Both the position numbers and the translations under genes were made by a program. Shown one piece after another: positions 1 to 54,693 of a stretch of 54,693 nucleotides of DNA. A model generated the notes under the pieces. It was not told the origin of the DNA, searched no databases, and worked only from the letters and a program-made list of their open reading frames with translations. Numbering within the stretch: position 1 is the first letter of the stretch; the number at the start of each line of letters is the position of its first letter. The stretch covers positions 1 to 54,693 of the forward strand of contig NZ_AYXG01000215.1 of NCBI RefSeq assembly GCF_000564855.1. Reading direction: 5' to 3'. This stretch comes from Actinokineospora spheciospongiae. Lineage in GTDB: Bacteria > Actinomycetota > Actinomycetes > Mycobacteriales > Pseudonocardiaceae.

Positions 1-934
1 TGGAGTTGACGTCGCTGCTCAACGTCCTGCCCCCGGACCGGAAGACGACCGTGCCGGGGGCCGACGGGAGTGCCAGGTCGACCGCGGTGACCGGGGTGGT
101 GGCGACCGGGGTGACGCCCTTGGCGTAGGCGTCCGCCCAGACCAGCACCGTGCGGACGTAGGTGTCGGAGTGGTTGTAGCGGAACACCGCCGTCGCGCGC
201 TGCTGGGGGTTGGCGACGTTCATCCCGCCCGAGCACAGGTACTTGGCCGACCCGAGGGCGGCGTCGTAGATGTTGTTGGGGTCGGTCTGGCCGTCGCCGT
301 TGCCGTCGGAGGCGTAGCCGCGCCAGGTGGAGGGGATGAACTGCATGGGGCCGACCGCGCGGTCCCAGCGGGCGTCGCCGTCCCACTTGCCGCCGTCGCT
401 GTCGGCGATGGCGGCGAAGCCGCCGCCGTTGAGGACCGGGCCCAGGATGGGGGTGGCGGTCTTGCCCGCCGCGTCGGTGCGGCCGCCGCGGGCGTGGTTG
501 GACTCGATGCGGCCGATGGAGGCCAGCAGCGGCCAGTCCATGTTGCAGGCGGCGGGCATGGCGGCCGCGGCCTGCTGGTATGCCTTGAGCATGTTGCCGG
601 GGATGCCGAGCGCCCCGGTGGGGGTGGCGATCTCCGGGCCCGCGCCGTACGCCAGCAGGTCGGGGTTGCCCGCCAGGGCGAGGACCTGGGCGTCGAGCGC
701 GCTGTCCTCCGCCGGGGAGCCGTCCGCGGCGCCGGAACCGGCGCTCAGGCCGATGAGCCCACCACCGGTGGCCAGGGCGGCCGGGACGATGTCCTCGGGG
801 TGGTCGCTCCAGTTCACCGGCTCACCCGCGGCGGCCACGGGCACCAGCAGCAGCGCACCCGCCGCCGCCATCACCCCGCGCCCCCTGGGCCGCTTGTGCC
901 TGTGCTTCCCGACCCGCGACTTGCCCGACTTCAC
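1..934 (-). CDS. Secreted lytic murein transglycosylase (partial, C-terminus beyond window)
   Basis: Predicted cell-wall hydrolase that cleaves the MurNAc-GlcNAc bond of peptidoglycan outside the membrane. Reading leftwards from a GTG at 934, the product has a basic start (KSGKSRVGKHRHKR), one hydrophobic segment (MAAAGALLLVPVAAAG) and then an SLT-like domain with the catalytic-Glu motif SIGRIESNH and the family motif VGPMQFIPSTWR, followed by DGNGDGQTDPNNIYDAALG. The start is supported by GAGGGACGGGG about 8 bases upstream. No stop is met before base 1, so the far end (about 310 residues seen) is missing. The gene stands alone, divergent from the DUF6801 gene. Family assignment is firm; the exact substrate bond and any C-terminal domain cannot be seen. 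Confidence 0.85.
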   Translation of the reverse strand, partial: MKSGKSRVGKHRHKRPRGRGVMAAAGALLLVPVAAAGEPVNWSDHPEDIVPAALATGGGLIGLSAGSGAADGSPAEDSALDAQVLALAGNPDLLAYGAGPEIATPTGALGIPGNMLKAYQQAAAAMPAACNMDWPLLASIGRIESNHARGGRTDAAGKTATPILGPVLNGGGFAAIADSDGGKWDGDARWDRAVGPMQFIPSTWRGYASDGNGDGQTDPNNIYDAALGSAKYLCSGGMNVANPQQRATAVFRYNHSDTYVRTVLVWADAYAKGVTPVATTPVTAVDLALPSAPGTVVFRSGGRTLSSDVNS

Positions 935-1664
935 AGCGTGACCCCGTCCCTCGTTCTTCCTCGAAGAAACCGGGTTCGCACCCGGTTCGGCTGACCTGAC
1001 CGGCCACCCACACTGCCTCATCCATCGCACCGAGTCACGGTGTTGAAACACAATCACCGCGAGAAAGTCCGGAACTCATCACCGGCCTGCCCCATCCGGG
1101 CGGGACCATTGACGCACACGGACAAATTTTGCGGCACCCCTGTTCTACGCCCCGTGGCGTCACTTTCGGGTGAGGGCAGCCGCCGAACCCGCCGTGCGCC
1201 CCTCGGCGCGACCCGTGCGGGCACCGACCGGGCGTCGCCGCCGCGCGGGACCGCCACCCGGTCGCCCGGGGGCGGCCGGGACTCCCCGGATCTGACAAAC
1301 CCGCCGGTGCGGTTTGCCCCCGGGGTGCGCGTTCGGGTAATCGCCCAGTGGGTTTCCCGTATCCGGTGACAGATGTGCTCAACTGTTTTCACCGGTGTGC
1401 GATGAGGTGGGGTATCGCATCGTACCCAGGTGTCAATACTCCTTCTGAGCTGCGGGTTCTCGCTGGAAGACAAGTTCGACCGAGGTGTTCATGGTCGACT
1501 GACAAATTGTCCCGCGAGCTTGTGTGCACTTCTGTGGCGGCTCTACTCTGGTCGGTGCGCGGCGGTCCGGGAAAGACAATTCCCTTTCGGCCCCCCGCAT
1601 TCCGAAAGCCACCCTCGCGCGCATTCGGTCTCGTGTCAGTCGTCGATACCGAGGAAGGAAGACC
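935..1664. other. 730-base divergent intergenic region, no convincing gene
   Basis: This gap separates the leftward transglycosylase from the rightward DUF6801 gene. Short open frames exist on both strands but none has a ribosome site, typical codon use or recognisable product. The transglycosylase leader (minus strand) carries a perfect hairpin at 968-987 (8-bp stem AACCGGGT, loop of 4). The half nearer 1665 is markedly richer in A/T than the genes and presumably holds the promoter of the DUF6801 gene. I looked for a cyclic-di-AMP riboswitch, common before such wall hydrolases, and did not find its conserved core. Confidence 0.6.
968..987 (-). promoter_or_regulatory. Perfect hairpin in the 5' leader of the transglycosylase gene
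   Basis: An 8-bp perfect stem (968-975 with 980-987) and a 4-base loop lie 34 to 53 bases before the GTG start of the leftward transglycosylase gene. It could be an operator or an RNA element. No T-run follows, so it is not a normal terminator. Confidence 0.4.
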
Positions 1665-2909
1665 GTGAGTCCTCGCAAGGTTTCCCGGAAGCTGGTGGCC
1701 GCCCTCGCGGCCACCACCACGTCCGGACTGGTCGCGGCCGGGCTGGTGCTCGGCACCGGCAGCAGCGGTGCGGTGCCGGTCTCGCTGACCCTGAACTACA
1801 CCTGCCCGTTCCCGCTGATCGGCAACCAGGCGATCAAGGCCGTCATCTCGACGGACCTGCCCGCCACCGTGGGTATCGGTGAGCCGACCGGCGAGATCAA
1901 GATCAACGCCGTCACCACGGTCCCGGAGACCGCCACCCAGGGCCTGACCCTGGTCGGCGCGACCACCGTCGAGGGCACCGCCCTCGCCGCCTCGACCGTC
2001 GCGGCCCCCGGCATCACCCTGCCGGTGAACGTGCCGATCACCGTGGCGAAGACGAACGTCCCCGCCTCGGGCGCGTTCGACGTGAACGCCACCGGTTCCG
2101 CCCCGTCGCTGTCGTTCACGCAGCCGGGCGAGGCCAAGATCACCGTCGGTGACCTGAAGCTGACCCTGACCCCGAAGACCGCCACGGGCGCGGAGACCGG
2201 TCTGGGCACCTTCGACTCGGCCTGCACCCAGGTGCCGGGCCAGAACAACCTGCTGCACACCTTCACCATCGCCAACACCACCCCGACGTGGACGACCACC
2301 ATCGGCGGCACCCCTCCGCCGTCGACGACCACCACCCCGCCGCCGATCACCACCACCACGCCGACCACCAGCCCGTCGACGCCGCCCACCCTGCCGCCCG
2401 GCGAGGGGGTCGACATCGACTACGGCCTCTCCGGCTCGTCCACCCTGCCCCGCCTCGGCGGCACGGTGCCGCTCAGCGGTTCCGTGGACGCGAAGGCCAA
2501 CCTGGGCCAGGGCACGTTCACCGCCGCGCTGGCGCTGAACAAGACCAAGGGCGACTTCAAGATCGTGGGCGTGCTGCCCGCCACCGCCGAGATCGACTTC
2601 GAGATGGTCGGGCAGGGCAGCGGCACCATGTCCGCCGGTGCGGCGACCTTCCAGCAGCAGTTGTACGTGAAGCTCACCAGCGTCAGCATCTTCGGGCTGC
2701 CGATCTACTCCGGCGACACCTGCAGGACGCAGAAGCCCGCCGACATCAAGCTGGCCTCCTCGGGCACCTTCGACCCGCTCGGCGGCGGCAAGCTCAAGGG
2801 CACCTACAGCCTGACCCGCGCCGACGGCTGCGGCCCGCTGAACGACTACATCGGTCCGTTCGTGTTCAGCCAGAACAACACCATCGACGTGACCCTCGCG
2901 GCCAAGTAG
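1665..2909 (+). CDS. Secreted DUF6801-domain protein
   Basis: A 414-residue exported protein of unknown function. It starts at GTG 1665, 4 bases after GAGGAAGGAAG, with a signal peptide (RKVSRKLVAALAATTTSG, then a hydrophobic stretch ending near GSSGA). The mature start SLTLNYTCPFPLIGNQ is typical of the actinobacterial DUF6801 family. A Pro/Thr-rich linker (about residues 209-250) joins it to a second beta-rich domain that contains a Cys pair (GDTCRTQ, ADGCGPL), a sign of an extracellular fold. It is a single gene with its own promoter region. Longer upstream in-frame sequence is open but lacks a ribosome site. Likely cell-surface or wall-associated; no catalytic motif seen. Confidence 0.8.
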   Translation: MSPRKVSRKLVAALAATTTSGLVAAGLVLGTGSSGAVPVSLTLNYTCPFPLIGNQAIKAVISTDLPATVGIGEPTGEIKINAVTTVPETATQGLTLVGATTVEGTALAASTVAAPGITLPVNVPITVAKTNVPASGAFDVNATGSAPSLSFTQPGEAKITVGDLKLTLTPKTATGAETGLGTFDSACTQVPGQNNLLHTFTIANTTPTWTTTIGGTPPPSTTTTPPPITTTTPTTSPSTPPTLPPGEGVDIDYGLSGSSTLPRLGGTVPLSGSVDAKANLGQGTFTAALALNKTKGDFKIVGVLPATAEIDFEMVGQGSGTMSAGAATFQQQLYVKLTSVSIFGLPIYSGDTCRTQKPADIKLASSGTFDPLGGGKLKGTYSLTRADGCGPLNDYIGPFVFSQNNTIDVTLAAK

Positions 2910-2945
2910 CACCCACCGCACCACCCCGCACCGGTGGCGGCGGCC

Positions 2946-2951
2946 TAAGCT
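2946..2951 (+). promoter_or_regulatory. -10 box for a leaderless ppx transcript
   Basis: TAAGCT lies 7 bases before the ATG of the phosphatase gene, and no ribosome site precedes the ATG. That spacing puts the transcription start at or next to the start codon. Confidence 0.5.
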
Positions 2952-2958
2952 CAGCGCC

Positions 2959-3906
2959 ATGAGCAGGGTCGCCGCCATCGACTGCGGAACGAACTCCATC
3001 CGCCTCCTCGTGGCCGAGGTCCAGGACGGCCGGATCACCCGCGACCTGCACCGCGAGATGCGGGTGGTGCGCCTCGGCGAGGGCGTCGACGCCACCGGCC
3101 GGATCAGCGCGGCGGCCCTGGAGCGCACCCGCGCCGCCCTGGTCGACTACGTCGCGGTGCTGCGCCGCAAGGGCGTCGAGCGGGCGCGGATGGTGGCCAC
3201 CTCCGCCACCCGCGACGCGGCGAACAAAGACGAGTTCTTCGCCATGACCGAGCAGGTCCTCGGTTTCCCGGCCGAGGTCATCACCGGGGACGAGGAGGCC
3301 GAGCTGTCCTTCGTGGGCGCGGTCGGCGAACTCGACCCCGACGACGGCCCGTTCCTCGTCGCCGACGTCGGCGGCGGCTCCACCGAGCTGGTCCTGGGCA
3401 CCTGGGACGGCACCCGGGCCAGGGTGAGCGCCGCGAGGTCGACCGACATCGGCTGCGTCCGGCTGACCGAGCGCGCCCTGCCGCACGACCCGCCCACCCC
3501 CGAGGACGTGGCCGCGGCCCGCGACATCGCCCGCGCCGCGCTCGCCGACGCCTTCGCCGCGGTCCCGGTGGCCGAGGCCCGCACGTGGGTTGGGGTGGCG
3601 GGCACGGTCACCACCATCGCGGGCACCGCCCGGCGGCTGCCCGCCTACGACCCCGACGCCATCCACCTCGCCGAGCTGACGCCCGAGGAACTGGCCGAGA
3701 CCACCGCGTTCCTCCTCGGCGCCGACCGCGACACCCGGGCGGCCGTCGGGGTGATGCACCCGGGCCGGGTCGACGTCATCGGCGGCGGCTGCGTCGTGGT
3801 CGACGCGCTGGCCGAGCGGATCTTCGCCGGGTCGGCGGTGGCGCGGCTGGTCGTCAGCGAGCACGACATCCTCGACGGAATCGCGTTGTCGATCACCGCG
3901 CAATAG
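2959..3906 (+). CDS. Exopolyphosphatase / pppGpp phosphohydrolase (Ppx/GppA family)
   Basis: A 315-residue cytoplasmic member of the Ppx/GppA phosphatase family (ASKHA fold), which removes terminal phosphate from polyphosphate or pppGpp. The N-terminal phosphate-binding loop is AIDCGTNSIRLL (residues 6-17) and the second is VADVGGGSTELVLG. The length matches the short actinobacterial form without the C-terminal HD-like domain, like the mycobacterial Ppx proteins. It is read from a probable leaderless message, 49 bases after the DUF6801 gene. The family is clear; whether polyphosphate or pppGpp is preferred cannot be told from sequence. Confidence 0.9.
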   Translation: MSRVAAIDCGTNSIRLLVAEVQDGRITRDLHREMRVVRLGEGVDATGRISAAALERTRAALVDYVAVLRRKGVERARMVATSATRDAANKDEFFAMTEQVLGFPAEVITGDEEAELSFVGAVGELDPDDGPFLVADVGGGSTELVLGTWDGTRARVSAARSTDIGCVRLTERALPHDPPTPEDVAAARDIARAALADAFAAVPVAEARTWVGVAGTVTTIAGTARRLPAYDPDAIHLAELTPEELAETTAFLLGADRDTRAAVGVMHPGRVDVIGGGCVVVDALAERIFAGSAVARLVVSEHDILDGIALSITAQ

Positions 3907-4022
3907 CGACGCGGAGTGATCGCGATCGGCCCCATATCCTTGGGATTATGGGCTGTATAACGCCACTGCGATAGTGGTGTCGGCGCAAGCGAATTTCGTC
4001 CGAATGGCTGAGTAACGTGCGA

Positions 4023-4050
4023 TTGTGACTTGTTTGTGACGTCCGTTGTG
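4023..4050 (+). promoter_or_regulatory. Phased TTGTG repeats upstream of the peptide ABC operon
   Basis: TTGTGAC occurs at 4023 and 4034, and TTGTG again at 4046, spaced 11 and 12 bases so they face the same side of the helix. They lie about 85-110 bases before the first gene of the operon in an A/T-richer gap (3907-4134). A regulator-binding site is likely, but the regulator is unknown. Confidence 0.4.
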
Positions 4051-4134
4051 TTCGCCCGATTCGCACCAGCGGTTAACTTCCACTCACTTTGGGACGGGCG
4101 GACGCCCGTTCCGGTCCGGTTCGGGAGGAGACCC

Positions 4135-5784
4135 ATGCGCAGACCACGCTGGATCGCGGCATCGACGATGTCGCTGGCAGTCGCGCTCACGATCGCGGGC
4201 TGCGGGGGCGGTGCCGAGGACGGCGCGGACGACAGCGGCGCGGGCAACGCCGACGGCGCGCTCTCGGCGTTCACCACCGAACCGGAGAACCCGCTGGTTC
4301 CCGGCAACACCACCGAAAGCGGTGGCAGCAAGGCGATCCGCGCCATGTTCACCGGATTGACCAGCTACGACCCGGTGACCGGCGAGTCGAAGAACGCCAT
4401 GGCCGAGGACATCGCCACCACCGACTCCAAGGTCTTCACCATCAAGATCAAGCCGGGGTGGACCTTCCACGACGGCACCCCGGTCAAGGCCAAGAACTTC
4501 GTCGATGCCTGGAACTACACCGCCCACAGCACCAACGGCTTCCAGGGCGCCAGCTTCTTCGAGCAGGTCGCCGGTTACCAGGACGTGCACACCAGCGACC
4601 CGGACGGCACCGCAGGCCCGCAGAAGGCGCCGGAACCGACCGCCAAGGAGATGTCCGGCCTCAAGGTCGTCGACGACACCACCTTCGAGGTGACGCTGTC
4701 CGCGCCGTTCTCGGTGTTCCCGCTCAAGTTCGGCTACAACCCGTTCTACCCGCTGCCGGACGCGTTCTTCGCCGACCCCAAGGCGTTCGAGGCCAAGCCG
4801 ATCGGCAACGGCCCGTTCAAGTTCGTCTCCCGCCAGGCCAACGCGAACATCGTGATGACCAGGTACGACGAGTACAAGGGCGACGACAGGCCGAAGTTCA
4901 AGGATCTCACCTGGAAGATCTACGAGACCAACGAGGCCGCCTACGCCGCCGTGGTCTCCGGTGACCTGGACTTCCTCGACACCATCCCGCCCACCGGCAT
5001 CGTCGGCGGCAAGTACAAGCAGGACCTGGAGGGCCGCAACGGCTCGGTGCCCTACATGGGCAACCAGACCCTGGCGTTCCCGTTCTACGACCCGATCTAC
5101 CAGAACGTCGACCTGCGCAAGGCCATCTCGATGGCGATCAACCGCCAGGAGATCATCGACAAGATCTACGACGGCACTCGCATCGCGGCCGACGGCTGGG
5201 TCAACCCGGCGGTGCCCGGCTACGCCAAGGACCAGTGCGGCGAGCTGTGCACGTTCAACCCGGACAAGGCCAAGGAGTACCTGGCCAAGTCCGGCTACAC
5301 CGGCCCGATCACGCTGGTCACCAACGCCGACGGCGGCCACAAGGACTGGATGACCGCCACCTGCAACAGCATCAAGAACGCGATCGGCCTGGAGTGCACC
5401 TACGCGCCCATCCCGACCTTCGCCGAGACCCGCCAGGCGGCCAACGCCCGGCAGCTCAAGGGTCCCTACCGCGCGGGGTGGATCGCCGACTACCCGTCGA
5501 TCGAGAACTTCCTGAACCAGCTCTACCGCACCGACGCCTCGTCCAACGACGGCGAGTACTCCAACCCCAAGCTCGACGAGCTGCTGGCCAAGGCCGACTC
5601 CGCGCCGACGGTCGAGGAGGCCAACAAGCTCTACCAGGAGGGTGAGCGGGTCCTCGCCGAGGACATGCCGGTCATCCCGCTGTGGAACCAGACCGCGCAG
5701 TACGGCTGGTCCGACCGGTTGGGCAACGCCCGGCTGAGCTCGCTGCGCGAGCTGGACCTCTCGACGGTCACGGTCAAGAACTGA
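4135..5784 (+). CDS. Oligopeptide/dipeptide ABC transporter substrate-binding lipoprotein
   Basis: A 549-residue solute-binding protein of family 5 (OppA/DppA type), anchored outside the membrane as a lipoprotein and delivering peptides to the permease encoded next door. It starts at ATG 4135, six bases after GGGAGGAG. The signal sequence ends in the lipobox IAGCGGG (Cys about residue 23). The SBP_bac_5 pattern follows: an early FTGLTSYDPVTGE segment, WTFHDGTPVKAKNFVDAW, and IPLWNQ near the end. It is the first gene of a five-gene transport operon. Peptides are the expected cargo, but this family also carries other substrates, so specificity is open. Confidence 0.92.
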   Translation: MRRPRWIAASTMSLAVALTIAGCGGGAEDGADDSGAGNADGALSAFTTEPENPLVPGNTTESGGSKAIRAMFTGLTSYDPVTGESKNAMAEDIATTDSKVFTIKIKPGWTFHDGTPVKAKNFVDAWNYTAHSTNGFQGASFFEQVAGYQDVHTSDPDGTAGPQKAPEPTAKEMSGLKVVDDTTFEVTLSAPFSVFPLKFGYNPFYPLPDAFFADPKAFEAKPIGNGPFKFVSRQANANIVMTRYDEYKGDDRPKFKDLTWKIYETNEAAYAAVVSGDLDFLDTIPPTGIVGGKYKQDLEGRNGSVPYMGNQTLAFPFYDPIYQNVDLRKAISMAINRQEIIDKIYDGTRIAADGWVNPAVPGYAKDQCGELCTFNPDKAKEYLAKSGYTGPITLVTNADGGHKDWMTATCNSIKNAIGLECTYAPIPTFAETRQAANARQLKGPYRAGWIADYPSIENFLNQLYRTDASSNDGEYSNPKLDELLAKADSAPTVEEANKLYQEGERVLAEDMPVIPLWNQTAQYGWSDRLGNARLSSLRELDLSTVTVKN

Positions 5785-5849
5785 GTACCGACCCGGTCGG
5801 GGCGCGGTGATCCCGTGCCCCGACCGGACCCCGGTGGGGAGAGAGCCTG

Positions 5850-6779
5850 ATGGGACGCTACGTCCTGCGCCGCCTGCTGCAACTGGTCCCCGTGTTCATC
5901 GGGACCACCTTCCTGATCTACTGGCTGGTCTGGAGCCTGCCCGGTGACCCGTTCGCCGGGAAGTGCGGCGACCGGCCCTGCCCGGACGCCTACATCGCGG
6001 TGATGCGCGAGCGCTTCCACCTCGACGAACCGCTGGTCGTGCAGTACGGGCGCTACCTGTGGAACCTGCTCCAGGGCGACTTCGGCGAGACCTTCCGCGG
6101 CCTGGAGGTCGGGGAGCTGATCTCCAACGCCTACCCGAACACCATCCGGCTGGCCGTGGTGGCGCTGCTCATCGAAGCCGTCATCGGCCTGGCCGCCGGG
6201 GTGCTGACCGGCCTGCGCGGGCGCGGTTTCCTGGACAACCTGACCCTGGTGTCCACCCTGTTCCTCATCTCGCTGCCGGTGTTCGTCACCGGTTTCGCGC
6301 TCCAGATCTTCTTCGGCTTCGAACTCGGCTGGATCAAGACGACGGTCGCGAAGTCACCCGCGCCCTGGGAGCAGCTCATCGCCCCCGGGTTCGTCCTGGG
6401 CAGCCTGTCCATGGCGTACGTGACCCGGCTGACCCGGACCTCGATCGCGGAGAACAAGCACGCCGACTTCGTGCGCACCGCCGTGGCCAAGGGGCTGCCG
6501 CAGCGCCGGGTCGTCGGGGTGCACCTGCTGCGCAACTCGGCCATCCCGGTCGTGACGTTCCTGGGCACCGACCTCGGCGCGCTGATGGGCGGCGCGATCG
6601 TCACCGAGGGCATCTTCGACATCAAGGGCATCGGCAACCTCGTCTTCGACGGGATCATCGGCAAGGACGGGCTGATCGTCACCGGCGTGGTCACCCTGCT
6701 GGTGCTGGTCTACCTGCTGTCCAACCTGCTGGTGGACCTGCTCTACGCCGTACTCGACCCAAGGATTCGCTATGACTGA
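5850..6779 (+). CDS. Peptide ABC transporter permease, DppB/OppB type
   Basis: A 309-residue inner-membrane permease with about six transmembrane segments. It begins MGRYVLRRLLQLVPVF, the usual DppB start, followed by an extracytoplasmic loop with two cysteines (GKCGDRPCPD). The cytoplasmic EAA loop (ATPase contact) is near FVRTAVAKGLPQRRVVG. A ribosome site GGGGAGAGAG precedes the ATG. It overlaps the next permease gene by 8 bases, so the two are probably translationally coupled, as expected for the two halves of one pore. Confidence 0.93.
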   Translation: MGRYVLRRLLQLVPVFIGTTFLIYWLVWSLPGDPFAGKCGDRPCPDAYIAVMRERFHLDEPLVVQYGRYLWNLLQGDFGETFRGLEVGELISNAYPNTIRLAVVALLIEAVIGLAAGVLTGLRGRGFLDNLTLVSTLFLISLPVFVTGFALQIFFGFELGWIKTTVAKSPAPWEQLIAPGFVLGSLSMAYVTRLTRTSIAENKHADFVRTAVAKGLPQRRVVGVHLLRNSAIPVVTFLGTDLGALMGGAIVTEGIFDIKGIGNLVFDGIIGKDGLIVTGVVTLLVLVYLLSNLLVDLLYAVLDPRIRYD

Positions 6780-7749
6780 CCCGAGCACGGCGGCGTCCGC
6801 GTCGTCGATCGAGGCGCACACCCACGTCCTCGCCGCCGAGCACGCGGGCACCGAGACCGCGGGCGCCCCCGGCAAGCCGGACAAGCCGCGCAGCCTCGCC
6901 TCCGACGCCTGGGACGACCTGCGCCGCAGGCCGCTGTTCCTGATCGCCGGGTCGCTGATCGCGCTGGTGCTGCTGATGGCGCTGTTCCCGTTCCTGTTCA
7001 CCCAGACCGACCCCGGCTACGCCGACCTGGCCCGCAGCCGCCAGGGCCCGTCCGCGCAGGCCTGGTTCGGCTACGACAACCAGGGCTACGACATCTACGC
7101 CCGCACCATCCACGGCGCCCGCGCCTCGATCGTCGTGGGCATCTGCGCGACCACGCTGACCGTGCTCATCGGCGGCACCCTCGGCCTGCTCGCAGGCTAC
7201 TACGGCGGCTGGCTCGACGGGCTGATGTCGCGCGTCGCCGACGTGTTCTTCGGGCTGCCGTTCGTGCTCGGCGCCATCATCATCCTGTCCAGCTTCGGCA
7301 GCACCGGCACCACCAGCGTCGCGCAGATCATGTTCCTGGTGGTCATGTCGATCGCGGTGCTGTCCTGGCCGGTGTGCATGCGGATCATGCGCTCGGCGGC
7401 GATCACCGCCAAGCAGCAGGACTACGTCAAGGCGGCCCGCGCGCTCGGGGCCAGTTCCAGCCGGATCATCCTGCGGCACATGCTGCCCAACGCGGTGGCG
7501 CCGGTGCTGGTCTACGCCACCATCGCGCTGGGTGCGTTCATCGGCGCCGAGGCCACCCTGTCGTTCCTGGGGCTGGGCCTGCGCGCGCCGGTGGTGTCCT
7601 GGGGCGTGATGATCGCCGACTCGCGCGACATCATCCGGGTCGCCCCGCACACCCTGCTGTTCCCGGCGGCGTTCCTGACCGCGACCGTGCTCGCCTTCGT
7701 GATGCTCGGCGACGCCGTGCGCGAGGCGCTCGACCCGAAGACGAGGTGA
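6772..7749 (+). CDS. Peptide ABC transporter permease, DppC/OppC type
   Basis: A 325-residue second permease subunit. An unusually long hydrophilic N-terminus (about 60 residues) precedes the first transmembrane segment (PLFLIAGSLIALVLLMALF). It has the DppC hallmark YDIYARTIHGARASI, the EAA loop YVKAARALGASSSRIILRHM, and the end LGDAVREALDPKTR. It starts inside the end of the DppB-type gene and is followed after 3 bases by the first ATPase gene. Family and role are clear. Confidence 0.93.
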   Translation: MTDPSTAASASSIEAHTHVLAAEHAGTETAGAPGKPDKPRSLASDAWDDLRRRPLFLIAGSLIALVLLMALFPFLFTQTDPGYADLARSRQGPSAQAWFGYDNQGYDIYARTIHGARASIVVGICATTLTVLIGGTLGLLAGYYGGWLDGLMSRVADVFFGLPFVLGAIIILSSFGSTGTTSVAQIMFLVVMSIAVLSWPVCMRIMRSAAITAKQQDYVKAARALGASSSRIILRHMLPNAVAPVLVYATIALGAFIGAEATLSFLGLGLRAPVVSWGVMIADSRDIIRVAPHTLLFPAAFLTATVLAFVMLGDAVREALDPKTR

Positions 7750-7752
7750 CCG

Positions 7753-8767
7753 GTGTCCACGGTGGATGAGACGGGGGCCGGGCCGATCCCGAGCGCCCCG
7801 CTGCTGGAGGTCGACGACCTGTTCGTCGAGTTCCACACCCGCGACGGCGTGGCGCGGGTGCTCAACGGCGTCAGCTACCGGGTGGCGGCGGGGGAGACCC
7901 TGGCCGTGCTCGGCGAATCCGGCTCCGGCAAGAGCGTCACCGCGCAGACCGTCATGGGCATCCTCGACACGCCGCCGGGGGTCATCACCGGCGGCGCGGT
8001 CCGCTTCCACGGCGAGGACCTGCTCACCGCTCCCGACCGGCGCCGCCGCGCGGTCCGCGGCTCCGGCATCGCGATGATCTTCCAGGACGCGCTGTCCGCG
8101 CTGAACCCGGTGTTCACCGTGGGCTTCCAGATCGAGGAGCAGCTCCGGGTGCGCCGCGGCATGTCCCGCAAGGACGCCCGCAAGCGCGCGGTGGAGCTGC
8201 TGGAACTGGTGAAGATCCCCAACGCCCGCGGCCGGGTGCGCCAGTACCCGCACGAGTTCTCCGGCGGGATGCGCCAGCGCGCCATGATCGCCATGTCGCT
8301 GGCGCTGGACCCGGAACTGCTCATCGCCGACGAGCCCACCACCGCCCTCGACGTCACCGTGCAGGCGCAGATCATGGACCTGCTCAAGGAGATCCAGGTC
8401 GAGCGGCACATGGGGCTCATCCTCATCACCCACGACCTCGGTGTGGTCGCCGAGGTCGCCGACCGGATCGCGGTGATGTACGCGGGCCGCATCGTCGAGC
8501 AGGCCGACGCGCGGTCGGTCTACCGCAGGCCCGGGCACCCGTACACGGCCGCGCTGCTGGACTCGCTGCCGCGGCTGGACCAGAAGGGCACCGAGCTGAA
8601 CACCATCAAGGGGTTGCCGCCGAGCCTGCTGCGCATCCCCGACGGCTGCCCGTTCCACCCGCGCTGCGCCCGCGCGCAGGACGTCTGCCGCACCGAGGTG
8701 CCGCCGCAGCACCGGCCCGAGCCGGGCAGGCTCAGCGCGTGCCACTTCGCCGAGGAGCTGATCGCTG

Positions 8768-8775
<8 letters not shown>
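7753..8775 (+). CDS. Peptide ABC transporter ATP-binding protein, DppD/OppD type
   Basis: A 340-residue ATPase that powers peptide import at the inner membrane face. It shows Walker A GESGSGKS, the ABC signature FSGGMRQR, Walker [13 protein letters not shown], and the C-terminal oligopeptide-transporter region [14 protein letters not shown], whose cysteines in some relatives hold an iron-sulfur cluster. It starts at GTG 7753, 3 bases after the permease stop, and its end overlaps the next ATPase gene by 8 bases. It should form a heterodimer with that protein. Confidence 0.93.
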
Positions 8776-9780
<1,005 letters not shown>

Positions 9781-9787
<7 letters not shown>

Positions 9788-9796
9788 TGCCAGGGG
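9781..9796 (+). terminator. Short stem-loop overlapping the stop of the peptide transport operon
   Basis: CCCCTG (9781-9786), a 4-base loop and CAGGGG (9791-9796) followed by TTT. The TGA stop of the last transport gene lies in the stem and loop. A six-pair stem is weak, so this may only attenuate transcription into the protease gene. Confidence 0.4.
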
Positions 9797-9821
9797 TTTG
9801 CAGGCAACGAGGAGGAATCGC

Positions 9822-11549
9822 GTGAAGCGAGGCAGATTATTGGCAGCGGTGCTCGCCGCACCGCTGCTGGCGACCATGGCGTCGGTCGCGGCACCGGTGG
9901 CGGCCACCGCCGCACCGGAGCTGTCCGGCAAGGTGGTCGAGTTCAACGTGCTCGCCGCCGACGGCGCGTCCACCGCGTCGGCGGAGGCGGCGGTCCGCGC
10001 GGCGGGCGGCACGGTCGTCACCAGCAACGCGGCGGCCGGTCTGCTGACCGTCAGCGCGCCGGAGAACGGCTTCACCGCCCGGCTCGCGGGCAACCGGGCC
10101 GTCGAGGGCGCCGCCCGGATTCGCTCGATCGGGCAGGCCCCCAGGTCGGAGAAGTCGGCCAAGGCCAAGGCCGAGGCCGTCGAGAAGGACAACCGCAACG
10201 GCGCCAAGAAGGGCAAGGCCGACGCCGCCACCGCCGGGATGGACCCCCTGGACGGGCAGCTCTGGGGCCTGACGGCGGTCCGCTCCGACCTGGCGCGCAC
10301 CAAGCAGGCCGGGGACAAGCGGGTCAAGGTCGGCGTCCTCGACACCGGTGTGGACGGTTCGCACCCGGACATCGCCCCCAACTTCGACCGGGCCCTGTCG
10401 CGCAACTTCACCCGCGACATCCCGTTCGACGAGAACGGCGCCGCCGTCGACGGCCCGTGCGAGTACCGCGGCTGCGTCGACCCGGCCGACGTCGACAACG
10501 GCGGCCACGGCACCCACGTGGCGGGCACCATCGCCGCCGCGGCCGACGGCTTCGGCATCTCCGGCGTCGCCCCGAACGTCTCCATCGTCAACATCCGCGG
10601 CGGCCAGGACTCCGGCTACTTCTTCCTGCAGCCGGTCGTCGACGCCATGACCTACTCGGGCGACGCGGGCCTGGACGTGGTCAACATGTCCTTCTACGTC
10701 GACCCGTGGCTGTTCAACTGCGCGGCCAACCCGGCGGACACCCCCGAGCAGCAGGCCGAGCAGCGGCTGGTCGTCAAGTCGATCAACCGCGCCATGGAGT
10801 ACGCGCACCGCAAGGGCGTCTCCCAGGTCGTCTCGCTGGGCAACGGCCACATGGACCTGGGCAACCCCCTCCCGGACGCCTCCAGCCCCGACTACCCGGC
10901 CGGTGCCGCCCACCCCCGCACCATCGACAACGCCACCTGCTTCTCCCTCCCCATCGAGGGCCCGCACGCCATCGGCGTCGGCGCCTACGGCCCCTCGCAG
11001 GCCAAGGCCGACTTCTCCAACTACGGCGAGCACATCTCGGTCGCGGCCCCCGGCGGCTACTTCCGCGACGGCTTCGGCACCGACTGGTACCGCACCAACG
11101 AGAACCTCATCCTCTCGGCGTACCCCCGCAACGTCGCCCTCACCGAGGGCGCCATCGACGAGGCGGGCAACGTCACCCCCGACGGCGCCGCCCTCGGCGT
11201 CCAGAAGGCCTGCAGGGACGACGGCACCTGCGGCTACTACCAGTTCCTGCAGGGCACCTCGATGGCCGCCCCGCACGCCTCCGGCGTCGCGGCGCTGATC
11301 GTCGCCCAGTACGGCAACTACAGCGGCAAGGGCGTCACCCTGTCCCCGGACAAGGTCCGCAAGGTCCTCGAGGGCACGGCCGCCCCCATCGCCTGCCCCA
11401 CCCCCCGCACCGTCACCTACACCAACGAAGGCCGCCCGGCCGAGTTCACCGCCACCTGCGTCGGCGGCCTGGAGTACAACGGCTTCTACGGCAACGGTTC
11501 CGTGGACGCCTGGGCCGCCGTCACCGGCGGCAAGAAGTTCCTGAAGTGA
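9822..11549 (+). CDS. Secreted subtilisin-like serine protease (peptidase S8) with a TTA codon
   Basis: A 575-residue exported endopeptidase. It starts at GTG 9822 after ACGAGGAGGAA. A signal peptide covers about residues 1-31, followed by an inhibitor-like pro-region and a Lys/Ala-rich linker (residues about 108-136). The catalytic triad is Asp174 (GVLDTGVDGSHPD), His229 (GGHGTHVAGT) and Ser480 (GTSMAAPHASG). A Cys pair sits in the insert CEYRGC. Codon 6 (bases 9837-9839) is TTA, extremely rare in this DNA, so expression may depend on a UAA-reading leucine tRNA as with Streptomyces bldA. It sits directly after a peptide importer, suggesting that digestion products are taken up. A strong shared terminator follows. 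Confidence 0.92.
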   Translation: MKRGRLLAAVLAAPLLATMASVAAPVAATAAPELSGKVVEFNVLAADGASTASAEAAVRAAGGTVVTSNAAAGLLTVSAPENGFTARLAGNRAVEGAARIRSIGQAPRSEKSAKAKAEAVEKDNRNGAKKGKADAATAGMDPLDGQLWGLTAVRSDLARTKQAGDKRVKVGVLDTGVDGSHPDIAPNFDRALSRNFTRDIPFDENGAAVDGPCEYRGCVDPADVDNGGHGTHVAGTIAAAADGFGISGVAPNVSIVNIRGGQDSGYFFLQPVVDAMTYSGDAGLDVVNMSFYVDPWLFNCAANPADTPEQQAEQRLVVKSINRAMEYAHRKGVSQVVSLGNGHMDLGNPLPDASSPDYPAGAAHPRTIDNATCFSLPIEGPHAIGVGAYGPSQAKADFSNYGEHISVAAPGGYFRDGFGTDWYRTNENLILSAYPRNVALTEGAIDEAGNVTPDGAALGVQKACRDDGTCGYYQFLQGTSMAAPHASGVAALIVAQYGNYSGKGVTLSPDKVRKVLEGTAAPIACPTPRTVTYTNEGRPAEFTATCVGGLEYNGFYGNGSVDAWAAVTGGKKFLK

Positions 11550-11560
11550 TCGGCTGATCG

Positions 11561-11600
11561 TGGACGGGCCCCCTCCCGCGATCGGGAGGGGGCCCGTCCA
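11561..11600. terminator. Bidirectional terminator
   Basis: A perfect 18-bp stem (11561-11578 with 11583-11600) with the loop CGAT lies between the rightward protease gene and the leftward uracil-DNA glycosylase gene. It can end transcription from both. Confidence 0.85.
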
Positions 11601-11670
11601 CGCGGCGCGGTGCTCGGCGCGGTGCCACGGCGCTCCCCGGGCGGCGGAGGTCGCCGGGCCGGTCCTGCGC

Positions 11671-12408
11671 TCAGGACAGGCCAGCCGCCGCTTTCGCCGA
11701 GGTGAACACGTCCTCCACCATCCTCGGCGTGAGCCTGCCGGTGAAGGTGTTCTGCTGGCTCACGTGGTAGCAGCCGAACAGGTGCAGCGGTGCCTCCGTG
11801 TCGTGCGGCTCCAGGACCACGTGCGCGGCGTGCCCGAACTTCGGCCGCGGCGTCGGGACGGTCCAGAAGGCGCTCAGGACCGGCAGCAGCGCCTGCCAGC
11901 CGAACGCGCCCAGCACGACCACCGCCCGCAGCGTCGGCCGCAGCAGGGCCAGTTCCCCGACCAGCCACGGGCGGCAGTTGTCCCGCTCCCGCGGCGTGGG
12001 CTTGTTCGCGGGCGGCGCGCACTTCACCGGGGAGGTGATGCGGACGCCGAGCAGTTCCAGGCCGTCGCCGATGTGGTTGGCGGTGGGCTGGGTGGCCAGG
12101 CCGACGGCGTGCATGGCGGCGTAGAGGACGTCACCGGAGCGGTCGCCGGTGAACATGCGGCCGGTGCGGTTGGCGCCGTGGGCGGCGGGGGCGAGGCCGA
12201 CGACGGCGATGCGGGCGTCCGCCGGGCCGAAGCCGGGGACCGGGCGGCCCCAGTAGTCCTGGTCGCGGAAGGCGGCCCGCTTGACCTCGGCCACCTCCTC
12301 GCGCCAGGCCACCAGCCGGGGGCAGCGGCGGCAGGTCGTCACGCGGCGGTCGAGGTCGGGCAGGTCGGACGGGTCGGGCAGGTCGGGCAGGTCGGGCAGG
12401 TCGGGCAC
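11671..12408 (-). CDS. Uracil-DNA glycosylase, family 5 (UDGb type)
   Basis: A 245-residue DNA-repair enzyme that removes uracil and related deaminated bases. The UDGb motif GLAPAAHGANRTGR is clear, and four cysteines (TCRRCPR early, SPVKCAPP, FGCYH) fit the [4Fe-4S] cluster of families 4 and 5. The later motif CYHVSQQNTFTGRLT matches the DNA-contact loop HVSxQNT. Translation is taken from GTG 12408 with a weak GGTGGGA upstream. The first 18 codons are made of a 9-bp tandem repeat, giving an odd repeated Pro-Asp-Leu N-terminus not needed by the family, so the true start could lie further in. It is divergent from the S10 peptidase gene. Confidence 0.9.
   Translation of the reverse strand: MPDLPDLPDLPDPSDLPDLDRRVTTCRRCPRLVAWREEVAEVKRAAFRDQDYWGRPVPGFGPADARIAVVGLAPAAHGANRTGRMFTGDRSGDVLYAAMHAVGLATQPTANHIGDGLELLGVRITSPVKCAPPANKPTPRERDNCRPWLVGELALLRPTLRAVVVLGAFGWQALLPVLSAFWTVPTPRPKFGHAAHVVLEPHDTEAPLHLFGCYHVSQQNTFTGRLTPRMVEDVFTSAKAAAGLS
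12355..12408 (-). repeat. 9-bp tandem repeat in the start of the uracil-DNA glycosylase gene
   Basis: Six consecutive 9-base units of GTCGGGCAG type (plus-strand reading; one unit is GTCGGACGG and the last ends in C). They encode repeated Pro-Asp-Leu on the minus strand. The unit is a multiple of three, so copy-number slippage would change protein length without shifting the frame. Confidence 0.9.
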
Positions 12409-12479
12409 GGACCGATCCCACCACAGCCGGGCGGTGTTCGCGGTGCGCGGACGCCCGCCGCCCGCGCGCGGCGGGCACG

Positions 12480-12485
12480 TAGGGT
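12480..12485 (+). promoter_or_regulatory. -10 box for a leaderless S10 peptidase transcript
   Basis: TAGGGT ends 7 bases before ATG 12493 and there is no ribosome site, the same layout as at other genes in this window. Confidence 0.5.
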
Positions 12486-12492
12486 CACGACC

Positions 12493-13965
12493 ATGGGATC
12501 ACAGGACACCGGCGACGACGCCGCCCGCACCAGCCCGGAACCGGCGGACGACCTGGTCACCACCAGCCACTCGCTGACCATCCGCAGGCGCAAGCTCAAC
12601 TACACCGCCACCACCGGGCGGGTCGTGCTGCGCCGCGAGGTGGTCACCGACGGCAAGGTCGACGGGCACCTGCCCAAGGCCGAGGTGTTCCTCACCGCCT
12701 ACACCCTCGACGGCGCCGACCCGGCCCAGCGCCCGGTGACCTTCGCCTTCAACGGCGGCCCCGGCTCCGCCAGCGTCTGGCTGCACCTGGGGGTCCTGGG
12801 CCCCCGCCGGGTCGTCTCCGGCGACGCGGGTGCCCCCGTCGGCCCGCCGTACAGCCTGGTCGACAACCCCGAGACCCTGCTGGCGCACAGCGACCTGGTG
12901 TTCATCGACCCGGTCGGCACCGGCCTGTCCCGCGCGGCCAAGGGCGAGAAGTCCGCCGACTTCCACGGCTTCAAGCCCGACGTGGAGTCCGTCGCCGAGG
13001 TCATCCGGCTGTGGACGACCCGCAACGGCCGCTGGCTGTCGCCGAAGTTCCTCGCGGGCGAGTCCTACGGCACCACCCGGGCGGCCGGGCTCGCCGAGCA
13101 CCTGCAGAACCGGCACGGCATGTACCTCAACGGCCTCGTCCTGATCTCCGCGGTGCTCGACTTCGGCACCCTGCTGTTCAACGAGGGCAACGACCTGGCC
13201 TACCCGCTCTACCTGCCCTCGTACGCCGCGATCGCCCACTACCACGGCCTGCACGGCGACCGGGAGCTGAGCGAGGTGCTCGCCGAGGCCGAGGACTTCG
13301 CCTCGAGGGACTACCCGTGGGCCCTCGCCCGCGGCGCCCGCCTGACCGCCGAGGAGCGGGCCGAGGCGGTGACCCGCCTGGCCCGGCTGACCGGCCTGTC
13401 CGAGGACTACGTCGACCGGGTCGACCTCCGCGTGGAGCACATCCGCTTCTTCACCGAACTCCTCCGCCACCGCAAGCTCACCGTCGGCCGCCTCGACGGC
13501 CGCTTCACCGGCTGGGAGGCCGACTACGGCCGCGAGCACATGGGCGGCGACCCCGCCCACGCCGCCATCCAGGGCGCGTACACGGCCGGGATCAACCACT
13601 ACCTCCAGGTCGAGCTGGGCTACCCCAACGACCTGCCGTACGAGGTCCTCAGCAACGAGGTCTTCCGCCAGTGGTCGTACAAGGAGTTCGAGAACGCCCA
13701 CGTCACCGTCGCCGACAAGCTCGCGGCGGCGATGCGCGCCAACCCCTCCCTCAAGGTCCACGTGGCCTCCGGCTACCACGACGGCGCGACCCCGTACTAC
13801 GCCACCGAGCACACCCTGGCCGCACTGTCCATCCCGGACGAACTGCGGGACAACATCGAGGTCCGCCACTACGAGGCGGGCCACATGATGTACGTCCACG
13901 ACGAGTCCCGGGCACAGCAGTCGAAGGACATCGCCGAATTCGTCACGAGGGCTTCGAATCGTTGA
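12493..13965 (+). CDS. Serine carboxypeptidase-like protein (peptidase S10), cytosolic
   Basis: A 490-residue alpha/beta-hydrolase of the S10 carboxypeptidase family. The oxyanion-side motif FNGGPGSAS, the nucleophile motif GESYGTTRAAGLAEHL and the late His motif YEAGHMMYVHDES give the Ser and His of the triad; the Asp is probably in ASGYHDGATPYY. It starts at ATG 12493, probably on a leaderless message; the open frame extends further upstream without support. There is no signal peptide, unlike the lysosomal or secreted relatives, so it should act inside the cell. It stands alone between divergent and terminator-bounded neighbours. Substrate unknown. Confidence 0.85.
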   Translation: MGSQDTGDDAARTSPEPADDLVTTSHSLTIRRRKLNYTATTGRVVLRREVVTDGKVDGHLPKAEVFLTAYTLDGADPAQRPVTFAFNGGPGSASVWLHLGVLGPRRVVSGDAGAPVGPPYSLVDNPETLLAHSDLVFIDPVGTGLSRAAKGEKSADFHGFKPDVESVAEVIRLWTTRNGRWLSPKFLAGESYGTTRAAGLAEHLQNRHGMYLNGLVLISAVLDFGTLLFNEGNDLAYPLYLPSYAAIAHYHGLHGDRELSEVLAEAEDFASRDYPWALARGARLTAEERAEAVTRLARLTGLSEDYVDRVDLRVEHIRFFTELLRHRKLTVGRLDGRFTGWEADYGREHMGGDPAHAAIQGAYTAGINHYLQVELGYPNDLPYEVLSNEVFRQWSYKEFENAHVTVADKLAAAMRANPSLKVHVASGYHDGATPYYATEHTLAALSIPDELRDNIEVRHYEAGHMMYVHDESRAQQSKDIAEFVTRASNR

Positions 13966-13976
13966 GGTAGCCGGTC

Positions 13977-14016
13977 GATCGTGCGGTGCGCGCCGTTCCT
14001 CGCGCACCGCACGATC
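13977..14016 (+). terminator. Terminator after the S10 peptidase gene
   Basis: A perfect 16-bp stem (13977-13992 with 14001-14016) and an 8-base loop lie 11 bases after the stop codon. Confidence 0.8.
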
Positions 14017-14206
14017 ACTTCCGGCTTCTGCCGAGTGCTGTGGTGGCCCCGTTCGGGCGGGCCGACACCGGTCTCGGTCGCGCGCTGGTGTGAAGGCGTC
14101 GAGCGTTCGGCGGTACGGACCCCTGGTCGGCGTGGGTAAGGTGGAGGGCAAGCGTCACCGCCACGCCCGGGGAGGGTTCGTGTTCCAGGCGGTGTGAGGG
14201 AAATCC

Positions 14207-14452
14207 GTGTTGGCTGTCGTCGCGCTGGTCGGTGTCGTCGGGGGGTCGGGGTTCCTCTTCCTGTTGCTGCGGTTGTTGGCGGTCGGGAAGGTTTCCGAGG
14301 TCAGGGTGTCCGTGCGGGCGCTTTCCGCGTTCTCGGTCGACTTCCGCGTGCACGCGGTTGTGGGGGATGCTGCCTGTCATGAGGTCACGTCCGGCGGTGC
14401 TGGTGGCGGTGGGGGCGCTGCTGGTGGTCGCGGTCGTGGCGGCGCGCGGTGA
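14207..14452 (+). CDS. Possible small membrane protein at the head of the MoxR operon
   Basis: An open frame of 81 codons from GTG 14207, with GAGGG six bases upstream and a TAAGGT box at 14137-14142 that could be its -10. The first 25 residues form one membrane segment (VVALVGVVGGSGFLFLLLRLL); the next 30 (VRVSVRALSAFSVDF) look like an ordinary protein. The last 25 residues are Gly-rich because the frame runs into the start of the DUF4129 gene, which overlaps it by about 74 bases. Either it is a real small gene or the upstream part of a broken one. I do not recognise a family. Confidence 0.35.
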   Translation: MLAVVALVGVVGGSGFLFLLLRLLAVGKVSEVRVSVRALSAFSVDFRVHAVVGDAACHEVTSGGAGGGGGAAGGRGRGGAR

Positions 14453-15062
14453 GTCGCCGATCTCGGCCGGGCCCGGGGTGGTGTACCGGCCGGAGCAGGC
14501 CGCGGAGAGCGCGCCGCCGCCGGGGGAGTTCCGGTTGGAGCCGAATTCGTTCCTCAGCCTGCTGAGCGGGATCAGCACCGGCGTGCTGCTCCTGCTGGTC
14601 CTGGCCGTCCTGCTGATCGGCACCGCCGGGCTGCCGGCGATGCTCGCGGGGGTTCGGCGGCGCAGAACCCCCGCCGGGCGGCCCGGGTTCGCGGCGGCCG
14701 ACGCCGAGGACTCCTCCGGGTACCCGGCCGCCGCCGCGCTCGCGGCGCGGGTGCGCCGGGCGCGGGTGGAGCTGAGCAGGCGGGCCCCGGACCGGGAACC
14801 CGGTGACGCCGTGATCGCCGCGTGGGTGGCGTTGGAGGCCGCGGCCGAGGGGGTGGGGACGCCCCGGGCGGCGCACCACACCCCGACGGAGTTCACCGCC
14901 GAGGTGTCGGCCCACCACGACGTCGACACCGCCGCCCTCGCCGACCTGCGCGGGCTCTACCACCGGGCGCGGTTCGCCGCGCACCGGCCGTTGTCGCAGG
15001 CGGACGCCGATGGGGCCGAGCGGGCGTTGGCGCGGATCGAGCGTTCGCTGGTCGCCCGGTGA
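14379..15062 (+). CDS. DUF4129-domain membrane protein
   Basis: A 227-residue membrane protein. An N-terminal hydrophobic segment (VLVAVGALLVVAVVAA) acts as anchor or signal, a second segment (STGVLLLLVLAVLLIGTAGL, about residues 67-86) crosses the membrane, and the cytoplasmic tail carries the DUF4129 pattern (AVIAAWVALEAAAEGVG, TPTEFT, LADLRGLYHRARF). DUF4129 also occurs as the C-terminal part of bacterial transglutaminase-like membrane proteins, found in MoxR operons. ATG 14379 has GGGGGA 11 bases upstream; an in-frame ATG at 14367 is an alternative. Its stop overlaps the next start (GTGA). Confidence 0.8.
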   Translation: MRSRPAVLVAVGALLVVAVVAARGESPISAGPGVVYRPEQAAESAPPPGEFRLEPNSFLSLLSGISTGVLLLLVLAVLLIGTAGLPAMLAGVRRRRTPAGRPGFAAADAEDSSGYPAAAALAARVRRARVELSRRAPDREPGDAVIAAWVALEAAAEGVGTPRAAHHTPTEFTAEVSAHHDVDTAALADLRGLYHRARFAAHRPLSQADADGAERALARIERSLVAR

Positions 15063-15519
15063 GCGCCGTCCGGACCGTGGCCATCGCTGTCGCCGCCGGG
15101 GTGGCGGTGGCGGGGTTGGGCGTGTGGCCGGGGGACCTGCCGGTGTTCTGGGCCGTGACCCTCGGGGTGCCCGCCGCCGCGGTGGCGGCGGTGGGGGCCC
15201 GGTTCTCCGGGGCGCTGGAGCCGCAGTGGGCGCCCCTGCCGGAGCAGGCCGACTCGGCGAGCGAGCCGCAGGCGGCGAACCTGGCGACCCGGTTGGCCGA
15301 GGCGGCCGACGACCCGGTGCGCTTCCGCGCCCGGCTCCGGCCCCGGTTGCGCAGGCTGGCCGCGGCCACCCTGCGCGCCGAGCACGGTGTGTCCGGTTTG
15401 GACGACCCGAGGGCGGTCGACCTGCTGGGCGCGGACCTGCACGCCCTGCTCACCGACCCCGCCGCCGTGCTGCCCGGCCCCGAGCGGCTGGAGCGGATGC
15501 TCGCCGGACTGGAGGAACT

Positions 15520-15523
<4 letters not shown>
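15059..15523 (+). CDS. Small membrane protein of the MoxR/DUF58 operon
   Basis: A 154-residue protein with two short hydrophobic stretches near the N-terminus (VAIAVAAGVAVAGLGVW and FWAVTLGVPAAAVAAVGA) and a charged cytoplasmic domain rich in Arg and Leu. It begins at GTG 15059 overlapping the previous stop by 4 bases and ends overlapping the MoxR start by 4 bases, so it is surely translated with them. I recognise no named domain, but a gene of this size often sits between DUF4129 and MoxR genes in actinobacteria. It may be a partner of the ATPase complex. Confidence 0.75.
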
Positions 15524-16469
<946 letters not shown>

Positions 16470-16473
<4 letters not shown>

Positions 16474-17804
16474 ACCGGGTCCTGGCCTGGGCCACCGCGC
16501 GGCGGGCCGCGGGCCGGGCCGGGTGGCGCGGCACCGACGCGCTGCTGCGCGGCGCGTTCGGCGGGCTCGGGCTGGTCGGCGCGGGGGTGGCGCTGCACCG
16601 GGTCGACCTGGTGGTGATCGGGTTGCCGCTGCTGGTCTCCACCGTGCTCGCGCTGTCGGTGCCGCCGGGCAGACCGGTGCGGGTCACCGCGCAGAAGCTG
16701 CCCCGGTCGGTGGAGGCGGGGGACAGCGCGCGGGTGGCGATCACCGTCGACCACGGCGGCGGTGTCGAGTTCACCGCCGTCCGGCTGCCGCTGCCCGGCC
16801 GCCCCGGTGTCGGGCCGGTGCACCTGCTGCCCGGGGCCGACCGCGAGCTGCGCACCCACCTGCGCTGGAACACCTGGGGGGAGGGGGTCGACCTGCGGCC
16901 CGACCACCTCGCCGGGGGCCGCGACGGGCTGCTCGTCTCCGGCCCGGTCGTGGGCGTGGAGAGCAGGCGGACCGTGCTGCCGCCCCTCGCCCCGCCGCCA
17001 GCCGGGCCGCTGCCCGCGCGGCTGACCGGGGTGGTCGGGGCGCACCGCTCGCCCCGGCCCGGCGACGGCGCCGAACCGCGCGCGGTCCGGCCGTTCCGCC
17101 CCGGCGACCGCGTCCGGCGCATCGACTGGCGGGTGTCGCTGCGCGCGGGCGCGGCGACCGGCGAGGCGCTGGGCAGCCCGCACGTGCGCGAGCGGCACGC
17201 CGAGGCCGACGCCGACCTGGTCTTCGCCCTCGACTCGCGCGCCGACGTCGGCCCCGACCTGGGCTCCTGGTCCACGGCGGAGCCGGGCGGCCCGGTGCGC
17301 CGCGGCGGCAGCCTGGACACCGCCGTGCGGGCGATCGCCGCGCTGGCCGCCGCGCACCTGCGCCAGGGCGACCGGGTCGGCCTGGTCGACCTGGGCAGGC
17401 CGCAGCTCGGCGTGCCGCCCGGCGTCGGCAGGCGCCAGTTGCTGCGGCTGCGCCACCAGCTCGTCGCCTGCACCCGCTCCGCCGGGTGGTCGCCCCGGCC
17501 GGTGCTGCGGCCGGGGCAGGTGCCCGCGGGCGCCGCCGTGGTCGTGCTCTCCCCCTTCCTCGACGACGCGGTCGTCGACGCCGCCATCCGCGCCGCCGGT
17601 CACACCCGGCTGCTGCTGGCCGTCGACGTGCTGCCCGCCGAGCTGGTCGCGGACCCGGAGACGCCGTGGGGCGGTGCGGTGCGCCGCGTCCTGCTCGCCG
17701 AGCACCGGGTGCGGCTGGCCGCGCTGCGCGCGCACGGCGTCGCCGTCGTGCCGCCCGAGGGGGTCGCCGCCGCGCTGGCGCGGCACCGCCGGGGGCGCCG
17801 GTGA
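16470..17804 (+). CDS. DUF58-domain membrane protein
   Basis: A 444-residue protein with two N-terminal transmembrane segments (ALLRGAFGGLGLVGAGVAL and VVIGLPLLVSTVLALSV), a beta-rich middle, the DUF58 hallmark RPFRPGDRVRRIDWRVSLRAG (about residues 208-228) and a von Willebrand A-like C-terminal part (FALDSRADVG). DUF58 proteins are encoded next to MoxR ATPases and are presumed clients or partners. It starts at GTG 16470 overlapping the MoxR stop. The tail overlaps the next gene by 4 bases. Confidence 0.9.
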
Positions 17805-18301
17805 CCGACGTCGGGGCGGGGATCTCCGCGCGGTGGCTGCCGGTGGCCGTCGCGCTGGCGGGGGCGGGCGTCGTGGCCGACCTGTGGTGGCAGGGGGCGG
17901 CGGTGGGGCTGCTGGTGGTCGCCGGTGCGCTGGCGGCCGCCGCGGCGCTCGTGCCCGCCTCGCCCGCGCCGCTGCTGCTGCTCCTGGTGGCCGCCGCGGT
18001 CACCACCGCGCTCGGCGACGACCCGCTGCGGCCCGCCGTCCTGGTGCTGGTGCCGCTCGGGCACGCGGTGCACCTCGGGGCGGCGCTGGGCGCGCTGCTG
18101 CCCCGGGGCGCGCGGCTGCACCCGGCCGCGCTCGGGCCGCCGCTGCGCCGGGCCGCCGCCGTGCAGGCCGGGGTGTTCGCCGCGGTCGGGGTGCTCGCGC
18201 TGCTGCCCGCCGGGCGGACGCCGCCGGTGCTCGAGGTGGCGGCGTTGCTGTCCGTCGCGGGAGTGGCCGTTCTGGTGCTGGTCCTTGATCGATCCCGCTG
18301 A
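17801..18301 (+). CDS. Integral membrane protein closing the MoxR operon
   Basis: A 166-residue protein that is almost wholly hydrophobic, with about five membrane segments (WLPVAVALAGAGVVADLWW, VGLLVVAGALAAAAAL, LLLLLVAAAVTTAL, VQAGVFAAVGVLALLPAG and a last one near VAVLVLVLD). No named domain is recognised. It overlaps the DUF58 gene by 4 bases, so it is the last member of the same operon. It probably forms part of a membrane complex handled by the MoxR ATPase, but this is inference from position only. Confidence 0.7.
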   Translation: MTDVGAGISARWLPVAVALAGAGVVADLWWQGAAVGLLVVAGALAAAAALVPASPAPLLLLLVAAAVTTALGDDPLRPAVLVLVPLGHAVHLGAALGALLPRGARLHPAALGPPLRRAAAVQAGVFAAVGVLALLPAGRTPPVLEVAALLSVAGVAVLVLVLDRSR

Positions 18302-18405
18302 CCCCGGCGATGCCGGTCACACCTGCGGAAACACCACCAGCGACGGGGGTCACACCCGGGTGGGGGCGGCTCGCGGGGATCGCTCCCCGGTGCGACCATT
18401 GACCC

Positions 18406-19731
18406 ATGGCGAACGGTAAGTCGGAGCCCACCCGGATTCTGATCCTCGGTGGCGGTTACGTCGGCCTCTACGCGGCCCTCGGGCTGCAGCGCAAGCTGCG
18501 CTCCGGCGAGGCCTCCGTGACGGTCGTCGACCCGCAGCCGCACATGACCTACCTGCCGTTCCTCCCCGAGGCCGCGGCGGGCGCGATCGAGCCCCGGCAC
18601 GTGGTCGTGCCGCTGCGCCGCGCGCTCAAGCGCTGCCACGTCATCACCGCCCGCACCACCGCGATCGAGCACGCCCGCAAGGTCGTCACGGTCGAGGCGC
18701 CGGACGGGCACACCGAGGAGCTGGGCTACGACGTGCTGGTCGTGGCGCTGGGCTCGGTGGCCCGGCTGCTGCCGATCCCCGGCCTGGTCGAGCAGGGCAT
18801 CGCCTTCAAGACCATCGGCGAGGCCATCTACCTGCGCAACCACGTGATGACCAAGCTCGACGAGGCCGACTCCACGCTCGACCCCGAGCTGCGCAAGCGG
18901 TTGCTCACCTTCACCTTCGTCGGCGGCGGCTTCGCGGGCATCGAGGCGCTCGGCGAGCTGGAGGACATGGCCCGCTTCGCCACCCAGTACTACAAGAACG
19001 TCGAGCCGGAGGACCTGCGGTTCGTCCTGGTCGAGGCCGCCGGGCGGGTGCTGCCCGAGGTGCGCGAGAGCCTGGGCGTCTACACCGTGATGCAGCTCGA
19101 GAAGCGCGGCATCGAGGTCTACCTGTCGACGCTGGCCAAGTCGTTCGAGGGCGGGCACGTGCAGCTCTCCGACGGCACCGAGTTCGACAGCGACACCATC
19201 GTCTGGACCGCGGGCGTCAAGTCCAGCCCGGTCCTGGGCAACTCGGACCTGCCGCTGACCAAGCAGGGCCGCCTGCGCGCCACCGCGGCCATGCAGGTCG
19301 AGGGCCTGCCGGACGTGTGGACCGCTGGCGACTGCGCCGCGGTGCCCGACCTGGCCCGCACCGGCGAGGACCCGACCGCCATCTGCGCCCCCAACGCGCA
19401 GAACGCGGTGCGCCAGGCGCGGCTGCTGGCCAAGAACATCGTGGCCTCGCTGCGCGGCGGCAAGCCCAAGGACTACTACCACAAGAACATCGGCTCGGTG
19501 GCCAGCCTCGGCCTGCACAAGGGCGTCGGCGACGTCATGAACTTCAAGGCCAAGGGCTTCGTCGCCTGGGCCATGCACCGCGCCTACCACGTCAAGGCGA
19601 TGCCGACCTTCAACCGCAAGGTCCGGATCACCCTCGACTGGTTAACCGGTGGGTTGTTCCGGCGCGAGGTCATCTCGATGGGGCAGATCAACGACCCGAA
19701 GGCGGAGTTCGCCCGAGTCTCCAAGGGCTGA
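18406..19731 (+). CDS. ndh: Type II NADH:quinone oxidoreductase-like flavoprotein (NDH-2)
   Basis: A 441-residue single-subunit dehydrogenase that passes electrons from NADH to the quinone pool without pumping protons. The FAD Rossmann motif is ILGGGYVGLYAALG (residues 12-25), the NADH Rossmann motif is TFVGGGFAGIEALGEL, and the C-terminal FAD motif is VWTAGDCAAVPD. The C-terminal part has the amphipathic region expected for membrane attachment. Codon 413 (bases 19642-19644) is TTA, one of only two TTA codons I noticed in confident genes here. A UAA-anticodon tRNA gene starts 90 bases after the stop. The gene is monocistronic. Exact substrate (NADH or NADPH) is not decided by sequence. Confidence 0.88.
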   Translation: MANGKSEPTRILILGGGYVGLYAALGLQRKLRSGEASVTVVDPQPHMTYLPFLPEAAAGAIEPRHVVVPLRRALKRCHVITARTTAIEHARKVVTVEAPDGHTEELGYDVLVVALGSVARLLPIPGLVEQGIAFKTIGEAIYLRNHVMTKLDEADSTLDPELRKRLLTFTFVGGGFAGIEALGELEDMARFATQYYKNVEPEDLRFVLVEAAGRVLPEVRESLGVYTVMQLEKRGIEVYLSTLAKSFEGGHVQLSDGTEFDSDTIVWTAGVKSSPVLGNSDLPLTKQGRLRATAAMQVEGLPDVWTAGDCAAVPDLARTGEDPTAICAPNAQNAVRQARLLAKNIVASLRGGKPKDYYHKNIGSVASLGLHKGVGDVMNFKAKGFVAWAMHRAYHVKAMPTFNRKVRITLDWLTGGLFRREVISMGQINDPKAEFARVSKG

Positions 19732-19820
19732 TTCGGCAAACGGCCCAAGGACTTGGGCCACCCGGGCGGAACTCTCCGAAACTGTTCCCGCGATTTGTTT
19801 CCGCGCCTTAGGCTGCGTTC

Positions 19821-19897
19821 GCCCCCGTAGCCCAACAGGCAGAGGCAGCCCCCTTAAAAGGGGTCGAGTGCCGGTTCGAATCCGGTCGGGGGCACCA
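19821..19897 (+). tRNA. tRNA with UAA anticodon (leucine, TTA codon), short variable loop
   Basis: Fold by eye: acceptor 19821-19827 with 19887-19893 (7 pairs), D arm with a 3-bp stem GCC/GGC and an 11-base loop containing GG and AGA as in leucine tRNAs, anticodon stem 19848-19852 with 19860-19864 and loop CTTAAAA (anticodon TAA at 19855-19857), T stem 19870-19874 with 19882-19886 around TTCGAAT, and an encoded ACCA end. The variable region is only five bases (19865-19869), whereas leucine tRNAs normally have a long variable arm. The anticodon would read TTA. Charging identity is therefore uncertain. Confidence 0.8.
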
Positions 19898-20181
19898 CAT
19901 GGAGCCGATCACTCACGCAGAGTCAGTGTGCGCGCATGGTTTCCCACGGTGGTGCGGTCTGCTGAGGACGTCCACATGACCCGGTGGCCGCCCTTGGTGG
20001 TCAAATCACCGCAATTGGTTCTTGCCTGTGAAATTATGGCCTAATCCGGTCATCCGCTGTTTTCGCGGCGCGTTCCGCGATAAGGCGGAGTCGTGCCGCG
20101 CCCGCCGGAGTCGGAGATCCGCGCCCGCCGACCCGCCCGGGGTCCGGTCGCGCCGAACTCCCGGTGGTCCCCGGCGCGAAC

Positions 20182-20187
20182 TAGGCT
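20182..20187 (+). promoter_or_regulatory. -10 box for a leaderless merR transcript
   Basis: TAGGCT ends 6 bases before GTG 20194 and no ribosome site is present. The rest of the gap 19898-20193 shows no gene. Confidence 0.5.
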
Positions 20188-20193
20188 CACCCG

Positions 20194-20943
20194 GTGGCTG
20201 AGTACCGGATCGACGACCTCGCCAGGGCGGCGGGCACCTCGGTGCGCAACATCCGCGTCTACCAGGACCGCGACCTGCTGGCGCCCCCGGCCCGCCGCGG
20301 CCGCACCGCCATCTACGGCGACGGGCACCTGGCCCGGCTGCGGCTGATCCGCAACATGCTCGACCGCGGCTACGCGTTCGCCCAGATCAAGGAGATGATC
20401 GACGCCTGGACCGCCGGGCACAGCCTGGCCGACGTGCTCGGGCTGGAGGAGGCGACCGGCGCGGCCTGGTCGCACGAGCGGCCCGCCGTGGTCCCGATGG
20501 CGGACCTGGTGCGCATGTTCGGCACCCAGCTCACCCCGGCCAACCTCCGCAGGGCGCTGGAGCTGGGTGTGCTGGAGCGCCGGGGCGCGCAGTTCGTCGC
20601 CCCCAGCCCCGGGCTGCTCGAAGCCGGGCACGAGCTGGTCAGGCTGGACGTCCCGCTGGCCGAGGCGCTGGCGCTGGCGGCCGAGCTGCAGACCGAGACC
20701 GACCGGATCACCGGGCTGCTGATCGGCCTGGTGCGCCGCTACGTGCTGGACCCGAAGGGCCCGGACTGGCTGCCCAGCGGCGAGGAGCTGCCGCACTACG
20801 CGGACGTGATCTCCCGGCTGCACCCGCTGGTCATGTCGGCCCTGTCGGCCGCGGTCGACCGGTCCGCGCGGCGGGTCATCCCGGAGATCATCGGCGACCG
20901 GCTGGTCGCCATGGCCGAGCGCGCGGCGGCTGAGCAGGGCTGA
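20194..20943 (+). CDS. MerR-family transcriptional regulator
   Basis: A 249-residue DNA-binding regulator. The N-terminal winged helix is typical: YRIDDLARAAGTSVRNIRVY (about residues 3-22), RDLLAPPARRGRTAIYGDGH, LARLRLIRNMLDRGYAFAQIKEM. The C-terminal 150 residues are helical, with no metal-binding cysteines, so it probably senses an organic ligand rather than a metal. The gene lies 95 bases before the ephD-like operon, in the same direction, and that gap holds a dyad inside a promoter spacer as MerR proteins use. It is probably translated from a leaderless message beginning at GTG 20194. Confidence 0.9.
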   Translation: MAEYRIDDLARAAGTSVRNIRVYQDRDLLAPPARRGRTAIYGDGHLARLRLIRNMLDRGYAFAQIKEMIDAWTAGHSLADVLGLEEATGAAWSHERPAVVPMADLVRMFGTQLTPANLRRALELGVLERRGAQFVAPSPGLLEAGHELVRLDVPLAEALALAAELQTETDRITGLLIGLVRRYVLDPKGPDWLPSGEELPHYADVISRLHPLVMSALSAAVDRSARRVIPEIIGDRLVAMAERAAAEQG

Positions 20944-20960
20944 TCGGACCGGATCGACCC

Positions 20961-20989
20961 TTGCACCGTGACAATGGGCATTGTAACGT
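20961..20989 (+). promoter_or_regulatory. MerR-type promoter/operator of the ephD-like operon
   Basis: A -35-like TTGCAC (20961-20966) and a -10-like TAACGT (20984-20989) are separated by 17 bases, and the dyad ACAAT-GGGC-ATTGT (20971-20984) sits in the spacer, where MerR proteins bind. TGTAACG (20982-20988) recurs at 21001-21007. The regulator gene just upstream is the obvious candidate. This is inferred from layout, not shown. Confidence 0.5.
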
Positions 20990-21038
20990 TCGGCCCGTCC
21001 TGTAACGCCGTTCACATTGCCGACGCCCGGGGGTCGCC

Positions 21039-22811
21039 GTGGGTACTGAGCCGATTCGGTCGTCGATCACCGGAGTGCGGCGGCGGACCGTGCACCAGGG
21101 CGGGGTCGACCTCGCGGTGTTCGAGCAGGGCGACCCCGGTTCGCCGACGGTGCTGCTGGTGCACGGCTACCCCGACACGCACGCCATGTGGGACGGCGTC
21201 GCCGAACGGCTCGCCGAGAACCACCACGTCGTCCGCTACGACACCCGCGGCGCGGGGGCGTCCACCGCACCCCGGCGCCGCGCCGCCTACCGGCTGCCGG
21301 AACTGGGCGAGGACCTGTTCGCCGTCGCCGACGCGGTCAGCCCGAACCGGCCGGTGCACGTCGTGGCGCACGACTGGGGCTCCATCCAGTCCTGGGAGGC
21401 GGTCACCGACCCGCGCGCCGACGCCAGGATCGCCTCGTTCACCTCGATCTCCGGGCCGTGCCTGGACCACGTCGGGCACTGGATGCGCCGCCGCCTCGCC
21501 GCCCCCACCCCGGCGAACCTGCGCCAGGCGCTCGGGCAGCTCGCGCACTCCTGGTACATCTACTTCTTCCACATCCCGGTGCTGCCCGCCCTGCTGTGGC
21601 GCTCGTTCCTCGGGCCGCGCTGGGGTGCGGTGCTGCACCGCGTCGAGGGCGTGCCGAGGGTGCCGGGGCACCCGGCGCCGACCATCGGCGCGGACGCCGC
21701 GCACGGCGTGCAGCTCTACCGGGCCAACGTGTTCCCCCGCCTGGGCTCCCCGCGCACGCGCCGGACCCGGGTGCCGGTGCAGGTCGTCATCCCGACCCGC
21801 GACCGGTTCGTCACCGCCGGTCTCGCGGAGGACCTGGAGCGCTGGGTCGACCGCCTGTGGCGGCGCACGCTGCGGGCCTCGCACTGGGCCCCGACGTCGC
21901 ACCCGGGCGCGGTCGCGCGGATGGTGGAGGAGTTCGTCGACCACGTCGGCGGGGCGCCGATGACCCGCGGCCTGCAACGGGCCAGGGCGGGCGCACCGGA
22001 GCGGGGCTTCGAGAACCGCCTGGTCGTCGTCACCGGGGCCGCGCGCGGGATCGGCCGGGCCACCGCCGAGGCGTTCGCCGCCCGCGGCGCCGAGGTCGTC
22101 GTCGCCGACATCGATGGGGAGGCGGCCCGCCGCGCCGCCGCCGACATCGGCCCCGCCGCCTACCCCTACCGGGTCGACGTCGCCGACGCCGCGGCGGTGC
22201 AGGCCTTCGCCGAGGACGTCGCCGACGAGCACGGCGTGCCGGACGTGGTGGTCAACAACGCCGGGATCGGGGTGGCCGGGGCGTTCCTCGACACCACCGA
22301 GGAGGACTGGCAGCGGGTCGTGGACGTGAACCTGCTCGGCGTGGTGCACGGCTGCCGCTCGTTCGGCGCCATGATGGTCGAGCGGGGCGAGGGCGGGCAC
22401 GTGGTCAACCTGTCCTCCGCCGCGGCGTACACGATCAGCCGCGCCCTGCCCGCCTACTCGGCGACCAAGGCGGCCGTGCTCGCGCTGTCGGAGTCGCTGC
22501 GCGCCGAGTTCGCCGCGCACGGCATCGGGGTCAGCGCCATCTGCCCGGGCATCGTCGCCACCGACATCACCAACACCACCCGCTTCGCCGGGGTGGACGA
22601 CGTCGAGCAGCAGCGCCTGCGGCGCAAGGCGGGCAAGGCCTACGCCCGCCGCGGGTTCGGCCCGGAACGGGTCGCCGAGGACATCGTCCGCGCGGTCGAG
22701 CGCGACAGCGCGGTGGTGCCGGTGACCCCCGAGGCCAAGGTCGGCCGCGTGCTGTCCCGGTTCGCCCCCGGGCTGATGCGCCGCCTGGGCAGGCTGGACG
22801 TGATCCGGTGA
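21039..22811 (+). CDS. ephD: EphD-like epoxide hydrolase/short-chain dehydrogenase fusion
   Basis: A 590-residue two-domain enzyme. Residues about 1-300 form an alpha/beta hydrolase of the epoxide-hydrolase type: oxyanion motif VLLVHGYPDTHAMWD, nucleophile Asp in VAHDWGSIQSWE. Residues about 325-590 form a classical SDR: TGAARGIGRA (NAD(P) binding), NNAGIGVAG, active-site YSATK. The same fusion and length occur in Mycobacterium tuberculosis EphD (Rv2214c, 592 residues), linked there to mycolic-acid modification. It could open an epoxide and then oxidise the resulting diol or a neighbouring hydroxyl. It leads an operon with a ferritin-like protein and a reductase, behind a MerR gene. The start is GTG 21039 after GGGGGT. 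Confidence 0.88.
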   Translation: MGTEPIRSSITGVRRRTVHQGGVDLAVFEQGDPGSPTVLLVHGYPDTHAMWDGVAERLAENHHVVRYDTRGAGASTAPRRRAAYRLPELGEDLFAVADAVSPNRPVHVVAHDWGSIQSWEAVTDPRADARIASFTSISGPCLDHVGHWMRRRLAAPTPANLRQALGQLAHSWYIYFFHIPVLPALLWRSFLGPRWGAVLHRVEGVPRVPGHPAPTIGADAAHGVQLYRANVFPRLGSPRTRRTRVPVQVVIPTRDRFVTAGLAEDLERWVDRLWRRTLRASHWAPTSHPGAVARMVEEFVDHVGGAPMTRGLQRARAGAPERGFENRLVVVTGAARGIGRATAEAFAARGAEVVVADIDGEAARRAAADIGPAAYPYRVDVADAAAVQAFAEDVADEHGVPDVVVNNAGIGVAGAFLDTTEEDWQRVVDVNLLGVVHGCRSFGAMMVERGEGGHVVNLSSAAAYTISRALPAYSATKAAVLALSESLRAEFAAHGIGVSAICPGIVATDITNTTRFAGVDDVEQQRLRRKAGKAYARRGFGPERVAEDIVRAVERDSAVVPVTPEAKVGRVLSRFAPGLMRRLGRLDVIR

Positions 22812-22858
22812 CGGCGGGTCCCACTCGATCGGCTCGTGACCGGCTGGAGGAGGCTCCC

Positions 22859-23713
22859 GTGCCCGAACCCGCCCTCGTGCTCGCCCCGCGCGCGGTGACC
22901 TTCGACTGGTCGGCCGTCCCCGCGCACTGGGTGCCCGGCGAACCGCTGGCCACGCACGTGATGAACACCCTGCACCTGGTCCTGCCCGAGGGCGAGCGCT
23001 GGTTCGTGCACGTCTTCGGCCAGGCCCTGCCGCACATCCGCGACGACAAGCTCCGCGAGGAGGTCATCGGCTTCATCGGCCAGGAGGCCGTGCACGCCGA
23101 GGCCCACCAGGGCGCCGCAGACCACCTCGCCGCCCAGGGCCTCGACCCGGCGCCGTTCGTGGACCAGGTGTCCTGGCTCTTCCGCACCCTCCTCGGCGAC
23201 CGCGACCTGCCCGCCCCGGTGGCCCACCAGTGGCTCCTGGAGCGGCTGGCGATGATCGCCGCCATCGAGCACTTCACCGCCGTCCTGGGCCGCTGGGTCC
23301 TGCGGGCCCCGCTGGAGCGCGCGGGCGCCGACCCCACCATGGTCGACCTGCTGCGCTGGCACGGGGCCGAGGAGGTCGAACACCGCTCGGTCGCCTTCGA
23401 CCTGTACGCGCACCTCGACGGCCGCTGGCCGCGCCGGGTCCGGACGATGGCGGTGGCGGGCCCGGTCCTGCTGTGGCTGTTCGCCCGCTGCACCCGCTGG
23501 CTCATGCGCAACGACCCCCTGCGCCCCGGCCCCGCCCGCCTCCGCGACGCCCACCGGGCCGCCCGCCGCGGCCTCCTCCCGGACCTGGCGGGCCTGCTGC
23601 GCGCCACCTGGCAGTACCTGCCGCGCGCGTACCACCCGAGCCAGGACGGGACGACGGACGAAGCGGTCGCCTACCTCGCCACCTCCCCAGCGGCCAGGGC
23701 GGCAGCGCGGTGA
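22859..23713 (+). CDS. PF10118-type 'metal-dependent hydrolase' with a ferritin-like diiron pattern
   Basis: A 284-residue helical protein usually annotated as a metal-dependent hydrolase (PF10118). Its metal residues fit a ferritin-like diiron bundle instead: Glu46 (PEGERW), Glu76/His79 (QEAVH), Glu137 (AAIEHF), Glu172/His175 (EEVEH), that is E, ExxH, E, ExxH. Such proteins are often oxygenases, desaturases or hydroxylases. The start GTG 22859 has GGAGGAGG six bases upstream; an earlier in-frame GTG at 22808 lacks one. Its stop overlaps the start of a ferredoxin-type reductase, the usual electron source for a diiron oxygenase. Function as an oxygenase is inferred. Confidence 0.8.
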   Translation: MPEPALVLAPRAVTFDWSAVPAHWVPGEPLATHVMNTLHLVLPEGERWFVHVFGQALPHIRDDKLREEVIGFIGQEAVHAEAHQGAADHLAAQGLDPAPFVDQVSWLFRTLLGDRDLPAPVAHQWLLERLAMIAAIEHFTAVLGRWVLRAPLERAGADPTMVDLLRWHGAEEVEHRSVAFDLYAHLDGRWPRRVRTMAVAGPVLLWLFARCTRWLMRNDPLRPGPARLRDAHRAARRGLLPDLAGLLRATWQYLPRAYHPSQDGTTDEAVAYLATSPAARAAAR

Positions 23714-24726
23714 CGCCGGAGACGCGGACGCCCCCGCCCGCGGTGGCGCCGCCGGACCTCTACGGCCGGGCGCGGCCGGATCGGATGTACCGGCTGCTGC
23801 GCCCGGTCGTCGCGGCGCACCTGTGGTTGAGCAAGCGCAGCGTGCGCCGTGGTCGCCCCGTTCCCGTGGTCGACCGCGACCTGCCCGTGGTGGTCTCGGA
23901 TCGCCGCGTCGAGGCCGACGGGGTGGTCTCGTTGACCCTCACCGCGCCCTCCGGGGACCCGCTGCCGCCGTGGCGGCCCGGCTGCCACCTGGACGTCCGC
24001 CTCCCGTCGGGCCTGCGCAGGCAGTACTCGCTGTGCGGCGACCCGGCCGACCGCGCCTCCTACCGGATCGCGGTGCGCCTGGTCGGGGAGGGTTCCGGCG
24101 AGGTCCACTCGGCGGTGCGCGTCGGCACCCCGCTGGTCGTGCGCGGCCCCCGCACCGCGTTTCCCCTGGTCGGCCCCGGACCCCACCTGTTCATCGCGGG
24201 CGGCATCGGCATCACCCCGATCCTGCCGATGCTGCGCGCCGCCACCGACTGGCACCTCGTCTACGCGGGCCGCTCCCGCGCCACCATGCCGTTCCTGGCC
24301 GAACTCGAACCCCACGGCGACCGGGTCACGGTCCTGACCGGTGTGCCCGCGGCGCCGGAACTCCTGACCCGAGCCCGGCCCGGGACCGCTGTCTACGCCT
24401 GCGGCCCGCCGCCCATGCTCGACGCGATCAAGGCCCACTGGTCCGGCGCCCTGCACTGCGAGCGCTTCTCCCCGCCGCCGGTGGTCGACGGCGAACCGTT
24501 CGAACTGCAACTGGGCCCAGGCGGCCCCGTCGTCCCCGTCGCCGCCGACGAGTCGGCGCTGACGGCCTTGCGCCGCGCCCGCCCGCAGACGGTTTACTCC
24601 TGCCAACAGGGGTTCTGCGGCACGTGCAGGCTGAACCTGGTGTCCACAACGGACTCGATGCTCGTCTGCACCGACCGCCGCCCGGGCCGAGTGGTCCTCG
24701 ACGTGCGGGACTCCCGGGACTCCTAG
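23710..24726 (+). CDS. Phthalate-dioxygenase-reductase-type flavoprotein with C-terminal [2Fe-2S]
   Basis: A 338-residue electron-transfer protein. After an N-terminal extension of about 50 residues come a flavin-binding barrel (RRQYSLCG, the RxYS motif), an NAD(P)-binding domain (FIAGGIGITPILPML, then YACGPPPMLDAI) and a C-terminal plant-type ferredoxin domain with the cluster cysteines CQQGFCGTC plus a later MLVC. Such proteins pass electrons from NAD(P)H to an oxygenase. It overlaps the ferritin-like gene by 4 bases (GTGA), so the two should be made together. The 3' end overlaps a convergent gene by 4 bases, sharing a CTAG. Confidence 0.9.
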   Translation: MTPETRTPPPAVAPPDLYGRARPDRMYRLLRPVVAAHLWLSKRSVRRGRPVPVVDRDLPVVVSDRRVEADGVVSLTLTAPSGDPLPPWRPGCHLDVRLPSGLRRQYSLCGDPADRASYRIAVRLVGEGSGEVHSAVRVGTPLVVRGPRTAFPLVGPGPHLFIAGGIGITPILPMLRAATDWHLVYAGRSRATMPFLAELEPHGDRVTVLTGVPAAPELLTRARPGTAVYACGPPPMLDAIKAHWSGALHCERFSPPPVVDGEPFELQLGPGGPVVPVAADESALTALRRARPQTVYSCQQGFCGTCRLNLVSTTDSMLVCTDRRPGRVVLDVRDSRDS

Positions 24727-25100
24727 GACCTGCGCGCCGTCGCGGCACCGACCAGCACGAGCAGGCTGCCGCACACCGTGTTCCACACCCCGGATTCCAA
24801 CGACCCCAGCGACACCACCTCGCGCGCCTGCGCCACCCACCCCAGACTGACCGCCACCAGCAGCACCCCGCCGACCCGCGCCAGCCCCCGGGACAGCAGC
24901 AACCCGTACAGCGACACCAGCCCCGCCACGGCGATCGGCGCGGCCAGCGAGGTCAGCAGCGACGCGGTGTCCCGCGTGACCCCGCCGAACAGGTCCGCGA
25001 CCGGCAACTCGGTGCCCCGGCGGCCCTCGAACCACGGCCGCGTCACCCCGAACCCGACCGCCACGAGCCCACCGATCCCCAGAAGCCACGACAGCACCAT
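24723..25100 (-). CDS. Small four-helix membrane protein
   Basis: A 125-residue protein with about four membrane segments (MVLSWLLGIGGLVAVGFGV, SLLTSLAAPIAVAGLVSLYGLLL, VGGVLLVAVSLGWVA, VCGSLLVLVGAA). The loop RPWFEGRRGTELPVADL resembles tryptophan-associated membrane proteins of actinobacteria, but the match is only by impression. ATG 25100 has GGGGG five bases upstream; a longer frame starting at 25145 has no ribosome site. It is convergent with the reductase gene and shares its stop region. Function unknown. Confidence 0.65.
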   Translation of the reverse strand: MVLSWLLGIGGLVAVGFGVTRPWFEGRRGTELPVADLFGGVTRDTASLLTSLAAPIAVAGLVSLYGLLLSRGLARVGGVLLVAVSLGWVAQAREVVSLGSLESGVWNTVCGSLLVLVGAATARRS

Positions 25101-25265
25101 GCGCACCCCCGCATGGTACGGAGCCGCACGTCGGTCGAGGGTCAAAGCCGTGGACCGACCTGGGCGGGCCCGCGGTCCGGACTCCTCAGCCCGCTGCGGG
25201 ACGGCGGACCGAGCGGCGGCTCCTCCGACGATGAGGGGGTCGTCCCCCGGTGACCCGCGCCGGGG

Positions 25266-26153
25266 TCAGGGCGTGCTGGGGGCGGGCCGCTTGACCGGCG
25301 GGAGGTCCGCCAGGTCCGCCGGGGTCTCGGCGGTGAACTCGGCCTCGGCCTCGAGGGGTTCGAGCAGGGAGACGCTGCGGGTGAGCAGGTCGTTGGTGCC
25401 GCGCAGGCGGGTGGCGAGCTGCTCGCGCAGGGCGGTCAGGCGCTCGACGACGCTGGTGGCGGCGGCGATGCGCTTGTCGGCCTCGTCGGTGGCCTCCTGG
25501 ACCAGGCGGGCGGCCTCGCGCTCGGCGGCGGCGCGGTTGCTCTCGATCTCCTCGGCGAGGGCGGCGCGGCGCTCGGCCTGCTGCTCCTGGAACTGCTGCT
25601 CCAGGCGCTGGCGCTCGCGCTCGGCCCGGTCGTCGATGTCCTTCTGGCGCTGGTCGGCGACCTTGGTCATCGCGGTGACCTTGGCGCGGGCCTCGTCCAT
25701 GACCCTCTTGTGCGCGCCGTGCAGCTCGTTGTGCTGGGTGTCGAGGTCGGCCAGCAGCCTGCGGTAGCGGTCGCGCAGGGCGGTGGAGGCCTCCTCGGCG
25801 GCGGTCCACGCGGTCTCGGCGGCGGCCTGGGCGCGGGCGTTGACCTCGTTCGCCTGGGCCTTCGCCACCACGACGGCCCGCGCGGCCCGCTCCCCGGCGT
25901 TGGGGGCCGACGCCGCCGCGGCGGCGGTGCCGATCTTGTCCAGCCGCTCGGTCAGCGCGTCGATCTCCCGCCGGGCCAGCTCCAGTTGCCCGGACAGCTC
26001 GGCCACCTCGGCCCTGGCCTCCCGCACCTGGGCCTCGGACCGCTCGGCGGCGGCCTCGGCCGTCCGCACGTACTCCTTCACCTGGCTGCGGTCGAACCCG
26101 TTCCGCACCACGGCGAACCCGGGGTCAGCGTCACGTTCCTGCTGGAAGGCCAT
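25266..26153 (-). CDS. DivIVA-like coiled-coil protein
   Basis: A 295-residue cytoplasmic protein. The first 40 residues (FAVVRNGFDRSQVKEYV) resemble the DivIVA N-terminal motif that targets curved membrane, and nearly all the rest is a long Ala/Glu/Arg coiled coil with heptads and an acidic-proline tail. Such proteins organise polar growth, septation or the cytoskeleton in actinobacteria; it is too divergent to call Wag31/DivIVA itself. The minus-strand -10 box TACCGT lies 7 bases before the ATG, giving a probable leaderless message. The gene is monocistronic. Confidence 0.8.
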   Translation of the reverse strand: MAFQQERDADPGFAVVRNGFDRSQVKEYVRTAEAAAERSEAQVREARAEVAELSGQLELARREIDALTERLDKIGTAAAAASAPNAGERAARAVVVAKAQANEVNARAQAAAETAWTAAEEASTALRDRYRRLLADLDTQHNELHGAHKRVMDEARAKVTAMTKVADQRQKDIDDRAERERQRLEQQFQEQQAERRAALAEEIESNRAAAEREAARLVQEATDEADKRIAAATSVVERLTALREQLATRLRGTNDLLTRSVSLLEPLEAEAEFTAETPADLADLPPVKRPAPSTP

Positions 26154-26160
26154 GCTGTTG

Positions 26161-26166
26161 ACGGTA
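26161..26166 (-). promoter_or_regulatory. -10 box for a leaderless transcript of the coiled-coil gene
   Basis: On the minus strand TACCGT is followed after 7 bases by the ATG at 26153. No ribosome site is present. Confidence 0.45.
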
Positions 26167-26338
26167 CCCGGGTGGGGGGTCGCGGTGGGCGCCCGGGGGA
26201 AGCATCACTCTGATGTGGGTACCGGTCGATCCGGCCGTCCCGATGATCACCTGTGCCGCCATCGTCCCCCCGCTCCTGCCGGCTCCGGGGACGGGCATCG
26301 CACTGGTGCGCGGTGGTGGCGAACAGTTGTCCACAGGG

Positions 26339-27100
26339 TCAGGCGGGGACCGCGGTGACCACCTGGTTCGACTCGTAGCCGTCGTGCCCGCCGACCCAGC
26401 GGCCGCCGCAGGTGACCAGGACCAGGCGGTGCGGGCCTGCTTGGCCGAACAGCTCCTCCGCGCGGACCGGGAGGTCGTCCTTCGCCACCGTGTCGATCTT
26501 GGCGACCCGGTAGGCGAAGGTCCGCCCGTCGGCGCCGACCACCGTCACCGCGTCGCCGACGCGGGTGTCCCACAGCTCGGCGAACGGGCCGGTCTGGCCC
26601 CTCCAGTTGACGTGCCCGGCCAGCACCGTCGCCCCCGTCGAGGCGTCGAGCCCGGCACCCCACCAGGTGGCCTCGCGCAGCGAGGTGGGCACCGGCAGCG
26701 TCGCGCCGGGGCCGAGTTCCTCGCGCACCAGCGTCGCCGTGCCGCCGTGGGCCAGCTTGACCGTGCCCGGTCGCTGGCCGGGGGGCTGCTTGGCGGGCGG
26801 CTTCTGCGCGGGCGGCGGCGCGGCGGGCGGGGCGGCCGGGGGAGCCGTTGTCGTCGGCGCGGCGGCGGGCGGTGGGGCCGCGGTGGGGGTTGCCCTGGTC
26901 AGGTCGGCCAAGACGTCCTTGCTCTTGGCCGCGGCGGCCCGGACGTCCGGCAGCGACCGCGGCGGCGCGGTCGCGCCCGCGAACGGGATGCCCTCGACCC
27001 GGGTCGGTCCGGCCACCGACAGCGCGCCGATCAGGACGATCAGCACGCCCGCCCCACCCGCTGCCGCGGGTGGGGCGAACCGTGGGTTCCGCCGTGCCAT
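26339..27100 (-). CDS. Class F-like sortase
   Basis: A 253-residue membrane-anchored transpeptidase that would attach a surface protein to the wall. One N-terminal membrane segment (GGAGVLIVLIGALSVAG) is followed by a long Pro/Ala/Thr-rich linker (about residues 68-112) and the sortase barrel, with the catalytic His in LAGHVNWRG and Cys in LVLVTCGGRW. The third catalytic residue, an Arg usually expected in the strand after the Cys, is not obvious: that strand reads GYESNQVVTA. The gene follows the surface-protein gene by 6 bases on the same strand, so the two form an operon of enzyme and substrate. Confidence 0.85.
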   Translation of the reverse strand: MARRNPRFAPPAAAGGAGVLIVLIGALSVAGPTRVEGIPFAGATAPPRSLPDVRAAAAKSKDVLADLTRATPTAAPPPAAAPTTTAPPAAPPAAPPPAQKPPAKQPPGQRPGTVKLAHGGTATLVREELGPGATLPVPTSLREATWWGAGLDASTGATVLAGHVNWRGQTGPFAELWDTRVGDAVTVVGADGRTFAYRVAKIDTVAKDDLPVRAEELFGQAGPHRLVLVTCGGRWVGGHDGYESNQVVTAVPA

Positions 27101-27106
27101 GACCGG

Positions 27107-28558
27107 TCAGTGCCCCCAGTCGCGGCGCATGCTCCGGCTGACGACCCGCTTGCCGCGGGCGGTCTTGAACAGGAAGCCGCCGCCCGCCGCGGCCAGCAGC
27201 ACCAGGCCGCCGAGCGCGACCAGCAGACCGCTGGAGGGGCCGCCGCCGACCGCCGCCGCGTTCGCGGGCCTGTCCCCCGCCGGGATCACGTGCGGGACGG
27301 TCGGGGTGTTGGGCGTGTTCGTCAGCGCCAGGGCGAGGGTCTTGCCGGGTTCGAGCTTCCCGCAGCTCGCCGGTGGGGCGGCCGGGTTGAACGACTGCTC
27401 GTAGCCGGGTGCCGCCGCGACCTCCACCACGCAGACGTCCTGCGGGGTCTTGAGGTTCGGGACCTCCACCGTGCCGTCGGCGCCGGTCGTGACGACGACC
27501 GCCGCGCCGTCGGTGCCCACCAGCGGCTTGCCGTCCTGGCCTACCGCGGGGGCGGTCTTGTCCGGGCCGGTGACGCGCAACCGCACGCCCGCGATGCCCT
27601 TGCCGGTCTTGTCGTCGACCTTGGCGACCTTCACCGCGCCGGGCGCGGTGACCGCGGTGACCTTCTCGGTCGCGGTCAGCGGCTTCTCGCCGCCGGTGCT
27701 GACCACCCGCTGGGTGTCGACCTGCACGGCCTGCTGCACCACCGGCCGGTCCGCCGGGCTCAGCAGCGAGATCGCCACGGCCGGGTTCGGGCCGGTCGGG
27801 GTGACCGCGAGGTCGATGCCCGAGCCGTCCTCCTTGGTCGCCAGCGCCACCTCGGCCTTGCCCTCGACGGTGGCGTCGGTGAGCTTGATCGTCACCGGGA
27901 CCTCCGACACGCCCTTGCCCGCGGCGTTGCGGACCTCCACGGTCCACTTGTCCGGCGTGCCGATGACCTGCGCGGCGCTCGGCTTGGTGATCTTCGTGGT
28001 CCACGGGCCGTGGTTGGCGGTGGCGTCGGCCTTGAGCTTGTCGACGGTGGTCTGCGCGCTCGCGGGCAGCTTCGACAGGTGGAACGACGGGTCGTAGGCG
28101 ACGTTGCGGAAGTCCGCCTCCGGGCTGAGCTGGTCCGGGCTCTGCGGGGCCGCCGTCCAGGTGTGCAGCAGGTGCGCCAGCGCCGCGGCCTCGTCCGCGC
28201 TCTTGGTGTTGGTGTAGCGCAGCAGCAGGTAGGAGATGTCCGCCGCGACGTCGGGGGCCAGTTCCGTGCCCCACTTGGTCTTGAGCGCCTCGCCGGGCTG
28301 GTACTGCTCGTCGGTGTCCGGCGCCAGGTGCGCGTACTGCACGCACCAGACCTGCTTGCCGTTGACGATGTACGAGCCGAGCCAGTCGGAGGTCTCCGGG
28401 TTGCCCTTGTACGGCTGCGACGGCGAGGTCGCGTAGCCCAGGCCCTGCTGGATGGCGGCGGCGGCGGTGGGGGCGCCCGCGACGAGGGCGGCACCGGCGA
28501 GCAGCGCCACGCCGGACACCCCCGCGGTCAACCGGGCGGCGAGAGTGGTTCGCGCCAT
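27107..28558 (-). CDS. Cell-surface protein with SpaA-like domain, probable sortase substrate
   Basis: A 483-residue exported protein: signal peptide (LTAGVSGVALLAGAALVAGAP), an N-terminal domain with VWCVQYAHLAP resembling the first part of thioester (TQXA) surface domains but without the TQxA motif, and a prealbumin-like SpaA/Cna-B region near VKVAKVDDKTGKGIAGVRLR. It ends with a degenerate sorting signal (VIPAGD rather than LPxTG), a membrane segment (GLLVALGGLVLLAAAGGGFLF) and a basic tail (KTARGKRVVSRSMRR). The layout is that of a wall-anchored adhesin-like protein, and the sortase gene follows at once. Ligand unknown. Confidence 0.82.
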   Translation of the reverse strand: MARTTLAARLTAGVSGVALLAGAALVAGAPTAAAAIQQGLGYATSPSQPYKGNPETSDWLGSYIVNGKQVWCVQYAHLAPDTDEQYQPGEALKTKWGTELAPDVAADISYLLLRYTNTKSADEAAALAHLLHTWTAAPQSPDQLSPEADFRNVAYDPSFHLSKLPASAQTTVDKLKADATANHGPWTTKITKPSAAQVIGTPDKWTVEVRNAAGKGVSEVPVTIKLTDATVEGKAEVALATKEDGSGIDLAVTPTGPNPAVAISLLSPADRPVVQQAVQVDTQRVVSTGGEKPLTATEKVTAVTAPGAVKVAKVDDKTGKGIAGVRLRVTGPDKTAPAVGQDGKPLVGTDGAAVVVTTGADGTVEVPNLKTPQDVCVVEVAAAPGYEQSFNPAAPPASCGKLEPGKTLALALTNTPNTPTVPHVIPAGDRPANAAAVGGGPSSGLLVALGGLVLLAAAGGGFLFKTARGKRVVSRSMRRDWGH

Positions 28559-28983
28559 GGGTGGATCGGCTCCTTGCCGCGCCTTCGGCAGCGCACGCCT
28601 CGGCGCTCGACGTCAGGGACGAGCAGGCGCGCGGAACAACCCGGCGACGGGGAGTGGCCGGGTGGACACAGGGAGCGCACCACGGGTAACCCTGGTGCCT
28701 GCGGCCACCGCGCACAATCCACCGACCGTGCGAACTCCGTCACTGGCCAGGGTGGAACTTCCCCGGGAAGCGCTCGCCGCGTGGCGGTGCCCGCCCCCGG
28801 ATGGCGGATCGCCCGGTCGGGAAGCGCCAGGTCCGGTCACCCAGCGCGTCCCGATCGGGAATACCGGGTTCGCGCTGGTCGTTGCGCCGGATGTGGGTAA
28901 AGTGGGTTTTACCCACGGGAACCGGTCGGCCGGGTCGATCGTTGACTCCCTGAAGGCGCCAGCAAGGCCCTATGGAGGATCAG
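28559..28983. other. 425-base divergent intergenic region
   Basis: This gap separates the leftward surface-protein gene from the rightward Bax-inhibitor-like gene. It holds a striking palindrome at 28893-28916 and a GGAGG site at 28974-28978. I see no gene; small open frames here have no ribosome site. Confidence 0.6.
28893..28916 (+). promoter_or_regulatory. Perfect palindrome before the Bax-inhibitor-like gene
   Basis: GTGGGTAAA (28893-28901) and TTTACCCAC (28908-28916) form a perfect 9-bp inverted repeat around a 6-base centre GTGGGT, which itself repeats the left arm. It lies 67 bases before the start codon. It may be an operator; the GTGGG repeat also recalls MraZ-type boxes. The binding protein is unknown. 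Confidence 0.5.
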
Positions 28984-29796
28984 GTGCGTTCTACCAGCAA
29001 CCCCGCATTCCGCAACCTGCCGGTCGGCAGCGGCGGCTACGCGGGATTCCAGCAGCAGGCCCAGGGCTACCCGCAGGCGGCGCCCGGCTACGGCGGCTAC
29101 CAGCAGCCGGTCTCCGACGACCGCCCGATGACCGTGGACGACGTGGTCACCAAGACCGCGATGACCCTGGGCCTGGCCCTCGTCGTCGGCATCATCACCG
29201 CCGTCGCGGTGCTCGGCGAGGTGATCAGCCCCTACCCGCCGATGATCATCGGTCTGATCGTCGGCCTGGTGCTCTCGCTCGTCATCATCTTCAAGAAGCT
29301 CCCGAGCCCCGCCCTGGTGCTGGGCTACTCCGCGGCCGAGGGCCTGTTCCTCGGCGCGATCACCGGGGTCTTCGAGTACCTCGTCCCCGGCGTGGCCCTG
29401 CAGGCGATCCTCGGCACCGCCCTGGTGTTCGGCGCGATGCTGGTCGTCTACAAGACCGGCGCGGTCAAGGTCACCCCCCGCCTCACCAAGTGGATCATCG
29501 GCGCCACCGCCGCGGCGGCGGGCCTGATGCTGATCAACCTGGTGCTCTCGCTCTTCGGCGTCGACATGGGCATCCGCGGCGAGACGGCCACCCCGCTGAC
29601 GATCGGCATCAGCCTGCTGTTCATCGGCATCGCCGCCTTCAACTTCCTGCTCGACTTCGACATGGCGGACCAGATGATCCGCACCGGCACGCCGTCCAAG
29701 TTCGCGTGGTACGTGGCCTTCGGCCTGATGACCACCCTGGTCTGGCTGTACCTGGAAATGCTCCGACTGCTGTACATGCTGCAGAGCAGCGACTGA
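28984..29796 (+). CDS. Bax inhibitor-1/YccA family membrane protein
   Basis: A 270-residue protein with an N-terminal Tyr/Gly/Gln-rich tail followed by about seven membrane segments. It starts at GTG 28984, five bases after GGAGG; the sequence RSTSNPAFRNLP is the usual actinobacterial start of this family, so the ATG 12 bases earlier is not used. The C-terminal region FNFLLDFDMADQMI contains the acidic residues of the family's ion/proton path. In bacteria the role is poorly known (membrane stress, calcium leak). A terminator follows, so it is monocistronic. Confidence 0.88.
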   Translation: MRSTSNPAFRNLPVGSGGYAGFQQQAQGYPQAAPGYGGYQQPVSDDRPMTVDDVVTKTAMTLGLALVVGIITAVAVLGEVISPYPPMIIGLIVGLVLSLVIIFKKLPSPALVLGYSAAEGLFLGAITGVFEYLVPGVALQAILGTALVFGAMLVVYKTGAVKVTPRLTKWIIGATAAAAGLMLINLVLSLFGVDMGIRGETATPLTIGISLLFIGIAAFNFLLDFDMADQMIRTGTPSKFAWYVAFGLMTTLVWLYLEMLRLLYMLQSSD

Positions 29797-29815
29797 CAGC
29801 GGTCGTTCCCAGGGG

Positions 29816-29848
29816 CAGGGCGTTCGGCATCGGCCGGGCGCCCTGTTT
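29816..29848 (+). terminator. Terminator after the Bax-inhibitor-like gene
   Basis: A 13-bp stem (29816-29828 with 29833-29845, two T-G pairs) and loop ATCG, followed by a T-rich tail. Confidence 0.75.
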
Positions 29849-29980
29849 CGCTTTTCCCGCAGATGCTGCGATCGGCCTTGACGGGGCGTGAGCTTGTTCC
29901 CCGAGGGTGTCTCGTCGGGTGGTTACCCCTGCTCAACTGCGGTTACGCTGGTTTGACGGTGCTGCTGAGAGGAGGTTGGG

Positions 29981-30568
29981 ATGGCGCGTGTCGACGACGT
30001 GGCGGCAGCTGTACTGGAAAAGACCGGTGCGGTGACGACGATGAAGCTCCAGAAACTCGTGTACTACTGTCAGGCCTGGCATCTGGTCCGCACCAAGCAA
30101 GCCATGTTCGAGGACAGGATCGAAGCGTGGCCGCAGGGGCCGGTGGTGAAGTCCCTCTTCCTCAAGCACCGTGGACAGCTCTTGGTCGGAGCCTGGCCCG
30201 GAGACGCCCGCAACCTCGATGTCGAAGAACGGGCGACGCTCGACTGGGTTCACCAGAAGTACGGCAAGCTCTCCGCGGAATCTCTCTCCGGCATGACGCA
30301 CATCGAGTCTCCGTGGAAGAACGCCAGAGGGCTTTCGGGCCCGGAAGAGAAGAGTTCTGAAGAGATCACCAAGGAGCAGATCCACCACTACTACGCCAGA
30401 CAGGTGGTCGACCCCGAGCAGGCTGTCGCCTACGCGGCGGCGAACGCGGCCATCGAAGGCGTCGAGTTCGACGACGACTGGCAGGCCGTGCTGAGGTCTG
30501 TCGCGAACTCGACCGTATCGCCCGACGACGCGATCCGAGCGGAGATCGAGCGGGCTCTGCGCACGTGA
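29981..30568 (+). CDS. Panacea/DUF4065-domain antitoxin (SocA-like)
   Basis: A 195-residue protein whose N-terminal 150 residues are a Panacea (DUF4065) domain: TMKLQKLVYYCQAWHL (residues 20-35), FEDRIEAWPQGPVVKSL and LTH-like SGMTHIESPWKNAR. Proteins of this family act as antitoxins for several unrelated toxin families. ATG 29981 is preceded by AGGAGG, with a TACGCT box at 29944-29949. The gene overlaps the start of a decayed Fic gene by 4 bases (GTGA), the layout of a toxin-antitoxin pair. Codon use is less GC-rich than the neighbours, a sign of transfer. Confidence 0.85.
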   Translation: MARVDDVAAAVLEKTGAVTTMKLQKLVYYCQAWHLVRTKQAMFEDRIEAWPQGPVVKSLFLKHRGQLLVGAWPGDARNLDVEERATLDWVHQKYGKLSAESLSGMTHIESPWKNARGLSGPEEKSSEEITKEQIHHYYARQVVDPEQAVAYAAANAAIEGVEFDDDWQAVLRSVANSTVSPDDAIRAEIERALRT

Positions 30569-31053
30569 GCGATCCGTACCTCTTGTCGAGCTGGCGAGGA
30601 CGACCATTCCCGGCGAGTACAACTCCCAGCACCTCCAGGCCTTTCACCGCCATCTGTTCCGGGACGTGTACGACTGGGCGGGCGATTTTCGGACGGTCGA
30701 CATCTCCAAGGGCAATGTCCGATTCGCGCACTGGAACTACTTGAACGACTCGGTTTCCGCTGTGCTGGGTCAACTGAAGGATGACTACTGGCTGGCCAAC
30801 CTGCGTCGGGACCACTTCATCAAGCGACTCGCCTTCTACTACGGCGAACTGAACGTCTGTCATCCGTTTCGCGAAGGGAACGGACTTACGCAGCGCGCGT
30901 TCTTGCGACAACTCTCCGCCTCGGCTGGATGGCGCCTCGACTGGACGGAACTTCCTCCCCGAGGGCAACATCCGCGCCTCCGAGCACTATGTCCACACAG
31001 GGCGCAGCGAACCGCTGGTCGACATCCTCGATGCGGTCGTGGTCAAGATCTGA
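30565..31053 (+). pseudogene. Frameshifted Fic-domain toxin remnant
   Basis: Three pieces of one Fic protein lie in changing frames. Frame 1 opens at GTG 30565 with VSDPYL. Frame 0 continues from about 30582 with LVELARTTIPGEYN, through FRDVYDWAGDFRTVDI, to the intact Fic motif HPFREGNG (then LTQRAFL). Near 30945-30960 the sequence returns to frame 1 as EGNIRASEHYVHTG and ends at TGA 31053. About 30 codons normally found after the start are missing. Fic toxins AMP-modify target proteins, but this copy cannot make a full product unless frameshifting occurs. It overlaps the antitoxin stop. Confidence 0.8.
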
Positions 31054-31058
31054 CATGC

Positions 31059-31095
31059 GAACGGCCCCACCCGCCACGGGCGGATGGGGCCGTTC
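31059..31095. terminator. Terminator between the Fic remnant and thiolase gene
   Basis: A 17-bp stem (31059-31075 with 31079-31095) with one mismatch and a 3-base loop, placed between two convergent genes and able to serve both. Confidence 0.8.
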
Positions 31096-31107
31096 GGCGT
31101 GCCCGGA

Positions 31108-32328
31108 CTAGCTCAGGCGCTCGAGGACCATGGCCATGCCCTGGCCGCCGCCGACGCACATCGTCTCCAGGCCGAACTGCTTGTCGTGCCACTGGAGGCT
31201 GTTGATCAGGGTGGTGGCGATGCGGGCGCCGGTCATGCCGAAGGGGTGGCCGACGGCGATGGCGCCGCCGTTGACGTTGAGCCGGTCCTCCGGGATGCCG
31301 AGGTCGCGGGCCGAGGGGAGGACCTGGGCGGCGAACGCCTCGTTGATCTCGAACAGGTCGATGTCGCCGACCGACAGGCCCGCCTTGGCGAGGGCCTTCT
31401 TCGACGCCTCGACCGGGCCGAGGCCCATGATCTCCGGGGACAGGCCGGAGACGCCGGTGGAGACGATGCGGGCGAGCGGGGTCAGGCCCAGCTCCTTGGC
31501 CTTGGTGTCGGACATGATCACCAGGGCCGCCGCGCCGTCGTTGAGCGGGCAGCAGTTGCCCGCGGTGACGCGGCCGTCGGGGCGGAAGACCGGCTTGAGG
31601 GTGGCGGTCTTCTCGTAGGTGATGCCCGGGCGGGGGCCGTCGTCGGTGTCGACCACGGTGCCGTCGGGGAGGGTGACCGGGACGATCTCGCGGGCCCAGA
31701 AGCCGGACTTGATGGCTTCCTCGGCGAGGTTCTGCGAGCGGACGCCGAAGTGGTCCATGTCCTCGCGGGTGACGCCCTTGAGCAGCGCCAGGTTCTCCGC
31801 GGTCTGGCCCATGGCGATGTAGGCGTCGGGCAGCAGGCCGTCCTGGCGCGGGTCGTGCCACTCCGCCGCGCCCTTCTCGGCGACGGCGGCGGTGCGGTCG
31901 GTGGCCTCGGCGAACAGCGGGTTGTGCGTGTCCGGCCACGAGTCGGAGCTGCCCTTGGCGAAGCGGGACACCGTCTCCACGCCCGCGGAGATGAACACGT
32001 CGCCCTCGCCCGCCTTGATCGCGTGCAGCGCCATCCGGGTGGTCTGGAGCGAGGACGCGCAGTAGCGGGTGACGGTGCACCCGGGCAGGTGGTCGTAGCC
32101 CGCGAGCACGGCGACGATCCGGCCCAGGTTGAAGCCCTGCTCGCCGCCGGGCAGGCCGCAGCCGAGCATCAGGTCGTCGATGTCGCGGGGGTCCAGGGCG
32201 GGCACCTTGTCCAGCGCGGCCTTGACCATCCGCGCGGCCAGGTCGTCGGGCCGGATGTCGACCAGGGAACCCTTCCCCGCCCGGCCGATCGGGGACCGGG
32301 CGGCGGAGACGATGACAGCCTCTGGCAT
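31108..32328 (-). CDS. fadA3: Acetyl-CoA C-acyltransferase (thiolase)
   Basis: A 406-residue thiolase that cleaves 3-ketoacyl-CoA or condenses acetyl-CoA. The nucleophilic Cys is in TRYCASSLQTTRMA (near residue 90), the His motif is NGGAIAVGHPFGMTGAR, and the second Cys is in CVGGGQGMAMVLE at the end. ATG 32328 is preceded on its strand by AAGGAG. The position next to the GDSL-hydrolase and cbs genes matches Rv1074c (fadA3) in M. tuberculosis; the symbol is given on that basis. Degradative versus biosynthetic role cannot be fixed from sequence. Confidence 0.88.
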   Translation of the reverse strand: MPEAVIVSAARSPIGRAGKGSLVDIRPDDLAARMVKAALDKVPALDPRDIDDLMLGCGLPGGEQGFNLGRIVAVLAGYDHLPGCTVTRYCASSLQTTRMALHAIKAGEGDVFISAGVETVSRFAKGSSDSWPDTHNPLFAEATDRTAAVAEKGAAEWHDPRQDGLLPDAYIAMGQTAENLALLKGVTREDMDHFGVRSQNLAEEAIKSGFWAREIVPVTLPDGTVVDTDDGPRPGITYEKTATLKPVFRPDGRVTAGNCCPLNDGAAALVIMSDTKAKELGLTPLARIVSTGVSGLSPEIMGLGPVEASKKALAKAGLSVGDIDLFEINEAFAAQVLPSARDLGIPEDRLNVNGGAIAVGHPFGMTGARIATTLINSLQWHDKQFGLETMCVGGGQGMAMVLERLS

Positions 32329-32414
32329 GGGGGCACTCCTTCAGCGGGGCAGCACGACCAGAGCGATGTTACTCGCAGGTAACCAATCGGCAAGTGTGGT
32401 GTCGCCCGCGCCGG

Positions 32415-33227
32415 TCAGCGGGCTCGCCGGACGCCCGCTGCGGCGCACAGGGGAGCGAGCATGACTTCGGCTGCCAAGGCGTAGCCCGCGCCGTTGGGGT
32501 GGAAGCGGTCGCCGCTGAACAGGTCCTGCGGGCGGGCCAGGAAGTGCGGGGAGAGCAGGGCGGCCAGCGGGACCGAGGTGGCCCCGGTGCTCGCCAGCTC
32601 CCGGGCCTGCGCCCTGGCCAGCGCCAGGCTCCAGCGGCGGGCGACCGCGCGCAGCGGCTGCGGGATGGGGACGATCGCGCCCAGGTCGGGGCAGGTGCCG
32701 ACGACGACCGCCGTGCCCGCCGCGATCAGGCGGCGGACCTCGGCGGCCAGCAGGGCCGCCGAGGCGTTCGGGCCGAGCCGGGCGGTGACGTCGTTGCCGC
32801 CGACGATGACGACCGCGACGTCCGGGGGGTGCCGCAGCGCCTCGTCGACCTGGGGGGCGAGGCCGGTGGTGCGGGAACCGCCGACGGCGTGGGTGGTGAG
32901 GCGGACCGGGCGGTCGGACTCCGCGGCCAGACCCCTGGCCAGCAGGACGCCGGGCAGCAGGTCCGGGCTCTCCGCGCCCAGGCCCGCCGCGGTGGAGTCG
33001 CCCAGGACGGCGAAGGTGATCAGGTGCCGGGCGTCGGCCATGGGCAGGGGACCGGTGCCGTCGGGCAGGTAGCAGCCGTCGGCGTTGAGGGGCAGCTCGA
33101 CCGGGGGGCCGATCACCGTGCGCGCCTGGCGGGACTGGCTGGTGAGCAGCGAGTAGGCCGCGCCGGACAACCCGCCCACCGAGCCCGCGGCCAGCGCCAG
33201 CACCCGGAGTCCCCGTGCTCCGACCAT
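32415..33227 (-). CDS. Exported SGNH/GDSL-type hydrolase
   Basis: A 270-residue esterase-like protein. An N-terminal membrane anchor or signal (LRVLALAAGSVGGLSGAAYSLL) is followed by the SGNH blocks: FAVLGDSTAAGLGA (Ser), HAVGGSRTTG (Gly), VIVGGNDVTA (Asn) and DRFHPNGAGYA (Asp, His). ATG 33227 has GGAGGCC six bases upstream, so the longer frame to 33644 is not used. It corresponds in position and type to Rv1075c. It probably deacylates lipids or cell-wall sugars outside the membrane; substrate unknown. Confidence 0.87.
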   Translation of the reverse strand: MVGARGLRVLALAAGSVGGLSGAAYSLLTSQSRQARTVIGPPVELPLNADGCYLPDGTGPLPMADARHLITFAVLGDSTAAGLGAESPDLLPGVLLARGLAAESDRPVRLTTHAVGGSRTTGLAPQVDEALRHPPDVAVVIVGGNDVTARLGPNASAALLAAEVRRLIAAGTAVVVGTCPDLGAIVPIPQPLRAVARRWSLALARAQARELASTGATSVPLAALLSPHFLARPQDLFSGDRFHPNGAGYALAAEVMLAPLCAAAGVRRAR

Positions 33228-33387
33228 GGGTGGCCTCCATCCGCCGGGGTCGGTCGCTCCGGACGCGTCGCTCGAACCAGGGGTTTCCTCGTCGTCGAAG
33301 ACAGTAACTCGGGGCTCCGACCCTAGTGGGCGGTTAGGGTGAGCGGCAGGTCCGAATGGTGTGATCAAACCGCAGAAGGAGCGCCCG

Positions 33388-34767
33388 GTGGAGTACGTCG
33401 AGCACATCATCGATCTCGTCGGCGACACGCCGCTGGTGAAGCTGAACACCATGGCCGCGGGGCTCAAGCCCACCGTGCTGGCCAAGGTCGAGTACTTCAA
33501 CCCCGGCGGCAGCGTCAAGGACCGGATCGCCGTGCGCATGGTGGAGGCGGCGGAGAAGTCCGGGGCGCTCAAGCCCGGGGGGACGATCGTGGAGCCCACC
33601 TCCGGCAACACCGGGGTGGGGCTGGCGCTGATCGCCCAGCGCAAGGGCTACAAGTGCGTCTTCGTCTGCCCGGACAAGGTCAGCGAGGACAAGCGCAACG
33701 TCCTCAAGGCCTACGGCGCCGAGGTCGTGGTCTGCCCGACCTCGGTGGCACCCGAGCACCCCGACTCCTACTACAACGTCTCCGACCGGCTGGTCCGCGA
33801 GATCGAGGGCGCCTGGAAGCCCAACCAGTACGCCAACGAGGAGAACCCGGCCAGCCACTACCACTCCACCGGCCCCGAGCTGTGGAAGCAGACCGACGGG
33901 CGGATCACGCACTTCGTCGCGGGCGTCGGCACCGGCGGGACGATCTCCGGCACCGGCCGCTACCTCAAGGAGGTCTCCGACGGCCGGGTCCGGGTCATCG
34001 GCGCCGACCCGGAGGGCTCGGTGTACTCCGGCGGGTCCGGGCGGCCGTACCTGGTCGAGGGCGTCGGCGAGGACTTCTGGCCGACCACCTACGACCGCGG
34101 GGTCGCCGACGAGATCATCGCGGTGAGCGACCGCGAGTCCTTCGAGGTGACCCGGCGCCTGGCCAGGGAGGAGGGCCTGCTGGTCGGCGGCTCCTGCGGG
34201 ATGGCCGCCGCGGCGGCGCTGCGGCTGGCCGAGCGGCTCGGCCCGGACGACGTGGTAGTGGTGCTGCTGCCCGACGGCGGCCGCGGCTACCTGTCGAAGG
34301 TCTTCAACGACTCGTGGATGAGCCAGTACGGCTTCCTGCCGCCCGAGCACACCGGCGCCACCGTCGGCGACGTGCTGCGGCGCAAGGCCGGGTCGAGCAG
34401 CGCGCTGCCCGACTTCATCCACGGCCACCCCACCGAGACCGTGGCCGACGCGGTGGCGATCCTGCGCGAGTACGGGGTCAGCCAGATGCCCGTGGTCAAC
34501 GCCGAGCCCCCGGTCATGGCGGCCGAGATCGTCGGCGCGGTCAACGAGAAGGACCTGCTCGACGCGCTGTTCACCGGCAAGGCCGAACTGGCCGACACCC
34601 TCGACCGGCACATGGGGGCCCCGCTGCCCACGATCGGCGCCGGGGAGCAGGTCAAGTCCGCCATGGAGGCGCTGGCCGAGGCCGACGCGGCGCTGGTCCT
34701 GCTGGACGGCAAGCCCGCGGGCGTGGTGACCCGGCAGGACCTGCTGGGCTTCCTGGCCCGCCGGTGA
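33388..34767 (+). CDS. cbs: Cystathionine beta-synthase
   Basis: A 459-residue PLP enzyme that condenses serine with homocysteine to cystathionine, the first transsulfuration step. The PLP lysine is in NPGGSVKDRIAV, and the phosphate-binding loop is GVGTGGTISG, preceded by EPTSGNTGVGLAL. The C-terminal 130 residues hold a pair of CBS domains, possibly regulatory. GTG 33388 is chosen because AGAAGGAG lies six bases before it and relatives start with EYVEHIIDLVG; an in-frame GTG at 33361 has no ribosome site. TAGGGT at 33335-33340 is a likely -10. metB lies two genes downstream. Confidence 0.92.
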   Translation: MEYVEHIIDLVGDTPLVKLNTMAAGLKPTVLAKVEYFNPGGSVKDRIAVRMVEAAEKSGALKPGGTIVEPTSGNTGVGLALIAQRKGYKCVFVCPDKVSEDKRNVLKAYGAEVVVCPTSVAPEHPDSYYNVSDRLVREIEGAWKPNQYANEENPASHYHSTGPELWKQTDGRITHFVAGVGTGGTISGTGRYLKEVSDGRVRVIGADPEGSVYSGGSGRPYLVEGVGEDFWPTTYDRGVADEIIAVSDRESFEVTRRLAREEGLLVGGSCGMAAAAALRLAERLGPDDVVVVLLPDGGRGYLSKVFNDSWMSQYGFLPPEHTGATVGDVLRRKAGSSSALPDFIHGHPTETVADAVAILREYGVSQMPVVNAEPPVMAAEIVGAVNEKDLLDALFTGKAELADTLDRHMGAPLPTIGAGEQVKSAMEALAEADAALVLLDGKPAGVVTRQDLLGFLARR

Positions 34768-34927
34768 CGGCGCGCGGGCGCGGGGCCCACCGCGCCCGCG
34801 CATTCCGCACCGCGCCCGCGCGCACGCTGCGTCGCTGTCGAGGTACTACCGGCACTCGGATGGCGTATCCGATAGCGTTACCGCCCAGACAAGCTGACAT
34901 TCCAGGTCAAAAGGGGTGGAGAACCCG

Positions 34928-36166
34928 ATGAGCGCTCCCCAGCCGCCCAACCCGCCGTGGCAGGGCGGGCAGCCCCAGCAGGAGCCGGGGCAGTCCGGAC
35001 CCGAGTACACCGCACCCCCGGGTGACACGGCAGGCGCCGACGGCGTGGAGCGCACCCAGGCGATCCGCCCCGGTCAGCCCGTTCCCGGCCAGGACGAGTC
35101 CGACCGCACCCAGGTCGTGCAGCCGGGGCAGACCGGTGCGCAGCCCGGCGGTGGCGACGCGACCCAGATGGTGCCCCCGGGCTCGGTCCCGCAGTCGCCG
35201 CCGTACGCCCCGCCGCCCAGCGCCGCGGACCTGTCCTCGCCCGCGGGCGGCTTCGGCCAGCCGCCGAACCCGTACGGGCAGCAGCAGCCGGGCCAGTTCG
35301 GCCAGCAGCCGCCGCCCGGGCAGTACGGGCAGCCCCAGCAGCAGAACCCGTACGGCCAGCCCGGCCCGTACGGCCAGCCGCAGGGCGGGTTCGCCCAGCA
35401 GGGCGGCCTCGGCTACGCGCCGCAGATGGGCGGGCAGGGCGCCAACACCGGCGTGATCGCCACGGTCATCCAGGGCGCGGTCGCGCTGCTCGGCCTGATC
35501 AGCCTGATCCTGTCGATCGTGTCGCTGTCGTCGGTGATCAAGTCGGCTTCCTACGACCCGGCCGACGGCTGCGACACGCTCAGCGACCCCGACCTGCGCG
35601 CCTCCTGCGTCTCCGCGGCGAACCGGTACGCCGGTGACGTCGGCGGTGCGAGCGCGCTGAGCGTCATCATCGCCGTCGTCCTGCTGCTGGCCTCGGCCAC
35701 GGCGCTCGCGGGCGCGGTGCTGCTGTTCCTGAAGAAGACCGAGTTCGCGCACCTGCTGGTGCTCGGCGGTGGCGCGGCCCTGCTGGTCCTGTCGATCGTG
35801 CTGGGCGCGTCGTACTACTTCACCGGTGGCGTCATCACGATCCTGGTGTTCGGCCTGCTGATCACGGCCGCGGGCGCGCTGTGGTTCTTCCCGCAGACCA
35901 AGCCGTTCCTGGTGTCGAACCAGCCGCTCGGCGGCCTCGGCGGCGGCCCCAAGCCGCCCGCCGGCCCCGGCGGCTACGGCCAGCCCCAGCAGCACAACCC
36001 GTACGGCCCGCCCCCGGGACAGCAGCAGCACAACCCGTACGGGCAGCAGCAGCCGGGCCAGTTCGGCCAGCAGCCGCCGCCGGGGCAGTACGGGCAGCCG
36101 CAGCAGCAGAACCCCTACGGGCAGCCGCCCGGTGGCCAGCCGCAGCAGCCGCCGCAGCAGTGGTGA
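34928..36166 (+). CDS. pra: Proline/glutamine-rich membrane protein (Pra-like antigen)
   Basis: A 412-residue membrane protein with disordered Pro/Gln/Gly-rich tails on both sides of a four-helix core (membrane segments near residues 175-200, 245-270, 280-305 and 308-330). The loop after the first helix has two cysteines (ADGCDT, RASCVS). It lies between cbs and metB exactly like the proline-rich antigen gene (Rv1078) of M. tuberculosis, the basis of the symbol. ATG 34928 has GTGGAG six bases upstream. Two 29-residue copies of the same repeat flank the core. Role unknown; perhaps an envelope scaffold. Confidence 0.82.
   Translation: MSAPQPPNPPWQGGQPQQEPGQSGPEYTAPPGDTAGADGVERTQAIRPGQPVPGQDESDRTQVVQPGQTGAQPGGGDATQMVPPGSVPQSPPYAPPPSAADLSSPAGGFGQPPNPYGQQQPGQFGQQPPPGQYGQPQQQNPYGQPGPYGQPQGGFAQQGGLGYAPQMGGQGANTGVIATVIQGAVALLGLISLILSIVSLSSVIKSASYDPADGCDTLSDPDLRASCVSAANRYAGDVGGASALSVIIAVVLLLASATALAGAVLLFLKKTEFAHLLVLGGGAALLVLSIVLGASYYFTGGVITILVFGLLITAAGALWFFPQTKPFLVSNQPLGGLGGGPKPPAGPGGYGQPQQHNPYGPPPGQQQHNPYGQQQPGQFGQQPPPGQYGQPQQQNPYGQPPGGQPQQPPQQW
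35267..35355 (+). repeat. 89-bp direct repeat, copy 1 (N-terminal tail of Pra-like protein)
   Basis: Matches 36032-36120 with three differences, all synonymous third-position changes, so both copies encode the same 29 residues (residues 114-142 here). Confidence 0.92.
36032..36120 (+). repeat. 89-bp direct repeat, copy 2 (C-terminal tail of Pra-like protein)
   Basis: Second copy of the 35267-35355 repeat, encoding residues 369-397 in the same frame. Confidence 0.92.
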
Positions 36167-36180
36167 TCCACCAGTCCTCC

Positions 36181-36216
36181 CCGATGGGCCCCGACCGACC
36201 GGTCGGGGCCCATCGG
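36181..36216 (+). terminator. Terminator after the Pra-like gene
   Basis: A perfect 16-bp stem (36181-36196 with 36201-36216) and a 4-base loop, 14 bases after the stop. A smaller stem AGCCC/GGGCT (36223-36237, loop CTTTT) follows. Confidence 0.85.
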
Positions 36217-36292
36217 CGTACTAGCCCCTTTTGGGCTTTCATTCCCCACAGTGGGAAACCTCCCGAATACTGGGCGCCATCCCGTGGACCCG

Positions 36293-36298
36293 TAACCT
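36293..36298 (+). promoter_or_regulatory. -10 box for a leaderless metB transcript
   Basis: TAACCT ends 6 bases before ATG 36305 and no ribosome site is present. Confidence 0.5.
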
Positions 36299-36304
36299 GG
36301 ACAC

Positions 36305-37462
36305 ATGGCTGAAGACACGTCGCGTTGGGGCTTCGAGACCCGGGCTATCCACGCGGGTCAGGACCCGGACCCACGCACCGGAGCGGTCATCGTCCCGATC
36401 TACGCCACCTCCACCTTCGCCCAGGACGGCGTGGGCGGTGTGCGCGACGGCGGCTACGAGTACTCCCGCACCGCGAACCCGACCCGCAGCGCGCTGGAAC
36501 AGGCACTGGCCTCTTTGGAGGGCGGGCGGCACGGGCTGGCCTTCGCCTCCGGCATGGCCGCCGCCGACATCGCGCTGCGGTCGATGACCCGGCCCGGTGA
36601 CCACGTGGTGCTCGGCAGCGACGCCTACGGCGGCACGTTCCGGCTGCTGGACAAGGTCCTGTCGCTGTGGGGCGTGGAGTACACCCCGGTCGAGCTGTCC
36701 GACATCGACGCCACCCGCGCCGCGATCCGGCCGAACACCAAGGTGGTCTGGTCGGAGACGCCGACGAACCCGCTGCTGGGCATCGCCGACATCGCCGCGC
36801 TGGCCGCGGTGTCCGCCGAGGCGGGCGCCAAGCTGGTCATCGACAACACCTTCGCCACCCCGTACCTGCAGTCCCCGTTGGGCCTGGGCGCCGACGTGGT
36901 GCTGCACTCCACCACCAAGTACCTCGGCGGGCACTCCGACGTGGTCGGCGGCGCGCTGATCACCTCCGACGACGAGCTGCACGAGAAGTTCGCGTTCCTG
37001 CGCAACGCCGCGGGCGCGGTGCCCAGCCCGTTCGACTCCTGGCTGGTGCTGCGCGGGGCGAAGACGCTGGCGCTGCGGATGGAGCGGCACAGCGACAACG
37101 CCGAGCGCGTGGTCGAGGCGCTGCTCAGCCACGACAAGGTCACCAAGGTCTACTACCCGGGCCTGGTCGACCACCCCGGGCACGAGATCGCCGCGAAGCA
37201 GATGCGCCGCTTCGGCGGCATGGTCTCCTTCGCGGTGCAGGGCGGCGAGCGGGCCGCGCTGGACATCGCGGCGCGGACGAAGCTGTTCATCCTGGGCGAG
37301 TCGCTCGGCGGCATCGAGTCGCTGATCGAGCACCCGGGCAAGATGACCCACGCGAGCACCGCCGGGTCGCCGTTGCAGGTGGCCGGGGACATCCTGCGCA
37401 TCTCGGTCGGCATCGAGGACAGCACCGACCTGGTCGGCGACCTGCTCTACGCCCTCGACTGA
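36305..37462 (+). CDS. metB: Cystathionine gamma-synthase/lyase (MetB type)
   Basis: A 385-residue PLP enzyme of the Cys/Met metabolism family. The PLP lysine is in LHSTTKYLGGHSD, the substrate-binding stretch is YEYSRTANPTRSALE, and VWSETPTNPLL and VIDNTFATPYLQSP are family hallmarks. In actinobacteria such enzymes make cystathionine from an activated homoserine or split it; sequence alone does not decide. With cbs two genes upstream it completes transsulfuration. It is read from a probable leaderless start and ends before a very strong terminator. The position matches Rv1079 (metB). Confidence 0.92.
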   Translation: MAEDTSRWGFETRAIHAGQDPDPRTGAVIVPIYATSTFAQDGVGGVRDGGYEYSRTANPTRSALEQALASLEGGRHGLAFASGMAAADIALRSMTRPGDHVVLGSDAYGGTFRLLDKVLSLWGVEYTPVELSDIDATRAAIRPNTKVVWSETPTNPLLGIADIAALAAVSAEAGAKLVIDNTFATPYLQSPLGLGADVVLHSTTKYLGGHSDVVGGALITSDDELHEKFAFLRNAAGAVPSPFDSWLVLRGAKTLALRMERHSDNAERVVEALLSHDKVTKVYYPGLVDHPGHEIAAKQMRRFGGMVSFAVQGGERAALDIAARTKLFILGESLGGIESLIEHPGKMTHASTAGSPLQVAGDILRISVGIEDSTDLVGDLLYALD

Positions 37463-37470
37463 GGCTCCGC

Positions 37471-37518
37471 ACACGTGAAGAGGCCCCCGTCCTGGTGGAC
37501 GGGGGCCTCTTCACGTGT
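37471..37518. terminator. Strong bidirectional terminator after metB
   Basis: A perfect 21-bp stem (37471-37491 with 37498-37518) with a 6-base loop lies between the rightward metB and the leftward small gene, and can serve both. Confidence 0.92.
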
Positions 37519-37520
37519 GT

Positions 37521-37787
37521 TCAGGGACTGACCTGGCGGAGCCGGTCGATGCCCGCGCCCGGGTCGGCGCCGGGCTCGTGGCCGGTCGGCTCCGGGGCCC
37601 GGGGCAGGTCGTCGGGGTCGAGGCAGCCGCCGACCAGCTCGACCTGGGAGCCGCGCTGGACGTACTCGCCCGCGGTCGCGCAGCCCGCGCTGCCGACGGT
37701 GAACACCGCCACGCCCGCCAGGGTGAGCGCCGCCGCGGCCGCGGAGGCCAAGGCCACCGCTCCCGTCGATCGTGTGCCGCGCGCCAT
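37521..37787 (-). CDS. Small exported or membrane-anchored protein
   Basis: An 88-residue protein with one hydrophobic segment (VALASAAAAALTLAGVAVFTV) and a short extracytoplasmic tail with two cysteines (SAGCATAGEY, VGGCLDPDDLP) that could pair, ending in a Pro/Gly/Asp-rich stretch. No family recognised. It begins at ATG 37787 and ends 2 bases from the strong terminator, so it is a complete single gene. It is the first gene of the block inserted between metB and greA relative to mycobacteria. Confidence 0.65.
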   Translation of the reverse strand: MARGTRSTGAVALASAAAAALTLAGVAVFTVGSAGCATAGEYVQRGSQVELVGGCLDPDDLPRAPEPTGHEPGADPGAGIDRLRQVSP

Positions 37788-37875
37788 GCCACTCGCTCCC
37801 GGTTCCGGACTTCTTCACCGGGAGCCTACTCCCCGGTCGGTTCAGGCACCTGAGGAGTGGCTGAGACGGCCCGGC

Positions 37876-40917
<3,042 letters not shown>

Positions 40918-40952
40918 CGAGGCCCCCACCCTAGGTGCGGGTGGGGGCCTCG
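40918..40952 (-). terminator. Terminator after greA
   Basis: A perfect 14-bp stem (40918-40931 with 40939-40952) and a 7-base loop, 14 bases beyond the greA stop. Confidence 0.88.
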
Positions 40953-40966
40953 ATCAAGCTCACGAC

Positions 40967-41455
40967 TCAGCCCTCGTACGGCACGGCCTTGTTCAGGGCC
41001 ACCTTCTGGATCTTGCCGTTGGGGAGCGCGTACTCGCGGGTCTCGCCCTCCTTGGCGCCCAGCAGCGCGCGGCCGAGGGGCGACTCGGGGGAGTAGACCT
41101 CGATCGAGCCCTCGCCGCCCTCCTCGCGGGTGGCGAGGAGGAAGGTCTCGTCCTCGTCGTCGCCCTCGTAGCGCACGGTCAGGACCATGCCGGGGCCCGC
41201 GATGCCGTTGGCGGGGGGCGTCTCGCCGACCTTGGCCCCGCGCAGGAGCTCCTGGAGGTGGCGGATGCGGGCCTCCTGCTGGCCCTGCTCCTCGCGGGCG
41301 GCGTGGTAGCCGCCGTTCTCCTTGAGGTCGCCTTCCTCGCGGCTGGTGTTGATCTTCTGCGCGATGACCGGGCGGTTCTCAATCAGCTCGTCGAGCTCCT
41401 GCTTGAGCCGGTTGTAGGCCTCCTGGGTAAGCCAGGTCACCTGGGTGTCGCTCAC
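40967..41455 (-). CDS. greA: Transcription elongation factor GreA
   Basis: A 162-residue factor that rescues stalled RNA polymerase by stimulating transcript cleavage. The N-terminal coiled coil runs from [17 protein letters not shown] to about residue 75, with the acidic tip [14 protein letters not shown] that reaches the active site. The C-terminal domain follows ([16 protein letters not shown], then [12 protein letters not shown]). GTG 41455 is chosen because relatives start SDTQVTWLT and GAGGAG lies 9 bases upstream; GTG 41461 and TTG 41464 are possible. The position matches Rv1080c. Confidence 0.94.
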
Positions 41456-41484
41456 GGTCACCAACTCCTCGTCGTACCAGGCAG

Positions 41485-41510
41485 TCCCGGGTTTCGTGGT
41501 ACACCCGGGA
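41485..41510 (-). promoter_or_regulatory. Hairpin in the greA leader
   Basis: An 8-bp perfect stem TCCCGGGT/ACCCGGGA (41485-41492 with 41503-41510) and a 10-base loop lie 30 to 55 bases before the greA start. It is not followed by a T-run and could be an operator or a leader structure. Confidence 0.4.
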
Positions 41511-41513
41511 TGT

Positions 41514-41541
41514 GAAAAACACGGCCCGCCTAGGGGCCGTG
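41514..41541 (-). terminator. Rho-independent terminator before greA
   Basis: On the minus strand an 8-bp perfect stem (41541-41534 with 41527-41520) with a 6-base loop is followed at once by TTTTT. It would stop transcripts from the DUF4307 gene before greA. Confidence 0.75.
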
Positions 41542-41579
41542 CAGATGAATCAGAATACCATGCCTGCGCGTGCTAAATA

Positions 41580-41601
41580 GCCCGAAATGTCCGTTTCGGG
41601 C
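41580..41601 (-). terminator. Stem-loop after the DUF4307 gene
   Basis: GCCCGAAA/TTTCGGGC (8 bp, 6-base loop) starts 17 bases beyond the DUF4307 stop. With the next hairpin it forms a tandem terminator. Confidence 0.65.
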
Positions 41602-41617
41602 CTGCTCGGCGCGGAGT

Positions 41618-42058
41618 TCACCCCGTTGGCGGCTGACCTGTGGACAGGTAGGCGGGCACCTGGTAGGAGCAGCCGAACACGTCGGCCGTGACCGGCTCGG
41701 ACGTGCTGCGGATGACCGTCGACACCCGCGACACCTCCGGTCCGGCGGGCACCAGCACCTCCTTGCGGCCGCCCTCGTTGCCGTCGATGCCCCGGGTGCG
41801 CACCACGCACACGGCGGGCCGCTCCGGGGTCGCGCGGGTCACCTCGAAGGTCAGCCGCATCCGGTTGTCCGGCAGGTTCTCGAACGCGGCCCGCTCGGTC
41901 TCGATCGGCGCGGACCCCAGGTTGGTGTAGGCCAGCCACGCGACGACCGCGCCGAGCGCCAGCCCGCAGGCGGTCAGCACCACGACGGTCCGCCGCGACC
42001 GGGGTGCCTTCGCCTTGCCGTAGCGGCCCTCCGGGAGGCCCCGGGTCGCCGTGCTCAT
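41618..42058 (-). CDS. DUF4307-domain membrane-anchored protein
   Basis: A 146-residue protein with a basic N-terminus ([12 protein letters not shown]), one membrane segment ([20 protein letters not shown]) and an extracytoplasmic beta domain with two cysteines ([20 protein letters not shown]). It is the DUF4307 family, found next to greA and mca across actinobacteria (Rv1081c in M. tuberculosis). It starts at ATG 42058 and is divergent from mca. Function unknown; the conserved place beside mca hints at an envelope or redox role. Confidence 0.85.
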
Positions 42059-42194
42059 CGTGCGGTCACCGACATACTGGGAGCCTCCTGCGGCCGCGGT
42101 CCTCCCGGCGGGAACAATGGGGCCCGCGCGGAGCGTTGCGAATCGAGTATCCGCTGCGCGCGGGATCACAGAGCAACAGGGGGCTGGAGAGGTC

Positions 42195-43076
42195 ATGGCG
42201 GAGAAGCTTCGGTTGATGGCGGTGCACGCCCACCCCGACGACGAGTCGAGCAAGGGCGCCGCGACCATGGCGCGGTACGTGTCCGAGGGGCACGAGGTGA
42301 TGGTGGTGACCTGCACGGGGGGCGAGCGGGGCGACATCCTCAACCCGGCGATGGACCGGCCGGAGATCACCGCCGACATCCACGCCGTGCGGCAGCAGGA
42401 GATGGCCAAGGCCGCCGAGATCCTCGGCGTGCGGCACCGCTGGCTGGGCTTCGTCGACTCGGGCCTGCCCGAGGGCGACCCGCTGCCGCCGCTGCCGGAG
42501 GGCTGCTTCGCGCTGGTGCCGCTGGAGGAGTCGGTGCCGCCGCTGGTGCGCGAGATCCGCGAGTTCCGCCCGCACGTCGTGATCACCTACGACGAGAACG
42601 GCGGCTACCCGCACCCGGACCACATCCGCTGCCACGAGGTGTCCGTCGCCGCCTTCGACGCCGCGGGCGACCCGGACCTGCACCCGGAGGCGGGCGAGCC
42701 GTGGCAGCCGCTGAAGCTGTACTACTCGCACGGGTTCTCCCGGGCCCGGATCGCCGCGGTCCACGAGGCGCTGCTGGCCGCGGGCCTGGAGTCGCCGTAC
42801 CAGGAGTGGCTGGACAACTGGTCGACCGACCGCGGTGACATCGCCGACCGGGTCACCAGCCGGGTCGAGTGCGCCGACTTCTTCGAGGTCCGCGACGCCG
42901 CGCTGCTCGCGCACGCCACCCAGATCGACCCGAACAGCCGCTGGTTCGCCGTGCCGATGGAGATCCAGCGGCAGGTGTGGCCGTTCGAGGAGTACGAGCT
43001 GGTCCGGTCGCTGGTCGACAGCACGCTGCCGGAGGACGACCTGTTCTCGGGGCTGCGGGAGAAGGCCGCCTTGTGA
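42195..43076 (+). CDS. mca: Mycothiol S-conjugate amidase
   Basis: A 293-residue zinc amidase that cuts mycothiol S-conjugates, freeing a mercapturic acid for export and so removing toxins. The zinc motif is [13 protein letters not shown] (His-Pro-Asp-Asp, residues about 10-16), with the second zinc His in [13 protein letters not shown]. The long form with [16 protein letters not shown] and the C-terminal DNWSTDR and IDPNSRWF segments fits Mca rather than the deacetylase MshB. ATG 42195 has GGAGAGG upstream. It shows that the organism makes mycothiol. It overlaps the next gene by 4 bases. Confidence 0.94.
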
Positions 43077-43369
43077 CGTTTACCGTGGACACCGTGATCG
43101 CCGCCCCGGACGCCTCGCTGTACGTCGCCCAGACCACCCCCGCCCCGCCCGCCGGTCCGGCCGACCCGGGCGGGCAGGGGGAGGACTTCGGCAAGTCCTC
43201 CCCGCTGGGCTTCCTCATCCTGGTGCTGTTCTTCGTGGCGGTCGCGTTCCTGATCCGCTCGATGACCAAGCACCTCAAGCGGCTCCCGGCCAGCTTCGAC
43301 GAGCCGGTCGCCGACAAGTCGGCGGACGCGGACGAGGCGGACTCGGGGACCGGCTCCAAGCCCGCCTGA
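43073..43369 (+). CDS. Small membrane protein downstream of mca
   Basis: A 98-residue protein with an N-terminal outside part (about 45 residues, Pro-rich), one membrane segment ([18 protein letters not shown]) and a cytoplasmic tail of mixed charge ([10 protein letters not shown], then an acidic run). It begins at GTG 43073 overlapping the mca stop, so it is co-translated. A similar small gene follows mca in mycobacteria (Rv1083). No known function; probably tied to mycothiol conjugate handling by position. Confidence 0.78.
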
Positions 43370-43372
43370 GCG

Positions 43373-45886
43373 TCACAGCCGCGGGTCCACCGGTTCGGAC
43401 TCCATGGCCAGGACCGCGAACACGCACTCGTGCACCCGCCACAGCGGCTCGCCCGCGGCGACGCGGTCCAGGGCCGCCAGGCCCAGGGCGTACTCGCGCA
43501 GCGCCAGCGACCGCTTGTGCGCGACGTTGCGCTTGCGCAGCCGGTCCAGGTGGTCGGGGTAGTCCGGCCCGTAGATGATCCGCAGGTACTCCGGTCCGCG
43601 GACCTTCACCCCCGGCTGCACCAGGTCGCGGCCCGCGCCGACGAGGTTCGCCGCGGGCTTGACCACCATGCCCTCACCGCCCGCCGCGGTCAGCGCTTCC
43701 CACCACGCGGTGCCCTCGGCCACCGACTCCGGTGAGCCGGTGTCGACGGCGATGCGCCGGGTCTCGGCGAACAGCGGGTCGACCGCGCGCAGCCGGTCGG
43801 CGACGCCCAGGTGCCACAGGTGCGGCTGCCGGTGGTGGGTCGCCCCCTCCGAAGCCAACACCTGGAACGGCGCCAGCCGAACGCCGTCGAGGCCGGTCGT
43901 GGGCGCGCAGTAGCGGCGGTAGGCGTCGCGGAAGCCGACCGCGTTGTCCGCGCGGCGGGAGGTGCGGGCGAGCAGGTCCGCCACGCCCACGCCCCGCCCG
44001 GCCGCGGCGGCCAGCGCCGACACCGCGGGCGGCAGCACCGCCGTGGCCGCCGCGCCGACGGCCGCGTACTGGTCGGTGATCAGCTCGCGGGCCTTGGCGT
44101 TCCACGGCATCAGCTCCGCGTCGAGCAGCAGCCAGTCGGTGCCCAGTTCCTCCCACAGCCCCGCCGCGGTCACCGCCGAGCGCACCCGGGCCAGCAGTTC
44201 GGCGGTCAGCGGCTCGTCGAAGAACGAGCGGCCGGTCCGGGTGTGCACGGCGCCGTCGCCCTCGATGTCGAAGCGGCGCGGGGCCACCGAGGGGTCTCGG
44301 GTGACCAGGACGACCGCGCGGGAGCCCATGTGCTTCTCCTCGCACAGCACCTCCCGTACCCCGCGGGCGTGGAAGCCCGCGAACGCCTCCGCCGGGTGCT
44401 CCAGCAGGTCCCCGTCCCCGTGTGCCTCGGTGGGCGCCATCGTCGGCGGTAGGTACAGCAGCCAGCGCGGGTCGACGGCGAAGCGGCTCATCACCTCCAG
44501 CGCCGCCGCGGCCTGGTCGCCGCGCACGGTCACCTTGCCCTGCACGGCCGTTTCCACGACCCGCTTGCCCAGCACGTCGTCCAGGGCGAGCTGCCGGGGC
44601 GGGCGGGTCGGGGTCAGCGGGCGGGTCGGCTCGTACCAGGTTTCGCGCGCCTCGACCGAGACGACCTCGCGCTCCGGGTAGCGCAGCGCGGTCAGCTTCC
44701 CGCCGAACACGCACCCGGTGTCCAGGCACATGGTCCCGTTGACCCACTCGACCTCCGGGGTCGGCGTGTGTCCATAGAGGACTATCGCGGCGCCGCGGTA
44801 GTCCTCCGCCCATGGGTAGCGCACCGGCAGGCCGTACTCGTCGGTCTCACCGGTCGTGTCGCCGTAGAGGGCGAAGCTGCGCACCTTGCCCGACGCGCGG
44901 CCGTGGTAGTGCTCGGGCAACCCGGCGTGCGCGACGACGAGCCTGCCGCCGTCGAGGACGTAGTGCGCGATCAGGGTGTCGCAGAACTTCCGCGCCGCCG
45001 CGACGAAATCCGGGTCCTCGGCCTCCAGTTGCGCGAGCGACTCGGCCAAGCCGTGCGCGACCTTGACGTTGCGGCCGTCGAGGGCGCGCACCAGCTTCTG
45101 CTCGTGGTTGCCGCACACCGCGAACGCGTCGCCGTCGCCGACCATGCCCATCGCCAGCCGCAGCACCCCCGGGGTGTCCGGGCCGCGGTCGACGAGGTCG
45201 CCGACGAACACCGCGCGCCTGCCGCCGGGGTGCGTGGCCCCGACCGGGCGGCCCCGGTCGTCGCGGCGCAGCCGGTAGCCCAGCTCGCCGAGCAGGTCCT
45301 CCAACTCGGCGCGGCAGCCGTGCACGTCGCCGATGACGTCGAACGGGCCGGTCTCGTGCCGCAGGTCGTTGCGCAGCCGCTCGGTGCTGAACACGGCCGC
45401 GTCGACCTGCTCTTGCCCGCGCAGGTGGTGCACGCGGCGGAACCCCTCGCGGTGCAGGCCGGGCAGCGAGCGCCGGAGCTGGGCGACGTGCCGCTTGACC
45501 ACGTGCGGGCCGAAGTCGCGGTCCGGGCGGTCGGCGTTGCGCTCCTGGCAGACCCGCTCGGGCAGGTCCAGCACCACCGCGACCGGCATGACGTGGTTGT
45601 CGCGGGCCAGTTTCACCAGCTCCGCGCGCCCCTCGCGCTGCACGTTGGTCGCGTCCACCACGGTGACCAGCCCCCGCCGCAAACGCTTGCCCGCGACGTG
45701 GTGCAGCGCGTCGAACGCGTCGGCCGAGGCGGCCTGGTCGTTCTCGTCGTCGCTGACCAGGCCGCGGAAGAAGTCGCTGGAGAGCACCTGCGTCGTGGCG
45801 AAGTGCTTGCGGGCGAAGGTCGACTTGCCGGACCCGGAGGCGCCGACGAGCACCACCAGCGCCATGTCGGGGATCAGCAGCTCCAT
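43373..45886 (-). CDS. pnkp: Polynucleotide kinase-phosphatase (Pnkp), RNA repair enzyme
   Basis: An 837-residue three-module RNA repair enzyme. Module 1 is a 5'-OH kinase with the P-loop GASGSGKST (Lys21, Ser22). Module 2 is a 2',3'-phosphatase of the binuclear metallophosphoesterase type: IGDVHGC (Asp188, His190), GDLVDRG (Asp234) and CGNHE (Asn261). Module 3 is a ligase-like adenylyltransferase with nucleotidyl Lys519 in EEKHMGSR. Arrangement and residue numbers closely match Clostridium thermocellum Pnkp. ATG 45886 shares one base with the Hen1 stop (TGATG), so the two are coupled. It is convergent with the mca operon. Confidence 0.94.
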   Translation of the reverse strand: MELLIPDMALVVLVGASGSGKSTFARKHFATTQVLSSDFFRGLVSDDENDQAASADAFDALHHVAGKRLRRGLVTVVDATNVQREGRAELVKLARDNHVMPVAVVLDLPERVCQERNADRPDRDFGPHVVKRHVAQLRRSLPGLHREGFRRVHHLRGQEQVDAAVFSTERLRNDLRHETGPFDVIGDVHGCRAELEDLLGELGYRLRRDDRGRPVGATHPGGRRAVFVGDLVDRGPDTPGVLRLAMGMVGDGDAFAVCGNHEQKLVRALDGRNVKVAHGLAESLAQLEAEDPDFVAAARKFCDTLIAHYVLDGGRLVVAHAGLPEHYHGRASGKVRSFALYGDTTGETDEYGLPVRYPWAEDYRGAAIVLYGHTPTPEVEWVNGTMCLDTGCVFGGKLTALRYPEREVVSVEARETWYEPTRPLTPTRPPRQLALDDVLGKRVVETAVQGKVTVRGDQAAAALEVMSRFAVDPRWLLYLPPTMAPTEAHGDGDLLEHPAEAFAGFHARGVREVLCEEKHMGSRAVVLVTRDPSVAPRRFDIEGDGAVHTRTGRSFFDEPLTAELLARVRSAVTAAGLWEELGTDWLLLDAELMPWNAKARELITDQYAAVGAAATAVLPPAVSALAAAAGRGVGVADLLARTSRRADNAVGFRDAYRRYCAPTTGLDGVRLAPFQVLASEGATHHRQPHLWHLGVADRLRAVDPLFAETRRIAVDTGSPESVAEGTAWWEALTAAGGEGMVVKPAANLVGAGRDLVQPGVKVRGPEYLRIIYGPDYPDHLDRLRKRNVAHKRSLALREYALGLAALDRVAAGEPLWRVHECVFAVLAMESEPVDPRL

Positions 45887-47304
45887 CAGTTCACCCCTTC
45901 CAGGCGGGAGAACACGGCCATCTGGGTCGGCGGGCCGTGCTCGGGGTCCTCCGGGCCGACGGGCAGGTACCGCACGGTGTAGCCGGTGCGCTCGGCGGTG
46001 GCGTCGCCCCACTCCCGGAACTGCGCCCTGGTCCACTCGAAACGGTGGTCGCGGTGGCGCGGCCGTCCCGCCGGGAGGGTCGGGAAGAGCACGTTGTACT
46101 CGACGTTCGGCGTGGTCACCACCACGTGCTGTGGCCGGGCGGTGCCGAACACCGACTGCTCCAGCGCCCGGTGCCTGCTCGGGTCGACGTGCTCGACGAC
46201 CTCCATCAGCACCGCCGCGTCGTACCCGACCAGCGACGGGTCGCCGTAGGTCAGCGACGATTGGCGCACCTCCACCCGGTCGCGCACCCGGTCCGGCAGC
46301 TTCTCCAACCTGCGCCCGGCCACCCGCAGCGCACCGGCCGACACGTCCGTGCCCAGGACCTCGACGAACGAGGGGTCCGCCAGCAGGTCGCGGATCAGTG
46401 CCCCGCCGCCGCAGCCCAGGTCCAGCACGCGCCGCGCCCCCACCTCGCGCAGCGCCGCCACCACCGCCCGGCGCCGGGTGACGGCCAGCGGCTCCGGCGC
46501 CTCGGGGGCGGTGTCGACCACCGGTTCGACGAGCGCGTCGTCCAAGGTCTCCTCCGCTGCCCCGTCCAGTTCGGCGAGCTGCGCCAGCGCGGTCGTGACG
46601 TAACCGCGGCGGTGCGCCAGGTACCGGTCGCTGATCAGCTCGCGCTCCGGGTGCGCGGCGAGCCAACCCTCACCCGCGCGCAGCAGCTTGTCCACCTCGG
46701 CCTCGCCGACGTAGTAGTGCTTGGAGCCGTCCATCACCGGCAGCAGCACGTAGAGCTGCCGCAGCGCGTCGGCGAGCCGCAGGTCCCCGGTGAGCACCAG
46801 GTCCAGGTACGGCGAGTCGCCCCACTCCGGGAACAGCGGGTCCAGCGGGACCGCGGTCGCCGCCACCGCCCACCCGAGCGGCTCGAACAGCCGCGCGGCC
46901 AGCTCGGCGCCGCCGCGGCAGGCCACCGCGGGCAGGCCGACGCGCAGCGGGATCGGGTTGTCCGCCAGCTCCTGGCGGACGTCGCAGCGGCCGGTCATCG
47001 CGGTGCGGAACACGCTCGACAGCGCCACCGCCAGCATCGACCCCGCGGCGTAGGGGCGGTCGTTGACGTAGCTGCCCAGGGTCGCCACCCGCTTGCGGTC
47101 GCCCTTGCCGCGCGCCAGGGCCACGGGGTCCACCTCGACCAGCAGCGCCGCCGTGCACTCCTCGGGGTCCGCGCGCGGGTAGAACACGTGCGCGGTCCCG
47201 GTGGCCGTCGGGAACGACTGCGCCTTGTCGGGATGCTTGAACAGCAGGAAACCGAGGTCGGTGGCCGGGTCTCCGGTCGTGGTCAGGGTCAGCAGCACCG
47301 CCAC
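45886..47304 (-). CDS. hen1: 3'-terminal RNA ribose 2'-O-methyltransferase Hen1
   Basis: A 472-residue bacterial Hen1. The N-terminal half (LTLTTTGDPATDLGFLLFKHPD) is the bacterial Hen1 domain that helps activate Pnkp ligation, and the C-terminal half is a methyltransferase with SAM motif VLDLGCGGGAL and metal ligands in MEVVEHVDPSRH and RHRDHRFEW. It adds a 2'-O-methyl group at a cut RNA end before Pnkp joins it, so the repaired site cannot be cut again. GTG 47304 has GGTGGGA six bases upstream; GTG 47298 fits family starts (LLTLTTT) as well. It overlaps the pnkp start by one base. Confidence 0.94.
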   Translation of the reverse strand: MAVLLTLTTTGDPATDLGFLLFKHPDKAQSFPTATGTAHVFYPRADPEECTAALLVEVDPVALARGKGDRKRVATLGSYVNDRPYAAGSMLAVALSSVFRTAMTGRCDVRQELADNPIPLRVGLPAVACRGGAELAARLFEPLGWAVAATAVPLDPLFPEWGDSPYLDLVLTGDLRLADALRQLYVLLPVMDGSKHYYVGEAEVDKLLRAGEGWLAAHPERELISDRYLAHRRGYVTTALAQLAELDGAAEETLDDALVEPVVDTAPEAPEPLAVTRRRAVVAALREVGARRVLDLGCGGGALIRDLLADPSFVEVLGTDVSAGALRVAGRRLEKLPDRVRDRVEVRQSSLTYGDPSLVGYDAAVLMEVVEHVDPSRHRALEQSVFGTARPQHVVVTTPNVEYNVLFPTLPAGRPRHRDHRFEWTRAQFREWGDATAERTGYTVRYLPVGPEDPEHGPPTQMAVFSRLEGVN

Positions 47305-47408
47305 AGTCTGTCCCACCGCCGGGCCGGGGGACACCGGGTTTCGGCGAACCGCCCGCAGCCCCACCGGACTGTCCGCTGTGGACCGGGCGGGTGCCGCCAG
47401 CGGACCGG

Positions 47409-48266
47409 TCAGCCGCGTCGCCAGTGCGCGACGAGCATGGCGGGCCTGCCCCCGGTCGCCGCCCGGGTCGCCTCGGGGACCATCGCGGCCAGGCTCCACG
47501 GCCACACGTCCCACGGCCCCGGGTCGGTGCTCGCCTCCCGCGGCGGCGCGGGCGGCGGAACGGGTTCGGTGAACCGGCGCAGTTCCAGGCCTGCGGCCAG
47601 GGCGGCGCGCAGGTAGTCGCCCAGCAGGTGCTCGTGGGTGACCAGGCGCATCGGCCGGTTCCCCCGGCCGCGGACCGTCGGCACTGACCCGCGGGCCACC
47701 GCCTCGGGGTGCACCTCGGAGAGCACGAGGTGGCCGCCGGGGCGCAGGACGCGGGCGAACTCGGCGAACACCGGGCCCAGGTCCGGCACGTGGGTCAGCG
47801 CCAGGCCGCAGACCACCACGTCGACCTCGGCGTCCCCGACCGGCAGCGCGCGCAGGTCGCCCACCCGGGTGTCGTCGGCGGGGTTGTGCCCGAGCATGTC
47901 CGGCGAGCTGTCGACGGCGGTCACCCGGTGACCGCGGTCGAGGAGCAGCCGGGTGAGGCGGCCGGTGCCCGCGGCGGCGTCGAGGGCCGGACCGGGGGCG
48001 ATCCCGTCGAGAACCTCGGTGAGCACCGGGGTGTCGAGGGGGAAGGCGCCGTTGTCCTCACCGTCGTAGGACGCCGCCCAGAGGCCGTAGCCCTCGACGG
48101 CCCCGGCGCGCTCGACGTCCACCGGGTCCATCGGGGTGTCCAGGATGCAGCGGACCTCGGCCAGCCGAGCCCGCACGAACTCGCGGTCGTGGTGCCCGGT
48201 GAACGCCCGGAGCAGGGCGGCGCCCTCCATCCCGAGCAGGTACGCGCGAGGGTCCTCGTGGATCAC
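47409..48266 (-). CDS. Class I SAM-dependent methyltransferase upstream of hen1
   Basis: A 285-residue methyltransferase. The SAM site is PALDAAAGTGRLTRLLLDRGH with VTAVDSSPDML, and motif IV is VDVVVCGLALTHVPDL, followed by FAEFARVLRPGGHLVLSE. The substrate is not predictable; the family includes small-molecule and RNA methylases. It starts at GTG 48266 and ends 104 bases before the hen1 start on the same strand, with no hairpin seen between, so it may be the first gene of the hen1-pnkp operon. It is not a standard part of known Pnkp/Hen1 systems as far as I know. Confidence 0.85.
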   Translation of the reverse strand: MIHEDPRAYLLGMEGAALLRAFTGHHDREFVRARLAEVRCILDTPMDPVDVERAGAVEGYGLWAASYDGEDNGAFPLDTPVLTEVLDGIAPGPALDAAAGTGRLTRLLLDRGHRVTAVDSSPDMLGHNPADDTRVGDLRALPVGDAEVDVVVCGLALTHVPDLGPVFAEFARVLRPGGHLVLSEVHPEAVARGSVPTVRGRGNRPMRLVTHEHLLGDYLRAALAAGLELRRFTEPVPPPAPPREASTDPGPWDVWPWSLAAMVPEATRAATGGRPAMLVAHWRRG

Positions 48267-48379
48267 GGCGGGGAACGCTAGCCGGGCGCGGCGTTCACCT
48301 GCCAGTGAAATTCGCCCCCACGAGCACCGAGAGCGCGTAACTTCGGTGGGGACGTAATCATGTAATCAAGGAGCTGGAC

Positions 48380-48967
48380 ATGCGCAAGCACTGGAGTCCC
48401 GGACCCCGCGGCGGCTGGCAGCAGTCCGAGGTCCCACCCGCGGACGACGCGGCCGCCTGGTTCACCGGCAGGCTGCCCGAGGGCTGGTTCACCACCACCG
48501 ACGTGGTCGTCGACCGCGAGGAGATCATCGTCGTCGGCACCCTCCCCGACCTCGACGGCGACTTCGCCGACGACGCCGCCCGCGCCGCCGCCGAGTCCGG
48601 CCGCATCGCCCGCCACCGCGAGGAGACCCGCGAGGAGCGCATCGAGATCGCCCGGCAGGCCGAGCACCGCTACGGCCGCAAGGTCGCCTGGGGCGCGCGC
48701 CAGGGCGGCACCGAGGAACTGTTCACTCATCTGTCCGTCCCGGTCATGACCCGGCTGCGCCAGCCCGAGCGCCAGGTCCTCGACACCCTGGTGGACGCCG
48801 GGGTGGCCCGGTCCCGCTCGGACGCCCTGGCCTGGGCGGTCCGCCTGGTCGGCAAGCACTCCGAGGAGTGGCTGGGCGAACTGCGCGCCGCCATGGCCAA
48901 GGTCGACGACCTGCGCGCCAAGGGCCCCGACCAGGACACCACCGAGAAGCCCGACCAGGACGGCTGA
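48380..48967 (+). CDS. Conserved hypothetical protein with possible C-terminal RHH-like region
   Basis: A 195-residue soluble, highly charged protein starting at ATG 48380 after AAGGAG. The first 60 residues have Trp and Pro (HWSPGPRGGWQQSEV) and a beta-strand pair around EEIIVVGTL. A charged helix follows (ETREERIEIARQAEHRYG), and the end (MTRLRQPERQVLDTLVDAG, ARSRSDALAWAVRLVGKH) resembles a ribbon-helix-helix or oligomerising region. I do not recognise a named family, though such proteins seem common in actinobacteria. The promoter region has the repeat TAATCA (48355 and 48363). It is divergent from the methyltransferase gene. Confidence 0.65.
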   Translation: MRKHWSPGPRGGWQQSEVPPADDAAAWFTGRLPEGWFTTTDVVVDREEIIVVGTLPDLDGDFADDAARAAAESGRIARHREETREERIEIARQAEHRYGRKVAWGARQGGTEELFTHLSVPVMTRLRQPERQVLDTLVDAGVARSRSDALAWAVRLVGKHSEEWLGELRAAMAKVDDLRAKGPDQDTTEKPDQDG

Positions 48968-49022
48968 GCGGACCGGAACGGCGGGGCACCCGACGGCCGC
49001 CGCGCCCGCAAAACAGGTTGCC

Positions 49023-49064
49023 ACCCCTCTCGCCCCCGGCCATGGTGTCGGGGACGAGAGGGGT
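49023..49064 (+). promoter_or_regulatory. Hairpin that would hide the ribosome site of the GNAT gene
   Basis: CCCCTCTCG (49024-49032) pairs with CGAGAGGGG (49055-49063), with further pairs CCCCG/CGGGG inside one mismatch and a 10-base loop. The right arm contains GAGAGGGG, the only Shine-Dalgarno-like sequence before ATG 49071. It may control translation, or may end transcription of the upstream gene. Confidence 0.55.
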
Positions 49065-49070
49065 TTCGCC

Positions 49071-49601
49071 ATGCTGGTGGGGGACCGGGTCCGGCTGCGC
49101 GCGATGGAACCGGAGGACGCCGAGGCGCTGTGGCGCTGGAACAACGACCCCGAGGTCATGCGCTGGATGGTGGACACCCACCCGACCACGCTGCACGACA
49201 CCCGGACCCGAATGGCCGAGTGGCCGCGCAACAGCCACGCCCGCCTGACCCTGGGCATCGAGACCCGGGCGGACATGCGCCTGGTCGGCGCCATCGCCCT
49301 GTCCGGCGCCGAACCCGAGCACGGCCGCGGCACCATCGACCTCTACCTGGGCGAACGCGACACCTGGGGTTCCGGCTTCGCCACCGAGGCGCTGCGCCTG
49401 ATCTGCGCCTACGGCTTCGACGAGATGCGCCTGCACTCGATCGACCTCAGCGTGGCCGACGGGAACGCGGCGGCCCGCCGGGTCTACGCCAAGGTCGGCT
49501 TCCAGGAGATCGGCCGCGCCCGCCACGCCTTCCGCCGCGCGGGCCGCTGGCACGACATGGTCCTGATGGACCTCCTCGAACCCGACCTCGTCCGCGCCTG
49601 A
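49071..49601 (+). CDS. GNAT-family N-acetyltransferase (RimJ/RimL type)
   Basis: A 176-residue acetyltransferase using acetyl-CoA. The RimJ/RimL pattern is clear: VRLRAMEPEDAEALWRWNND at the start, the acetyl-CoA pyrophosphate loop region WGSGFATEALRLICAYGF, and NAAARRVYAKVGFQEIGR near the end. Targets in the family are protein N-termini or small molecules such as drugs; here unknown. It is a single gene whose start region lies right after a strong hairpin. Confidence 0.88.
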   Translation: MLVGDRVRLRAMEPEDAEALWRWNNDPEVMRWMVDTHPTTLHDTRTRMAEWPRNSHARLTLGIETRADMRLVGAIALSGAEPEHGRGTIDLYLGERDTWGSGFATEALRLICAYGFDEMRLHSIDLSVADGNAAARRVYAKVGFQEIGRARHAFRRAGRWHDMVLMDLLEPDLVRA

Positions 49602-49611
49602 CCGAACCCGA

Positions 49612-50274
49612 TCAGGCGTACATGACCAGCCAGATCGCGATGTAGTGGCTCAGGGCGGCGAGGACGGTCGCGGCGTGGAAGAACTCGTGGTGGCCGAAGG
49701 CGGGCCAGGGGTTGGGCCACTTGGTGGCGTAGAAGACCGCGCCCACCGTGTAGAACAGGCCGCCGACCAGGAGCAGGACCAGGGCGGCGACGCCGCCGAT
49801 GGCGAGCAGGTCGGGCAGGACGAAGACCGCGACCCAGCCCAGGGCGATGTAGATCGGGGTGCCCAGCCAGCGGGGCGCCTGCGGCCACAGCAGCTTGAGC
49901 GCCACGCCGAGCACGGCGCCGGACCAGACGATGGCCAGGACGACGTAGCCGGTGGGCTTGGCCATCGACAGCAGGCAGAACGGGGTGTAGGTGCCCGCGA
50001 TGAACAGGAAGATCATCGAGTGGTCGAGGCGCTTCATCCAGATGCGCGCGCGCTCGGTCACCCACCAGCGGCGGTGGTAGAGGGCGCTGACGCCGAACAG
50101 GCCCAGGATGGTCACCGAGTACACCGAGGTGGCCAGCACCGCGACACCGGAGACGGTGGCGGCGAGGGAGACGAGGGCGGCGCCCGCTCCGATGGACACC
50201 ATGAAGGACCAGAAGTGGATGACCCCGCGCATCTTGGGTTTCACGAACCCCGGCGGCGGGCCGGAGATGGTCAC
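49612..50274 (-). CDS. Hemolysin III family (PAQR-like) membrane protein
   Basis: A 220-residue protein with about seven membrane segments. Family motifs are SALYHRRWW, RLDHSMIFLFIAGTYTPF and the His pair FGHHEFFHAATVLAALSHY, residues that bind metal in the PAQR superfamily. GTG 50274 has GGAGG 8 bases upstream; a longer frame to 50316 is less likely. The name hemolysin III is historical; the role may be lipid or membrane stress related. The position before the cis-prenyltransferase gene matches Rv1085c. Confidence 0.88.
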   Translation of the reverse strand: MTISGPPPGFVKPKMRGVIHFWSFMVSIGAGAALVSLAATVSGVAVLATSVYSVTILGLFGVSALYHRRWWVTERARIWMKRLDHSMIFLFIAGTYTPFCLLSMAKPTGYVVLAIVWSGAVLGVALKLLWPQAPRWLGTPIYIALGWVAVFVLPDLLAIGGVAALVLLLVGGLFYTVGAVFYATKWPNPWPAFGHHEFFHAATVLAALSHYIAIWLVMYA

Positions 50275-50352
50275 TGACGTCACCTCCGCAAGGTTACGGG
50301 ACCGTAGGTTTGTCAACCATTTGCTGTGATGCCGGACACAAGCCCCGGCGGG

Positions 50353-50790
50353 TCAGGACCAGCCGACGACCTCGCGGTGCTCCACCGCGAGGCAGCGGTC
50401 GACCACCACGTCCAGGCCCGCGTCGGCGGCGAGGCGGGCGGCGGGTTCGTTGACGACCCCCAGTTGCAGCCACAGCGCGCCCGCGCCGACGGCCACCGCG
50501 TCCCGGGCGACCTCGTCGACGAACTCGGGCTGGCGGAACACGTCGACGATGTCGATGTGCTCCGGGACCTCCGACAGCGACGCGTACGCGGGCAGCCCCT
50601 CCCACGTCCGCAGCGCCGGGTTGACCGGGAACACCGTCAGCCCGCTGTCCACCAGGTAGCGCGCCACCCCGTGGCTCGGCCGGTCGGGGCGGGCGCTGAG
50701 GCCCACCACCGCCACCGTCCGCGATTCCCTGACCAGGCGTTCGATGACGCCGAGGTCCTGCCATACCGGATCGATGCCGTTGCGCTGCAC
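50353..50790 (-). CDS. CoA-binding domain protein (YccU type)
   Basis: A 145-residue Rossmann-fold protein with the CoA_binding pattern TVAVVGLSARPDRPSHGVARYL (about residues 24-45), VFPVNPAL, IDIVDVFRQPEFV and the Trp-containing GALWLQLGVVNE. It probably binds CoA, but no reaction is known. GTG 50790 is chosen because the sequence before it lies in the promoter region of the divergent cis-prenyltransferase gene. Single gene. Confidence 0.86.
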   Translation of the reverse strand: MQRNGIDPVWQDLGVIERLVRESRTVAVVGLSARPDRPSHGVARYLVDSGLTVFPVNPALRTWEGLPAYASLSEVPEHIDIVDVFRQPEFVDEVARDAVAVGAGALWLQLGVVNEPAARLAADAGLDVVVDRCLAVEHREVVGWS

Positions 50791-50825
50791 CTGACCAGTG
50801 TGCCCCGGTCGGCCCAAACGCGGCG

Positions 50826-50831
50826 TACGCT
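50826..50831 (+). promoter_or_regulatory. -10 box for a near-leaderless cis-prenyltransferase transcript
   Basis: TACGCT ends 8 bases before GTG 50840 and no ribosome site is present. Confidence 0.5.
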
Positions 50832-50839
50832 GATCGGCC

Positions 50840-51616
50840 GTGAGTCTGCGCAGGCGCGTTGCCGACATCGTTTACGGCCTCTACGAGAAGCGGCTCTACC
50901 AGCAGGCGGGCGGGCGCATCCCCCGGCACGTCGGGGTGATGCTCGACGGGAACCGGCGGTGGGCGCGCGAGGCCGGGTTCACCGACGTCAACGACGGGCA
51001 CCGGGTGGGCGCGCAGCGCATCGCCGACTTCCTGGGCTGGTGCGCGGAGGCCGGGGTCGAGGTGGCGACCCTGTGGCTGCTCTCCACCGACAACCTGACC
51101 AGGGCGGAGTCGGAGCTGGCGCCGTTGCTGGAGATCATCGGCGACGTGGTCGACGAACTGGCCGAGCCCGCCCAGCCGTGGCGGCTGCGGATCATCGGCG
51201 CCCTGGACATCCTGCCCGCGGACACCGCGCAGCGGCTGTCGGCGGCGGCGACCAGGACCGCCGGGCGCACCGGCATGGAGGTCAACATCGCGGTCGGCTA
51301 CGGCGGCCGCCGGGAGATCGCCGACGCGGTGCGCAAGCTGCTGCAGCAGCACGCCGAGGCGGGGACGTCGATCGAGGAGCTGGCCGAGGTCCTCGACGTC
51401 GACCACATCGCCGAGCACCTCTACACCTCCGGGCAGCCCGACCCGGACCTGGTGATCCGCACGTCGGGGGAGCAGCGGCTGTCGGGGTTCCTGCTCTGGC
51501 AGTCGGCGCACTCGGAGTTCCACTTCTGCGAGGCCTACTGGCCCGACTTCCGCCGCACCGACTTCCTGCGCGCGCTGCGCGCCTACGGAATCCGGCACCG
51601 GCGATTCGGCAGTTGA
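50840..51616 (+). CDS. cis-Isoprenyl diphosphate synthase (UppS/Z-FPP synthase family)
   Basis: A 258-residue cytoplasmic enzyme that elongates an allylic diphosphate with isopentenyl diphosphate in the cis form, making carrier lipid (decaprenyl or undecaprenyl phosphate) or its short Z-farnesyl precursor. The catalytic site is GVMLDGNRRWAREAG (Asp near residue 37), with VATLWLLSTDNLTR and the late DLVIRTSGEQRLSGF and YWPDFRR motifs. The position matches Rv1086, a Z-farnesyl synthase, but the product length cannot be read from sequence. The start is GTG 50840 on a probable leaderless message. Confidence 0.93.
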   Translation: MSLRRRVADIVYGLYEKRLYQQAGGRIPRHVGVMLDGNRRWAREAGFTDVNDGHRVGAQRIADFLGWCAEAGVEVATLWLLSTDNLTRAESELAPLLEIIGDVVDELAEPAQPWRLRIIGALDILPADTAQRLSAAATRTAGRTGMEVNIAVGYGGRREIADAVRKLLQQHAEAGTSIEELAEVLDVDHIAEHLYTSGQPDPDLVIRTSGEQRLSGFLLWQSAHSEFHFCEAYWPDFRRTDFLRALRAYGIRHRRFGS

Positions 51617-52108
51617 CGCCGCCGCGGTGAATTCCGGGCGCGTCGGAAGCCTGATTCCCGTGGCCGGAAAACCCCGGCGGAGACCGAAAAACCGTTCACT
51701 GCCGGTGATCACCCAGGGTGATGGCCAGGTGTCGCTCCGGGATCGGCGGTGCTGTTCACGAACGGCGGAACCGCTGGTCACCCAGCGTGGTATGTGGACT
51801 GACCTCGGCGAACGTCCGCTCACGTGGCGTGCGCGTGTCGAGGTGATGACAAAATCGAAAATCACCTGGGTGGCAGCCTGGCAGGGTGTCGGTCCGCGCC
51901 GGTAGCTTTCGAAGTGTCGGACCGTGTCCACAGCGGTCCGGCCCGGGAGGCCCTGGTCGTGAGCGAGTCGAGCGCGAGGGGGCCGGCACCCGGCCCTCGT
52001 GGGAGGTGGGTGACGGCGGCCCGGCCGCTGTCGCGCCACTGACCGACCAGGGTCCTGTGCCCGGCCCACCGAGGTGCGGATGCGGTGCCGCGTCCGCGGG
52101 GAGTTGCC
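51617..52108. other. 490-base intergenic region before phoH
   Basis: No gene is seen. The stretch 51640-51900 is less GC-rich than the surroundings. TGATCACCCAGGGTGAT (51704-51720) contains an imperfect dyad ATCACCC/GGGTGAT that may be an operator. The phoH promoter must lie in this gap. A GGGGAG ribosome site lies at 52098-52103. Confidence 0.5.
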
Positions 52109-53491
52109 GTGACCGCTATGCGTTCCAGCGTTTCCTCAGGTTCGACCACCGGCTCGTCAGACACCCGCTCCGGATCGGAGAGCGACCCAGCCAGGCGCAC
52201 CTACGTCCTCGACACCTCCGTCCTGCTCTCGGACCCGTGGGCCGCGACCCGCTTCGCCGAGCACTCGGTGGTCATCCCGCTGGTCGTGATCAGCGAGCTG
52301 GAGGCCAAGCGCCACCACCCCGAACTGGGCTGGTTCGCCCGCGAGACCCTGCGGATGCTCGACGACCTGCGCCTGCGCCACGGCAGGCTCGACGTGCCGC
52401 TCCCCGTCGGCGACGCGGGCGGCAGCCTGCACGTCGAGCTCAACCACTCCGACCCCTCGGTGCTGCCGCAGGGCTTCCGCACCGACGGCAACGACGCGCG
52501 CATCCTGGCCTGCGCGCTCAACCTCGCCGCCGAACTGCCCGGCGTCACCCTGGTCACCAAGGACATCCCGCTGCGGGTCAAGGCGGGCGCGGTCGGCCTG
52601 GACGCCGAGGAGTACCGGGCGGGCGAGGTCACCCCGTCCGGCTGGACCGGCATCGCCGACCTGGAGGTCCCCCAGGACGCCATCGACGCCCTGTTCAGCG
52701 ACGACAACACCATCGACCTCGCCGACCACGACGTGCCCACCGAGCACCCGTGCAACACCGGTCTGCGCCTGTTCGCGGGCACCAGCCACGCGTTGGGCCG
52801 GGTCACCCCGGACAAGCGCATCCGGCTGGTGCGCGGCGACCGGGAGGCCTTCGGCCTGCACGGCCGCTCCGCCGAGCAGCGCATCGCCCTGGACCTGCTG
52901 CTCGACCCGGAGGTCGGGATCGTGTCGCTGGGCGGCCGGGCGGGCACCGGCAAGTCGGCGCTGGCGCTGTGCGCGGGGCTGGAGGCGGTGCTGGAGCGCG
53001 GCCTGCACAAGAAGGTCGTCGTCTTCCGCCCGATGTACGCCGTGGGCGGGCAGGACCTCGGGTACCTGCCGGGGTCCGAGAGCGAGAAGATGCAGCCGTG
53101 GGCGCAGGCGGTGTTCGACACCCTCGGCGCGCTGGCGGGCAAGACGGTCATCGACGAGGTGCTCAGCCGCGGGATGCTGGAGGTCCTGCCGCTGACCCAC
53201 ATCCGCGGCCGCTCGCTGCACGACGCGTTCGTCATCGTCGACGAGGCGCAGTCGCTGGAGCGCAACGTCCTGCTGACCGTGCTGTCGCGGCTGGGCACCG
53301 GCTCGCGGGTCGTGCTGACCCACGACGTCGCCCAGCGCGACAACCTCCGCGTCGGCAGGCACGACGGCGTGGCCGCGGTCATCGAGAAGCTCAAGGGCCA
53401 CCCGCTGTTCGCGCACGTGACCCTGACCCGCTCGGAGCGCTCGCCGATCGCCGCCCTGGTGACGGAGATGTTGGAGGAGCACACCCCCTGA
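52109..53491 (+). CDS. phoH2: PIN-PhoH protein (PhoH2-type RNA helicase/RNase)
   Basis: A 460-residue fusion of an N-terminal PIN-type RNase domain and a C-terminal PhoH ATPase. [18 protein letters not shown] (catalytic Asp), [25 protein letters not shown]. PhoH: Walker [26 protein letters not shown], Walker [24 protein letters not shown]. Mycobacterial PhoH2 (Rv1095) is a sequence-specific RNA unwinding and cutting enzyme. GTG 52109 is chosen from GGGGAG just upstream; the first 30 residues are Ser/Thr-rich. It is followed by a strong terminator. Confidence 0.92.
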
Positions 53492-53500
53492 GTCCCACTT

Positions 53501-53535
53501 CGCCCGGGCACCCCCTGGTCGGGGGTGCCCGGGCG
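53501..53535 (+). terminator. Terminator after phoH2
   Basis: A perfect 15-bp stem (53501-53515 with 53521-53535) with a 5-base loop. Confidence 0.9.
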
Positions 53536-53623
53536 TTGACAGGCGGACGTGGGGTGGGACACGCTGCGACGGCGTTACCTACTTCTGAGTAGTTGCCGAA
53601 GCCGCCAACGCCCGAGGGAAGCC

Positions 53624-54484
53624 ATGTCCCGACGCCTGCTCGTCACCGCCGCCGCCGCCATGATCGCCGCGGCGGGCACCTTCGCCGTCACCACGTCCGC
53701 GAACGCCGCCGACCCGATCAACTACGTCGCCCTCGGCGACTCCTACAGCGCGGCTTCCGGCGTGTCGCCGTCCGCGCCAGGCGCCCCCTCGCAGTGCCTG
53801 CGCTCCGCGCTCAACTACCCCACCCTGATCGCCCAGGCGACCGGCGCGAACGTGGTCGACGTGACCTGCGGCGCCGCCCAGACCAGCCACTTCACCACCA
53901 GCCAGTACCCGGGCCTGGCCCCGCAGGTCGACGCGCTGAGCGCCAACACCGACGTGGTCACCATGACCATCGGCGGCAACGACAGCGGCATCTTCATCCG
54001 CGCCGCGGCCACCTGCGCCCTCGCGGGCTTCTTCACCGGCGGCAAGGGCAGCCCCTGCAAGGACGGCAACGGTTCCAGCTTCGAGGACACCGTCCGCAAC
54101 ACCACCTACCCCGACCTGGTCAAGGCACTGACCGCGGTCCGCGACAAGGCCCCGAACGCCAAGGTCGGCATCATCGGCTACCCGTGGATCGTCCCCGCCA
54201 CCGGCGGCTGCTTCGACAAGATCCCGGTCGCCACCGGCGACGTCCCCTACATGCGCTCCCTCCAGGCCACCCTCAACGACGCCATCGGCCGCGCCGCCGC
54301 CGCGACCGGCGTGACCTACGTCGACATCAACCAGCTCGCCGACGGCCACGACGTGTGCGCCGCCCCTGGCGTCCGCTGGATCGAACCGCCGATCAACGCC
54401 CAGAACTCCATCTTCGCCCACCCCAACGCCCTCGGCGAGCGCGAGATGGCCGCCGCGGCGATGGCGGCCCTGAACCTGAACTGA
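53624..54484 (+). CDS. Secreted SGNH/GDSL esterase-lipase
   Basis: A 286-residue exported esterase. The signal peptide covers about residues 1-28 (MSRRLLVTAAAAMIAAAG ... ANAA). SGNH blocks are YVALGDSYSAASGV (Ser), TCGAAQTSHF (Gly), TIGGNDSGIF (Asn) and FAHPNALGEREMA (His). Six cysteines can form three disulfides, as in the secreted Streptomyces lipases of this family. ATG 53624 has GAGGGAA five bases upstream. Single gene between two terminators. Probably cuts acyl esters or phospholipids outside the cell. Confidence 0.9.
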   Translation: MSRRLLVTAAAAMIAAAGTFAVTTSANAADPINYVALGDSYSAASGVSPSAPGAPSQCLRSALNYPTLIAQATGANVVDVTCGAAQTSHFTTSQYPGLAPQVDALSANTDVVTMTIGGNDSGIFIRAAATCALAGFFTGGKGSPCKDGNGSSFEDTVRNTTYPDLVKALTAVRDKAPNAKVGIIGYPWIVPATGGCFDKIPVATGDVPYMRSLQATLNDAIGRAAAATGVTYVDINQLADGHDVCAAPGVRWIEPPINAQNSIFAHPNALGEREMAAAAMAALNLN

Positions 54485-54498
54485 CCCCAGGACAACGA

Positions 54499-54532
54499 GA
54501 ACGCCCGGCCGGGACCTCCCGGCCGGGCGTTC
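54499..54532 (+). terminator. Terminator after the secreted SGNH esterase gene
   Basis: A perfect 15-bp stem (54499-54513 with 54518-54532) and a 4-base loop, 14 bases after the stop. The remaining 160 bases to the window end show no gene. Confidence 0.9.
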
Positions 54533-54693
54533 CGCTTTCCGGGCTCCCCCCACCACAAACCGGTCAACCGCCCCGAAAGTCGCCGACCCGCCCCCAGCCA
54601 CGCCGAACCCCAGGGCGCAGCCGCCGACCACCCCGTCGCCCCCCGGCCTGGCGGCCCGCCACCCGAACCTCACAGTGCGCAGCCGGCGACCAC

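Follow-up and report, generated by a model that had tools for sequence, protein, structure and literature searches.

According to the available text of a review of unusual tRNAs, which also defines class I, class II and the allo-tRNA or tRNA-Sec-like forms, leucine tRNAs belong to class II (PMC7609411). The accessible part of a 2023 review describes tRNA-Leu as long-armed everywhere but in animal mitochondria. Streptomyces bldA is a class II tRNA, and genes of its type are 83–87 nt long with a long arm, G9, G12-C23 and G13; leuZ of E. coli K-12, 87 nt in length, also has a long arm. A short variable loop together with a leucine anticodon is found in a mycobacterial array-borne Leu(TAG), an extra copy beside the normal class II gene in the available text of PMC6582537. 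For M. tuberculosis, the accessible part of PMC11541572 gives long loops for Leu-2, -3 and -5, and for Leu-1 and Leu-4 a short loop only by implication. As far as their available text goes, neither of these two papers describes a class or a replacement. Between array and chromosomal tRNAs of M. avium, the differences reported in the accessible part of PMC12803027 lie mostly in the D, anticodon and variable arms. Animal mitochondrial tRNA-Leu has no long arm and is leucylated in mitochondria (PMC9976931, available text).

The window analysed here is a stretch of 54,693 nt from Actinokineospora spheciospongiae. It holds a class I tRNA-Leu(UAA) gene with an encoded CCA end at 19821–19897 (+), identified by ARAGORN, Rfam, direct reading and covariation. 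The gene resembles bldA in its UAA anticodon, A73, A14, A15 and U48, and the two loci would be linked through one genome (G050) only; it has none of the other bldA-type features named above. It shares the anticodon with leuZ, from which it differs in length and arm, and a class I Leu(UAA) gene in a metagenome-assembled genome (MAG) of Rokuibacteriota lies in a glyW-cysT-leuZ-like gene order. The mycobacterial array gene is alike in anticodon type and loop and unlike in being an additional copy, whereas mitochondrial tRNA-Leu belongs to an organelle system and the bacterial gene keeps the full canonical cloverleaf. Short-armed bacterial Leu(UAA) genes contradict the long-arm rule as worded in the accessible part of the 2023 review. 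A literature search that covered few subscription papers or preprints had no title or abstract opening on short-armed bacterial tRNA-Leu among the matches listed, and the term ‘Class I tRNALeu’ was not found in the literature searched. The tRNA databases surely contain these genes and their curators may know them. The window gene is very probably an ordinary class I tRNA-Leu(UAA), and probably the sole one of its genome, which would be leucylated, would read UUA and would have come about by a coordinated switch of the resident gene.

Structure of the tRNA gene

ARAGORN called a tRNA-Leu(taa) at exactly 19821–19897 on the forward strand. The Rfam tRNA model RF00005 matched 19821–19894 over its full length with 58.5 bits, where 29 are required. 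By direct reading, the gene has a 7-bp acceptor stem, T8, A9 and the T loop TTCGAAT. The D arm (19830–19846, +) has a class I-type core, with a 3-bp stem GCC/GGC (C12-G23), C13, A14 and A15, and an 11-base loop CAACAGGCAGA that includes G18, G19, C20 and A20a. The anticodon TAA (19855–19857, +) lies in the loop CTTAAAA and was obtained both by direct reading and by ARAGORN. The variable loop CGAGT (19865–19869, +) counts five bases, of which the final U48 can pair with A15, and the gene ends with the discriminator A73 and the encoded CCA (19894–19897, +). Judged by gene lengths, CCA is encoded in eight of 15 congeners and absent in the other seven. The original prediction of a UAA anticodon, a D arm of the leucine type, a variable loop of five bases and an encoded CCA end is confirmed by ARAGORN, Rfam and direct reading.

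With its five variable bases and 7/5 acceptor-T arrangement the tRNA falls within class I (four or five variable bases, 7/5) and outside class II, which has a variable region of at least 10 bases. Nor is it of the allo-tRNA or tRNA-Sec-like type (8/4 or 9/3 with a longer arm), and its anticodon is UAA and not an arginine anticodon. The complete cloverleaf with anticodon UAA is that of a tRNA-Leu(UAA).

Folded as a single sequence, the gene is mildly better than its shuffles (z = −1.87, with 11 of 200 shuffles equally good). When 20 diverse homologues of class I were aligned, 99.8% of pair cells were standard in a cloverleaf with a five-base variable loop, and two-sided changes occurred at 15 of the 20 pairs (shuffle mean 10.2). 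None of 500 shuffles matched the observed pair percentage or covariation score; the three D-stem pairs are invariant and hence uninformative. The conserved, covarying cloverleaf and the two program calls indicate that the feature is real and not due to chance. The assembly is a draft, from which a pseudogene or a sequencing error that had lost the long arm could have been read. The same gene is present in all 15 congeners and covaries over the 20 homologues, and on account of this conservation such an artefact was rejected, its probability being practically negligible.

Leucine tRNAs of the genus

Of 61 genomes (the own genome and 60 relatives), 52 contain a match with an E value of at most 1e-6; part of these matches belong to other leucine tRNAs. 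The search in related genomes, proposed with the original prediction, showed a best match 95–100% identical to the window tRNA in all 15 other species of the genus. The 29 leucine loci taken from the best matches among the relatives (L039–L067) were all called Leu(taa), with lengths of 74–79 nt.

Among the loci of 49 Rfam tRNA matches in the own genome, short leucine tRNAs were found for UAA (77 nt), CAA (77 nt) and UAG (76 nt), together with two long GAG genes of 85 and 87 nt. Leu(CAG) was not found among these 49 loci, although congeners have one, and this is probably an assembly gap; its absence from a draft of 262 contigs shows that genes can be missing from the assembly. A normal class II Leu(UAA), the presence of which had been left as a question, was found in this draft neither by pattern nor among the Rfam tRNA loci. 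In the three single-contig congeners (G005, G006 and G014), three of the five leucine isoacceptors among the matches listed are short-armed (UAA, UAG and CAA) and two are long (GAG and CAG), and no class II Leu(UAA) is among those matches. In certain other genomes, the pattern used for these leucine sets overlooks genes. In this lineage the short Leu(UAA) is the norm, and the premise of leucine tRNAs being normally class II fails.

Elsewhere in the own genome (C80:37324–37474; locus L470, 1501–1651), a 73-nt Asn(GTT)-like tRNA and a 76-nt short-armed tRNA with the serine anticodon CGA lie two bases apart. Genes related to this tandem pair occur in six of 41 genomes, the own genome included. 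ARAGORN called Asn+Arg, Ser(CGA)+His and Thr(CGT) in three relatives (L471, L472 and L473), so the anticodons vary. The frames beside the pair in L470 and L471 are 63% identical over 478 aa and had no Pfam or PADLOC match. Tandem pair and adjoining frames possibly constitute a tRNA-linked system.

Genomic surroundings of the gene

Upstream of the tRNA gene lies its syntenic neighbour ndh (18406–19731, +), a type II NADH dehydrogenase-like gene (Pfam Pyr_redox_2). A perfect inverted repeat GGCCCAAG-GA-CTTGGGCC without a T run (19742–19759, +) stands between the two genes and is a possible 3' hairpin of ndh. Six bases before the tRNA gene is a possible −10 element, TAGGCT (19809–19814, +), which is conserved in 18 of the 19 upstream regions compared and reads TAAGCT in the 19th. 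Its conservation is consistent with a promoter of the tRNA gene's own; a sigma-70 consensus promoter pair was looked for upstream of the gene and not found. Downstream follows a MerR-family regulator gene (20194–20943, +), separate from the tRNA and a neighbour in 14 of the compared loci. An 86-nt tRNA-Pro(tgg) called by ARAGORN at 35900–35985 (−) of the window was not detected by Rfam and is probably false.

The short-armed Leu(UAA) gene adjoins ndh in all 15 congeners and in other families, on which ground the suggestion that the window gene is a transferred copy was rejected; no long-armed Leu(UAA) was found in the draft genome. In at least 19 of the 79 listed Leu(taa) loci of named genomes, ndh precedes the tRNA gene on the same strand by at most 700 bases, an undercount since the tRNA gene is often near the end of the locus. 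In two genomes of the window's taxonomic order, ndh stands upstream of a class II Leu(UAA) gene, at 185 bases in G050 and 360 bases in G048.

Downstream of the G050 gene are BaxI_1 and thiolase genes that are common to the Streptomyces-type Leu(UAA) locus. The family with this locus (f18) was inferred to be Streptomyces or close kin, 13 of the 20 records that match its tRNA being Streptomyces. Three of its four class II loci have downstream genes in common with the class I loci of G120 and G364, and in Nonomuraea gerenzanensis a class I Leu(UAA) gene lies about 2.3 kb from a sequence that matches this thiolase stretch, in the same relative orientation. The loci common to G120, G364, Nonomuraea and the Streptomyces type place class I genes at the bldA-type position. 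No ndh was detected near any of the four Streptomyces-type loci (within about 5 kb, 1e-15), and the window gene would be linked to the bldA-type position via G050 only.

The link to the Streptomyces Leu(UAA) locus, and UUA being the codon of bldA regulation, bring up a bldA-like regulator, a limiting tRNA that would set when developmental or antibiotic genes with TTA codons are translated. We regard this as improbable. The adjoining ndh itself contains one TTA codon (19642–19644; TTA use was examined in 11 open frames), and the available text of a review notes that a bias of TTA codons towards gene starts is not seen beyond the streptomycetes, doubts that bldA has such a role in other bacteria and suggests that the wider role may be confined to Streptomycineae (PMC4255298). 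The term ‘bldA-like’ in the original prediction would hold for the position, through G050 which links the ndh locus to the Streptomyces-type locus, and not for a regulatory role.

Long- and short-armed genes also share loci within other families. In f32, common upstream genes at similar positions and orientation accompany the class II genes in G284 and G294 as well as those of class I in G071, G253 and G156, and the same applies in f61 to class II G187, G209 and G450 and class I G176 and G230. The class I gene of G336, also of f61, had no neighbour in common with these class II loci.

Distribution of the two forms

Out of 396 sampled genomes of Actinomycetota, at least 59 match the class I and at least 150 the class II Leu(UAA) pattern. 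As 187 genomes match neither strict pattern, the two numbers are minima. Not one genome matches both, where about 22 would be expected if the two were independent (hypergeometric P = 3e-14, uncorrected for relatedness).

A pattern scan of named genomes covered 119 stretches with at least 80 loci. Of the 80 listed, 79 were called tRNA-Leu(taa) of 74–77 nt and 73 are actinobacteria by record title. The genera among the matches listed include Mycobacterium, Nocardia, Gordonia, Rhodococcus, Corynebacterium and Microbacterium, as well as Amycolatopsis, Saccharopolyspora, Kibdelosporangium, Streptosporangium and Actinomadura. A match in Acinetobacter beijerinckii (L239), at which no tRNA was called, is due to chance and gauges the specificity of the pattern, while a match on a Ruegeria plasmid was given as tRNA-Arg(cct), not leucine, by ARAGORN.

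Outside the phylum, the matches listed comprise MAGs of Planctomycetota (L172), Rokuibacteriota (L175), Deltaproteobacteria (L195) and Chloroflexaceae (L194), the cyanobacterium Moorena (L233) and one untyped bacterium (L206). Contamination is a possible source of those in MAGs. The Rokuibacteriota genes are ordered Gly(GCC)-Cys(GCA)-Leu(UAA), as are glyW-cysT-leuZ of E. coli K-12; in L195 Cys and Leu follow each other at ten bases, and in L172 Cys precedes Leu by about 400 bases. In Moorena and in the Chloroflexaceae MAG, class I Leu(UAA) is part of arrays with 12 and 26 tRNAs per 8-kb locus, respectively. Plasmid p1 of Bifidobacterium longum (L091) carries 14 tRNAs within 3 kb, among them a 74-nt Leu(taa) and one tRNA with anticodon CUA (called Pyl).

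Differences between the long- and short-armed genes

Positions 9, 12, 13 and 23 were left free in both search patterns. The class I pattern fixed G18 to A22, G24 and C25 (this does not apply to the 30 rows found by similarity), the class II pattern A14, A15, G19 to A22 and C25. C12-G23, C13 and a loop of five bases are found throughout the 139 class I rows parsed from cellular genomes (30 + 30 + 79, L239 being omitted as no tRNA is present there; 114 distinct sequences). At position 9, 135 of them have A and four have G; A73 and A15 are found in all 139 and U48 in 138. G9 and G12-C23 are constant in the 25 distinct class II genes, which have G (22) or A (3) but never C at position 13, and loops of 13–19 bases. 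Arm and D-arm core are thus coupled. The short form would have arisen when the resident gene changed in a coordinated way, losing the variable arm together with a rewriting of the core, from G9, G12-C23 and G13 to A9, C12-G23 and C13. With the new D core, class II packing presumably gave way to the tertiary packing of class I.

This change appears to have occurred repeatedly in the Actinomycetota. A quick tree of one protein, leucyl-tRNA synthetase (LeuRS), from 58 genomes (35 class I and 23 class II) requires at least 12 class changes, eight of which are forced by starred branches, against 18.3 on average with shuffled labels; gain and loss are not distinguishable on it. The genomes had been chosen to include families with both states, and the number is therefore no switching rate.

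Family f32 shows which parts differ. Between its two class II and three class I genes, the acceptor strands are identical and the T arm is 98% identical, with 60% for the D core, and the class I D core is the same as in four genes from the window family. In f61 the acceptor stems of the two classes differ as well; with G336 lacking a common neighbour, replacement of the whole gene fits this family equally well.

Phage copies and the origin of the short form

Class I Leu(taa) was called in all 80 listed viral contig loci (at least 80 in total; 76 distinct sequences). These loci were picked by pattern, which shows presence and not frequency, and the IMG/VR contigs may include host DNA. All 19 serine tRNAs in the listed loci keep their long arm. 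The further leucine tRNAs are short in eight of ten cases for CAA, five of nine for UAG and neither of two for GAG, and two long UAA genes are present too. Annotated phages with such genes are Kykar with Leu(taa), Genie2 with Leu(caa) and Phosso (Sinorhizobium) with a 79-nt Leu(taa). Four viral rows with two distinct sequences (L313/L314 and L318/L324) have a short loop and a D-stem strand, CGC, that resembles class II, and look like separate arm losses. In cellular genomes, the matches listed also hold extra short-armed leucine tRNA-like genes for CAG, GAG or CAA (G031:C1:1143261–1143381, G048:C1:8928987–8929986 and G036:C1:3457197). They are beyond the usual set, some are adjacent, and they are likely mobile clusters.

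A phage- or array-borne class I tRNA-Leu could have overwritten the resident gene several times, either wholly or by conversion from the D arm to the variable region. We consider this possible, though rather unlikely. The class I genes on every listed viral contig, the copies within arrays of Moorena and of the Chloroflexaceae MAG, and the adjacent extra genes among the matches listed for G031 and G048 speak for such a module, as does f32, where acceptor and T arms are local and the D core is identical to those of class I genes far removed. The window gene, however, is syntenic and old, neither donor nor breakpoint could be named, and viral rows are often unlike cellular ones (G15 in 19 of the 80 listed); phages may also have acquired the gene from their hosts. 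The leucine function would be unchanged, the difference from stepwise arm loss being one of origin only.

A wider form of this proposal, a second bacterial tRNA-Leu design in which the phage- or array-borne class I core repeatedly overwrote resident D-to-variable segments, is held to be unlikely. UAA would be hit most often, and also CAA and UAG, and the locus would stay, in some families with acceptor stem and T arm. The short form may then be favoured by escaping tRNA-attacking enzymes which recognise long-armed leucine tRNA. The switch of the resident gene remains the preferred origin for the window tRNA.

Charging and decoding

The available text of PMC9976931 gives A73, A15-U48, G18, G19 and A20a as the leucine identity bases in E. 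coli, and states that E. coli LeuRS can do without the long arm and charges minimal tRNAs that lack it. All of these bases are present in the window tRNA. As they are kept, ordinary leucylation and UUA decoding would be the best reading. LeuRS should be able to accept the short form because it would read A73, A15-U48, G18, G19 and A20a and not the arm, as in E. coli. The tRNA would be charged with leucine, and its UAA anticodon would decode UUA and probably, by wobble, UUG.

LeuRS occurs in two length types of about 820 and 950 aa, and each was found with both tRNA classes (L132–L161 and L441–L468). In the longer type from sampled Actinomycetota, the profile match breaks near position 142, which suggests an insert. 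A LeuRS column explaining the class was sought in f32 (nine class I and four class II) and rejected, since the best accuracy of 0.89 was below 0.91, the mean of 100 shuffles. With all 58 rows included, the highest accuracy of a column was 0.74, uncorrected for relatedness.

The class I shape and an acceptor stem identical to that of the own genome's tRNA-Arg(CCG) would suit a tRNA charged by ArgRS or another synthetase, with UUA being read otherwise or ambiguously. Such mis-acylation, also raised in the original prediction, or recoding is highly improbable. The leucine identity bases are retained, acceptor stems vary widely among class I leucine tRNAs, and no other Leu(UAA) was found in the draft genome to decode UUA. 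The anticodon bases of arginine are not known to include A35 and A36. An origin from tRNA-Arg is not needed to account for the acceptor stem, since the leucine classes of f32 have acceptor and T arms in common.

Significance

Ordinary leucylation of a short-armed tRNA would concern a whole genus, in which the short form is the sole Leu(UAA) found, and a phylum in which it is widespread. The pairs of class I and class II genes at one locus in related species amount to repeated natural experiments, by which the need of LeuRS, the ribosome and tRNA-attacking toxins for the long arm becomes directly testable. Rules based on the long arm can fail, be it in tRNA classifiers, in predictions of toxin targets or in the design of orthogonal tRNAs for actinobacteria.
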